Positions 1 to 44,292 of a stretch of 44,292 bases of DNA are shown here, piece after piece. Below the pieces are notes generated by a model that saw only the letters and a program-made list of their open reading frames with translations, ran no database searches and had not been told where the DNA came from. This stretch comes from Alistipes sp. Lineage in GTDB: Bacteria; Bacteroidota; Bacteroidia; Bacteroidales; Rikenellaceae. A program made the position numbers and the translations under genes. How positions within the stretch are numbered: position 1 is the stretch's first letter; each line of letters begins with the position of its first letter. The stretch covers positions 1-44,292 of the forward strand of contig JAFXLG010000018.1 of assembly GCA_017531305.1 (NCBI GenBank). Direction: 5' to 3'.

Positions 1-2
1 GC

Positions 3-119
3 CGTTATGACATTATGGGGTATGGGTTATGCCTGCCTTCAAAGTATGTAACACAAGTTATTGACAATCCCGATATAAAAAAATTGCATTTTACAGGTAA
101 TTCATATACTTGCAATTGA
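3..119 (+). CDS. 3' end of an unidentified CDS (truncated by window start)
   Basis: Frame 3 is open from the first base of the window to a TGA at 117-119, giving about 38 residues with an ordinary protein-like composition (ending GNSYTCN). The other forward frames close early. No family is recognised. An open frame this short can occur by chance, so this is a tentative call. The promoter-like TTG at 110-112 lies inside its last codons. Confidence 0.35.
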   Translation, partial: RYDIMGYGLCLPSKYVTQVIDNPDIKKLHFTGNSYTCN

Positions 120-138
120 ATTTATTTCACTACCTTTG
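110..138 (+). promoter_or_regulatory. Bacteroidetes-type promoter for the small RNA candidate
   Basis: A TTG at 110-112 is followed after 18 nt by TACCTTTG at 131-138, which matches the Bacteroidetes -7 consensus TAnnTTTG. Transcription would start near 143-146. The -7 element is part of an imperfect inverted repeat (CTACCTTTG, CAA, CAAAGTAG, about 130-148) that could bind a regulator. Confidence 0.55.
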
Positions 139-143
139 CAACA

Positions 144-339
144 AAGTAGGAACTCGACTCTGCGAGACACTGCAAAATGGTGCAGAATTTAGGTGGAGCA
201 ATAGCGGGAGATTACGTTAGTTGCGATTCTTTAACGCAAAGATATAGAGCTATTTAGAAATGAAACTCGTTTTCTGGTGGCACCACCAAGAAAATCGCTA
301 ATAGCGGAATAATCAAGCTGTTAGCGATTTTTCTTTTTA
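144..339 (+). ncRNA. Candidate structured non-coding RNA, family not identified
   Basis: An approximately 190-nt segment lies between a good promoter (110-138) and a strong intrinsic terminator (295-339) and has no convincing reading frame. Visible hairpins are CTGCA/TGCAG near 169-185, TTGCG/CGCAA near 222-240, and a long stem at 269-294 (TTTTC-TGGTG against CACCA-A-GAAAA), followed by the terminator. The length would suit a 6S-like RNA, but I cannot show the central bubble that defines 6S. It could also be the remnant of an integration site or a leader whose gene has been lost. Confidence 0.4.
295..339 (+). terminator. Intrinsic terminator
   Basis: TCGCTAATAGC (295-305) pairs with GCTGTTAGCGA (317-327) over 11 positions, with one T/G wobble. 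It is followed by a T-rich tract at 328-339. It ends the small RNA candidate. Confidence 0.75.
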
Positions 340-354
340 TTCTTTCGAGCGAAA

Positions 355-376
355 TGTCACCACATTGTCACCACAT
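355..376. repeat. Tandem 11-bp repeat TGTCACCACAT x2
   Basis: Two exact copies of TGTCACCACAT lie head to tail (355-365, 366-376), and the core TGTCAC recurs at 386-391. Short iterated sites like this can be protein-binding sites, for example integrase arm sites or operators. No integrase gene is visible, so the role is unknown. Confidence 0.6.
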
Positions 377-464
377 TTATTTTCTTGTCACATATAAGAA
401 TGATGTTGTCTCACTTATACGATACGAAGTGTTATTTCAGGTATGTTGGCTGTATCCTAAATTT

Positions 465-492
465 AAGAGTTACACGAAAATGTGTAACTCTT
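465..492. terminator. Perfect inverted repeat, possible terminator
   Basis: AAGAGTTACAC (465-475) pairs perfectly with GTGTAACTCTT (482-492) around a 6-nt loop. Only a short T run follows, so it may be a weak terminator or a structural element rather than a strong stop. Confidence 0.45.
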
Positions 493-640
493 TCTGCTGA
501 ATGAAACTTCGTTACTTGAGTTATTAGATCGGGATGTAATTTTATAACAAATTGAGTGAGGCTCGTTTGTATTTCTGGTTTTGCAATATATTGTTGGTAA
601 AATTGTGGTCTATTTATATCCTCGGTTAAACATTTTTTGT

Positions 641-648
641 TATTTTTG
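641..648 (+). promoter_or_regulatory. Probable -7 element for the sigma/RyR/TIR cluster
   Basis: TATTTTTG matches TAnnTTTG exactly, 63 nt upstream of the ATG at 711. No clear -33 TTG lies at the usual distance, so the promoter may need an activator or an alternative sigma factor. That would fit a cluster that begins with its own sigma gene. Confidence 0.45.
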
Positions 649-660
649 AGGCAAGCAATG

Positions 661-678
661 GCGATATTGTAATATCGC
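661..678. promoter_or_regulatory. 18-bp palindrome just downstream of the cluster promoter (operator or leader hairpin)
   Basis: GCGATATT (661-668), GT, AATATCGC (671-678) is a perfect 8-bp inverted repeat with a 2-nt centre. It falls about 5-25 nt past the expected transcription start and before the sigma-gene start. The tiny centre suits a dimeric repressor site better than an RNA hairpin. The function is inferred from position only. Confidence 0.5.
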
Positions 679-710
679 AAGCAACCCAACGACTATAATT
701 GCCGAAAATA

Positions 711-1274
711 ATGACCGATCAACAAATCATAGATGCATTGATTGCTCGTGATGAGCAGGTGACCAAGCAGTTCTTTTTCGGGAGCTGTCGTCCGCTCTTC
801 TTGAGCATAATTCGCTATGTCTTCTCCTATGAGGTGGATTATGATGAGTTTGTCAACGAGTTTTATCTATACCTTATGGAGAACGATGCTCATCGACTCC
901 GAAAGTTTCAAGGGCGCAGCACTATATACCAGTGGATTAAGGTTATAGCTATTCGCTATTTCATCTTGAAGCGTGATAATATGATAGATACCAAGTCTAA
1001 AGAGACTCTTTTAGATAGCCCTGTATTGCAAAAGAGGGTTGTCGATGCGGAGCCGATGCAGACTGCCAAGATCGATATTGAGCATTTGTTTTCTCTGATG
1101 CCCAACAGGCGTTATGTATATGTTCTGCGAAGACTCATTCTGCAGGGCGCAGAGCCTAAGGTGGTAGCCGAGGAGATAGGTACAAATGTAGATAATGTGT
1201 ATAATATAAAGAAACGGGCTTTAGCGGCTCTAACCGACATAGTATTTAAAGAGGTTGAGAAATATGAAAAATAA
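711..1274 (+). CDS. Sigma-70 family (ECF-like) RNA polymerase sigma factor
   Basis: This 187-residue protein has the two-region layout of a small alternative sigma factor. A region-2-like helical segment (about residues 16-88) carries acidic and aromatic residues and a GRSTIYQWIKVIAIRY stretch typical of the -10 recognition helix. A region-4-like HTH (about 125-172) has LxxxGxEPKxVAEEIGTNVDNVYNIKKRALAAL-like spacing. The ATG at 711 is preferred over an upstream in-frame TTG at 699. It opens a same-strand cluster, and its end overlaps the start of the next gene by 11 nt, which suggests translational coupling. It probably directs transcription of the cluster itself or of a stress regulon. The target promoters are unknown. 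Confidence 0.8.
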   Translation: MTDQQIIDALIARDEQVTKQFFFGSCRPLFLSIIRYVFSYEVDYDEFVNEFYLYLMENDAHRLRKFQGRSTIYQWIKVIAIRYFILKRDNMIDTKSKETLLDSPVLQKRVVDAEPMQTAKIDIEHLFSLMPNRRYVYVLRRLILQGAEPKVVAEEIGTNVDNVYNIKKRALAALTDIVFKEVEKYEK

Positions 1275-2256
1275 ATTTATGAATAATAGTATCTCGGCGG
1301 AGGTAATGGCGGCATTCCTTGATGGTAATGCAACTGCGCAGGAGAGTGCGGAGATAATCGGTGCGCTCTCTGAAGATGCCGGATTGAGAGAGTTATTGCA
1401 TATTTCTCGAGCCGTAGATGCCGAGTTGGGGTTAATGCATCAGCAGAGTGATCTAATCCCTATGACTGCGATGGCTGCCACTTGTAATGAAGATAGTTAT
1501 TGCAGTTTGGAGTGTGAAAAATATGTTCTTCGTATGCTTAATATAGATTTTGACGAAGAGCAACTTCTTGCCAATGCTATCCAAAACGGCTGGCAAAAAC
1601 GAAATGGTACGGCACTATATAATGTAGGTCGCCATTTGGAGGAGCAGGGTTTGGTCGTCATGCGCCGATATGAATCCTCAGTCGATGATATAATCGGAGC
1701 ATTAAATATGGGACAAAATATAATAGTTGCTGTTGATGGTGGTGAGCTGCTCGGTGATAGGACTTACGAGATTGCGGAAGATATATTGTTGGGCAAGATG
1801 CCTGATCATACGGTTGTTGTATTATCGGTTGATCCCGATGCTAAAAGTGTGACGATATACGATCCCAACTCACCGAATCCTAAAGATATATATCCGTTGG
1901 AGCAATTCGAGGATGCGTGGAATGATTCGAAAAATTATATGGTAACTATAGCAACAAGCGATATGAAAACATATATACCTTGTCCGATAGATCTATCCGA
2001 TGTGGAATTGGCTGATGAGTTGAATGAGCTGCGTGAGGCGATAGCTGAAAATGCGCACGATGTTTGGGCTGCCGAGCGACAGGCACAAGGTTGGACTTAT
2101 GGAGCCAAGCGCGATGATCTTAAGAAGGAGACTCCCTGCATGGTCGCATATTCTCAGCTTCCTGAAAGTGAAAAGACGTTTGACCGCGAGATGGCTATGA
2201 ACACCCTCAAATTGCTTACTAAATTAGGCTACGACATAGTAAAACGTAAGAAATAG
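1264..2256 (+). CDS. Anti-sigma-like / C39-peptidase-like / RyR domain fusion protein
   Basis: This 330-residue soluble protein has three parts (numbering from the ATG at 1264; a TTG at 1255 is also in frame). Residues about 10-55 resemble the short helical N-terminus of zinc-finger-type anti-sigma proteins (xxMAAFLDGNATAQES), but without a visible zinc site. Residues about 75-230 look like a papain-fold C39 peptidase, with candidate triad C80 (in YCSLEC), H182 (in PDHTVVVL) and D200 (in IYDPNSPNP). Residues about 264-326 are a clear RyR (ryanodine-receptor repeat) domain, with HDVWA, QGWTYG, KRDD, PCMVAY and LPESEK. It overlaps the sigma gene and so is a likely partner or regulator of it. 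The C-terminal 100 residues are paralogous to the small protein at 7228. Whether the peptidase is active is unproven. Confidence 0.75.
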   Translation: MKNKFMNNSISAEVMAAFLDGNATAQESAEIIGALSEDAGLRELLHISRAVDAELGLMHQQSDLIPMTAMAATCNEDSYCSLECEKYVLRMLNIDFDEEQLLANAIQNGWQKRNGTALYNVGRHLEEQGLVVMRRYESSVDDIIGALNMGQNIIVAVDGGELLGDRTYEIAEDILLGKMPDHTVVVLSVDPDAKSVTIYDPNSPNPKDIYPLEQFEDAWNDSKNYMVTIATSDMKTYIPCPIDLSDVELADELNELREAIAENAHDVWAAERQAQGWTYGAKRDDLKKETPCMVAYSQLPESEKTFDREMAMNTLKLLTKLGYDIVKRKK

Positions 2257-2366
2257 CTCTCGGTCGAACTCTACTCTTTCCCCAGAATGGTAAAGGTATT
2301 GTCGGAAATGGTTATTTGTACTATGGTCGCTCGGTGAGAGCGGTTTGTCATAAAGGTGGTAAGTGA
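2256..2366 (+). pseudogene. Remnant 3' end of a surface-protein (FISUMP-type) gene
   Basis: The 130-nt gap between the C39/RyR gene and the PrsW gene has a frame open to TGA at 2364-2366 whose translation ends NGYLYYGRSVRAVCHKGGK. The YYGRSVRAVC ending is the typical C-terminus of Fibrobacter-major-paralogue-type (FISUMP/DUF1566-like) surface proteins common in Bacteroidetes. No start or upstream domain remains, so this looks like a leftover after a recombination. The match is from memory and short, so chance similarity is possible. Confidence 0.4.
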
Positions 2367-2388
2367 CATTTAATTGTTGATTTTGTAT

Positions 2389-3096
2389 ATGATTTATTGG
2401 GTTATCCTGCTAACCGCATTGCTTCCTGTTGCTATTCTTGTGTTTTATATTTATCACAAGGATAAGAATATACCCGAACCAAAAGGACAATTAGTGAAAG
2501 CTTTTTTCTTTGGTATGTTGTCCATACCATTATCATTAGTCATGTCAATCCCGTTTGGGATATTGGGATTATATCCCGAGGAGCCCACGAATGTATTAGG
2601 GAGTATATGCTCTGCATTCTTTGGAGCCGCAATACCTGAGGAGTGTGCCAAATTGTTTGTGCTATGGCTTTTGCTGCGTCAAAATAAGTATTTTGATGAA
2701 AAAATGGATGGTATTGTCTATGCGGTATGTGTATCATTGGGCTTTGCTGCGGTTGAGAATGTGATGTATCTCTTCTCTGATGTCGAATCGTTCATATCTG
2801 TAGGAATATCTCGTGCTGTGTTTGCTGTCCCGGGGCATTTTTGTTTCGGTATTTTGATGGGATATTATTATTCGTTGGCGAAGTTTTATCCTAAGAGCCA
2901 TGGTAAAAATCTATTTCTTATCCTCCTTACTCCAATCATAGCACATGGCTTGTATGATTCTATTCTTTTCGTAACGGGCGTGACTCCTGTAATAAGTGGA
3001 TTGTTGGTGATAGTATTCATATTCTTTTGTCATAAGATGTGGAAGTATTGTAGCCAAAGAATAGAGGAGCTCTTAATAAGAGATGTAATTTGCTAA
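2389..3096 (+). CDS. PrsW-family intramembrane metalloprotease
   Basis: This protein of about 235 residues has seven or eight hydrophobic segments and carries the PrsW/CPBP-like motif set: EECAK (E84, E85), FAAVE (F119, E123), GHFCFG (H150) and HGLYD (H186, D190). In Bacillus subtilis PrsW cleaves the anti-sigma factor RsiW, releasing SigW. Here it sits two genes after a sigma factor and directly after an anti-sigma-like protein. The family link therefore suggests a role in signal release, although that neighbour has no TM segment and so is not an obvious substrate. The TIR protein's extracytoplasmic part is another candidate. The ATG at 2389 is preferred; an in-frame TTG lies at 2374. Confidence 0.85.
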   Translation: MIYWVILLTALLPVAILVFYIYHKDKNIPEPKGQLVKAFFFGMLSIPLSLVMSIPFGILGLYPEEPTNVLGSICSAFFGAAIPEECAKLFVLWLLLRQNKYFDEKMDGIVYAVCVSLGFAAVENVMYLFSDVESFISVGISRAVFAVPGHFCFGILMGYYYSLAKFYPKSHGKNLFLILLTPIIAHGLYDSILFVTGVTPVISGLLVIVFIFFCHKMWKYCSQRIEELLIRDVIC

Positions 3097-3118
3097 CCCC
3101 AAACTAAATATATTTAAT

Positions 3119-5437
3119 ATGTCGTCATTGTTTGAATCTATAAAAGAGTTTATTGTTGAGTTTTTGAGTGAAAACTTCGGTGGGTTTACTTCCTCGGTGC
3201 TATGGGGGAATCCTCTTGCTTTTGAGTCGGTTGATTCTATCTGTTGGATCTCGATAAGGTCTTGGATGTTGCTATTTGGGTTAATGCTATTGGCAATACT
3301 TGCACTCTTGTTTTTTAAGCCTAAGTATGTAGATAAATTATCCAAACACATTTCGTGGCTCTCTATCACAGTCTGGCTTTTGGGCGTGGTTGTCTATATC
3401 ATCGGTTTTTACGATGTTGGGATTAATGGCGTTTCGGTAGTTCTTCGTGCTATAATTGCCTCGTTCAAGATGTTTGTCGTTTCGGATGAATTATCTCGAG
3501 TTTCACCCGTTTTGCAACATGATGCCGCCTATATGGCGTTGTTCTCATTATTACATTTTATTGCAGCTTTCATAACTTTCTTATTTATATTCAGGATGTT
3601 GGGTTATAAAATTAAATCTTCTCTAAAGATATTTTATCGAAGATGGATCTGTCGTGGAACCAATGGACGTGTGATGCATCTGTTTTGGGGTGTCAACGAG
3701 GCTTCATGTTTGATGGCAGAGAGTATTAAACGCCATAATGATAAGTACCATAAAAATGAGGTGATTATCTTTATCGATGTTGATGAAGATAATGAGGATT
3801 ATGTTCAGCGTAAAACCAATTTGGGTGATCTTTCAAATACCATTACTATTAGTAAAAACGAGATGGTCCGATTGGATGCTGTCGATGCTTTGGTAGACCA
3901 TTGTTATAATGGACCAGCGGCGTTCAATAGTGATAAGCCTGTTGATATTTTCGGCATTTTAGGTCTTAAAAATATTAGAGCCATTATAAAACGAAGCTCA
4001 AAATTACATATTTATTTCCTTTCAGAGAATGAGAACAAGAATGTCTCAGGTGCATTGAATTTACAGAACGATATAACACTTAGCTCTTTGCATGAGAATA
4101 AGAATGTAATCTATGTCCACGCCCGTAGAAGTGCCAATAACGAGGTGTTAGACCATTATGCGCAATATGAAAAGAAGCCTGAGAATGTTGGTACTGAAAA
4201 TATTCAGGACAAGGAGGGACTTAATAAGACCGATATTAAAATTATTGATTCGGCATATCTCTCTATCGCAGCTTTAAAACTTGATGATAGAGCTTTGCCT
4301 GTTAATAGCGTTGATGTAAATAAAGAAACAGGAACGGTCGATTCTCCGTTTACCTCAATGGTTGTGGGTTTTGGCGGTACAGGTCAAGAGGCGTTTAGAT
4401 TTTTGTACGAATTTTCAGCCTTTGTTAATTCTAATGGGGATAAGACTCCATTTATGTGTTATGCCGTAGATGCCAAGATTGATGAAATCGAAGGTTTTGT
4501 TCGCAAGAAGATGCCTGCAATAACCTGTGAAGAATTATCTCTTGTCAATGCTTCGATTGACTCAGCAGAATTTTGGGGTAGAGTAGAAAGTATTATTAAC
4601 AAACTGAATTATGTGGTCGTTACGCTTAATAATGATGCACTCGGACTATCATTTGCCGTTAATTTATTTAAGTATGCTCTGATGCATCGAGAAAAGAATC
4701 TCCCAATGTTGAAGATCATGGTCAGATGCTATGAAACTAGCAATGAGAAGCGAATGGATGAAGTTAGCAGGGAACTTAATAAATCGGTTGAGGGCAGAAA
4801 TATCGAGATGCAGATTTTTGGTACCAAGCAGAGTATCTATAGTCGCAAAACAATAATTTCTGACGCTATTTTAGTTGAGGCTAAGGAGTTTCACTGGGTA
4901 TATAAGAAAAAGGCAGAAGTGACAGCTGATGCTCAGTGGAAGAAAGATTTTATTGAGGATAATGGAGTAACAGCTATCGATAGCCTTATCGAAAAGAAGC
5001 GTGAGGATGAGGGTATAATTATGTCACGTTATCATGCTATACAAGATATAAATCGCCGCATTGCGCAGAATATCTCGAATGCCAGACATAGCCGTACCAA
5101 GATGATTTTGATGGGGTTCGATGAAAAAGATCTTTCCGAGCGTCTTAAGCTATATTATGGTTATGTGGATTCTCGCAAGTACGGAACCTTAGATTATGAT
5201 TGTAACGCTTTAGATGCAACGCTTCTTAAGAATATGGCTATCGTAGAGCATGAACGCTGGATTGCTTCTCATAAACTTATGGGTTACACCTATGCGCCCG
5301 AGAACGATCATGAGAAAAAACATCACAAATATCTTGTTCCATGGAAGGATTTAAATACCGAGGAGCAATCTTGGGATTGCGATGTTGTGGATACCACCAT
5401 CAGATTCGCCTATGAAAATAGTAAAAAAATAAATTAG
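3119..5437 (+). CDS. Three-TM protein with RCK/Rossmann-like domains and C-terminal RyR domain
   Basis: 772 residues. Three hydrophobic segments (about 48-67, 78-100, 138-160) are followed by a basic patch, then a TrkA-N/RCK-like segment (about 184-230, MHLFWGVNEASCLMAESI). A second Rossmann-type glycine motif follows (about 414-424, VVGFGGTGQE). The last 66 residues (about 707-766) form a divergent RyR domain, with VEHERWIASHKLMGYTY, KYLVPWKDL and DTTIRFAY. RCK domains bind nucleotides or ions and gate K+ channels, but no canonical pore loop is visible, so calling it a channel would be an overreach. A membrane-anchored ligand sensor or transducer is the safest reading. It is 22 nt after the PrsW gene and 6 nt before the TIR gene, so it is almost certainly co-transcribed. 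Its AT-rich codon use fits the rest of the cluster. Confidence 0.75.
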   Translation: MSSLFESIKEFIVEFLSENFGGFTSSVLWGNPLAFESVDSICWISIRSWMLLFGLMLLAILALLFFKPKYVDKLSKHISWLSITVWLLGVVVYIIGFYDVGINGVSVVLRAIIASFKMFVVSDELSRVSPVLQHDAAYMALFSLLHFIAAFITFLFIFRMLGYKIKSSLKIFYRRWICRGTNGRVMHLFWGVNEASCLMAESIKRHNDKYHKNEVIIFIDVDEDNEDYVQRKTNLGDLSNTITISKNEMVRLDAVDALVDHCYNGPAAFNSDKPVDIFGILGLKNIRAIIKRSSKLHIYFLSENENKNVSGALNLQNDITLSSLHENKNVIYVHARRSANNEVLDHYAQYEKKPENVGTENIQDKEGLNKTDIKIIDSAYLSIAALKLDDRALPVNSVDVNKETGTVDSPFTSMVVGFGGTGQEAFRFLYEFSAFVNSNGDKTPFMCYAVDAKIDEIEGFVRKKMPAITCEELSLVNASIDSAEFWGRVESIINKLNYVVVTLNNDALGLSFAVNLFKYALMHREKNLPMLKIMVRCYETSNEKRMDEVSRELNKSVEGRNIEMQIFGTKQSIYSRKTIISDAILVEAKEFHWVYKKKAEVTADAQWKKDFIEDNGVTAIDSLIEKKREDEGIIMSRYHAIQDINRRIAQNISNARHSRTKMILMGFDEKDLSERLKLYYGYVDSRKYGTLDYDCNALDATLLKNMAIVEHERWIASHKLMGYTYAPENDHEKKHHKYLVPWKDLNTEEQSWDCDVVDTTIRFAYENSKKIN

Positions 5438-5443
5438 AATCTC

Positions 5444-7159
5444 ATGAGACAATATGATATTTTTATAAGCTACCGCCGAAGCTCGTTTGAGTTGGCGAAT
5501 TTGATAGCTACCCGATTAAAGGCGGCAGGATATAGAGTCTTTTTTGACTTGGAGGCTATGGACTCAGGACCATTCAATAAGCAGTTGTTCCGAGTTATAG
5601 AGGAGTGTCGAGATTTTGTTTTAGTGCTGCCTCCCAACACCCTTGAAAGGTGCAAGGACGAGGATGATTGGGTTCGCAAGGAGGTGCTTCATGCCCTGCA
5701 AAATAAAAAAAATATCATCCCCATATTGCTAAATGGTTTTCAGTGGCCTAAAACCATGCCATCTGGTATGGAGGAACTCTCCATGTATCAGAGTATAGCC
5801 GCATCGATCGATTATTTTGATCTGGCTATGCAGCGTCTTGAAAGTTATCTTAAGAGTCGTAAATATACAAGGCAAAGATTAATTGTTAGATGGGCTACTG
5901 CTACGGTGCTGAGTGTATTCATTATCCTTGTTTCTTTGTTGTGCCTGTTCCGTAGCATTGCCAAGCCGCTGTGTGAGCAAGTGGTGGAGCATCTTACCTT
6001 AAAGGTGGCTATTGCTGATTTTATGATGTCCGATAACAAAATTCTCATTGATACGTGGAAAGATTGTCAAACATCTGATAAAGCCGAGGTGTATGAATCT
6101 CTGGAGTTGGTTGAAGATAATTTGGAATCCTATGAATCGAGTCTGAAAACTTCGATGGAGTTGTCTTCGTGGCAGAAGTTTCTAGTCTCATTGTATCAGA
6201 CAAGCCCATCCTATCTGGCGCAAATTGATGACTATGTTTTATCAATGTTTTCAGAGCTTAAATCAAATATGTCGCAGATGCGTAGCGTTGTCTCCAAAGA
6301 TCAACTCCTTCCATCGGATATTAACCACATAGAAGGAGTTCTTGATCTCTATCCTGCAATGGGAAAGGCTCTCTATTATACATATCTGCAGATTCTAAAC
6401 AAATTGCCCGAATCCTCGTTGGCGAATTATCACGAGCTGGCTCCAAAGTTTGAGAATATGCCAGATACGGGTTTGGGTTTAAGAAATTCTGAGTATGATG
6501 TATTGATCAAGCAGGCTTTTGAGGGAACTGATCATGTCATAAAGGGGCTGCAGGATAATGTTGCTACGAGTGAAGATGAGCTTTATCTCAAGGAAAAAGA
6601 GTTGGACTCTTTGAATAAAGCTGTTTATGCACAATATCGAGGTTTTGTTGAGAAAATCTCTTTCAATGCCGATGCTACGCCAGAGAAAGATTGGAATGGA
6701 ATTCTTGTTCTGTCAGCCTTTCTAGATTTGTCTATCGAGATGTATCAGGAAGCCCTCGCCGCAGGAGATGATCCGGGTTTAGTGACACCTCAGCTTGTTC
6801 TTGCCGATATTAATAAAGCGTTGGACAATTTTCAGAGTTGTCATATGGAGGTGGGTTATGTTGCTTCGGCAAAGGAGTTCTTTAAGCAGACTCTTGAGGG
6901 ATTACCTTTTGGTGGAGTGCTTATTACACAGTTTGCCCCCAATACCACCCATAACGTATATAAGGTCGGTGATATCATTGTTGAGTGGAACGGCTCTCGT
7001 GTTAATAATTTGGAGGATTTGAAAGCAGCCTATCCGAAATCAGCATCGGGCAAGATGAAAATACTGCGTCTTGAACAAGGAAAATTAAAGGAGATCTCAA
7101 TGTCAATTCCTGGGAATGAGGATATTGTTGCTTTTTGCAACCTTATTGATCCCGAATAA
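5444..7159 (+). CDS. TIR-TM-helical-PDZ protein (SARM1-like TIR, predicted NADase)
   Basis: 571 residues. Residues about 3-136 form a TIR domain: YDIFISYRRSS (betaA), GYRVFFDLEAMDSGPF (BB loop), FVLVLPPNTLERC, and DDWVRKEV with E80, the position of the catalytic Glu of NADase TIRs. NIIPILLNGFQWP follows. From memory, the run matches human SARM1 TIR motif for motif (DVFISYRR, VFIDVEKLEAGKF, DWVHKEIV, NIVPIIDGFEWP). A basic stretch precedes one TM segment (about 150-169), so the positive-inside rule puts TIR in the cytoplasm. The long helical region (about 175-470) and the PDZ domain (about 483-560, with GDIIVEWNG) would then lie outside. This implies an outside-in design: envelope sensing controlling NAD breakdown or signalling. 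The function is inferred. Confidence 0.85.
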   Translation: MRQYDIFISYRRSSFELANLIATRLKAAGYRVFFDLEAMDSGPFNKQLFRVIEECRDFVLVLPPNTLERCKDEDDWVRKEVLHALQNKKNIIPILLNGFQWPKTMPSGMEELSMYQSIAASIDYFDLAMQRLESYLKSRKYTRQRLIVRWATATVLSVFIILVSLLCLFRSIAKPLCEQVVEHLTLKVAIADFMMSDNKILIDTWKDCQTSDKAEVYESLELVEDNLESYESSLKTSMELSSWQKFLVSLYQTSPSYLAQIDDYVLSMFSELKSNMSQMRSVVSKDQLLPSDINHIEGVLDLYPAMGKALYYTYLQILNKLPESSLANYHELAPKFENMPDTGLGLRNSEYDVLIKQAFEGTDHVIKGLQDNVATSEDELYLKEKELDSLNKAVYAQYRGFVEKISFNADATPEKDWNGILVLSAFLDLSIEMYQEALAAGDDPGLVTPQLVLADINKALDNFQSCHMEVGYVASAKEFFKQTLEGLPFGGVLITQFAPNTTHNVYKVGDIIVEWNGSRVNNLEDLKAAYPKSASGKMKILRLEQGKLKEISMSIPGNEDIVAFCNLIDPE

Positions 7160-7227
7160 ATTTTAACGCAGTGATAGATTTGGGCAAAAGAATTGTTCTA
7201 TAATAGAAACTTAATCAAGAGAGAACA

Positions 7228-7515
7228 ATGAAGAATATGTATGTGCCGCAACCGATGGATACAAGCGATATCCAGTTGCCAAAGGAGTTGGATGTGCTTA
7301 TAGAGCAGATGGCAAAGAACGTTCACGAAGTGTGGGCTCAGAGCCGTATGGAGCAGGGTTGGACTTATGGCGAGAAGCGGGATGATACTTTGAAAACACA
7401 TCCTTGTCTGGTCGCTTATGAGGATTTGCCCGAGATAGAGAAGGCGTATGATCGAGATACTGCACTCGGAACGCTAAAATTGATAAGTAAATTAGGCTTT
7501 AAAATCTCTAAGTAG
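7228..7515 (+). CDS. Stand-alone RyR domain protein
   Basis: 95 residues, nearly all of it a RyR domain (about 32-93), with VHEVWA, QGWTYGEKRDD, HPCLVAYEDLP and YDRDTALGTLKLISKLGF. It matches the last 100 residues of the protein at 1264-2256 along its whole length, including the leader (Y-I/V-P-x-P-I/M-D-x-SD), so the two are paralogous modules. RyR domains occur in the ryanodine receptor and in bacterial and phage proteins of mostly unknown function. It follows the TIR gene after 68 nt and ends the cluster, with a terminator right behind it. It may act as a free ligand-binding subunit or competitor of the fused copies. Confidence 0.8.
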   Translation: MKNMYVPQPMDTSDIQLPKELDVLIEQMAKNVHEVWAQSRMEQGWTYGEKRDDTLKTHPCLVAYEDLPEIEKAYDRDTALGTLKLISKLGFKISK

Positions 7516-7536
7516 CATTCGTATCATTTTTTTACA

Positions 7537-7567
7537 AGAGGCAGATTATCCTATCTGTCTCTTTTTT
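7537..7567 (+). terminator. Intrinsic terminator closing the RyR/TIR cluster
   Basis: AGAGGCAGAT (7537-7546) pairs with ATCTGTCTCT (7553-7562) with one G/T wobble, followed by six T residues. It lies 22 nt after the stop of the small RyR gene and separates the cluster from the rhamnosidase gene. Confidence 0.8.
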
Positions 7568-7645
7568 GCTGGATAAGATAATAGGGTAGTTCGCCCCAAT
7601 CTGCTAATATAATTTATGTTATAAGCCCTTTTTGAGGATAAAGTA

Positions 7646-7677
7646 TTTGCAAAAATGTGAGCTAATTTGTATTTTTG
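7646..7677 (+). promoter_or_regulatory. Promoter of the rhamnosidase gene
   Basis: TTTG at 7646-7649 and TATTTTTG at 7670-7677 are separated by 20 nt, matching the Bacteroidetes -33/-7 pattern well. The start would be near 7682, giving a leader of about 60 nt. Confidence 0.65.
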
Positions 7678-7740
7678 CTTAATTTATTGGGCATTTTGTC
7701 ACTGTGTATAAAGGCTAATTCAAATCTTAAATAAATTTAT

Positions 7741-10305
7741 ATGAAAACTAAAATTACTCGTTTGTCTTATTTTGCCACACTTTTGGCTGCCATTTTTATG
7801 GTTGCTTGTGGCGAGAAAAGCAGCTTTGTAGGGCATAAGACCGAAGCGTTGGATGCATCTGCATGGCAATCTTCTAAATGGATTTCGGCGGTAGATGCTC
7901 CTGTTTTGGAGAAGTGGAATCACGATCGCGCTGCCGATGGTGCAAGTTGGTTTGTTTCTACTGTCAAGAATGAGGGCAAGGTCGTCTCTGCCAAGTGGAT
8001 GACTGCAGGTTTGGGCGTTTATGAGATCTACCTGAATGGCAAGCCTGTCGGTAATGAGTTCCTTAAGCCTGGTTTTACCCATGTGTTAAAGACTCGCCGT
8101 TCGTTTACCTATGATATCACCGATGCCTTCAATAAGGCTAATGGTGGCGAAAACCAGCTCTCTGCGCAGGTTACACCGGGTTGGTGGGCTGATAAAATTG
8201 TGACTCCAGGTAACTCTAAGATGTGGGGTACGAAGTGTGCTTTCCGTGGTGTGCTGGAGCTTACCTATGACGATGGTAGCAAGAAGTTGTACGGTACCGA
8301 TCTCGATAATTGGAAGGCTGGCATTGCAGGTCCTGTGAAGCATTCAGCTATCTTCGATGGTGAGGAGTACGATGCTCGCGAGCCTATGGGCTATGCTGTT
8401 GCCGATAAGCTCTCTAAGCCAGAGGAGAATAAGGAGTTTAAGGGCGAGATCTTGCCTTCTGAGGGTGCAGAGATCTATCTTCGTCATGATCTTGAGTTGA
8501 GTCCTGTTGAGGCTTATATCTGGAAAGATGTAGAAGGTAAGAAGGAGAAAGAGTTCGGTAAGGTAGTTATCTCTAAGCATTTTGCCGATGGTGAGCAGAT
8601 CGTTTTGAAGGCAGGTGAGAATCTTGTTGTAGATTTCGGTCAGAACTGTGCTGGCGTGCCATCGTTTGTCTTCAAGGCAGCCGAGGGTACAACCCTTACA
8701 TGCCTCCCTGGAGAGTTGCTCAACGATGGAAATGGCGCACGCAGTCGTGGTATGGATGGTCCTGAGGGTAGTGTTCACCGTGAGAACTTGCGTACTCCAA
8801 ATACTGCTTTCTTGATGAAATACACATTCGGCAAGGGCGGTAAGTTCGTAAGCTATCATCCTACTCGCACATTCTATGGCTATCGCTATGCTGCTATCAC
8901 TGCCGATGGCGATGTTACCATCAAGAAGATCTCGTCTATCCCTGTAACCTCTATCGCTGAGAATCTTGAGATAGGTAAGATCTCTACAGGCAACGAACTT
9001 ATCAATAAACTTATCTCCAACACATATTGGGGTCAGCTTTCGAACTATCTTTCAGTTCCAACTGACTGTCCTCAGCGTAACGAGCGTTTGGGTTGGACTG
9101 CCGACACTCAGGTGTTTACCGAGACTGGTACTTTCTTCGCCAATACACTCACATTCTTCCATAAGTGGATGCGTGATATGCGTGACAGTCAGGGTCCTAA
9201 GGGTGGTTATCCTGGTGTGGCTCCTCATGCGCAGTATGGTAATGAACTTGCACGTCTGGGTTGGTCAGATGCTGGTGTTATCGTACCTTGGACCGTTTGG
9301 AAGCAGTTTGGCGATAAGCAAATCGTTGATGAGAACTGGGCTTCTATGGAGCTTTATATGAATCATATCAACGAGACTAAGTACGATCACGAGGCTTTGA
9401 TTGATGAGAACCGTAACTATCAGTGGGCAGACTGGTTGAGCTATGAACCATTGGAGAGTTGTGGTGGCGGTGCATTTGTCGATGGTAAGCCACGTCCTGA
9501 GACTCTCGTTTATTGGAATTACCTGAGCGCATCATATTGGGCTATTGATGCCTCGATGATGGTCGATATGGCAAAGGCTACAGGTCGCGATGCTGCTCCT
9601 TATGAGAAGATGGTTCAGGATGCAAAGGCATATATGAAGGAGCAGTTCTTCAATGCCGATGGCACTTTCAAGACCGATATTCTTAATACGATGCAGACTC
9701 CTGCGTTGTTCGCCTTGAAGAACAATCTCTTCGAGGGCGAGGCTAAGGCTAAGATGATTGCTCGCCTGCGTGAGAACTTCAAGCAGCACGATAATTGCTT
9801 GCAGACAGGTTTCTTGGGTACTTCTATCCTTATGGCTACACTCACCGAGAACGGCATGTCGGATATCGCTTATGAGCTTTTGTTCCAGCGTAAGAATCCA
9901 AGCTGGCTATATTCTGTAGATAACGGTGCAACCACTATCTGGGAGCGTTGGAATAGCTATATGGTCGAAAAGGGTATGGGTCCTCGTGGTATGAACAGCT
10001 TCAACCACTACGCTTATGGTTGTGTTTGCGAGTGGATTTGGGAGACTGCAGCAGGTATCGCAGCCGATCCAAAGACTCCAGGTTTCAAGCATATCATCAT
10101 GAAGCCGCTGCCAGATAAGCGTTTGGGTCATCTTTCGGCTGAGTATGAGTCGGCTGCAGGTTTGATCAAGAGTGCATGGCGTTATGAGGGTGATAAGTGG
10201 ATCTGGGAGTTCTCTATCCCAGAGAGCGCAACAGCTACCGTTACACTCCCTGGTCAGAGCGAATCTAAGAAGTATGAAAGCGGTGCATATACCGTTACTC
10301 TCTAA
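7741..10305 (+). CDS. GH78 alpha-L-rhamnosidase, lipoprotein
   Basis: 854 residues with a lipoprotein signal (lipobox MVAC, C23). The N-terminal beta-sandwich region (about 60-400) is followed by the (alpha/alpha)6 catalytic barrel. The family motif DCPQRNERLGW spans 442-452 with acidic E448, and TTIWERW around 731-737 carries E735, the usual general-base position. A C-terminal beta domain closes the protein. It would remove terminal L-rhamnose from plant or bacterial glycans at the outer membrane or in the periplasm. It has its own promoter and terminator and is a single-gene unit, with no SusCD next to it. Expression is probably high, judging from its use of a few favoured codons. Confidence 0.92.
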   Translation: MKTKITRLSYFATLLAAIFMVACGEKSSFVGHKTEALDASAWQSSKWISAVDAPVLEKWNHDRAADGASWFVSTVKNEGKVVSAKWMTAGLGVYEIYLNGKPVGNEFLKPGFTHVLKTRRSFTYDITDAFNKANGGENQLSAQVTPGWWADKIVTPGNSKMWGTKCAFRGVLELTYDDGSKKLYGTDLDNWKAGIAGPVKHSAIFDGEEYDAREPMGYAVADKLSKPEENKEFKGEILPSEGAEIYLRHDLELSPVEAYIWKDVEGKKEKEFGKVVISKHFADGEQIVLKAGENLVVDFGQNCAGVPSFVFKAAEGTTLTCLPGELLNDGNGARSRGMDGPEGSVHRENLRTPNTAFLMKYTFGKGGKFVSYHPTRTFYGYRYAAITADGDVTIKKISSIPVTSIAENLEIGKISTGNELINKLISNTYWGQLSNYLSVPTDCPQRNERLGWTADTQVFTETGTFFANTLTFFHKWMRDMRDSQGPKGGYPGVAPHAQYGNELARLGWSDAGVIVPWTVWKQFGDKQIVDENWASMELYMNHINETKYDHEALIDENRNYQWADWLSYEPLESCGGGAFVDGKPRPETLVYWNYLSASYWAIDASMMVDMAKATGRDAAPYEKMVQDAKAYMKEQFFNADGTFKTDILNTMQTPALFALKNNLFEGEAKAKMIARLRENFKQHDNCLQTGFLGTSILMATLTENGMSDIAYELLFQRKNPSWLYSVDNGATTIWERWNSYMVEKGMGPRGMNSFNHYAYGCVCEWIWETAAGIAADPKTPGFKHIIMKPLPDKRLGHLSAEYESAAGLIKSAWRYEGDKWIWEFSIPESATATVTLPGQSESKKYESGAYTVTL

Positions 10306-10329
10306 AATATAAATTAAGTATATTGATAG

Positions 10330-10367
10330 AAAAACTCTCGGAAGATTTCTCCTCCGAGAGTTTTTTT
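10330..10367 (+). terminator. Intrinsic terminator of the rhamnosidase gene
   Basis: AAAAACTCTCGGA (10330-10342) pairs with TCCGAGAGTTTTT, whose stem begins at 10353, and is followed by a T run. The A tract on the other side makes it potentially bidirectional. Confidence 0.85.
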
Positions 10368-10642
10368 GTTTCTGCTCGCCGTGTCTTCGTCTTGTTTGTT
10401 ATTATGCTCTCCCTGCCTTCATGCTCAATTCCCGCCCTTATGTTCAGTTTGATTGCCGATGTGTCGCAGTCGGGCTCTTTTGCTCGCTTTAAATCAAACG
10501 GCACGCTCTTTGCGAAAGATATATCAGCAACGGCCGATAACCGTTGCGAGGTTTCTTCATTTATTTTAAGTTTGGGTTAGTAGTTTATGGAGCTTCTGTG
10601 GCTCCGAGATAGGCGGCAGTCGTGAGATTCCCGCCTATTCTT
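10368..10642. other. Intergenic region with several hairpins
   Basis: No credible gene. It contains a 7-bp hairpin, GCAACGG/CCGTTGC (about 10528-10548), and an 8-bp stem, ATAGGCGG (10609-10616) with CCGCCTAT (10631-10638). The latter is followed by a T-rich tract on the + strand and lies between convergent genes. A forward open frame across 10323-10580 begins inside the terminator and is not supported. Confidence 0.45.
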
Positions 10643-10648
10643 TTATTT
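10609..10648 (+). terminator. Second convergent-region terminator candidate
   Basis: The ATAGGCGG/CCGCCTAT stem with a 14-nt loop is followed by TCTTTTATTT. It may back up the upstream terminator. On the minus strand it lacks a U run, so it is a poor stop for the nitroreductase gene. Confidence 0.45.
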
Positions 10649-11281
10649 AATAATCAAATCTTCGACTCTTACCTTAGGCACATAATGTGTCCCATCGACT
10701 CGGTAATAGTTGTGGCTTTCATGCTCCCCAATCTCCGTTAGCTCGATTTTGTCCATGCCACGACCTATTGCCAAAATCATCAATGGCTCATATCGTAGTG
10801 CGAATGCCTCCTTGATTGCACCTTTGTCAAATGCTGCTATGCAGATCCCGTTTAATCCTATCTCTGTGGCTTGAAGCAACATCGATTGCGCAGCAATACC
10901 CAAGTCGATACTCACATAACGATCCTCCTCTTTGGTCGAACATATTATGATGTAGCCATTAGGTTCATAACCTTTCTCAGGCAGATGCAACTCTGGCAAC
11001 GCAGCTCCTAAACGAATGTGGGGGAGTATCTTGTCGGCCTCATCTTTTAGCACAGGTCTGAAACGCAAAACCTGCTGATTACGTGCCGAGGGCGTTTTAG
11101 TATTAACCTCAATTATTTTGCGTAACTGATCCTCTCTTACCACAAATGTGCTGTCGAAAGCACGATGGCTACGGTTGCGCGTCAAGAGTTTTAGTAACGA
11201 AGGTTGGTGCTTTTTCGCTGGCGCGGTAGTACGCCTCGCCATGTAATCCTCCATCTTTTTGCCTAAATAGTTATCTGCCAT
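10643..11281 (-). CDS. Nitroreductase-family flavoprotein
   Basis: 212 residues with the FMN-dependent nitroreductase fold signatures: RNRSHRAFD near the N-terminus, PSARNQQ, the SIDLGIAAQSMLLQATEIGLNG helix, and LAIGRG near the C-terminus. Such enzymes reduce nitro groups, quinones or flavins with NAD(P)H, and the substrate cannot be read from sequence. It follows the GH43 gene after 14 nt on the same strand, so the two are probably one transcript. A functional link between them is not evident. Confidence 0.88.
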   Translation of the reverse strand: MADNYLGKKMEDYMARRTTAPAKKHQPSLLKLLTRNRSHRAFDSTFVVREDQLRKIIEVNTKTPSARNQQVLRFRPVLKDEADKILPHIRLGAALPELHLPEKGYEPNGYIIICSTKEEDRYVSIDLGIAAQSMLLQATEIGLNGICIAAFDKGAIKEAFALRYEPLMILAIGRGMDKIELTEIGEHESHNYYRVDGTHYVPKVRVEDLIIK

Positions 11282-11295
11282 AGTTGTCTGTTCTC

Positions 11296-12348
11296 TTATA
11301 ACTCAATATCGGGCCACCCATCTTCATTCCACTCGATCTCTTTGATTATGAGTTGCGACTCGCCACTTTGTGCGCTATATGCGTGTGCCACTAAAATATC
11401 TTTGCCATCAATGTGATGTATTCCACAATGTCCTGCCGCCACCCACTTTTCGGAAGATGATTTTATGGGCTTGTAACCTCCTCTGCTCATGGCTTTGCCC
11501 GAATCATCCAGATAAGGACCTTTTATATCTTTCGAGCGACCTACAACCATTCGGTAGGTGCTGTTTTTGCCGCGACAACAAAAATCTATCGAAACAAACA
11601 GATAGTAATATTCCCCTCTCTTGTATATAAATGGTGCTTCGATGGCATTCTCCCGACTCTCGGCTCTATCCCTTGTGGCTATGGTTATCCACTCCTGTGG
11701 CTCTTTGGGCTTGGAAAGATCTTTGTTTAGTCCGAATAGCTTTATGCCACCCCAGAATGATCCGAAGGAAAACCAACCCTTGCCCTCATTGTCAATTATT
11801 ACATTTGGATCTATCGCATTCCATTGATCTCTTTCGGGTATGGACTCTACCACTACACCTCGATCTTCCCATTTATACTCTTGACTGCTTCTATCAAGTG
11901 TCTTGTTTACGGCATGCCCGATAAATGAGCGATTCTTGCCAAATGTAGAGCAAGAATAATACAAGTGATACTCTCCGTTGTGATATATTATGTCGGGAGC
12001 CCACATATGCCCTCTGAATCCTGGTATGCGATCCTTCATCCATTGTGGTATCTGCTCGAATACTCCACCTTGAGCCTTCCAATGCTTCATATCATCCGAT
12101 ACGAAGGTCGAAATTCCCCATCCCGTGCAGAACAGATAATACTTGTCTTCGCATTTGATTAATACAGGATCGTGTACCATTGGCGCAGTGGGGTCATGGC
12201 GAAATCTGGCTTGCTCTTGGTCTTCGAATCGAGCCTCATGGATAGAATAATCGCCACTCTCGGCAGAGTGTGATGCACGTGCGAGCGAAGGCGCAAGCGT
12301 GCCTATTAAAACATAAAGTATAGCAGTAAGAATATATCGCTTCATCAT
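11296..12348 (-). CDS. GH43 family glycosidase, arabinanase-like
   Basis: 350 residues with a Sec signal peptide (hydrophobic to about residue 25, AxA-like cleavage). Five-bladed propeller motifs are present, with the GH43 acidic triad at D60 (VHDPVLI), D180 (NAIDPNVI) and E237 (IEAPFIY). The closest resemblance is to endo-alpha-1,5-L-arabinanases, from HMWAPDI, SFGSFWGGI and GHCGIH. It probably cleaves arabinose-containing side chains of pectin, in line with the nearby rhamnosidase. It is the first gene of a reverse-strand pair with the nitroreductase gene and is divergent from the oxidoreductase gene at 12469. Confidence 0.88.
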   Translation of the reverse strand: MMKRYILTAILYVLIGTLAPSLARASHSAESGDYSIHEARFEDQEQARFRHDPTAPMVHDPVLIKCEDKYYLFCTGWGISTFVSDDMKHWKAQGGVFEQIPQWMKDRIPGFRGHMWAPDIIYHNGEYHLYYSCSTFGKNRSFIGHAVNKTLDRSSQEYKWEDRGVVVESIPERDQWNAIDPNVIIDNEGKGWFSFGSFWGGIKLFGLNKDLSKPKEPQEWITIATRDRAESRENAIEAPFIYKRGEYYYLFVSIDFCCRGKNSTYRMVVGRSKDIKGPYLDDSGKAMSRGGYKPIKSSSEKWVAAGHCGIHHIDGKDILVAHAYSAQSGESQLIIKEIEWNEDGWPDIEL

Positions 12349-12366
12349 TTATAACTCATTACGAAA

Positions 12367-12374
12367 CAAAAATA
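12367..12374 (-). promoter_or_regulatory. -7 element for the GH43/nitroreductase operon
   Basis: On the minus strand the sequence reads TATTTTTG, an exact TAnnTTTG match, 19 nt before the GH43 start codon. No good TTG lies at the -33 position. Confidence 0.4.
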
Positions 12375-12420
12375 AGAAAAATTCTTGTTGATAATGTTCT
12401 GCTTTTTAGATTTTTTTTCA

Positions 12421-12428
12421 TATCTTTG
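12421..12428 (+). promoter_or_regulatory. -7 element for the oxidoreductase gene at 12469
   Basis: TATCTTTG matches TAnnTTTG, 41 nt before the ATG, and a T-rich tract precedes it. The -33 element is not obvious. Confidence 0.5.
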
Positions 12429-12468
12429 CTAAAGATGTGGACTTAAATCTAACCAAAAATACAAAAAA

Positions 12469-13635
12469 ATGAAAAATCGCAAGTTAAGAATGGGTATGAT
12501 CGGTGGTGGTAGCGATGCTATGATTGGTGCTGTACACCGCCGCGCAGCTTTTATGGACAACGAGATCGAGTTGGTATGTGGTATGTTTAGTATTGACCCT
12601 GAGATCTCTAAGAGTTCTGGTCTTTCATACTACGTTCCAGAGGATCGTATCTACTACTCATGGGAGGAGATGTTGGAGAAGGAGGCAGCTTTGCCAGAGG
12701 GCGAGCGCATGGATTTCGTGACTATCGTTACTCCTAACCGTTTCCACTTTGCTCCTGCAGCTAAGGCTTTGGAGTTGGGCTTCAACGTAGTGTTGGATAA
12801 GCCAATGACCTTCACTTTGGAGGAGGCTTTGCAGTTGCGCGAGATCGTTAACCGTACAGGCAAAACATTCGCTTTGACTCATGGTTATAGCGCATATCCT
12901 GCAATTCGTGAGATGAAGAAGCGCATTGCCGATGGCTCTATCGGTAAGGTTCGCCGCGTATATGTAGAATATACTCAGGGTTGGCTCTCTAAGCGTATCG
13001 AGCTTAAGGGTGGTAATAACGCAGGCTGGCGTACTGATCCTAAGAAGTCTGGTAAGGGCGGTTGCGTAGGTGATATCGGTACACACGCATGGCACTTGGT
13101 AGAGTACGTTACAGGTGCTAAGGTTACTGAACTTTGCGCCGATTTGTTGCAAGTTGCTGAGGGTCGTCCAATTGATGATGACGCTTGCGCATTCATGCGT
13201 ACCGACAAGGGCTTCACAGCCCTCTTGCAGGCTACTCAGATCGCTACAGGTGAGGAGAATAACATCCGTCTTCGCGTATATGGCGAGGAGGGTGGTTTCG
13301 AGTGGTTCCAGCAGGAGCCTAACACTCTCTACGTTAAGTGGTTGGATCGACCAGCTGAGGTTATCCGCGTAGGTAATGGTTATCTTTCAGATAAGGCTAA
13401 GTGGGTTACTCGTACCCCAGGTGGTCACCCAGAGGGTTTCATCGAGGCGTTTGCTAATATCTATCGCAATTTCGCACTCACAATCCGTGCTCGTCATGCA
13501 GGCGAAGAGCCAACAGCCGATATGCTTGATTTCCCAGGTGTAGAGGATGGTGTACGTGGTATGCAGTTTGTTGAGACTATGGTTCAGGCAGGCTACGACC
13601 CAGAGAAGAAGTGGCATAAATGGATTGAAAAATAG
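12469..13635 (+). CDS. Gfo/Idh/MocA family oxidoreductase (cytoplasmic)
   Basis: 388 residues, no signal peptide. An N-terminal Rossmann fold (MGMIGGGSDAMIGAVHRRAA) binds NAD(P), and the family motif appears as VVLDKP near residue 108. The C-terminal substrate domain includes GGCVGDIGTHAWHLVEYV, whose Asp and His are the usual catalytic positions. It oxidises or reduces a sugar or inositol hydroxyl; the substrate is unknown. It is a single-gene unit with its own promoter and a strong terminator. The narrow codon choice (almost all Pro as CCA, Arg as CGT/CGC) suggests high expression. Confidence 0.9.
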   Translation: MKNRKLRMGMIGGGSDAMIGAVHRRAAFMDNEIELVCGMFSIDPEISKSSGLSYYVPEDRIYYSWEEMLEKEAALPEGERMDFVTIVTPNRFHFAPAAKALELGFNVVLDKPMTFTLEEALQLREIVNRTGKTFALTHGYSAYPAIREMKKRIADGSIGKVRRVYVEYTQGWLSKRIELKGGNNAGWRTDPKKSGKGGCVGDIGTHAWHLVEYVTGAKVTELCADLLQVAEGRPIDDDACAFMRTDKGFTALLQATQIATGEENNIRLRVYGEEGGFEWFQQEPNTLYVKWLDRPAEVIRVGNGYLSDKAKWVTRTPGGHPEGFIEAFANIYRNFALTIRARHAGEEPTADMLDFPGVEDGVRGMQFVETMVQAGYDPEKKWHKWIEK

Positions 13636-13662
13636 TTCGATATCTTACGTGAATTTAAATGC

Positions 13663-13698
13663 GGAGCTGGTAATTTTATTATCAGCTCCCTTTTTTTT
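13663..13698 (+). terminator. Intrinsic terminator
   Basis: GGAGCTG (13663-13669) pairs with CAGCTCC (13683-13689), and the inner AT-rich segment extends the stem. Eight T residues follow. Confidence 0.85.
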
Positions 13699-13735
13699 GT
13701 GCTTGAAACTTTTTTTACAAAAAAATGTTAATTAT

Positions 13736-13766
13736 TTTGAGGTATCTGAATTTTTTATTACTTTTG
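13736..13766 (+). promoter_or_regulatory. Promoter of the cytochrome/SUMF1 operon
   Basis: TTG at 13737-13739 and TACTTTTG at 13759-13766 are 19 nt apart, a near-consensus Bacteroidetes promoter. The leader to the ATG at 13887 is about 115 nt and shows no recognisable riboswitch. Confidence 0.65.
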
Positions 13767-13886
13767 ACCTGTATTATGCACCAAAAGTATTGGATATATT
13801 AGAGAACTATTTTGTGTGGTTGGATTTTTAGGACTTTTGGAGGCGGGTGAAGAGACTTATAAATTTGTGAATTATAACTTATAATC

Positions 13887-15422
13887 ATGTCAAAATCAGG
13901 TAATAAGAAAAAGTACCTACTTGTAGGGTTGGCCGGTCTTGTACTCGGCTTTTCGTTGATGATCGCCTTTAACTACGTTTGGGTGGCAAGTTCGAAGAAT
14001 GAATCATGTATGATGTGTCACTATCATCCTGAGTCAGACGCAAGTTGGAAGCAGTCTATGCACTACAACAGCGAGAGTGGTGTGATTACCGACTGTGCTG
14101 CGTGTCACCTTCCTCCAAAGGGATCTTTCGACTATGTTAAGGCTAAGGTCACTACTGGTCTGCACGATGTTTGGTCATACCTCACCAAGAATCCCGAGGA
14201 TATCGATTGGGATGTAAAGGGTGAGTTGGAGTATGCTCAGACTATCGTTTATAACGAGTCTTGTAAGGCTTGTCACGTTAACATCTTCCCTGCAGGTTTG
14301 TCAGATGATGGTGTTACATCTCACCTCTACTATGAGGAGAACGAGGAGGCTTTGAATCTCCAGTGTATCAGCTGTCACTTGGATGCTGGTCACTACAATC
14401 CAAACTATAAGCACTCTTCTATGACCGAGGCTCCTGTTTCAAACGAGGGTAAGGAGCTCTATACAGAGGCAACTACCGTTACCGAGTTCAAGAACTTCGA
14501 GGAGACAATCCCTGGTACAGCTGCTTCAATCCGTATGGTTGCAATCCCTGGCGGTAGCTTTATGATGGGTAGCCCTGAGAATGAGCCATTCCGCAATGCA
14601 GACGAGTCTCCACAGCGTAATGTTACTATCTCTCCATTCTTCATGGGTGAGTTGGAGGTAACTTGGGATCAGTTCTGGGCATTCTATGGCGACACTATGT
14701 CAGAGGGTCGTACATCTCCTGAGACTATCTATGCTAATAACCAGCGTGAGGATTGCGATGCAGTCAGCGGTCCAACTCCTCCATTCGGCTTCCCAGATCA
14801 GGGTTGGGGTATGGGCGAGCGTCCAGCTATCACTATGACTCACTATTCGGCTCAGACATTCTGTCAGTGGTTGACTCTTAAGACAGGTAAGAAGTACCGT
14901 TTGCCTACCGAGGCTGAGTGGGAGTATGCTGCTCGTGGTGGTACATCTACTCCATACTACTTCGAGGGTAGTCCAAAGGACTATACTAACGAGGGCTTCT
15001 GGAATGGTCTCTTCGGTGCCGATACAACCGTTATCAATAGCCATGTTATCTATGTAAACAATAGTAAGAACCGTACTCAGGATCCAGCTAAGATGAAGGC
15101 TAATCCATTCGGTTTGAAGAATATGTTGGGTAACGCTATGGAGTATTGCTCTGACTGGTACGCTGAGGATGCATATTCACAGATGCAGGATGGCGCAGTC
15201 GATCCTAAGGGTCCAGAGTCTGGTACAGAGCATGTTGTTCGTGGTGGTTACTATGTAAACGATGCAGCGCAGCTTCGTTCTGCAGCACGTGGTAAGACCG
15301 AGCATGATGCTTGGTTGCGTACCGACCCACAGAACCCAAAGAGTATCTGGTGGTATTCAGATATCAAGGGTATCGGTTTCCGCGTTGTTTGCGAGGTGCC
15401 TGAGGGTGTTGAGGCTAAGTAA
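13887..15422 (+). CDS. NrfH/NapC-like tetraheme cytochrome c fused to a SUMF1-type domain
   Basis: 511 residues. A single TM anchor (about 10-33) is followed by four CxxCH heme motifs at 41-45, 70-74, 126-130 and 160-164. This is the layout of NrfH/NapC quinol dehydrogenases. Residues about 210-507 form a SUMF1/formylglycine-generating-enzyme-like (FGE) domain: IPGGSFMMGSPENE, RLPTEAEWEYAARGG, LKNMLGNAMEYCSDWY, HVVRGGYY and GIGFRVV. The redox cysteines of true FGE are absent from the RGGYYVNDAAQLRSAARG region. FGE activity is therefore unlikely, and the domain may bind a sugar or metal, as in other SUMF1 relatives. The fused protein would face the periplasm and exchange electrons with the quinone pool. 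The CcsB and CcsA genes needed to mature it lie about 4 kb downstream. Confidence 0.88.
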   Translation: MSKSGNKKKYLLVGLAGLVLGFSLMIAFNYVWVASSKNESCMMCHYHPESDASWKQSMHYNSESGVITDCAACHLPPKGSFDYVKAKVTTGLHDVWSYLTKNPEDIDWDVKGELEYAQTIVYNESCKACHVNIFPAGLSDDGVTSHLYYEENEEALNLQCISCHLDAGHYNPNYKHSSMTEAPVSNEGKELYTEATTVTEFKNFEETIPGTAASIRMVAIPGGSFMMGSPENEPFRNADESPQRNVTISPFFMGELEVTWDQFWAFYGDTMSEGRTSPETIYANNQREDCDAVSGPTPPFGFPDQGWGMGERPAITMTHYSAQTFCQWLTLKTGKKYRLPTEAEWEYAARGGTSTPYYFEGSPKDYTNEGFWNGLFGADTTVINSHVIYVNNSKNRTQDPAKMKANPFGLKNMLGNAMEYCSDWYAEDAYSQMQDGAVDPKGPESGTEHVVRGGYYVNDAAQLRSAARGKTEHDAWLRTDPQNPKSIWWYSDIKGIGFRVVCEVPEGVEAK

Positions 15423-15503
15423 TTTGCAGTATAGTCGATTGATTTACAGGAAATAAAGAAACTTAATTAATACTTTACTTTAACTTAATAAACTACTACT
15501 ATT

Positions 15504-16847
15504 ATGAGTAAGAACAAAATCAGCAGAAAAGATTTCTTGTCAACATCTGCATTGTTGGGTGTTTCAACACTTGTTGGTACATCAGCTCTCACTTCTTGCG
15601 GTGAGAAGGGTCCTGTTTACACTCCAATCAAGGAGGCTGGTACATACTACGTTCCAGAGTTGCCAGATAAGGCTATCGATGGTAAGGAGTTGAAGGCCGG
15701 CGTTATCGGTTGTGGTGGTCGTGGTTCAGGTGCTATCTTTGACCTTTTGAACGCTGCAAACGGCATTAAGGTTGTTGCATTGGGTGATACTTTTGCAGAT
15801 CGTCTTAATGGCTTGAAGGGTCGTTTGGCTAAGTCAAATCAGGTTGTTGCTGATGATAAGTGCTTCGTAGGTTTCGATGCTTACAAGAAGGTTATCGACT
15901 CAGGCGTTGATATGGTAGTTATCGCTACTCCTCCAGCATTCCGTCCTATCCATTTCCAGTATGCAACTGAGAAGGGTGTTCACTCATTCTTGGAGAAGCC
16001 AATCGCTGTAGATGCTAAGGGTTACCGTACAATCATGGCTACTGCTAAGCAGGCAAAGGCTAAGGGTTTGAGCGTTGTAACAGGTACACAGCGTCACCAC
16101 CAGCGTCCATACGTTGAGGCATTCAAGAAGATCCAGGAGGGTTGGATCGGTGAGATCACAGGTGGTAACGTATATTGGAACCAGTCTATGCTTTGGTATC
16201 GCGAGCGTCAGAAGGAGTGGACCGACACTGAGTGGATGATCCGCGACTGGGTTAACTGGAAGTGGTTGTCTGGTGACCATATCGTAGAGCAGCACGTTCA
16301 CAATATTGACGTATTCTTGTGGATGTCAGGTCTGAAGCCAGTTAAGGCTACTGCATTTGGTGCACGTCACCGCCGTATCACTGGTGACCAGTATGACCAG
16401 TTTGGTGTTGACTTCGAGATGGAGAACGGTATCCACATGCACTCTATGTGCCGTCAGATCAACGGTTGTTCAAACAACGTAAGCGAGTTCATCCAGGGTA
16501 CTAAGGGTTCTTGGAGCAGCGCAGGTGTTATCAAGGATTTGGCTGGTAACGTAATCTGGAAGTATGATGAGGAGGCTGCTAAGGCTGAGTTCCAGCAGCA
16601 CAACCCATACGTTTTGGAGCATGTTGATTGGGTTAACCACATCCGTAAGGGTACAGCTCACGATGAGGCTACAGAGTGTGCTATCTCTTGCTTGGCAGGT
16701 GTAATGGGTCGTGAGGCTGCTTACTCTGGTGGTACTGTAACATGGGACGAGATGAGCAAGTCTGCACAGGATTACATGTCTGAGTTCAAGCATGAGTTGG
16801 GCAAGCAGGATATGGATAAGTGCGTTGTCTTCACTCCAGGTAAGTAA
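15504..16847 (+). CDS. Exported Gfo/Idh/MocA family oxidoreductase (Tat-like lipoprotein signal)
   Basis: 447 residues. The N-terminus has SRKDFLSTSALLGVS, a Tat-like motif with one Arg replaced by Lys, and a lipobox (LTSC, C32), so it probably works outside the cytoplasm carrying its own tightly bound NAD. The Rossmann motif VIGCGGRGSG lies near 67, and EKP is at 164-166. The segment GDHIVEQHVHNIDVFLWM (about 257-275) supplies the catalytic His residues. Family members exported this way include glycoside-modifying enzymes (GH109 and 3-keto-glycoside dehydrogenases), which fits the neighbours. It is 81 nt after the cytochrome gene, which may be in the same transcript, and a terminator follows it. 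Confidence 0.88.
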   Translation: MSKNKISRKDFLSTSALLGVSTLVGTSALTSCGEKGPVYTPIKEAGTYYVPELPDKAIDGKELKAGVIGCGGRGSGAIFDLLNAANGIKVVALGDTFADRLNGLKGRLAKSNQVVADDKCFVGFDAYKKVIDSGVDMVVIATPPAFRPIHFQYATEKGVHSFLEKPIAVDAKGYRTIMATAKQAKAKGLSVVTGTQRHHQRPYVEAFKKIQEGWIGEITGGNVYWNQSMLWYRERQKEWTDTEWMIRDWVNWKWLSGDHIVEQHVHNIDVFLWMSGLKPVKATAFGARHRRITGDQYDQFGVDFEMENGIHMHSMCRQINGCSNNVSEFIQGTKGSWSSAGVIKDLAGNVIWKYDEEAAKAEFQQHNPYVLEHVDWVNHIRKGTAHDEATECAISCLAGVMGREAAYSGGTVTWDEMSKSAQDYMSEFKHELGKQDMDKCVVFTPGK

Positions 16848-16870
16848 TCATATTGATTCGCTAAACTATG

Positions 16871-16911
16871 AGGGTGGGGTAGGAGCTACAAACTCCCTCT
16901 CCACCCTTTTT
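16871..16911 (+). terminator. Intrinsic terminator
   Basis: AGGGTGG (16871-16877) pairs with CCACCCT (16901-16907), with an inner GGAG/CTCC stem and a T run at 16907-16911. It lies between the oxidoreductase and cupin genes, so read-through may be partial. Confidence 0.75.
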
Positions 16912-16936
16912 ACAAAATTCAGATGATTTCTCGATT

Positions 16937-17431
16937 ATGGCAGTAAAACCAAAGGTAGAGTTTATCGATCGGGAGTTGATGACTCGTGTAGCCGAAGAGG
17001 CTCGCTTGTCACCTCGCCTAAGGAAGAATTACGATTTCCATCGCTCTACCGATGAGCCTATCAATCGTTTGATTAATGTCATGCACCGAGGTACATATGT
17101 TCCCGTGCATCGGCACTTGAATCCTACTCGCTCGGAGAGTGTTGCACTCCTGAAGGGTAGGGTTGGCGTTACGATCTATGACGATGAGGGTAATCTTGTT
17201 GAGTGTCGTGAGGTCGCTCCTGCAAGCGATTGTGTCGGTTTCGATATCGAGGCAGGCGTGTGGCACGGCTTGGTGGTGCTGGAAGATGATACGGTGCTGT
17301 TTGAGATTAAGCAAGGTCCTTATGCTCCTATCGTTGCATCCAATATAGCGAGTTGGACTCCTGCCGCAGATGATGCCGTGGCGGTTGAGAATTTTATCAA
17401 AGAATTGGAAGAAAAGTTTACTAAACTATAA
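16937..17431 (+). CDS. WbuC-family cupin metalloprotein
   Basis: 164 residues with a cupin barrel: the metal-site set H58 and H60 (PVHRHLNPTRSE), E67 and H110 (GVWHGLVV). The match to the WbuC family, often found in sugar-nucleotide and LPS loci, rests on PINRLINVMHRGTYVPVHRH and the SESVALLKGRVGV segment. Exact chemistry is unknown; a sugar-modifying or sensing role is plausible. It has no signal peptide. It lies 11 nt before the exported TIM-barrel gene and is co-transcribed with it. Confidence 0.82.
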   Translation: MAVKPKVEFIDRELMTRVAEEARLSPRLRKNYDFHRSTDEPINRLINVMHRGTYVPVHRHLNPTRSESVALLKGRVGVTIYDDEGNLVECREVAPASDCVGFDIEAGVWHGLVVLEDDTVLFEIKQGPYAPIVASNIASWTPAADDAVAVENFIKELEEKFTKL

Positions 17432-17442
17432 CTATAGACTAT

Positions 17443-18342
17443 ATGAATAGAAAAGAATTTTTGCAGAAATCATTGGCAGGCGCAGCTGTTGTTGCTGCAG
17501 CTACTGCTCCAGTAGAGCTTTTGGCATCTTGCGCTCCTAAGAAGGGTAAGCCAGAGTTGCGTCTTTCATTCCAGGAGGGTACAGCTCCAGGTAAGAGCCT
17601 CAACGAGAAGTTCGATTATATGGAGAAGCTCGGTATCGTAGGTTTCGAGCCAGGCGGTCGTAACTTGGCTAACCGTGTAACTGAGATCCAGAACGCACTT
17701 AAGGGTCGTAACATTAAGCTTTCAGCTATCTGTGCTGGTTTCGGTGGCTTTATCTTGGCTGAGGATCCTGCTGTAAAGGCTACTTTCGACTCTACTATGC
17801 GCGATATCATCGCTGCTGCTGGTGAGTTGGGTTCTACAGGTGTTATCATGGTTCCTGCATTCAATGGTCAGAAGCCATGTAAGCCTCACACTCGTGAGAC
17901 TCGTGAGTATTTGTGCGAGCAGATGCATGAGTTGGGTGAGTACGCTTTGAAGCACAACACAACTGTTATCCTTGAGCCACTTAACCGTGGTGAGTGCCAC
18001 TACTTGCGTTTGGTAAGTGACGGTGCAGCTATTGCACGTGACTCTAAGAGTGCAGGTGTTAAGGTTATGGGTGACTTCTGGCACATGAAGGAGGAGACTA
18101 ATGACTATGCAGCACTTCTCTCTGCTGGTGAGTATTTGCAGCACGTACACGTAGCAAGCCGTGGTCGCCGCAGCATGCCAGGCGAGGATGGCGAGAAGGA
18201 CAACTACATCGATGGATTCCGCGCTTTGAAGGAGATGAACTATCCTTATTATGTTAGCTTCGAGTGCGGTTGCCAGGGTGATCGTAATGTAGTTTTGCCA
18301 GCTGCTGTTGAGCTTTTGCGTGAGCAGTGGAAGAAGGCATAA
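17443..18342 (+). CDS. Exported sugar isomerase/epimerase-like TIM barrel (xylose isomerase/AP-endonuclease-2 fold)
   Basis: 299 residues with a Tat-like N-terminus (MNRKEFLQKSLAGAAVV) and lipobox LASC (C30). The metal-binding residues of the family are present: E178 (ILEPLNRG), D211 and H214 (GDFWHMKE), H236 and E274 (SFECG). Cytoplasmic relatives isomerise or epimerise sugars, while exported ones in Bacteroidales may act as lyases or epimerases on 3-keto-glycosides. It is 11 nt after the cupin gene. The substrate is not identifiable. Codon use is strongly restricted, as in the exported oxidoreductase, suggesting high expression. Confidence 0.87.
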   Translation: MNRKEFLQKSLAGAAVVAAATAPVELLASCAPKKGKPELRLSFQEGTAPGKSLNEKFDYMEKLGIVGFEPGGRNLANRVTEIQNALKGRNIKLSAICAGFGGFILAEDPAVKATFDSTMRDIIAAAGELGSTGVIMVPAFNGQKPCKPHTRETREYLCEQMHELGEYALKHNTTVILEPLNRGECHYLRLVSDGAAIARDSKSAGVKVMGDFWHMKEETNDYAALLSAGEYLQHVHVASRGRRSMPGEDGEKDNYIDGFRALKEMNYPYYVSFECGCQGDRNVVLPAAVELLREQWKKA

Positions 18343-18362
18343 TTAAAATATAGGATTCGCAA

Positions 18363-18397
18363 TTCAGCATTGTTTAATTTGTGGAGCAATCGCTGAA
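18363..18397. other. Hairpin downstream of the isomerase gene
   Basis: TTCAGCATTG (18363-18372) pairs with CAATCGCTGAA (18387-18397), with a one-base bulge. There is no U run, so it may be a 3'-UTR stabilising structure rather than a terminator. Confidence 0.35.
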
Positions 18398-18429
18398 GTC
18401 TGTAATTCTATAATTATTTGACTCAATCT

Positions 18430-18480
18430 AACTCCCTCGGTAATTCTCAATCTATGAGTCTTTGCTGAGGGAGTTTGCAT
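18430..18480 (+). terminator. Terminator-like hairpin before the alkaline-phosphatase-superfamily gene
   Basis: AACTCCCTC (18430-18438) pairs with GAGGGAGTT (18467-18475) over 9 bp with a long loop, followed by a short T stretch. Weak or moderate terminator. Confidence 0.55.
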
Positions 18481-18494
18481 AAAGAAATTGACCG

Positions 18495-19373
18495 ATGAAA
18501 CGATATTTCTTTTTAATGACTATCCTGTTTGTCGCTTTGCTCTCTTCGTGCGGGAGTAAGCGTCATGCAGAACATATTTTCTTGATTGGTTTCGATGGCT
18601 GGGGCTCGTATTGTATGGATTCGGTTGATATGCCCAACACCAGAGCCTTGATGGAGCAGGGATGCTACACCTTGAAGAAGCGTACCGTTCTCCCATCGGT
18701 GAGCGCACCTAATTGGGCTTCAATGTTCATGGGTGCTACAACCGAGCTTACGGGATGGACCAATAACGGCAATTCGGCACCTCTTGCACCTGCTTATGTG
18801 AATGAGAATGGCGTATTCCCTACAATCTTCTCTCTCATTCGTGAGCAGATCCCAGGGGCTAAGACTGCCTGCATCTATGAGTGGGGTGGCATTAAACCGT
18901 TGATTGACTATCAGACTATTGACTATTGCCATCAGGAGAAGCCTGAATATATTGCGGCAAAGTCGGTGGAATATATCAAGAGTGTTAAGCCCGATTTTAT
19001 GGCTATCATCTATGATGATCCCGACCATGTCGGACATAGCAAGGGACACGATACGGCGGAATACTACGCCCGTATGGAGGAGCTGGACGCTTGTCTTGGT
19101 GAGATTGTCGCAGCGATTAAGGAGGCTGGCATATATGACGATAGTATCATTATTATTACATCTGACCACGGTGGTATTGGCACAGGTCATGGCGGTCAGT
19201 CGATGATGGAGATGGAGACTCCTTTCATCATTGCGGGTAAGAATATCAAGCAGGGAGGTGAGTTCTTTGAGGTGATGTTACAGCAAGATACAGCCCATAC
19301 TCTTGCCGAGGCTTTCGGCTTGGATATCCCACAGGTGTGGAATGGAAATTCGATGTCTCATATTTTTGAGTAG
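18495..19373 (+). CDS. Alkaline-phosphatase-superfamily lipoprotein (nucleotide pyrophosphatase/phosphodiesterase type)
   Basis: 292 residues with a lipobox (LSSC, C19). Metal and active-site motifs are FDGWG (D34), LPSVSAPNW (S70 as candidate nucleophile), YDDPDHVGHSKG and TSDHGGIGTGHG. These are typical of the phosphodiesterase/sulfatase/phosphopentomutase superfamily branch that includes NPP enzymes. It would act in the periplasm or at the cell surface; the substrate is unknown. It sits 33 nt before the CcsB gene and may share its transcript. Confidence 0.85.
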   Translation: MKRYFFLMTILFVALLSSCGSKRHAEHIFLIGFDGWGSYCMDSVDMPNTRALMEQGCYTLKKRTVLPSVSAPNWASMFMGATTELTGWTNNGNSAPLAPAYVNENGVFPTIFSLIREQIPGAKTACIYEWGGIKPLIDYQTIDYCHQEKPEYIAAKSVEYIKSVKPDFMAIIYDDPDHVGHSKGHDTAEYYARMEELDACLGEIVAAIKEAGIYDDSIIIITSDHGGIGTGHGGQSMMEMETPFIIAGKNIKQGGEFFEVMLQQDTAHTLAEAFGLDIPQVWNGNSMSHIFE

Positions 19374-19406
19374 TCGAAATGTTTATAAACTCAAAAAATT
19401 AATACA

Positions 19407-20690
19407 ATGACCTTACAATGGGGTTATAAACAAGCATTCTTGCGTTGCGCCTTGCTTTTCGTGGTGGGCGTAGTGTTGCAGATTGCATTTGGTGATTTCT
19501 CAAATAGGTTCCTGCGCCAGCCGTGGGGACTTATTTTCGCTATCAACTATCTATATCTGTTGATAGTTATATATGTCCAGAGTGATAAGTGGAAGTGGAT
19601 GCGTCAGATATATGACCATCATGCGATGATCTCGACTTTAAGCTCGATGGTTATCCTTACGATAATCTTCGGTCTTACGCGTCAGGATCCCGATACTGAA
19701 GGCATTGTCGGGATGTTGGGTTTTTCTCGCATGACAAGTTCATGGAGTTTTAATATCCTTTTGGTTTACTTTATGACTGCTTTGGGCGTGAATGTAGTGC
19801 AGGATCTGCATCGTTGGCGTCAGAGGCGTTTGGCTGCTATCCTTTCACACATAGCTGTTTTTACAATCCTTTGTGTCGGGACATTTGGAAGTGCGGGTAA
19901 GGAGCGTGTTACTATCACTACCTCGCTCGATAAGGCTGCACACATAGGACGCGACAAGGCTGGTAACTCGATGGAACTTCCTTTTGCCATTACCCTTAAG
20001 GAGTTTACGATGGAGGAGTATCCTGCCAAATTATATATACTCGACACCAAGACCGAGCAATCTTCCAAAGAGTATCTTTTGGTAGAAGAGGAGGGCTTGA
20101 CGCAGGAAATTGATGGGTGGCGCGTAGAGGTCATCAAGAGTCTCGATATGGCAGGGGCTATCCCTGGTCAGGCGGAGTTCCGCGAGATGAAACATGTCGG
20201 AGCTGCACCTGCCGTATATGTTAAGGCTGAGAATCTGAAGTCGGGGCAGAAGTACGAAGGTTGGGTAAGTTGCGGAAGCCATATCTTCGAGCCTTCGTTC
20301 CTTCGTTTGGGCGAGCGTTATGCTGTTGCCATGCCACGCCGCGAAGCTAAGCGATATCTTTCTCGTATCGTGGTGATCGATTCTGAGGGTGAATCGCACC
20401 GCTTCAATGTCGAAGTGAACCATCCTGCTACGCTCGGATCGTGGAAGATATATCAGGTTGGATATGATACTGCTCGCGGTCGTTGGAGTACGCATAGCGT
20501 GCTGGAGTGTGTGCGAGATGGCTGGTACCCAGTAACTCATTGCGCCTTGTGGCTCACTCTTTTGGCAGGCGTGGTTATGTTCCTCACAGCTGGAGGTCGT
20601 AAGGTTGCAAAGTCTAAGCGGGAAACCAAAAAGCAGCCTCTTACAAACGCAAAAAGTGTAACAAAGCACAGAAAGGAGGGTAAACGATGA
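19407..20690 (+). CDS. ccsB: Cytochrome c biogenesis protein CcsB (ResB-like)
   Basis: 427 residues with about five N-terminal TM segments (within residues 10-155), a large periplasmic domain and a C-terminal TM (about 380-398). The ResB/CcsB signature is NHPATLGSWKIYQVGYD. With CcsA it forms the System II heme delivery and ligation complex for c-type cytochromes. The stop overlaps the CcsA start (ATGA at 20687-20690), so the two are translationally coupled. In many Bacteroidetes they are fused as CcsBA, but here they are separate genes. The likely client in this window is the tetraheme fusion at 13887. Confidence 0.88.
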   Translation: MTLQWGYKQAFLRCALLFVVGVVLQIAFGDFSNRFLRQPWGLIFAINYLYLLIVIYVQSDKWKWMRQIYDHHAMISTLSSMVILTIIFGLTRQDPDTEGIVGMLGFSRMTSSWSFNILLVYFMTALGVNVVQDLHRWRQRRLAAILSHIAVFTILCVGTFGSAGKERVTITTSLDKAAHIGRDKAGNSMELPFAITLKEFTMEEYPAKLYILDTKTEQSSKEYLLVEEEGLTQEIDGWRVEVIKSLDMAGAIPGQAEFREMKHVGAAPAVYVKAENLKSGQKYEGWVSCGSHIFEPSFLRLGERYAVAMPRREAKRYLSRIVVIDSEGESHRFNVEVNHPATLGSWKIYQVGYDTARGRWSTHSVLECVRDGWYPVTHCALWLTLLAGVVMFLTAGGRKVAKSKRETKKQPLTNAKSVTKHRKEGKR

Positions 20691-21469
20691 GTTGGAATGA
20701 ACTGATATATTATGCCATAGCCTCTATCCTTTGTTGGGTTGCGGGTGCTGTGATGGCGTTTAAATCTCAGAAGCGTTGGCACGCCGCGGCGTTGTCAATT
20801 ACGGGATCTGTGATCTTCTTTGCCTATATCATCGGCATGTGGATCGCTCTTGAGCGTCCGCCAATGCGTACTATGGGCGAGACTCGTCTGTGGTATTCGT
20901 TCTTTTTGTCGGTGGCGGGTGTAGTTGTATATCTGCGCTGGCGATATAAATGGATTCTGAGCTTCGGTACAATGATGTCGGTGGTCTTTATCTGCATCAA
21001 CCTCTTTAAGCCCGAAATCCATAGCAAAACGCTTATGCCCGCGTTGCAGAGTCCATGGTTTGTGCCTCATGTGATTGTCTATATGTTTGCCTATGCCATG
21101 ATGGGTGCTGTGACTCTGTTTGCTCTCTATTTGTGGCTGCGCAAATCGCCTAAGCTGGCGTCAGATGAGGAACTCAGGGTGTGTGATAATCTGGTGCGTA
21201 TCGGCTGGTCATTCCTTACCTTGGGTATGGTTATGGGTGCACTGTGGGCTAAGCAGGCTTGGGGCGATTATTGGACTTGGGATCCCAAGGAGACTTGGGC
21301 GGCAGCTACATGGCTCAGTTATCTGTTGTATCTGCATATGCGCCCTCATGTGAAGGATCAGAACCTCAATTTCGCCTTGTTGCTGTTCTCTTTCCTTTTG
21401 TTGCAGATGTGTTGGTATGGTATCAATTATTTGCCATCGGCACAAGGCGCAAGTGTTCATGTATATTAA
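20687..21469 (+). CDS. ccsA: Cytochrome c biogenesis protein CcsA (heme-handling, WWD)
   Basis: 260 residues with about eight TM segments and the tryptophan-rich WWD heme-binding motif WGDYWTWDPKETW near 193-205. A periplasmic-side His occurs in PWFVPHVIVY. This is the heme-export half of System II. It overlaps the CcsB gene by 4 nt and is followed after 12 nt by a GH43 gene, presumably in the same transcript. Confidence 0.92.
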   Translation: MSWNELIYYAIASILCWVAGAVMAFKSQKRWHAAALSITGSVIFFAYIIGMWIALERPPMRTMGETRLWYSFFLSVAGVVVYLRWRYKWILSFGTMMSVVFICINLFKPEIHSKTLMPALQSPWFVPHVIVYMFAYAMMGAVTLFALYLWLRKSPKLASDEELRVCDNLVRIGWSFLTLGMVMGALWAKQAWGDYWTWDPKETWAAATWLSYLLYLHMRPHVKDQNLNFALLLFSFLLLQMCWYGINYLPSAQGASVHVY

Positions 21470-21481
21470 AAGTTAGATGAT

Positions 21482-22447
21482 ATGAAGAAGTTTGCTCTTT
21501 TACTCATTTTGTTGACCAATTTCGGTCTCATGGCTATGGCGCAGTCCAAGGATGGTTCTGCCGAGGAGGGACAGTTGCTTTTGGCTGATCCATTTATTTT
21601 GGAGGAAGACGGCTGGTACTACATCTATGGCACTCACTCCAATGATGGTATTGTTGTCTATCGTTCACAAGATCTTAAGACGTGGAGCGACCTATGCGGA
21701 AATGCCAAGGGTGGTTTGGCTCTACATAAAGATGATTCGTGGGGCGAGAAGTGGTTCTGGGCTCCCGAGGTCTATAAAATTGGTCGCAAATATTTGATGA
21801 CATATAGTGCCGAGGAGCATATCTGCTATGCCGAGTCGGACTCTCCTTGTGGACCTTTTGTACAGCGCGAAAAACGCCCATATATGGAAGAGAAGGGTAT
21901 CGACTCTTCGATCTTTTGGGATAAGGGCAAGCCTTATATCTTCTGGGTGAGATTCCAGCCTTATGGCATTTGGGTTGCCGAGCTTAGTGATGATATGTCG
22001 AGAGTGAAGATCGAAGGAGCAAAGTTGGTGTTGAAACCCGAGGCTAATACATGGGAACAAGTGCAGGCTTATGTCTCTGAAGGACCATGCGTTATTCACC
22101 ACGAGGGTAAATACTACCTCACATATAGCTGCAACGATTACCAGAGTCTGGATTATGCCGTAGGTTATGCCGTGTCGGATAATGTCACAGGACCTTATGT
22201 GCGTTATGAGAGCAATCCTATTCTGCATCGCCATTTGGGATATGTCGGTACGGGACATCATTCGCTTTTTAAGCGAGGTAAGGGTTACTATATGGTCTAT
22301 CACGCCCATAATAATCGTGGCAAAATACACCCTCGCCAGACGCTGATCGCGCCGCTGGTGATGAAGCGTGACAAAAAATCTCAGAATCAATATGTGATGT
22401 CGGTGTCGAATAAACTTATCATCCCGAAGGTGGGGGAGAATGAGTAA
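21482..22447 (+). CDS. GH43 family glycosidase
   Basis: 321 residues with a Sec signal peptide (AMAQ cleavage near 20). The beta-propeller acidic triad is D36 (LLADPFIL), D141 (GIDSSIFW) and E200 (VSEGPCVI). Overall it resembles beta-xylosidase, alpha-arabinofuranosidase or galactan-acting GH43 members (YYIYGTHSNDGI, WAPEVYKIG, GTGHHSLFK). The exact linkage cannot be told from sequence. It is the last gene of the CcsBA transcript and ends at a bidirectional terminator. Confidence 0.87.
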   Translation: MKKFALLLILLTNFGLMAMAQSKDGSAEEGQLLLADPFILEEDGWYYIYGTHSNDGIVVYRSQDLKTWSDLCGNAKGGLALHKDDSWGEKWFWAPEVYKIGRKYLMTYSAEEHICYAESDSPCGPFVQREKRPYMEEKGIDSSIFWDKGKPYIFWVRFQPYGIWVAELSDDMSRVKIEGAKLVLKPEANTWEQVQAYVSEGPCVIHHEGKYYLTYSCNDYQSLDYAVGYAVSDNVTGPYVRYESNPILHRHLGYVGTGHHSLFKRGKGYYMVYHAHNNRGKIHPRQTLIAPLVMKRDKKSQNQYVMSVSNKLIIPKVGENE

Positions 22448-22451
22448 AAGA

Positions 22452-22486
22452 AAAGAGCGAGATTGTAATAGCAAATCTCGCTCTTT
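22452..22486. terminator. Bidirectional terminator between convergent genes
   Basis: AAAGAGCGAGATT (22452-22464) pairs with AATCTCGCTCTTT (22474-22486), a perfect 13-bp stem, with T-rich sequence on both flanks. It serves the GH43 gene (+) and der (-). Confidence 0.88.
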
Positions 22487-22503
22487 AGGTTATATATAGA
22501 ATT

Positions 22504-23808
22504 CTACTTCTGTCTGAAATATATCTGGATCGGTACACCCGAAAAATCCCACTCTCCGCGGATCTTGTTCTCCAAGTAGCGGCGATAGTTCTCCTTGATA
22601 TACTGAGGTAAGTTCACGAAGAATGCAAACTGAGGCGTTGGCGTTGGCAACTGCGTAGCATACTTTATGCGGATATACTTACCTTTGGTCGATGCTGGTG
22701 GATAATCCTCGATTATAGGAAGGATAAAGTCGTTAAGCTCCGAAGTAGGGATACGGCGGCGGCGAGAATTATATACTCGTATAGCCTGCTGCAATACCTC
22801 CAAGATACGCTGCTTGTTCAGCACCGAAGTAAAGATGATTGGAATATCGTTAAACGGAGCGAGCTTCTTCTCCAAAAACTCTCTCCACTCCTTCATCGTG
22901 TTGTTCTCCTTCTCGATCAAGTCCCACTTGTTGACCACAATCACACAACCCTTACGGTTGCGCACAATCAGATTATGGATGTTCAAATCCTGCGACTCCA
23001 AACCCTGCTGGGCATCGAGCATCAGGATACAGACGTCAGAGTTCTCGATAGCACGAATCGAACGCATCACCGAGTAGAACTCCAGATCCTCCATCTCCTT
23101 ACCTTTCTTACGCATACCAGCAGTATCCACCAAATAGAAATCCATGCCGTATTTGTTATAGCGCGTGTGGATCGAATCGCGAGTAGTACCAGCTATGTTG
23201 GTCACAATATTGCGCTCCTCACCCAAAAGTGCGTTGGTGAGCGATGATTTACCTACGTTAGGGCGACCTACGATAGTGATGCGTGGCAAATCCTCCATCT
23301 CCTCAGCCTTGGCATCTTCTGGAAGATTCTTCAGAATCTCATCCATCAAATCGCCCGTACCGCTACCAGACATTGAGCTGATACAGAATACATCACCCAA
23401 ACCGAGTGAATAGAATTCGTGCGACTGATAAATCAGATCGTAATTATCTACTTTGTTACAAACCACCAATACCTTCTTCTCAGAACGGCGCAACACATCT
23501 GCCATCATCATATCCAGATCGGTGATACCAGTCTTGACCTCGACCATGAAGAGGATCAAATCTGCCTCATCAATTGCCAATAATACCTGACGGCGAATCT
23601 CATCCTCGAAGATATCATCTGTATTTACGGCATAACCACCCGTATCGATGATCGAAAACTCCTTGCCATTCCAGTCGGTCTTGCCGTAGTGTCTGTCACG
23701 AGTTGTACCAGCAGTCTCGTCAACGATAGCCTGACGATGACCCACCAAACGGTTGAAAAGAGTTGATTTACCCACGTTAGGGCGACCTACGATAGCTACT
23801 AAACTCAT
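22504..23808 (-). CDS. der: Ribosome-biogenesis GTPase Der (EngA)
   Basis: 434 residues with two tandem G domains, each with GRPNVGKS/T (about 7-15 and 181-190), DTGG/DTAG switch II, and NKxD motifs (NKVD, NKWD). A C-terminal KH-like domain (about 355-430) follows. This is the diagnostic layout of Der, which helps 50S subunit assembly. Full length. It is a single gene on the reverse strand with its own -7 element (23859-23866). Confidence 0.97.
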
Positions 23809-23858
23809 AGTGTTATCTTGCTAATTTATACTTTTTCTAATACCCAATTCTTCGGGTG

Positions 23859-23866
23859 CAAAGATA
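23859..23866 (-). promoter_or_regulatory. -7 element of the der promoter
   Basis: Reads TATCTTTG on the minus strand, a TAnnTTTG match, about 50 nt before the der ATG. No clear -33 TTG. Confidence 0.5.
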
Positions 23867-23938
23867 ATGTAAACTTGGTGAAGAAAAAAGTTTTACGAAA
23901 TAAAAGCGGCTTAATTTCGGAGTTTGACGAAAAATATG

Positions 23939-23946
23939 TATATTTG
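23939..23946 (+). promoter_or_regulatory. -7 element for the beta-barrel/phoH operon
   Basis: TATATTTG matches TAnnTTTG, about 31 nt before the ATG at 23978. The nearest TTG is too close (12 nt), so confidence is moderate. Confidence 0.4.
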
Positions 23947-23977
23947 AAAAATATAATAGACTGTTTTGGATGGTTGT

Positions 23978-24595
23978 ATGAAGTTAAAAGGTCTGATATT
24001 GTTGCTTGCGGTGGTTGTGTGTGGTATTTTCGAATCTCACGCCCAACGCTTAGAGGAGCATTTCTACTCATCTGCTCGCTATCGCCGTATGGAGATGGGC
24101 GTTGTGGCAGGTGGTGCCTACCTTTTCACTTCGATGCCCGAAGCCATCAATGCTTCAGCCAAATTGGGCTTCAGGGCAGCTCTTCAGATGTCATATATCT
24201 GGCAGGAGAGATGTGCATTGCAGTTGGAGATAGGTTATTTGCATAATAAGATCGAAGCGGGAGCAGAGTCCAATCGACTCGATGTGAAATCTAACGTGTT
24301 GGAAATCCCTTTGCTCTTCTCTTATCGAGGCTTGGGCAGGATGCGTTTCAACGTGGGACCTCAATTCTCGTTGGGAGGCACTGCACGATACCAACTGCCC
24401 ACCGAGAAGATCGAGTTTGGACGTTTGCGCTCTACGGTAGGCTATGTATTGGGCGTGGGAGTTGATCTATCTGATCACCTATTGCTGGAGGCTCGATATA
24501 CGGGTAATTTTAGACAAACACTCAACTACTTCGAAGGCATGGAGTTCGATTCACGCTCTTCGTGGGCTACGTTGAGTATTGGATATATGTTTTAA
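23978..24595 (+). CDS. Outer-membrane beta-barrel protein (OmpW/PorT-like)
   Basis: About 205 residues with a signal peptide (cleaved after SHA, followed by QRLEEHF). The rest has alternating amphipathic strands (MEMGVVAGGAY, FRAALQMSYIW, SNVLEIPLLFSYR, LLLEARYTGNF) and ends in an aromatic residue (SIGYMF), as expected for an 8- to 10-stranded OMP_b-brl barrel. The ATG at 23978 gives a normal signal peptide and is preferred over a TTG at 23966. It lies 4 nt before the phoH-like gene. The role is unknown. Confidence 0.8.
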   Translation: MKLKGLILLLAVVVCGIFESHAQRLEEHFYSSARYRRMEMGVVAGGAYLFTSMPEAINASAKLGFRAALQMSYIWQERCALQLEIGYLHNKIEAGAESNRLDVKSNVLEIPLLFSYRGLGRMRFNVGPQFSLGGTARYQLPTEKIEFGRLRSTVGYVLGVGVDLSDHLLLEARYTGNFRQTLNYFEGMEFDSRSSWATLSIGYMF

Positions 24596-24599
24596 GTAA

Positions 24600-25619
24600 A
24601 TGATGAATCAAGAAGCGATAAATAAAGAGATTATATTCGAGGGTGTCGATCCTCGCGAGTTGTATGGTGCGCAGAGCATCTATCTTGAGCAGATGCGAGA
24701 TCTTTCGCCCAAGGTGAAGATCGTTGCTCGTGGCTCTTCGCTCAAGGTCTTGGGTTCGAAGCGTGATGTTGAAGCCTTTGAGCGTAAACTCAAGCAGTTG
24801 GTTGACTATTATCTGAAATATGGTCATATCTCGCGCGAGGTCATTGCTCAAGCCTTTTCGGTTGGCATTAGCGAAAGTCAAGAACCCGTTGCCGATAAGG
24901 ATACCATTGTCTATGGTAACAATGGCAATGTGATTCGCGCCCGTACCGTAAATCAGCGATTGTTGGTCGAGAAGTACGAAAAGAACGATTTGCTGTTTGC
25001 CGTAGGTCCTGCAGGATCGGGTAAAACCTATACCGCCATCGCTTTGGCAGTCCGCGCCCTGAAGGAGCGTCAGGTACGCAGAGTAATCCTCACTCGCCCT
25101 GCGGTAGAGGCTGGTGAGAAGTTGGGTTTCTTGCCAGGAGATATGAAGGATAAGCTCGATCCCTATCTCCAGCCTTTGTATGATGCTTTGAACGATATGA
25201 TTCCTGCTGCGAAGTTGCAGAAATATATCGAGGAGGGTACGATTCAGATTGCCCCATTGGCATATATGCGTGGTCGAACGCTGGATAACGCTTTTGTTAT
25301 CTTGGATGAGGCTCAGAATACTACCAATTCGCAGATTAAGATGTTCCTTACGCGTATGGGACGTAATGCCAAATTTATCGTTACGGGCGATGTGACGCAG
25401 ATCGACCTGCCACGTAAGAGCGATAGTGGTCTTACGCGTGCGATGAATACCCTGCGCGGTATTGAGGGTATCGGTATGGTTGAGTTTGATAAGCGCGATA
25501 TCGTACGTCACCAGTTGGTGAAATATATCGTAGAGGCGTTTGAACGTCAGGCGGAACGCGAAGCCAAGCCCAAGGAGGCTCCTGTGGTTAAGATGCATAA
25601 AGATAGAAGCGAAGAATAA
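24600..25619 (+). CDS. PhoH-family P-loop ATPase
   Basis: 339 residues. The N-terminal KH-like segment (about 40-75, VKIVARGSSLKVLGSKRDVEAFE) is followed by the PhoH ATPase with Walker A GPAGSGKT (136-143) and Walker B LDEAQN (about 235-240). Members are linked to RNA metabolism and phosphate or stress responses. Full length, and co-transcribed with the upstream barrel gene. Confidence 0.92.
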   Translation: MMNQEAINKEIIFEGVDPRELYGAQSIYLEQMRDLSPKVKIVARGSSLKVLGSKRDVEAFERKLKQLVDYYLKYGHISREVIAQAFSVGISESQEPVADKDTIVYGNNGNVIRARTVNQRLLVEKYEKNDLLFAVGPAGSGKTYTAIALAVRALKERQVRRVILTRPAVEAGEKLGFLPGDMKDKLDPYLQPLYDALNDMIPAAKLQKYIEEGTIQIAPLAYMRGRTLDNAFVILDEAQNTTNSQIKMFLTRMGRNAKFIVTGDVTQIDLPRKSDSGLTRAMNTLRGIEGIGMVEFDKRDIVRHQLVKYIVEAFERQAEREAKPKEAPVVKMHKDRSEE

Positions 25620-25649
25620 ATATAAATCAATAAAATAAAATCGGAAATT

Positions 25650-27110
25650 ATGGACAAGAACCTAAAATCACTAAATCCAACACTCGTTTGGAAACATTTT
25701 GCTGAGATAGTAAATATCCCTCGCCCATCGCATAGCGAGGAGAAGATTCGCCAGTATCTGGTTGATTTTGCCGTAGCTCATGGCATCGAACATAAGGTCG
25801 ATGATGCTGGTAACGTCTATATGAAGAAGGGTGCTACCGCTGGTATGGAGGATCGCAAGGGTATCGTTTTGCAGGCTCATGTCGATATGGTTCCTCAGAA
25901 GAACAACGACAAGGTGTTTGACTTTATCAACGATCCTATCGAGGCATACATCGATGGCGAGTGGGTTACTGCCAATGGTACTACTTTGGGCGCAGATAAT
26001 GGTATCGGTGTGGCAGCTATTTTGGCAGTCTTGGAGGATGATACACTCGTGCATGGTCCTATCGAGGGACTCTTCACTGCTACCGAGGAGACAGGTATGG
26101 ATGGAGCTTTCGGTCTAAAGGGTGGTCTTTTGCAGGGCGAGATCTTACTTAATTTGGACTCAGAGACCGAGGGTGAGTTGTATGTAGGTTGTGCTGGTGG
26201 TACAGACGTGAATGCTTCGCTTGAGTATCAGGCAGAGGCTGCTCCAGAGGGCTTTGAGACTTTGGAGATCTCTGTTAAGGGTTGCAAGGGTGGTCACTCT
26301 GGTATCCAGATCATCTGCCAGCGTGCTAATGCTAATAAACTCATGTTCCGCCTTTTGCGTAAGCTCTCTGCTCAGATGGAGTTGAAGATTGCTTCGGTTG
26401 ATGGCGGTGGCTTGCGTAATGCTATCCCACGCGAATGTGTTGCCAGCGTCTTGGTTAAGTCATCTGATGTAGAGTCAGCTCTTGCCATTGTCGCTGAGTT
26501 TGAGCAGGTTGCTCAGGCTGAGTATGCTGCTGTCGAAGATTCAATCTCTATCAAGGCTCAGAAGATAGCTCCTGCCGCTGATATCTTCCCCGATAGCTTG
26601 GCTAAGGCTCTTATGGCTGCTATGGTGGCTTGCCCAGATGGCGTGGATAAGATGTCTATGGCTATGGAGGGCTTGGTGCAGACCTCAAACAATATGGCTC
26701 GCGTAGTATCGGATGGCAATACTATCAAGGTTCAGACTTTGGTGCGTTCATCTGTTCGCTCCGAGAAGGAGGCTTTGGCTGATGCTATTAAGGCTACGCT
26801 GGAGTTTGCTGGTTTCAATGTGGTTTTGTCGGGTAGCTACGATGGCTGGAATCCTAATATGGAGTCTCCAATTTTGAAGGCTATGCTCTCATCTTATGAG
26901 GCTCTTTATGGCAAGCGACCTGCTGTTACTGCTATCCACGCAGGTTTGGAGTGTGGTATCATCGGATCAAATTACCCAGGTTTGGATATGATCTCGTTTG
27001 GTCCTACAATCTGCTATCCTCACTCGCCAGATGAGAAGGTGGAGATCGCTTCAGTCGAGAAATTCTACGATTTCTTGCTACATACACTTGCCAATGCACC
27101 TAAGAAATAA
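25650..27110 (+). CDS. pepD: Aminoacyl-histidine dipeptidase (M20C, PepD)
   Basis: 486 residues with M20 metallopeptidase ligands and catalytic residues in order: H77 and D79 (LQAHVDMVPQ), D116 (LGADNGIG), E146/E147 (TATEETGMD), D in LNLDSETEG, and a late His (CYPHSPDE). The lid/dimerisation domain lies between about 200 and 375 (GGHSGIQI motif). It hydrolyses dipeptides such as carnosine-type Xaa-His in the cytoplasm. Its start is 30 nt after the PhoH stop. Confidence 0.93.
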   Translation: MDKNLKSLNPTLVWKHFAEIVNIPRPSHSEEKIRQYLVDFAVAHGIEHKVDDAGNVYMKKGATAGMEDRKGIVLQAHVDMVPQKNNDKVFDFINDPIEAYIDGEWVTANGTTLGADNGIGVAAILAVLEDDTLVHGPIEGLFTATEETGMDGAFGLKGGLLQGEILLNLDSETEGELYVGCAGGTDVNASLEYQAEAAPEGFETLEISVKGCKGGHSGIQIICQRANANKLMFRLLRKLSAQMELKIASVDGGGLRNAIPRECVASVLVKSSDVESALAIVAEFEQVAQAEYAAVEDSISIKAQKIAPAADIFPDSLAKALMAAMVACPDGVDKMSMAMEGLVQTSNNMARVVSDGNTIKVQTLVRSSVRSEKEALADAIKATLEFAGFNVVLSGSYDGWNPNMESPILKAMLSSYEALYGKRPAVTAIHAGLECGIIGSNYPGLDMISFGPTICYPHSPDEKVEIASVEKFYDFLLHTLANAPKK

Positions 27111-27115
27111 TCGCC

Positions 27116-28075
27116 GTGTCAGCAGAGTATCAGATAACAGATAAGTGGTATGTGATCGTCAATCCCGTTGCTGGATCGGGCAAAGGATTGGAGGATCTGC
27201 CCCTTATTACCAAACTTATCAGGGACAATAATATCCCCTATGAGTTGGTCTTCTCGCAACATAAATATCATGTGACGGAACTTACCGTGCAGGCTGTTAA
27301 TGAGGGCTATCGCCGTATTATCGCCATCGGTGGTGACGGTACTATCCACGAAGTAGTGAATGGTCTGTTTATTCAGCAGGTTGTCCCTACCGAAGATGTT
27401 ACTGTAGCCGTTATTGCCGTAGGTACGGGTAACGACTGGATTAGGATGTTTGGCTTGCCGAAGAACTACTCCGAGGCGGTTAGAGCCATTGTCGAGGGAC
27501 ATACCTTCTTGCAGGATGTCGGTGAGGTGTATTACGAGGAGTCTCACTTCTCGCAGAAACGCTACATGGCAAATATGGCTGGAGCAGGATTCGATGCCAC
27601 CGTTACACGCCACTATGAGCATTATAAGGCTAAAGGCGAGCGCGGAGTTTCGCTCTATGCCAAGGCTGCGCTGAAAGCTTTTCTCAGATATAGACCATCG
27701 GGCGTGAAGGTGTGGATTGACGATGAATTGGTATATAATGATCTGCTCTTCAGCCTCAATATCGGTATCTGTAAGTTTAATGGTGGTGGATTCAATCTTC
27801 TGCCTGCGGCTGTGGCGGATGACGGATTGTTTGACCTCTCGTTGATCAAGCCATTTCATTGGTGGCATGCTGCATTCCGCTTGAAGCGTCTATTCGATGG
27901 TCGTATCTATACCATTGGTCACGTTCAGCACTTCCGCGGTAGTCGCATCCGTATCGAGTCCACCCCCGATATCCCTGTTCAGGTCGATGGAGAGTTGTTA
28001 GGAGGCTCGCCACTCAATATGAGTATTCGCCATCGTGCGGTGAAGGTCATCGTTACCAAGGAGTTTTTGGATTAG
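27116..28075 (+). CDS. Diacylglycerol kinase-family lipid kinase (YegS/DgkB-like)
   Basis: 319 residues with NPVAGSGKG (near 16), GGDGT (72-76) and GTGNDWIR (103-110), the nucleotide-binding motifs of the DAGK catalytic domain. A C-terminal beta-rich domain ends with VQVDGE and the SPLNMSI region. It begins with GTG, 5 nt after the pepD stop, so translation is coupled. It phosphorylates a lipid such as diacylglycerol or a sphingoid base; which one is unknown. Bacteroidales make sphingolipids, so a sphingosine-kinase-like role is possible. Confidence 0.9.
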   Translation: MSAEYQITDKWYVIVNPVAGSGKGLEDLPLITKLIRDNNIPYELVFSQHKYHVTELTVQAVNEGYRRIIAIGGDGTIHEVVNGLFIQQVVPTEDVTVAVIAVGTGNDWIRMFGLPKNYSEAVRAIVEGHTFLQDVGEVYYEESHFSQKRYMANMAGAGFDATVTRHYEHYKAKGERGVSLYAKAALKAFLRYRPSGVKVWIDDELVYNDLLFSLNIGICKFNGGGFNLLPAAVADDGLFDLSLIKPFHWWHAAFRLKRLFDGRIYTIGHVQHFRGSRIRIESTPDIPVQVDGELLGGSPLNMSIRHRAVKVIVTKEFLD

Positions 28076-28100
28076 CTACATTAATATTATAGGTATAGTT

Positions 28101-28136
28101 AAGGGGCTGCATAATTGGATATTTATGCAACCCCTT
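28101..28136 (+). terminator. Intrinsic terminator-like hairpin
   Basis: AAGGGG-C-TGCATAA (28101-28114) pairs with TTATGCA-A-CCCCTT (28123-28136) with one mismatch. The T run is short. It lies between convergent genes. Confidence 0.6.
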
Positions 28137-28180
28137 TCTGATGTAAGGAAAAAAGGTAATGATTATGATTGGAGCTTAAC

Positions 28181-28750
28181 TTACTCTACTACCTCGACCT
28201 CATCGACCTCTATTACCCAATTAAATAAATCGTTGGCGCATTGCTGCTGCATTTGTGTAATCTGCGAGGAGCTCGATGTGTCGGCAAGTATTGCGTTAAT
28301 GAATTGATTTAAATTGGTATAGGTGTTGTTTACTTTCTGAGCGAAGCACTTGTAAAACTCTCGTTGCTGCTCGTGTGTGAGCTTGTCTGGTAGTATGCCC
28401 TGACTTACCAAGTAACGATAAGGATAGAGATGTCGCATATTGTGAGCATCCTCTTGTAGCTGCTCGATTATGGTTGTAACCACAAACATATCCACAGTGT
28501 CATTTACCCCGGGGATCTGCATAAATGTTGCATAAACGGGATATGCAGTCTCTATGTCCGTTGCTACATCATCGGTAAAGATAATAAACTCAGGGTCGGT
28601 CAGATCCTGCAAGTAGATCATCTCGCGGTATTGGCGCAAGGCATCGCGCATCTGTTGTTTTTGTTTTTGGTTCCACTTCTTTTGCTGGGAACAACCAATT
28701 GACGCCAGAGCGAGCGTCAAAATCGAAATTGTAATAAGGATTCTTTTCAT
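28181..28750 (-). CDS. Lipoprotein of unknown function
   Basis: 189 residues with a lipobox (ASIGC, C20). After it comes a charged stretch rich in Gln and Lys (QQKKWNQKQKQQM) and then a mostly helical body that ends in acidic residues (EVDEVEVVE). I recognise no domain. It is a single reverse-strand gene with a full-length signal sequence, so it is probably real. Confidence 0.75.
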   Translation of the reverse strand: MKRILITISILTLALASIGCSQQKKWNQKQKQQMRDALRQYREMIYLQDLTDPEFIIFTDDVATDIETAYPVYATFMQIPGVNDTVDMFVVTTIIEQLQEDAHNMRHLYPYRYLVSQGILPDKLTHEQQREFYKCFAQKVNNTYTNLNQFINAILADTSSSSQITQMQQQCANDLFNWVIEVDEVEVVE

Positions 28751-28988
28751 ATCAAACCAAATTTATTTTGAGTTTCATTGCCAAAGTATCAGCAATCGCT
28801 GTGCCAACTTTTCTCCTAATTCAGCAGGGTGAATGTGCAAACCATAATTTGATCTGAATTCTATATTTACAGCTGAAACATATTGTTACGATTTGTGAAT
28901 AATTACCCGTTCTGGAACTCAGAATGTTAAGTAAAACTTAAATATCTTTTCGCAAACCTAAAAATGTGCATAAAAATCGACTATAGGA
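28751..28988. other. Divergent intergenic region
   Basis: The 238 nt between the two divergent genes are AT-rich and hold no gene. A minus-strand TAAATTTG at 28758-28765 could serve the unknown lipoprotein gene. I see no repeats or ECF-type box that I can name. Confidence 0.4.
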
Positions 28989-29019
28989 TTGGTTATCTCA
29001 ACTAATAGTTGTATTTTTG
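28989..29019 (+). promoter_or_regulatory. Promoter of the SusC/SusD operon, almost touching the start codon
   Basis: TTG at 28989-28991 and TATTTTTG at 29012-29019 are separated by 20 nt, close to consensus. The expected transcription start (about 29023-29026) falls at or just before the ATG at 29026, so the mRNA may be leaderless. Confidence 0.6.
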
Positions 29020-29025
29020 CACGCT

Positions 29026-31986
29026 ATGTGTATAAAAAGTGCTAAAAAACTGATTTTCGGTCTGCTGGTGGCGATGATGATTGCGCTTCCGAGTGCGTCC
29101 TACTCACAGAGTAGCGGCAATGTGACCGTTAGCGGTACAATCACATCGGCAGATGACGGAGAGCCTCTGATCGGTGTTTCGGTTGTATCCGATTCTTTTC
29201 AAGGAGTAACCTCTTCCATAGATGGTACATACACCATCGAGGTGAAGGGTGGTTCGGTGTTGACCTTCTCGTACTTGGGTTTCAAGAGTGTCGAGTATAA
29301 AGTCCCATCGGATAATAAGCAGGTGACCTATAATCTTGCATTGGAGAGCGAGTCTGAGTCTATTGATGACGTTGTGGTGATTGCCTACGGTGTCCGTAAA
29401 AAGGGTACTGTTGCAGGATCTGTCTCAAGCGTCAAGACCGAGAAGATCGAAAAGACTCCTACTGCGGCATTCGATCAGGCTCTTCAGGGTCAGGTTGCGG
29501 GTCTGTCGGTATTGTCCAATACGGGAGAGCCAAGTGCCTCTACCGTGATGACCATCCGTGGTACAAACTCTATCAACTCAGGTACTGCTCCACTCTACAT
29601 TTTGGATGGAGTGCCAATCTCAAGCAGCGATTTCAATACCATTAATCCTGCCGATATTGAGTCATTGTCTGTGTTGAAGGATGCATCATCGACCTCAATC
29701 TATGGAGCGCGTGCAGCAAATGGTGTTATCGTGATTACCACCAAACGCGGTCGTATGGCTGAGCGTCCTCGCATCGAGTATCGTATGCAGATGGGTATTT
29801 CGCAGGTGGCAAGCGGCAAGTGGGATCTGATGAATACCGCCGAGCGTATCGCCTACGAGAAGGAGATCGGTATGACTGAGGGTCAGAATTACAATGTCCT
29901 GAGCCAGATTGATGTCAATTGGATGGAAGAGGTCTTCAACTCTTCAGCCCCTTTGCAGAGCCACGAGATCTCTATCTCAGGAGCCGATGAGAAGAGTAAT
30001 TACTACATCTCAGGCGGATATTACAATCAGGATGGTACTGCCGTAGGATCTATGTTCGAGCGTTTCTCTTTCCGTAGCAATTTCGAGCGTAAGGCAGCCA
30101 CATGGCTTAAGGTCGGTAGCAATACCATGCTCAATTACCAGAATATCAAGCAAGCCGATGAGGGAGCTTATACACTCGTAACTCCAATCTCTGCGGCTCG
30201 TTTCATGATGCCATATTGGGATCCATATCGTGCCAATGGCGAATTGGCTTCTATTGCCGATGGTAGCTGGAAGGGTAATGGTCAGAACCCATTGGAGTGG
30301 CTGGAGAATAATCCTGTCGCCTACAAGAAGTATAAGCTGTTGACCACTGTCTTTGCCGAGGCTAATCCTATCGAGGGACTTACGCTTCGTGCGCAGTTGG
30401 GTGTTGACTACTCTCATACCACAGGCTTCGGCGTATCTTACCCAAGCTATGCTCCAAATCAGGGTCAGGGATCGGCATCGCGCAGTTCAACCGACAGCTA
30501 TACCCTGACAAGCACCAATACAGCCAATTATCAGTTCCGTGTAGATGACGATCACTCGTTCAATTTCCTTCTTGGTCATGAGGGTATCACCTCTCATTCC
30601 GAGGCATTCAGTTTGATGACTAAGGGACAGAACAATGATCGCCTTACAAATATCTCTACCGGTACTCGTGCCACATCATGGAGCGATACCACTGATTCCG
30701 ATTATGGATTCCTTTCGTTCTTCCACCGTGGCGAGTATAACTATGCCAATAAATACTTCGTTGAGTATGCTGCACGTTTGGATGGTTCGTCACGCTTTGG
30801 TGCCGATCGCCGTTGGGCAGCATTCTGGTCGGTAGGTTTCATGTGGGATCTTCGCAATGAGGATTTCATGGACTCGGCAGCAAGCTGGCTGACAAACGCT
30901 CAGGTGTCAATCTCGACAGGTACTTCGGGTAACTCGTCTATTCCAAATTACGAACACATGGCTTTGGTAGGCGGAGGTTTGGATTATGTGGGCAATGCAG
31001 GTGTAGGTTTGCTTCAACCAGGTAATGAGGATCTGGGTTGGGAGAAGCCTTGGACCTCAAATTTGGCTCTGCACGCAGGCTTCTGGAATCGCCTTAATGT
31101 TGACGCCGAGTTCTACTATAAGCGTACATCCGATATGCTTATGCAGGTGCCTCTGCCATACTCTACATCGGGTTACGGTTTCTATTGGGATAACGTAGGA
31201 ACCATGGTTAATGTCGGTGCTGAGTTGAGCCTCAACGCTTCGCTTATCGCTACCGAGAAGTTCCAGTGGTCAGTGAATGCCAACGTGTCGTATAACCACA
31301 ACGAGATCGTAGAGCTTTATAACGGCGTCACCGAGTATGAGTTGTCAAATACCAATACCAAGTTGGTTGTAGGTCATCCTCTGGGCGAGTTCTATATCAA
31401 CCGCTATGCAGGCGTTAACCCTGCCAACGGTGATGCTTTGTGGTATGATAAGAATGGCGAGCTCACTACCGAGCTACATGACGAAGATAAGGTTTTGGTC
31501 GGCAAGAGCTACTATGCTCCATGGCAGGGTGGTTTTGGTACAGCTTTGAGCTGGAAGGGACTCTCGCTCTCGGCGCAGTTCAGTTGGGTAGCAGATCGCT
31601 GGATGATCAATAACGACCGCTACTTCGATGAGTCGAATGGTCGCTTTGCATCATACAACCAGTCAAGCCGCTTGTTGAATCGTTGGAAGCAACCGGGTGA
31701 TGTTACCGACATCCCACGTCATGGCGTATATACCGAGTTCGACAGCCGATTGTTGGAGGATGCTTCGTTTATGCGTTTGAAGAATGTGATGTTGAGCTAC
31801 AATCTGCCTTCTAACGTTATTAAGAAGAGTAGAGTATTCAGCGGTTTGAGAATCTATGCTCAGGCTCAGAACCTCTTTACCTTCTCTAAGTTCTCTGGTC
31901 TTGATCCTGAGGGCACATCAAATATCTATGCGGCACAGTATCCTATGTCGCGACAGTTTACCTTTGGTCTTGACTTAACATTCTAA
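29026..31986 (+). CDS. SusC/RagA-family TonB-linked outer-membrane protein
   Basis: About 986 residues. The signal peptide is followed by a carboxypeptidase-like regulatory (Ig-like) N-terminal domain (VSGTITSADDGEPLIGVSV). The TonB-contact and plug region comes next (VIAYGVRKKGTVAGSV, RGTNSINSGTAPLYILDGVPI), then the large 22-strand barrel ending in QFTFGLDLTF. It imports oligomers too large for porins with its SusD partner, 6 nt downstream. The ATG at 29026 is preferred over a TTG at 29017 that overlaps the -7 box. It is the first gene of an operon without glycosidases. Confidence 0.95.
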   Translation: MCIKSAKKLIFGLLVAMMIALPSASYSQSSGNVTVSGTITSADDGEPLIGVSVVSDSFQGVTSSIDGTYTIEVKGGSVLTFSYLGFKSVEYKVPSDNKQVTYNLALESESESIDDVVVIAYGVRKKGTVAGSVSSVKTEKIEKTPTAAFDQALQGQVAGLSVLSNTGEPSASTVMTIRGTNSINSGTAPLYILDGVPISSSDFNTINPADIESLSVLKDASSTSIYGARAANGVIVITTKRGRMAERPRIEYRMQMGISQVASGKWDLMNTAERIAYEKEIGMTEGQNYNVLSQIDVNWMEEVFNSSAPLQSHEISISGADEKSNYYISGGYYNQDGTAVGSMFERFSFRSNFERKAATWLKVGSNTMLNYQNIKQADEGAYTLVTPISAARFMMPYWDPYRANGELASIADGSWKGNGQNPLEWLENNPVAYKKYKLLTTVFAEANPIEGLTLRAQLGVDYSHTTGFGVSYPSYAPNQGQGSASRSSTDSYTLTSTNTANYQFRVDDDHSFNFLLGHEGITSHSEAFSLMTKGQNNDRLTNISTGTRATSWSDTTDSDYGFLSFFHRGEYNYANKYFVEYAARLDGSSRFGADRRWAAFWSVGFMWDLRNEDFMDSAASWLTNAQVSISTGTSGNSSIPNYEHMALVGGGLDYVGNAGVGLLQPGNEDLGWEKPWTSNLALHAGFWNRLNVDAEFYYKRTSDMLMQVPLPYSTSGYGFYWDNVGTMVNVGAELSLNASLIATEKFQWSVNANVSYNHNEIVELYNGVTEYELSNTNTKLVVGHPLGEFYINRYAGVNPANGDALWYDKNGELTTELHDEDKVLVGKSYYAPWQGGFGTALSWKGLSLSAQFSWVADRWMINNDRYFDESNGRFASYNQSSRLLNRWKQPGDVTDIPRHGVYTEFDSRLLEDASFMRLKNVMLSYNLPSNVIKKSRVFSGLRIYAQAQNLFTFSKFSGLDPEGTSNIYAAQYPMSRQFTFGLDLTF

Positions 31987-31992
31987 TACGCT

Positions 31993-33531
31993 ATGAAGAT
32001 TATGCTACAAAATATCAAAAGATTTTCAGTAATCGTTGCGGTGCTGTTCTCTTTGAGCTCATGCTTGGATAAGGAGCCGGGCTCGGCAATCCCTGAGAAG
32101 GATGCCATGCAGTCATTCAACGATGCCGAGCAGACTGTTAATGGTATCTATGCTTTGCTCAAGGGTAGCGCTCTTTATAGCGGTTACCTTACACTCCTGC
32201 CCGATATTCAGACCGATCTGGTATATGCCGTAGATGGTTATTCCAATGCCTATGGTACATTCTGGCAGTGGGATATACGTCCTACCAATGCAGAGATTGA
32301 GTCGGTTTATGCTAGCCTCTATCGCATTATCTCAAATTGTAATTTCTACCTTGAGCGTATCGATAAGGTTATCGAGAGTCAGACCAACGATGACAACATC
32401 ACTGCTCTGGAGCAATATACAGGCGAGGTTTATGCAATCCGTGCTTTGGCATACTCGGAGCTTATCAAGTGCTTCTGTAAGGCTTACGATCCTCAGACTG
32501 CCGCAGATGAGTTGGGTGTAGTGTTGCGTAAGGGCTACTCTACGCCAGAGCGTTCGGTCAGAGCATCGCTTTATGACTCATATCAGTTCGTTTTGGCTGA
32601 TCTGGCTAAGGCAGAGGAGTTGCTCGATGAAGATAACGATCAGATCAGCTCTGCATTTATGACCAAGAGCGTGGCTCATGCACTCCATGCACGCGTGGCT
32701 CTCTATATGCAGGATTGGGATGCTGCTATCAAGTATTCATCACTTCTGATCGATCATCCCGATAAGGTCTATTCGCTCTCTTCGGCTTCTACACTTTATA
32801 CCGAGGATATGACCTTCTTCGACTATATGTGGAACTACGATGTGGCTACCGAGATCATCTGGAGAGTCGGATTCACAAGTACATCTTATGGCGGAGCTTT
32901 GGGTCAGTCGTTCTTGAACTTTACTACCGATTACACATACTATTATCCAGATTATGTGCCTGCTCGTTGGGTACTCGATCTGTATGAGGGCGCAGATATG
33001 CGCTATGGCTCATATTTCTACGAATTGCAGACAGGTTACGATCATGCCTTGGTATGGCCTTTGCTTGTTAAGTATTATGGTAATCAGGAGTTAATCAGCC
33101 AATATATCTATCATGTTAATATGCCTAAGCCATTCCGTTTGGCTGAGCAGTATCTGATTCGTGCCGAGGCTCATTGCCGTAAGGCGAAGCCAGATTTCGC
33201 GGCTGCATCTGCTGATTTGACTACTCTTCGCAAGAGTCGATTCCTGAGTGGCGGTAATATCACATTGACATCAGAAAATTATATCCAGCAGCTTTCGGAT
33301 GAGCGCGTGAGGGAGCTCTATATGGAGGGTTTCCGCTTGCAGGATTTGAAGCGTTGGGGTAAACTATATAATAAAGGTGTGAGCTTCGAGCGTAAGCCTC
33401 AGACAAGTTCTTTGGCAGAGGGTAGTTCACTCAAGATCACATACGATAACCCACTCTTCGTATGGCCTATCCCTCAGCATGAGATTGAGGCTCCAGGGTC
33501 AGAGGTTTTGCCTAACGAGAGTAATAAATAA
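31993..33531 (+). CDS. SusD/RagB-family lipoprotein
   Basis: 512 residues, with lipobox SLSSC (C24) followed by acidic LDKEPGS. TPR-like helices (NDAEQTVNGIYALLKGS, ASLYRIISNCNFYLERID, EVYAIRALAYSELIKCF) and the conserved C-terminal RVRELYMEGFRLQDLKRWGK segment identify SusD. It binds the substrate and caps the SusC barrel. It is co-transcribed with the SusC gene; the substrate cannot be inferred from this protein alone. Confidence 0.94.
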   Translation: MKIMLQNIKRFSVIVAVLFSLSSCLDKEPGSAIPEKDAMQSFNDAEQTVNGIYALLKGSALYSGYLTLLPDIQTDLVYAVDGYSNAYGTFWQWDIRPTNAEIESVYASLYRIISNCNFYLERIDKVIESQTNDDNITALEQYTGEVYAIRALAYSELIKCFCKAYDPQTAADELGVVLRKGYSTPERSVRASLYDSYQFVLADLAKAEELLDEDNDQISSAFMTKSVAHALHARVALYMQDWDAAIKYSSLLIDHPDKVYSLSSASTLYTEDMTFFDYMWNYDVATEIIWRVGFTSTSYGGALGQSFLNFTTDYTYYYPDYVPARWVLDLYEGADMRYGSYFYELQTGYDHALVWPLLVKYYGNQELISQYIYHVNMPKPFRLAEQYLIRAEAHCRKAKPDFAAASADLTTLRKSRFLSGGNITLTSENYIQQLSDERVRELYMEGFRLQDLKRWGKLYNKGVSFERKPQTSSLAEGSSLKITYDNPLFVWPIPQHEIEAPGSEVLPNESNK

Positions 33532-33539
33532 TAGGAGAT

Positions 33540-34448
33540 ATGAAAAAGATATTATATATATTGTTTGCGCTTCTTCTCTCTACTGCCTTTGTTGCGTGCG
33601 ATGAGGAGTATATTACCTATTCGGGTCCAGAGTATGTGATGTTTTCGGACTCTCTCTCGACCAATATGGTGGTTGCCGATGCCGAGTATTTCAGCGTGCC
33701 AGTATCTTCTACCGTGGCATGCGACTATGATCGTACATTCGGCGTAGAGGTAGTGGATAAGGGTAGTAATGCCATCGAGGGTATTCACTATCGTCTGCTA
33801 TCCAACACCATTACAATCCCTGCAGGTAAGTTGGCAACCGAGGTTAAGGTTGCGGGTTTGTATGACAACATTGAGCCTACCGACTCTTTGGGCTTTAACC
33901 TTAGATTGGTTATGCCCGAGAAGTTGGAGTGGGATCTCTATGAGAATAGCAACCAGACTAAGGTTGTGATGTATAAGAGTTGCCCATTCGATATCAACAA
34001 CTTCACAGGCTGGTGCATGCTCACCTCTCTGTATCTATACAGCTACCCTGGTACCAACACCTCATACCAGCGTTTGATCTACACCGAGAAGCATCCTTCG
34101 GAAGAGAATACCATCATCCTCAGAAGCATGTTCAATGATGGTTTCGATGTGACCATGACCTTCGATCCGAGCGATCCTGCTCAGCCATTGGTTTCTATGG
34201 ATAAGGCACAGGTTATCGGTCATGAGGATGAGACCTTCGGTATTAAGTATGGTGACAATAAGATACTTTCACACAATAGTCCATACTACAAGTCGTATTT
34301 CAACTCATGCCAGCGATTTGTTGAGTTGTGGAACTATGTCTATGTAGAGGATATGGGTGAGATGATCGGTACAGTAGGTCACTTCTATAATGTCCTTGAG
34401 TGGGTGTCGGACGAGGAGGCTGATGCTTTGCGCAAGGAGGGTTTTTAA
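33540..34448 (+). CDS. Surface lipoprotein with Calx-beta/Ig-like domain (DUF4843/DUF4984-like)
   Basis: 302 residues with lipobox FVAC (C20) followed at once by DEE, an acidic run like the Bacteroidetes surface-export signal. The N-terminal half is beta-rich with a Calx-beta-like pattern (FGVEVVDKGSNAIEGIHYRLLSN-type strands), and the C-terminal half has no family I can name with certainty. It follows susD after 8 nt and probably assists ligand capture at the cell surface. Confidence 0.7.
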   Translation: MKKILYILFALLLSTAFVACDEEYITYSGPEYVMFSDSLSTNMVVADAEYFSVPVSSTVACDYDRTFGVEVVDKGSNAIEGIHYRLLSNTITIPAGKLATEVKVAGLYDNIEPTDSLGFNLRLVMPEKLEWDLYENSNQTKVVMYKSCPFDINNFTGWCMLTSLYLYSYPGTNTSYQRLIYTEKHPSEENTIILRSMFNDGFDVTMTFDPSDPAQPLVSMDKAQVIGHEDETFGIKYGDNKILSHNSPYYKSYFNSCQRFVELWNYVYVEDMGEMIGTVGHFYNVLEWVSDEEADALRKEGF

Positions 34449-34470
34449 GCGATATAATTAAAGAAAAGAT

Positions 34471-37263
34471 ATGACTATGAAAAGAACTTTATTAACTTTA
34501 GTCGTTGCTATTTTGGGTGCATGCATGACATTTGTATCATGCACATCCTCAGAAGAGGCTCCAATCGAATTCTCATTCCCTTCTCAGATTACCCATACTA
34601 TGGGTGCTGACGAGTCGAAGAGCATCTCTATCGAGCCTAATGCCATGTGGGAGATCTCTCTCTCAAAGAGTGCTGCTGCACACTTCTATATTGCCGATGG
34701 CGATCAGAAACGTCAGAATATGCGAGGTGAGGCAGGTAAGTTCTCTATCGAGATCAAGACCACTTCTACCATAGATTTCGATAATGATATCGCTTGTCAG
34801 ATTACCATGACTATGAAGGATGGTAATCGCACCGAGTCAAAGGTTATTGCCGATCTGACAAAGAGCAAGGCTCAGCGCGTGGTTACGCTCTATGCTGCCA
34901 AGGTTGAGAATGGCTCGTTCGTAGAGCAGGAGGGTGAGGACGGCTCTAAGACCGTGTATAATACCAATGCTGTCGGATCAGATGGCGTTGTTATGGTGGT
35001 ATCTAAGGAGGATATTGATGATATCGAGGCACGTTTCAAGGTTGCTGCCAACTGCGCTTGGACAATGATTCTGCCTGAGTGGTTGGAGGCAAATGCTCTT
35101 ACAGGCAATGCTTCAGCCCAGAAGGAGATCTCGCTTAAGGTCAAGACCGATCTTTTGCCCGAGGATGTATATTCTGGTAACATTGAGTTTATCGCTACCG
35201 AGAATGAGGCTTCGATCAAGATCGTTAAGGTATCTATCGACTCTGAGGCTATCGCCAAGAAGGCGGAGATCTATCCAGCTCAGATTGCCGATGGCGAGTA
35301 TGTTGTCAAAGGTGAGGGTGAGAATGGATCAGAGTATCTCTTCTCTGAGGAGCAGGTTGCCCAAGCGGGACACTCTATGCGTGTAAACGCCGCAAATATC
35401 ACCGAGATTGATGCATTGTTTAAGGTCGTTACCAACTTCAAGTGGAATATCGAGGCTCCAGAGTGGATTAAGCCTATCGAAACTCAGGAGGTTGGCGAAA
35501 GTGTAGTCCTTTTGGAGGTAGATTACTCAAGGTTGCCTGCGCAGGGCGATGTTGAGGGCGAGTTGAAGATCATAGATGTAGCCAAGTCTAAGGCGATCTC
35601 TACTATTATGCTCTCGATCTCAGCCGAGGCACTTACCCCTAAGGTAATGATCTATCCTGCCAAGATCGAGGACGGCGAGTTCGTTTTGCCTGAGGGCGAG
35701 AGCGAATTCGCGGTTGAGTACGATACAAATGTCGTTGGCGAGAATGGAATAGAGCTTATCTGGCCTATTGATAATGCATGGGCTAACGCTCGAGTTAAGG
35801 TTGAGAGCAATTTACCTCTTAATATTAATATGCCTGAGTGGATGGTTGCCGCTTCCGAGTTGGAGTCAGGTGTGCATGAGTTGCAGTTGCGTGCCGACAA
35901 TACTAAGCTCCCTAAGGATGCTGCTACGATCAACGTAGAGTTTATGGATGCTGGCAAGAGTGATGATCGCGTTTTATCTACCGTTAAACTCTCATATGCG
36001 GGTATCGATTCATTCTTCTCTGTTACAGGCTTCGAGAAGGAGTCATTGTTCGATGTCGAGGGTATGACTACACGTGAGGATAATCCTGTGGATCATGCTC
36101 GTGGAGCTGTACGTGCTACCAAGAATGGAGCTAAGGTATGGCTCGTGAGCCTAAAGGTAGATGGCGGTAAATATGTCGTTGATGCTACTCCTGAGTGGGT
36201 TACTGCCACACTCTCTGATTGGGATGGTGATGATCTTGTTCAGTCGCGTAATCTCGATGTGAAGGTAGTTGCAAACGATGGCGTTGCTCGTGAGGCATAT
36301 CTCTATGTCCTGCCTTCGAGTGTTGAGGTTAAGAGTGCTGACAGCTTCTTTGTTAAGCAGGGAGGTGTCTTTAACGGAAAACTTGAGGCAAAATATGATG
36401 CATATTTGGCAACAACCATCAAGCAGGAGGCTGCTGCTATTGTAGGCACTGATCTTGTTTCGGTGGTTAATATTGATGAGTCTGCTTCGATATCAACCAT
36501 CAAACGTCATTGGCTCACCTATGAGTTGCCTTCGGGTATTAAGCTTGCCGAGATCTATAATCTGACCTATACCAAGAGTAGCGATAACGCAAATTCACTC
36601 TTCGCAAGTTCAAAAACTATTGAATCTTTTGCCTACTATTGCGCTAATGCCTCACAGACTTGGGTCGATACAGATGCTTCTTCGTCATGGATCACCACTG
36701 AGAATTCTGGCTCTGGGTTCAAGATCAAAATGGATACTTCTCTCGATGCGGCACAGCACTCTAAGCAGAGTGATAGTTATGTAGGTGGAATCTTGATTAA
36801 GTTTGCTGATGGAACATACGCCTTGATCGTTTGTACATACGAAGTAACCAATGTTGATCAGGAGGAAGATGAGGGATCTCTGATTTCATACAAATGGCCT
36901 GAAAATGCTAAGGAAGATAAATCAACACTTGTGGAGTTGGAGTCGGGAGATCTGTATGATAAGTACAAATCATATGGTGCCCCAATATTCCACTTGACAT
37001 ATGTCAAGAAGTTCTCTACCTTGTCAGCTCTTACAGGTATTGACTATAATTGGGATGTAGAGTATCTCGATGGTTGCGAGCAGTGGCTCAACTATGAAGG
37101 CGGTGAGGAGTTTCAGACAATCTTCATGAATGCATTCGGTAAGAGTAATCCATCGATGGATGATCCTATCGTAAACAATAATGTGACAGGTGTAATCGTA
37201 TTCCGTAGCGATGTAGGGGTTGAGTTGGTATTGATCTGTACATTGGCTATACCAGAGGAGTAG
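34471..37263 (+). CDS. Large lipoprotein with three ~126-residue repeats (DUF5003-like)
   Basis: 930 residues with lipobox FVSC (C24). An N-terminal beta domain (about 33-135) is followed by three similar segments beginning near residues 139, 267 and 393, with motifs YAAKVENGSFV, YPAQIADGEYV and YPAKIEDGEFV. Each then has a segment with a W-N or W-T/M core near PEW(L/I/M), as in BACON/Ig-like repeats. A distinct C-terminal region (about 560-930) is of unknown fold. Such proteins usually extend from the cell surface and bind a polymer. It is in the SusCD operon, 22 nt after its neighbour. Confidence 0.7.
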   Translation: MTMKRTLLTLVVAILGACMTFVSCTSSEEAPIEFSFPSQITHTMGADESKSISIEPNAMWEISLSKSAAAHFYIADGDQKRQNMRGEAGKFSIEIKTTSTIDFDNDIACQITMTMKDGNRTESKVIADLTKSKAQRVVTLYAAKVENGSFVEQEGEDGSKTVYNTNAVGSDGVVMVVSKEDIDDIEARFKVAANCAWTMILPEWLEANALTGNASAQKEISLKVKTDLLPEDVYSGNIEFIATENEASIKIVKVSIDSEAIAKKAEIYPAQIADGEYVVKGEGENGSEYLFSEEQVAQAGHSMRVNAANITEIDALFKVVTNFKWNIEAPEWIKPIETQEVGESVVLLEVDYSRLPAQGDVEGELKIIDVAKSKAISTIMLSISAEALTPKVMIYPAKIEDGEFVLPEGESEFAVEYDTNVVGENGIELIWPIDNAWANARVKVESNLPLNINMPEWMVAASELESGVHELQLRADNTKLPKDAATINVEFMDAGKSDDRVLSTVKLSYAGIDSFFSVTGFEKESLFDVEGMTTREDNPVDHARGAVRATKNGAKVWLVSLKVDGGKYVVDATPEWVTATLSDWDGDDLVQSRNLDVKVVANDGVAREAYLYVLPSSVEVKSADSFFVKQGGVFNGKLEAKYDAYLATTIKQEAAAIVGTDLVSVVNIDESASISTIKRHWLTYELPSGIKLAEIYNLTYTKSSDNANSLFASSKTIESFAYYCANASQTWVDTDASSSWITTENSGSGFKIKMDTSLDAAQHSKQSDSYVGGILIKFADGTYALIVCTYEVTNVDQEEDEGSLISYKWPENAKEDKSTLVELESGDLYDKYKSYGAPIFHLTYVKKFSTLSALTGIDYNWDVEYLDGCEQWLNYEGGEEFQTIFMNAFGKSNPSMDDPIVNNNVTGVIVFRSDVGVELVLICTLAIPEE

Positions 37264-37292
37264 GGTATTAAAGAGATAACGAAACAAGTATA

Positions 37293-39976
37293 ATGAAGAC
37301 AAACCGATTTTTTCTGTGTGTAGTGTTCTCGCTTCTGATAGCGACATTTGCCACATCTTGTACTGAAGAGAGTGTGGACAATCGTGAACAGGAGTATGGC
37401 TATGCGCAATTCAAAATTTACAAGAAGGCATCCTATGATTCCCCTGAGCAGCAGAGCGTGAGCCGCGCCGCGCAGAGTATCTTGGATTATCTCTCAGATG
37501 CCTCTAAAATAAATGTTACACTCAGCTTTGAGGGTACAACCATTTCTCAGACTCTCAACCTCTCGGCAGCCGATGACACAATGGCAGAATATGGTCTGAG
37601 AAGCGATAAGCTGAAGTTGGTAGTGGGAAATTACGATCTGCTCAGCTTTACGTTGTACGATAAATACGATGAGTTGCTCTATAATAGTACCAGCGAGGAT
37701 CTCTCTGCATTTACAGTGCTCTCGGGCGGTCTTACCGTTCAGGATCTTACTGTAAATGTTGCGCCTCGCGGTCGTGTGCAGTTCACTTTCAAAAAGGATA
37801 TGTCCCACTTTGAGTCAGTATCCTCTACTCGTGCCGCCTCGAGAAGTTATACCTTCGATGAGATCAGCTACGTTAATCTCAATGTCGCTCGCGTATTGGC
37901 TTCGGGAAATGTTGCAAGCCGTACCAAGATCGAGATGTTGCCTGTCGATTTCTCTGTGGAGTTTGATCCCAATAACGAGGCAAACGGAACCCCGGGTTAT
38001 CAGACTTCGCTTTTGCGTTGCGATTCACTGATTGTCTTGCCTGCAGGAAATTATCGCTTGCTCTCATATGAGACCCTCGACAGCGAGAAGAATCTGCTTG
38101 AGGCTCAGAGCAACCCAAGTGCCGTTAACTTCACCATCGAGGATAACGATAAGACAGATATGATGTCGCAATCAAACTGCATCAGAGCGATGAGTATATC
38201 AAGGACTATTATGCTCTGTATGAGATCTGGAAGAGCCTTAATGGTGAGAACTGGTCATACGATGGTCAGGATTTCACACGAGGTGTGAATTGGGATTTTA
38301 ATAAGGATGTCGATCTGTGGGGTGATCAGCCTGGTGTGCAGCTTCATTCCAATGGTCGTGTTGCCCGCATTGATATCAGCGAGTTCGGTTTTAGCGGCGA
38401 TCTTTCTCCTGCTATTGGTCAGCTTTCGCAGCTCGTGGAGTTGTATTTGGGTACTCACAACGATATGAGTTCTACCAACTACGATCCTTCACTCTCTCGC
38501 AATTTGAGTGCTGCTGAGCGTAGCGCACGCCGTCTGGAACTTAATAAAGAGTATCTCTCGATTATCCATCCAGCTACTCAGTTCACCGAGCCTATCGCAA
38601 GAGCTTTGGCTGAGAATAATATCAAGATTCCTGCTACTGCGTTGTATGAGACTATGAGCGAGTCAGAGATCTTCGATATGAAGAGTGGAGTGCAGCGTAT
38701 CAAGCCTATGGATCAGCATTATGGTACGTTGCGTAATGGACTCAAGTCGTTGCCAAAGGAGATCGGCAAACTCAAGAATTTGCAGTATTTCTATATTGCC
38801 AATAGCTCGTTGGAGTCTTTGCCAGAGGAGGTGGCGCAGCTTACTGCTTGTACCGACCTTGAGATCTATAACTGTCCTAAACTCAAGAAGTTCCCTATGG
38901 CTATCACCCGTATGCCTGAGTTGGTGTCAATCAATATCTCGGCAAACTTGCAGTGGTCTGCTGCCGATTTTTATGAGGGTATGAAAGCCTTAGCCAAAGG
39001 ACCTTCTCGCGAGAAGTTGCAGATCATGTATGCTCGTTATAATAACCTTCCTGAGTTACCTGCCGAGTTTGCCAATTTTAAGAAGATGTCATTGCTGGAT
39101 TTGGCATATAATAAAATCACTAAACTTCATGCTCTGGGTGAGGATGTGTCTTTTGTGCAGCTATATCTGGATAACAATTTGATTGAGAATTTCCCTGTTG
39201 ATGAGTATGGGTATTTCTGTGGATATGACGATATGGAGACTTTCTCGGCAAAATTTAATCGTCTTAAGAAGGTACCAAATATCTTCTCTTCGAAGAGTAA
39301 GTATATCATGAAGTCTGTTGACTTTACAGGTAACGATATCACAGGTTGCGAGGGTGAAGAGAACGGTACATATAATGGAATTAACGCTGAAACCTTGACT
39401 TTGGCGTTGAATCCTAATATGAAGAAGTATCCTCTTGCGTTTGCTCAGTCCAACTCTCTCATATCATATATTATATTGCGTGCTTGTAATATCGAGGAGA
39501 TCCCAGAGGGTGCATTTACATACGAAAATTCGGTAGATCTGGTTTCTCTTGATCTCTCATATAATAAGTTAACGGATCTTCCACGAGAGATGCATGCTGG
39601 CAATATGCCATATCTGTATGGTATAGAACTTTCGTTCAATTGTTTCAGCGAGTTTCCATATGAGCCATTGGATGCATCGGGTCTTACCGTTTTTGGTATC
39701 CGCAGCCAGCGTGATGCCGATGGTAACCGTTGCTTGAAGGAGTGGCCTACAGGTTTGTTCCAGCATACTGGTTTGCGTGGTTTCTATATTGGCTCTAACG
39801 ATTTGCGTAAGATTGATGATACTATTTCTACACTGATCTATTATCTTGAGATCAGCGATAACCCCAACATCATCTTCGATGCAAGCGATATTTGCTACGC
39901 ATGGCGTACGGGAGCATATATTCTGATCTACGATAAGACTCAGAATATTCTAAATTGTGATTATATGTTGGAGTAA
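37293..39976 (+). pseudogene. DUF4458-like / leucine-rich-repeat lipoprotein, interrupted by a frameshift near 38158-38165
   Basis: The first part (37293 onward, lipobox ATSC, C23, then a beta-rich DUF4458-like region) reads on to a missense tail and stops at 38288. Another frame carries on from about 38165 with VAIKLHQSDEYIKDYYALYE into DGQDF..GVNWDF, then LRRs (LKSLPKEIGKLKNLQYFYIANSSL) to 39976. An extra AT in the ATAT at 38158-38161 explains it: removing two bases restores ...TDDVAIKLHQSDEY. The intact protein would be about 890 residues. This may be a real mutation, phase variation at a dinucleotide, or a sequencing or assembly error. Confidence 0.75.
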
Positions 39977-39991
39977 GACCATATTACGATT

Positions 39992-41623
39992 ATGAAATAT
40001 ACTAAATATCTATTTTTAACACTTGTCCTTGTCTTGCTCCTTTCGTGTAAGGAGGATCAGACAGGCGGTACTGCTACGGAGGTTAATCTGATCGAGATGC
40101 CAGCCGTAGGAGGTGTGGAGAAGGTCTCTGTCAATATGACAAATCGTTGGATTATCTCTACCGATAATCCATGGATCTCGATCTCTCCAGCTAATGGTGT
40201 GGGTGCTACTGTATGTGAGTTTAAGATCGACTCGGCATTGACCGAATCTCCTCGTTCGGGTGTGGTCTTGATCCAGAATCTCGACACGTGGGAGGAGCGT
40301 GAGGTTAGAGTCAATCAGGATGGCTTCGACTATATGATTCAGGTTGAAGAGCCTGAGGTTGAGGTTGAAGATTATGGCGAATTTGGCAAGCGTTATTTCG
40401 ATGTGAAGGTTCTCTCGAATGTCGAATTTGACGTTGTGATTCCAGAGGATGCTCCTTGGCTTACACATGAGGATTATAGTTTGAATCTGGATCGCGGTTT
40501 GCGTCCTCGTCAGACTACCATACGTTTTAATTGGAATAATAATACTCGCTATGAGGATCGTTTGGCTGAGATCAAGTTCTCTCCCAAGAAGAGCATCGAA
40601 CTCAAGCGTAATGACAAGGTGCAGGTACTCCAGAGTGGAGCAGAGCCTATCAAGGCAGATACCCGTGCAGGCGACTCTACCGCGTTGGTTTGTATAGCTC
40701 GCGGTTTGCAGGTCATGAGTTCATGGAATACCGCCGAGCCTATGAATCAGTGGGATGGCGTTACACTTTGGGAAGAGGGAATGAAGGGATGCACTCCAGA
40801 GAAGGTTGGACGTGTTAAATCAGCCGAGTTCTATATCTTCAATTGCAAAGAGTCGTTGCCATTCGAGGTGCGATACCTTACCGCTGCCGAGGAACTCTAT
40901 TTCTTTGGTAATGCCAACACCTTTATGCGCGATTTGGAGCTTGGCGAGGATATCACCATGCTTAGTCAGCTTCGCCGCCTTACCGTAGGTGCGTATGGCT
41001 TGGTGTCGGTACCTGAGAGCCTGAAGAATCTGAAGAATCTGGAGTATCTGGATCTTTGTGCTAATAACTTCCAGAAGGTACCTGAGGTCTTGACCAAGGA
41101 GAATTTCCCTAAGCTCCGTACCTTGATCCTCAATGCCAATCAGCGTAATGTGGTTTCCGACCTAAGCAACGATGTGCGTACCAATATCGGTGGTTTCATA
41201 GATGAGCCAGAGTTCCCTGTAGATCTTATCAAGTGGGATTTGGATACATTGGTTTTGTCGGTTAACTATTTGCAGGGTAAGTTGCCCGATTTCAAGGATG
41301 ACGATAGCGTTCCATGCTATACTCAGGAGGATATTAACCGTTGCGATAGCTTGCCACAATTCCTTGTAGATCGTAAAATCAAGAAGGTCATGCCGTCTTG
41401 TAAACGCTTTGCCATCAACCTCAACCGCCTCTATGGCGAGTTGCCTGAGTGGTTGCTCTATCATCCTGCTTTGGATTGGTGGGTTCCTGAGAGTTTGGTA
41501 TTCCAGCAGGAGGGACGTGCCCGAAATGGTAAGAAGGCAGGCTTCGATAACGAGCCTATCAATATGAAATACTACTATGAGGTATATCCTAATAAGAAGT
41601 TGGCAAATTCGATGAATGAGTAA
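39992..41623 (+). CDS. Lipoprotein with BACON-like domains and leucine-rich repeats
   Basis: 543 residues with lipobox LLSC (C19) followed by KED. A BACON-type Ig domain comes first (about 30-105: GGVEKVSVNMTNRWIISTDNPWISISPANG). A second beta domain (about 110-215) is followed by LRRs (AEELYFFGNANTF, LRRLTVGAYGLVSVPESLKNLKNLEYLDLCANNFQ). BACON domains bind carbohydrate or mucin, and LRRs usually bind protein. It is similar in plan to the gene before it, 15 nt upstream, and is likely surface exposed. Confidence 0.82.
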   Translation: MKYTKYLFLTLVLVLLLSCKEDQTGGTATEVNLIEMPAVGGVEKVSVNMTNRWIISTDNPWISISPANGVGATVCEFKIDSALTESPRSGVVLIQNLDTWEEREVRVNQDGFDYMIQVEEPEVEVEDYGEFGKRYFDVKVLSNVEFDVVIPEDAPWLTHEDYSLNLDRGLRPRQTTIRFNWNNNTRYEDRLAEIKFSPKKSIELKRNDKVQVLQSGAEPIKADTRAGDSTALVCIARGLQVMSSWNTAEPMNQWDGVTLWEEGMKGCTPEKVGRVKSAEFYIFNCKESLPFEVRYLTAAEELYFFGNANTFMRDLELGEDITMLSQLRRLTVGAYGLVSVPESLKNLKNLEYLDLCANNFQKVPEVLTKENFPKLRTLILNANQRNVVSDLSNDVRTNIGGFIDEPEFPVDLIKWDLDTLVLSVNYLQGKLPDFKDDDSVPCYTQEDINRCDSLPQFLVDRKIKKVMPSCKRFAINLNRLYGELPEWLLYHPALDWWVPESLVFQQEGRARNGKKAGFDNEPINMKYYYEVYPNKKLANSMNE

Positions 41624-41639
41624 ACTGCTAATAAAATTT

Positions 41640-43667
41640 ATGACGATGAAACAGAATTTAATATATTTTGCGCTCCTATTCGCTTTGGTCTCTCTTGGCT
41701 CATGTTCAGTGAGTGAGGTAGAGCCTCAAACACAGCCAGAGGAGCAACCATACGCTCAGAATGAGTTGTTAGTGAAGTTTACTCCCGAAGTTGTCTCACT
41801 GCTTGAGAAGGCTCAGGTTACACGTAGTGGTGCTGTGACTCGCAGCGGGGAGTACTCAGTGGATCAGGTGTTGGAGATTATCGGTACAGCTCAGATCGAG
41901 CGCATCTTCCCCGTAGATAATGCTCGCGAGGATGTTACTCGCAATAGCGGTTTGCATCGCTGGTATCGAGTAGCTTTCGAAGGCGAGTATAGCGTAGAGG
42001 AGGTTGCTAAGCGTTTTGCAGCTTTGGGCGAGGTGCAGAGTGTGGACTTTAACCGTAAAGTAAAGCGAGCATATAACCATAAAGCAATTCCTCTTTCGAA
42101 GAGCGACTTGGAGCGAGCTGAGTCTCAGCGTACACGTGCGGCGATGAGCGATCCATTGTTGAACAAGCAGTGGTATCTGATCAATGACGGTACTATGTTC
42201 ACCGAGGGCGAGATCATCAAATCTGTCAAGGATGCCGATGTGCAGTGTGAGGCTGCTTGGAAACTCTCTACAGGTAATGAGTCCGTAGTTGTTGCGGTGT
42301 TGGATGAGGGTATCTTTATCGAGCATCCCGATTTGCAGGGTGCTATCTGGAATAACGAGGATGAGATCTATCGTTCAGATAAGGATAATGATAATAACGG
42401 CTATGTGGGCGATGCTCATGGCTACAATTTTGCCAAGAAGTCGGGCGTCATCACATGGGATAATATCTACGATTCGGGTCATGGCTCTCACGTTGCTGGT
42501 GTGATTGCAGCCGATAATAATAACGGTATCGGTATGAGTTCAATTGCAGGTGGTAATGGCAGTCGTGCTGGCGTCAAGATCATGGTTTGCCAGATCTTCT
42601 CTGGTAATGTAGGTACCGATGCCATCGGTGTTGCGCGTGCCATCAAGTATGCTGCCGATAATGGTGCTGTGGTGTTGCAGTGCAGTTGGGGTTATGTCTC
42701 TGGTGCTGCCAACTCATTTGATTGGGGTGCCCCGGGTTTTGCTACTCAGGAGGAGTGGGAGGCTGGTACACCACTTGAGAAGGATGCGTTGGATTACTTT
42801 ACCCACAATGCAGGCTCACCTAATGGTCCGATAGATGGTGGTATCGCTGTGTTTGCTGCGGGTAATGAGAATGCCGCTATGGCGGGTTACCCGGGTGCTT
42901 GCGATGAGTATATTTCAGTAGCTGCAACCGCTGCCGACTTTACTCCAGCCGTATATACCAACTATGGTCCAGGTACATCCATCTCGGCTCCTGGTGGTGA
43001 TCTGGATTACTATTATGAGTACATAAGCGAAGATAATGAGTACGGTGCCGAGGGTTGTATCCTTTCCGCTTTGCCATATCATGTGAGTGAAAGTGGCTAC
43101 GGCTATATGGAGGGTACCTCTATGGCTTGCCCTAATGTCTCGGCTGTAGTGGCTCTGGGTATCTCGTATGCTGCCGATCTGCGCCGTCATTTTAAGGCTG
43201 AGGAGTTGCGTGAGTTGCTTTTGCAGACCGCCATTCCATTTGATCAGTATCTCTCTGGCAAGAAGATCTATCGCCGTTATGTGATTGATATCGGTCCTCA
43301 GCAGCCAATGTCGATCAATATGTCCGACTATCGTGGTAAGATGGGTAGCGGTCAGGTTAATGCTGCTGGTTTCCTCAACGCCATCGCTGGCGCAGGTACT
43401 CAGATGCGTTTCCCTAACATCTATGTCGGTGTAAATGGCTCTCAGCAAGTTGCTCCTTCGATCTATTTCGTGTCGGGCGAGTCGCTTACTTATCAGGTCT
43501 CTATCGCCGATTCAACTATTGCTACTTGTGAGATGCAGGGTTCAAAGCTCATCTTCAAGGGCTTGAAGCAGGGTGCAACCAAGGCGACTATCAAGGCTTC
43601 AAATGGCGAGACTCATGAGTTTAACATCACCGTTCGCTCTACTGCCAACGGTAACGGATGGCTCTAA
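41640..43667 (+). CDS. S8 subtilisin-like serine protease, lipoprotein
   Basis: About 675 residues with lipobox SLGSC (C22). An N-terminal propeptide-like inhibitor region (about 40-150, with NELLVKFTPEVV and the SVDFNRKVKRAY junction) precedes the catalytic domain. The triad is complete: D222 (VAVLDEGIFIEHPDL), H284 (GHGSHVAGVIAADN) and S494 (GTSMACPN), with AAGNEN as the oxyanion Asn. A small C-terminal Ig-like domain follows (about 590-675). The gene starts within or just after the end of the previous gene (in-frame ATGs at 41616, 41640 and 41646), consistent with coupling. It is the only degradative enzyme of the operon, suggesting that the SusCD substrate is peptide or glycoprotein. Confidence 0.9.
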   Translation: MTMKQNLIYFALLFALVSLGSCSVSEVEPQTQPEEQPYAQNELLVKFTPEVVSLLEKAQVTRSGAVTRSGEYSVDQVLEIIGTAQIERIFPVDNAREDVTRNSGLHRWYRVAFEGEYSVEEVAKRFAALGEVQSVDFNRKVKRAYNHKAIPLSKSDLERAESQRTRAAMSDPLLNKQWYLINDGTMFTEGEIIKSVKDADVQCEAAWKLSTGNESVVVAVLDEGIFIEHPDLQGAIWNNEDEIYRSDKDNDNNGYVGDAHGYNFAKKSGVITWDNIYDSGHGSHVAGVIAADNNNGIGMSSIAGGNGSRAGVKIMVCQIFSGNVGTDAIGVARAIKYAADNGAVVLQCSWGYVSGAANSFDWGAPGFATQEEWEAGTPLEKDALDYFTHNAGSPNGPIDGGIAVFAAGNENAAMAGYPGACDEYISVAATAADFTPAVYTNYGPGTSISAPGGDLDYYYEYISEDNEYGAEGCILSALPYHVSESGYGYMEGTSMACPNVSAVVALGISYAADLRRHFKAEELRELLLQTAIPFDQYLSGKKIYRRYVIDIGPQQPMSINMSDYRGKMGSGQVNAAGFLNAIAGAGTQMRFPNIYVGVNGSQQVAPSIYFVSGESLTYQVSIADSTIATCEMQGSKLIFKGLKQGATKATIKASNGETHEFNITVRSTANGNGWL

Positions 43668-43668
43668 A

Positions 43669-44292
43669 ATGAATTTTAGTCCTGCTATATGCCGATTGGC
43701 TATCCTGATAGCGATGCTCATTTCAAGTGAAGTGACCCTTGCGCAGCTCAAGATTATTCCTCGGAGTAAGCTTGATAGTGTAGCTAATCCTCGTGTGGTT
43801 GGGGCGGATAAAATGCTCTTCAAAGGCTCTGCTGTAGTCGATTTTGCTACGTTGGACGAAGATGCACAACCGTGGCAGAAGACGCTCGAGTGGCAGAATA
43901 AAGCCTCAGAGACCATCTCTATAACCCGCATTACGAGTAGCTGCAGTTGCCTTCGTGGCGAGTTTGAGCGAGGAGGTGTCAAGGTAGGGCAGAGTGGGAG
44001 AGTTAAAATTACCTATTACCCCAAAGGTCATCCGGGTGCGGTAAACCAAAGGCTCTTTGTTTATACCAATCTCTCGGCGTCCGTTCCGACTGTGATTTTG
44101 ACCGTCAAGGGCGTTGTGAAGGCTTCGAAGGATCATCGTGCGGACTATAAATATAGTCGTGGAGTGTTGCTCTTGCGCCAAGATACACTCTATGCCACTT
44201 TGAGTAAGGCGACTCAGTGTAGAGTGGCTTGTATGAATATTTCGGATAAAGAGATGCGTCTTTCGGAGGACACTCTTTTGTCGAGCCGAGGC
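43669..44292 (+). CDS. DUF1573-domain protein (truncated by window end)
   Basis: An open frame from the ATG at 43669 runs off the window (208 codons). A signal peptide (cut near TLAQL) is followed by a DUF1573/Ig-like beta domain with ITSSCSCLRGEF, VKVGQSGRVKITYYPKGHPGAVNQRLFVYTN and VILTVKGVVKAS. These match the DUF1573 pattern of surface or periplasmic proteins often found near Bacteroidetes uptake operons. It starts one nucleotide after the protease stop, so it is probably coupled to it. Confidence 0.78.
   Translation, partial: MNFSPAICRLAILIAMLISSEVTLAQLKIIPRSKLDSVANPRVVGADKMLFKGSAVVDFATLDEDAQPWQKTLEWQNKASETISITRITSSCSCLRGEFERGGVKVGQSGRVKITYYPKGHPGAVNQRLFVYTNLSASVPTVILTVKGVVKASKDHRADYKYSRGVLLLRQDTLYATLSKATQCRVACMNISDKEMRLSEDTLLSSRG

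Follow-up and report, generated by a model that had tools for sequence, protein, structure and literature searches.

In Thoeris, the TIR protein ThsB acts together with a signal-activated effector, and the type II system has a membrane receiver. SigW–RsiW is an ECF sigma/anti-sigma pair under regulated proteolysis by PrsW. In animals, the action of cADPR on ryanodine receptors (RyRs) has been debated. A 2026 preprint also raised in its discussion that direct cADPR-type action on RyR domains in animals is unsettled (PMC13232231). This preprint reported that phage RyR domains bind or cleave 2'/3'cADPR, that the ligand residues of the phage RyR-domain defence evasion protein (RyDEP) are H75, W78, H100, and D117, and that this tetrad is conserved across PF02026 (PMC13232231). 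The phage RyR proteins characterised so far are sponges or a glycosidase, and a human RyR3 repeat domain holds adenine ligands (PMC13232231). In the accessible portions of two texts by Kaur et al., multi-component conflict systems were described in which TIR and repeat-domain proteins form variable gene arrays, with an ECF sigma factor in one subset (PMC7159879, PMC8195603).

The window, which is the whole 44,292-nt stretch of Alistipes sp. DNA analysed here (Bacteroidota; GCA_017531305.1, contig JAFXLG010000018.1), was confirmed to contain a six-ORF operon at 699–7515 on a single strand. Its features are given below in gene order, ending with the terminator.

661..678, no strand: candidate operator, an 18-bp palindrome without mismatches that lies upstream of the sigma gene
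699..1274, forward strand: ECF-like sigma factor, starting at TTG 699 or ATG 711 (NCBIfam sigma70-ECF, 38.5 bits)
1255..2256, forward strand: C39-like cysteine peptidase with an extra N-terminal region and a C-terminal RyR, starting at 1255 or ATG 1264
2374..3096, forward strand: PrsW-family intramembrane protease, starting at TTG 2374 or ATG 2389
3119..5437, forward strand: membrane protein with four hydrophobic segments, a Rossmann/TrkA_N-like region, and a C-terminal RyR
5444..7159, forward strand: TIR with one membrane segment (151–169) and a long tail having a weak PDZ match
7228..7515, forward strand: lone RyR domain (Pfam RyR, 123.2 bits)
7536..7568, forward strand: intrinsic terminator, an 11-bp stem at 7536–7563 plus a T tail

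The sigma and C39-RyR genes overlap, and the subsequent junctions measure 117–132, 22, 6, and 68 nt in the 5' to 3' direction. The six close same-strand genes described in the initial annotation were recovered, together with the 117–132-nt gap between C39-RyR and PrsW that its gap list left out. Its one terminator was also recovered, as the longest stem of a scan that found 11 such sites vs 5.3 expected. The one promoter-like region was not confirmed, because sigma-70-like promoters were no commoner than chance in the window scan (27 found vs 24.3 expected). The palindrome at 661–678 was a single site in its own genome when both strands were matched, and the reversed control pattern gave zero. 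Scanning the window for tRNA genes and Rfam families gave no hits.

The TIR protein scored 57.0 bits with Pfam TIR_2 (cut-off 28), and its best match among solved structures was human SARM1 (E = 1.1e-24), with all 19 structure matches being SARM1/TIR-1 chains. Its DWVRKE motif aligns with DWVHKE of SARM1 and retains the Glu that we take to be catalytic; this Glu was present in 64 of the 65 aligned TIR domains, and the remaining one was a gap. The "probable NADase" of the initial annotation fits these similarities, and the window TIR is predicted to be an NADase making an ADP-ribose signal. The TIR flank of the membrane segment was more positive than the other in 41/42 proteins having such a segment, a charge pattern that suggests the TIR lies inside and the tail outside the inner membrane. 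The envelope-facing sensing that had been suggested is in line with this predicted topology only. As for the PDZ name given to the tail, it rests on a weak match, in which PDZ_2 scored 16.2 bits, under the Pfam cut-off of 27; a DegP-like model matched the protein at E = 0.0045, again under its cut-off. No convincing TIR-RyR fusion was found among the fetched loci; one candidate was rejected, of which the TIR match (E = 0.0045) lay inside a Rossmann region.

All three RyR domains passed the 27.4-bit cut-off of Pfam RyR (PF02026, R12), scoring 110.3 bits in the C39-RyR protein, 30.1 in the membrane protein, and 123.2 in the lone RyR. For comparison of the ligand residues, we used the RyR-domain chain 35tm_A, presumably RyDEP, with which the RyDEP residue positions align at one constant offset. 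All four residues are present in the lone RyR (H33, W36, H58, and D75) and in the membrane RyR (H711, W714, H736, and D753). The C39-RyR has three of the four, with Thr replacing H100, the phosphate-contacting His of RyDEP. The positions of H75, W78, H100, and D117 were kept in 54, 54, 51, and 54 of 54 lone RyR proteins, in 42, 42, 42, and 41 of 43 membrane RyR proteins, and in 28, 28, 10, and 25 of 28 C39-RyR proteins, the last of which have Thr (14), Asn (4), or His (10) at the H100 position. Since the tetrad is reported to be conserved across PF02026 (PMC13232231), it indicates ligand competence and not ligand identity. The "ligand-binding RyR" of the initial annotation can be sharpened to an ADP-ribose-type ligand by analogy with the phage RyR biochemistry, from which we infer that the window RyRs may bind such a signal (PMC13232231).

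The likeness to RyDEP lies in this RyR (R12) domain and its ligand residues, and a sponge or a glycosidase is a plausible role for the lone RyR (PMC13232231). The window RyRs differ, however, in being host-encoded within a TIR operon and in being also fused to output-type domains. RyR relatives were detected in 237 of 50,697 records of phage collections, and IMG/VR gave 20 RyR loci with a best identity of 63%. Not every such match is surely phage, because the two closest human-faecal "phage" records (72% and 66% identity), which are unannotated, are flagged UNVERIFIED, and the RyR of one IMG/VR locus (L160) neighbours a transposase.

The membrane/Rossmann-RyR protein had been named RCK-RyR, for which no RCK family match and no RCK chain were found in the window protein. 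The name rests on weak TrkA_N matches, the best at E = 7.5e-4, which 4 of 33 family members gave at an E-value threshold of 0.1, with the window protein not among them. A TVGYG-type potassium-channel filter motif was absent from the first 300 residues of all 43 membrane-RyR proteins and from the window protein. We propose that this protein is the effector. A plasmid search with it gave no matches, and a phylum-wide profile search detected it in 3 of 395 genomes, at full length in its own and as the C-terminal part only in two others. A substitute signal enzyme was sought by comparing with Pfam ten neighbour proteins of some membrane-RyR loci, one of them from a locus that has a TIR (L139). No common enzyme emerged among the ten, which comprised three TPR proteins, one unmatched protein, and a varied, mostly metabolic remainder.

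The sole family match for the sigma gene was NCBIfam sigma70-ECF (38.5 bits vs a cut-off of 42.9), and such a gene lies directly upstream of 35/37 C39 genes. The C39-RyR protein scored 20.0 bits with Peptidase_C39_2, under the Pfam cut-off of 24, whereas at an E-value threshold of 0.1 C39_2 matches were obtained for 9 of 14 proteins of the family. Cys83, Cys87, and His185 (numbered from 1255) were kept in all 28 C39-RyR proteins, in which either Cys may be catalytic. Anti-sigma-type matches were limited to one of 14 family members each for RseA_N (E = 0.027) and zf-HC2 (E = 0.024), and a hydropathy scan detected no membrane segment in C39-RyR. We propose that C39-RyR is the sigma partner and a signal receiver. 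The protease scored 134.3 bits with PrsW PF13367 (cut-off 23.5) and contains EECAK, FAAVE, and HGLYD, corresponding to EExxK, FxxxE, and HxxxD, which we take to be the PrsW family motifs. In one relative (L219), PrsW is fused to a RyR. An ECF-like sigma factor, an overlapping partner gene, and PrsW together resemble the SigW–RsiW type; the window partner, however, lacks a membrane segment and has a C39-like peptidase and a RyR, and the window PrsW did not reach the NCBIfam equivalog cut-off (139.2 vs 225 bits).

The sigma/partner pair, PrsW, and the PDZ-like tail would also suit an envelope-stress sigma system without a TIR messenger, in which PDZ and PrsW sense damage in a DegS/RseP-like manner, the TIR is a scaffold, and RyR monitors metabolic state through a general adenine nucleotide (ATP, NAD+, or ADPR). 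The adenine ligands of human RyR3 (PMC13232231) and the existence of RyR loci without TIR agree with it. We consider this quite unlikely, as the TIR is SARM1-like and keeps its Glu nearly throughout, the PDZ match is under the cut-off, and TIR occurs within 5 kb of 14/49 RyR loci vs 0.62 expected, an approximately 23-fold enrichment.

All six components were found on one strand in a second locus (L114) and in another genome (G139, L071/L072), and their co-occurrence was seen in MAGs whose titles name several Bacteroidales families. Non-co-occurrence of the homologues had been set beforehand as a refuting test, which was run here, and the genes do co-occur in other Bacteroidales MAGs. RyR is moreover patchy within the genus. 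Among 44 membrane-RyR loci, the same gene run included a TIR in 21, and a lone RyR was present in 25 and a C39-RyR in 12. TIR was present within 10 kb of 19 of the 37 C39 genes. The RyR and C39 modules also occur separately, because 35/49 RyR loci had no TIR within 5 kb and 18/37 C39 genes had none within 10 kb. The cargo of related loci varies widely.

Such separate occurrence, together with the variable cargo, would be expected if the TIR receptors, the sigma/C39-RyR pair, and the membrane-RyR with the lone RyR merely shared variable islands with no joint function. The GC content is 40.2% over 641–7515 vs 46.3% from 7741 to the window end, and 7 of the 10 relatives having a GH78 gene showed no operon component in the sequence covered around it, both of which agree with accretion; the left flank of the window did not match theirs, and no empty site was found. 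Nevertheless, the single strand and small gaps, the RyR common to three architectures in one operon, and the PrsW-RyR fusion make accretion very unlikely. The operon is considered more than a chance assembly because the same combinations recur elsewhere.

The lone RyR being the commonest partner of the membrane RyR raises another reading, in which RyR domains are brakes only. The TIR would kill or stall the cell by NAD+ depletion, while lone and fused RyR would mop up or hydrolyse its product to limit leak, with the fusions siting the brake at the membrane and the sigma switch. The retained H/D dyad of RyR and the sponge or glycosidase nature of the phage proteins (PMC13232231) speak for it. 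It is nonetheless unlikely, as RyR is carried by three output-type proteins (C39, membrane/Rossmann, and PrsW) in a receiver-like manner that a pure sink does not require, and many RyR loci have no TIR nearby.

The observed domains, residues, and co-occurrence are best explained, with moderate probability, by a TIR-to-RyR second-messenger relay in one operon, for which the following chemistry, gating, and phage defence are proposed. A stimulus on the outer tail would activate the cytoplasmic TIR to make an ADP-ribose signal from NAD+. This product is probably an isomer of cADPR, as proposed because of the SARM1 similarity and the Glu. The RyR domains would bind this signal. The membrane/Rossmann-RyR receiver may then alter the permeability of the membrane or some other activity there. 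The C39-RyR receiver may release or process sigma, which would induce the operon and perhaps further genes. PrsW could assist by intramembrane cleavage, and the lone RyR could buffer the signal or degrade it as a hydrolase. The most likely purpose would be an inducible defence, directed against phages or other attacks on the envelope. The overall interpretation of the initial annotation is thus supported in part; it had placed the TIR as the end effector, and the evidence better fits a TIR that makes the signal and RyR proteins that receive it.

This relay resembles Thoeris in having, in one operon, a TIR probably making an ADP-ribose signal and a separate receptor-bearing protein. It differs in using RyR domains as receivers and in having PrsW and a sigma/peptidase branch in addition. 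No ThsA-type effector (SLOG-SIR2, Macro-TM, or other named type) was matched in the six window proteins, and with Thoeris models the TIR protein alone matched (ThcB4, 33.3 of 220 bits), far under the cut-off. PADLOC gave a weak match to the TIR protein only and none for the other five. The Kaur et al. systems, as far as their accessible portions extend, resemble the window in combining TIR with repeat-domain proteins and, in one subset, an ECF sigma factor. No RyR-based component was found in these portions, in which the abbreviation RyR is absent and ryanodine appears in two reference-list entries of PMC8195603 only and nowhere in PMC7159879. Among the matches listed, no host TIR/RyR operon was found in the searchable literature. 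A further likeness is to the animal SARM1–cADPR–ryanodine receptor axis, in that a SARM1-like TIR accompanies RyR domains, one of them on a multi-segment membrane protein, whereas animal ryanodine receptors share only the R12-type repeat with the window proteins.

An enzyme similar to SARM1, the nerve-death protein of humans, with three proteins that carry the ligand-binding RyR domain of animal ryanodine receptors, in a bacterium whose group is common in animal guts, suggests a bacterial relay using an NAD-made messenger. It is possible, though we hold this tentatively and consider it rather doubtful, that TIR receptors in the membrane, whose extracytoplasmic domains are interchangeable (PDZ-like, WD40, Sel1, FGE-like, and others), all feed one ADP-ribose messenger to RyR on a membrane channel-like effector, a sigma switch, and an intramembrane protease; this would be a bacterial counterpart, possibly a source, of the SARM1–cADPR–ryanodine receptor axis, in which cADPR-type signals drive transcription via sigma. 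The occurrence of a SARM1-like TIR and RyR in one small operon makes the relay testable in laboratory strains. If true, host receptors for TIR-made signals would include RyR besides SLOG and Macro, the RyR proteins of phages could plausibly have originated by copying such receptors, and cADPR signalling would acquire a transcriptional branch.

ORF calling and domain searches placed six ORFs on one strand of the window, whose source genome comprises 2.05 Mb in 72 contigs at about 87% completeness. The features of this region were as follows.

661–678, perfect 18-bp palindrome just upstream of the sigma gene, a single site in its own genome
699–7515, + strand, six ORFs in the order ECF-like sigma factor, C39-like peptidase fused to RyR (C39-RyR), PrsW, membrane/Rossmann protein ending in RyR (membrane-RyR), TIR-TM-tail protein (weak PDZ), lone RyR
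2257–2373, gap of 117–132 nt between the C39 and PrsW genes
7536–7568, strong terminator 3′ of the operon (terminator scan)
7741–10305, alpha-L-rhamnosidase with Bac_rhamnosid domains, the next gene after the operon, with a GC shift at its boundary

The GC content was 40.2% across 641–7515 and 46.3% from 7741 onward, and rose from about 40% to 47% at the boundary with the rhamnosidase gene. A sigma-70-type promoter scan of the window detected such sites no more commonly than expected by chance. The C39–PrsW gap was missing from the junctions enumerated in the initial annotation; a short open frame within it resembles a protein C-terminus by eye, and is perhaps a decayed or lost cargo gene.

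For this operon we propose a relay in which a stimulus at the TIR tail would start NAD+ conversion, and the product would bind the RyR domains. The membrane-RyR protein would then act at the membrane, possibly by gating, the sigma factor would be freed by C39-RyR and PrsW, and the lone RyR would serve as a buffer; the whole may act in defence. What the data show are the genes with their order and recurrence, the domains, the key residues, and a predicted topology, whereas the product, its binding, gating, release of sigma, and defence are inferred. Two observations on the window proteins and their relatives count against this relay: the RCK, PDZ, C39, and sigma matches all lay under the curated cut-offs, and the potassium-channel filter motif was found in none of the 43 membrane-RyR proteins searched.

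When the window TIR was compared with solved structures, SARM1/TIR-1 chains made up all 19 TIR matches (best E 1.1e-24), and no bacterial TIR structure matched at E < 0.1. The Glu of its DWVRKE motif aligned to that of SARM1 DWVHKE, which we take to be the catalytic Glu of SARM1, and was present in 64 of 65 aligned TIR domains of the examined loci, the other showing a gap. Among 64 TIR proteins collected (63 from the examined loci plus that of the window), 42, each of at least 300 residues, carried a hydrophobic segment at residues 130–240. The TIR side was the more positive in 41 of these 42, and the domain therefore probably faces the cell interior. Some TIR proteins lacked the segment, such as the hexapeptide protein of locus L082, and the tails varied (WD40, Sel1, FGE-sulfatase-like, and others). 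Kinase/transglutaminase-TIR, CHAT-TPR, and nSTAND1 proteins were carried by the same loci. Long same-strand TIR arrays, with WD40, Sel1, hexapeptide, FGE, and kinase plus transglutaminase as partners or tails, were also seen in or beside RyR loci (L071, L072, L082, L035, and L216–L219), and some of their WD40 and TPR repeats scored very high, as near-identical repeats would.

The ligand residues of the RyR domains were examined against RyDEP, a phage RyR-domain defence evasion protein. According to PMC13232231, RyDEP cleaves 2′/3′cADPR, with H75, W78, H100, and D117 serving in ligand contact or catalysis. The paper finds these residues conserved in PF02026, the RyR family, and reports that, of eight phage relatives assayed, six bound 2′/3′cADPR signals but did not cleave them. 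H711, W714, H736, and D753 of the window membrane-RyR aligned to positions 76, 79, 101, and 118 of 35tm_A, a PDB chain titled “Ryanodine receptor Ryr domain-containing protein” and presumed here to be RyDEP; the constant offset of one is what a tag residue would give. These residues (H, W, H, D) were retained in 54, 54, 51, and 54 of 54 lone RyR domains and in 42, 42, 42, and 41 of 43 membrane-RyR domains. For 28 C39-RyR domains the counts were 28, 28, 10 (Thr in 14, Asn in 4), and 25, and the absence of the phosphate His from 18 of them counts against the relay. In an alignment of 33 membrane-RyR sequences, conservation was complete or reached at least 90% in 8 of the 65 columns of 702–766. 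These 8 include the four ligand positions, an outcome for which our own arithmetic gives a chance of about 1 in 10,000.

A search of 200 genomes detected PF02026 in 42, among them the source genome; within the genus its occurrence was patchy. Matches within 20 kb were merged, and two sub-cut-off rows each for RyR and TIR were left out, which gave 49 RyR and 86 TIR loci in the 42 genomes. A TIR lay within 5 kb of 14 RyR loci against 0.62 expected from TIR density, and within 10 kb of 15 against 1.12, ratios to be read as a guide, since related genomes are not independent. The 35 RyR loci without a TIR inside 5 kb count against the relay. Where no TIR adjoins the RyR genes, one encoded elsewhere might work in trans, as 36 of the 42 genomes have a TIR_2 match somewhere; TIRs are common, however, and many of these genomes are incomplete. 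At L085 (G018:C44:45962–46069), a sub-cut-off TIR fragment, possibly the remnant of a lost gene, lies between C39-RyR and lone RyR.

Scanning GTDB contigs with a seven-sequence membrane-RyR alignment, a selection by this protein and not by TIR, yielded 45 loci, several of them identical to loci of the PF02026 search. They are mostly titled as Bacteroidales families of animal guts, and include Phocaeicola barnesiae DSM 18169, Prevotella sp. P5-108, and two MAGs titled Flavobacteriales. Two further MAGs are titled clostridial (Lachnoclostridium and Clostridiales; loci L138 and L139) and may be misbinned, the alternative being transfer. Of the 44 loci in which an ORF was recognised, 21 had a TIR gene in their same-strand run, 25 a lone RyR, 13 a sigma gene, 12 C39-RyR, and 5 PrsW; for 35, the run contained one or more of these components or an additional large RyR protein. 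All six components lie on one strand in L114, and also in genome G139 (L071/L072), spread over about 22 kb. A second diverged family of about 700–900 residues was seen in L094, L082, L093, L085, L074 (2707), L105, and L216 (3859), often directly upstream of sigma; several members end in EHxRW...H...D, and a Pfam scan of four of the family (L094, L105, L074, and L216) gave no RyR match.

A search across 393 genomes of the order with a C39-RyR alignment gave matches in 29, many via the RyR part alone, and ten stretches from seven of these 29 were examined. TIR genes were present in the C39-bearing L216/L217, L218/L219, L220, and L221, and in two stretches picked for RyR matches, L223 and L224, the latter on the same strand about 0.5 kb from RyR; none was found in the C39 loci L222 and L225, both short stretches. 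Across all loci, 37 deduplicated C39 genes, six without fused RyR, had sigma directly upstream in 35 cases and a TIR within 10 kb in 19 (8 of the 23 obtained outside the membrane-RyR scan); of their runs, 22 held a large RyR protein, 15 a lone RyR, and 6 PrsW. Lone RyR genes, part of which came via the membrane-RyR protein, adjoined a large RyR protein in 30 of 54 cases and shared a run with one in 39; TIR occurred in 21 runs, C39 in 13, and none of these in 9. PrsW and lone RyR genes adjoin, 12 nt apart, in L089, and a single 350-residue protein at L219 (11823–12875), the only such case among ORFs scanned, combines PrsW (131.1 bits) with RyR (114.8 bits). RyR is thus joined to three different output-type proteins, namely the C39 peptidase, the membrane/Rossmann protein, and PrsW.

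A strong match to the flanking GH78 gene was found in 10 of 60 relatives, and no operon component lay beside it in the seven examined over 8 to 12 kb. Together with the patchy distribution and lower GC, this fits an accessory, horizontally moved system.

RyR genes also occurred in 237 of 50,697 phage records and at 20 IMG/VR loci. Their neighbours in the viral collection included a head maturation protease (L168), a transposase (L160), and two proteins in L164, one a methyltransferase and the other resembling adenylosuccinate synthetase. RyR is followed by three genes of like sizes in L164, L165, L167, L170, and L174, and in L164 these include the adenylosuccinate-synthetase-like protein. The short contig L173 of this collection, which carries TIR, RyR, and membrane-RyR together, may be host DNA. 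Among the matches listed from the open-licence literature, PMC13232231 was the only work concerned with phage or bacterial RyR-domain proteins that act on TIR-made signals, the other matches including reviews of animal SARM1, cADPR, and ryanodine receptors. Its accessible part concerns phage proteins, and a RyR structure from B. thetaiotaomicron appears there solely for its structural relatedness. Neither ryanodine nor RyR was matched in the accessible part of PMC9503650, which surveys NAD+-ADPr systems of viruses. The phage RyR genes fit, without proving, a role as sponges aimed at such host signals, and we rate the operon as a variant of TIR second-messenger systems.
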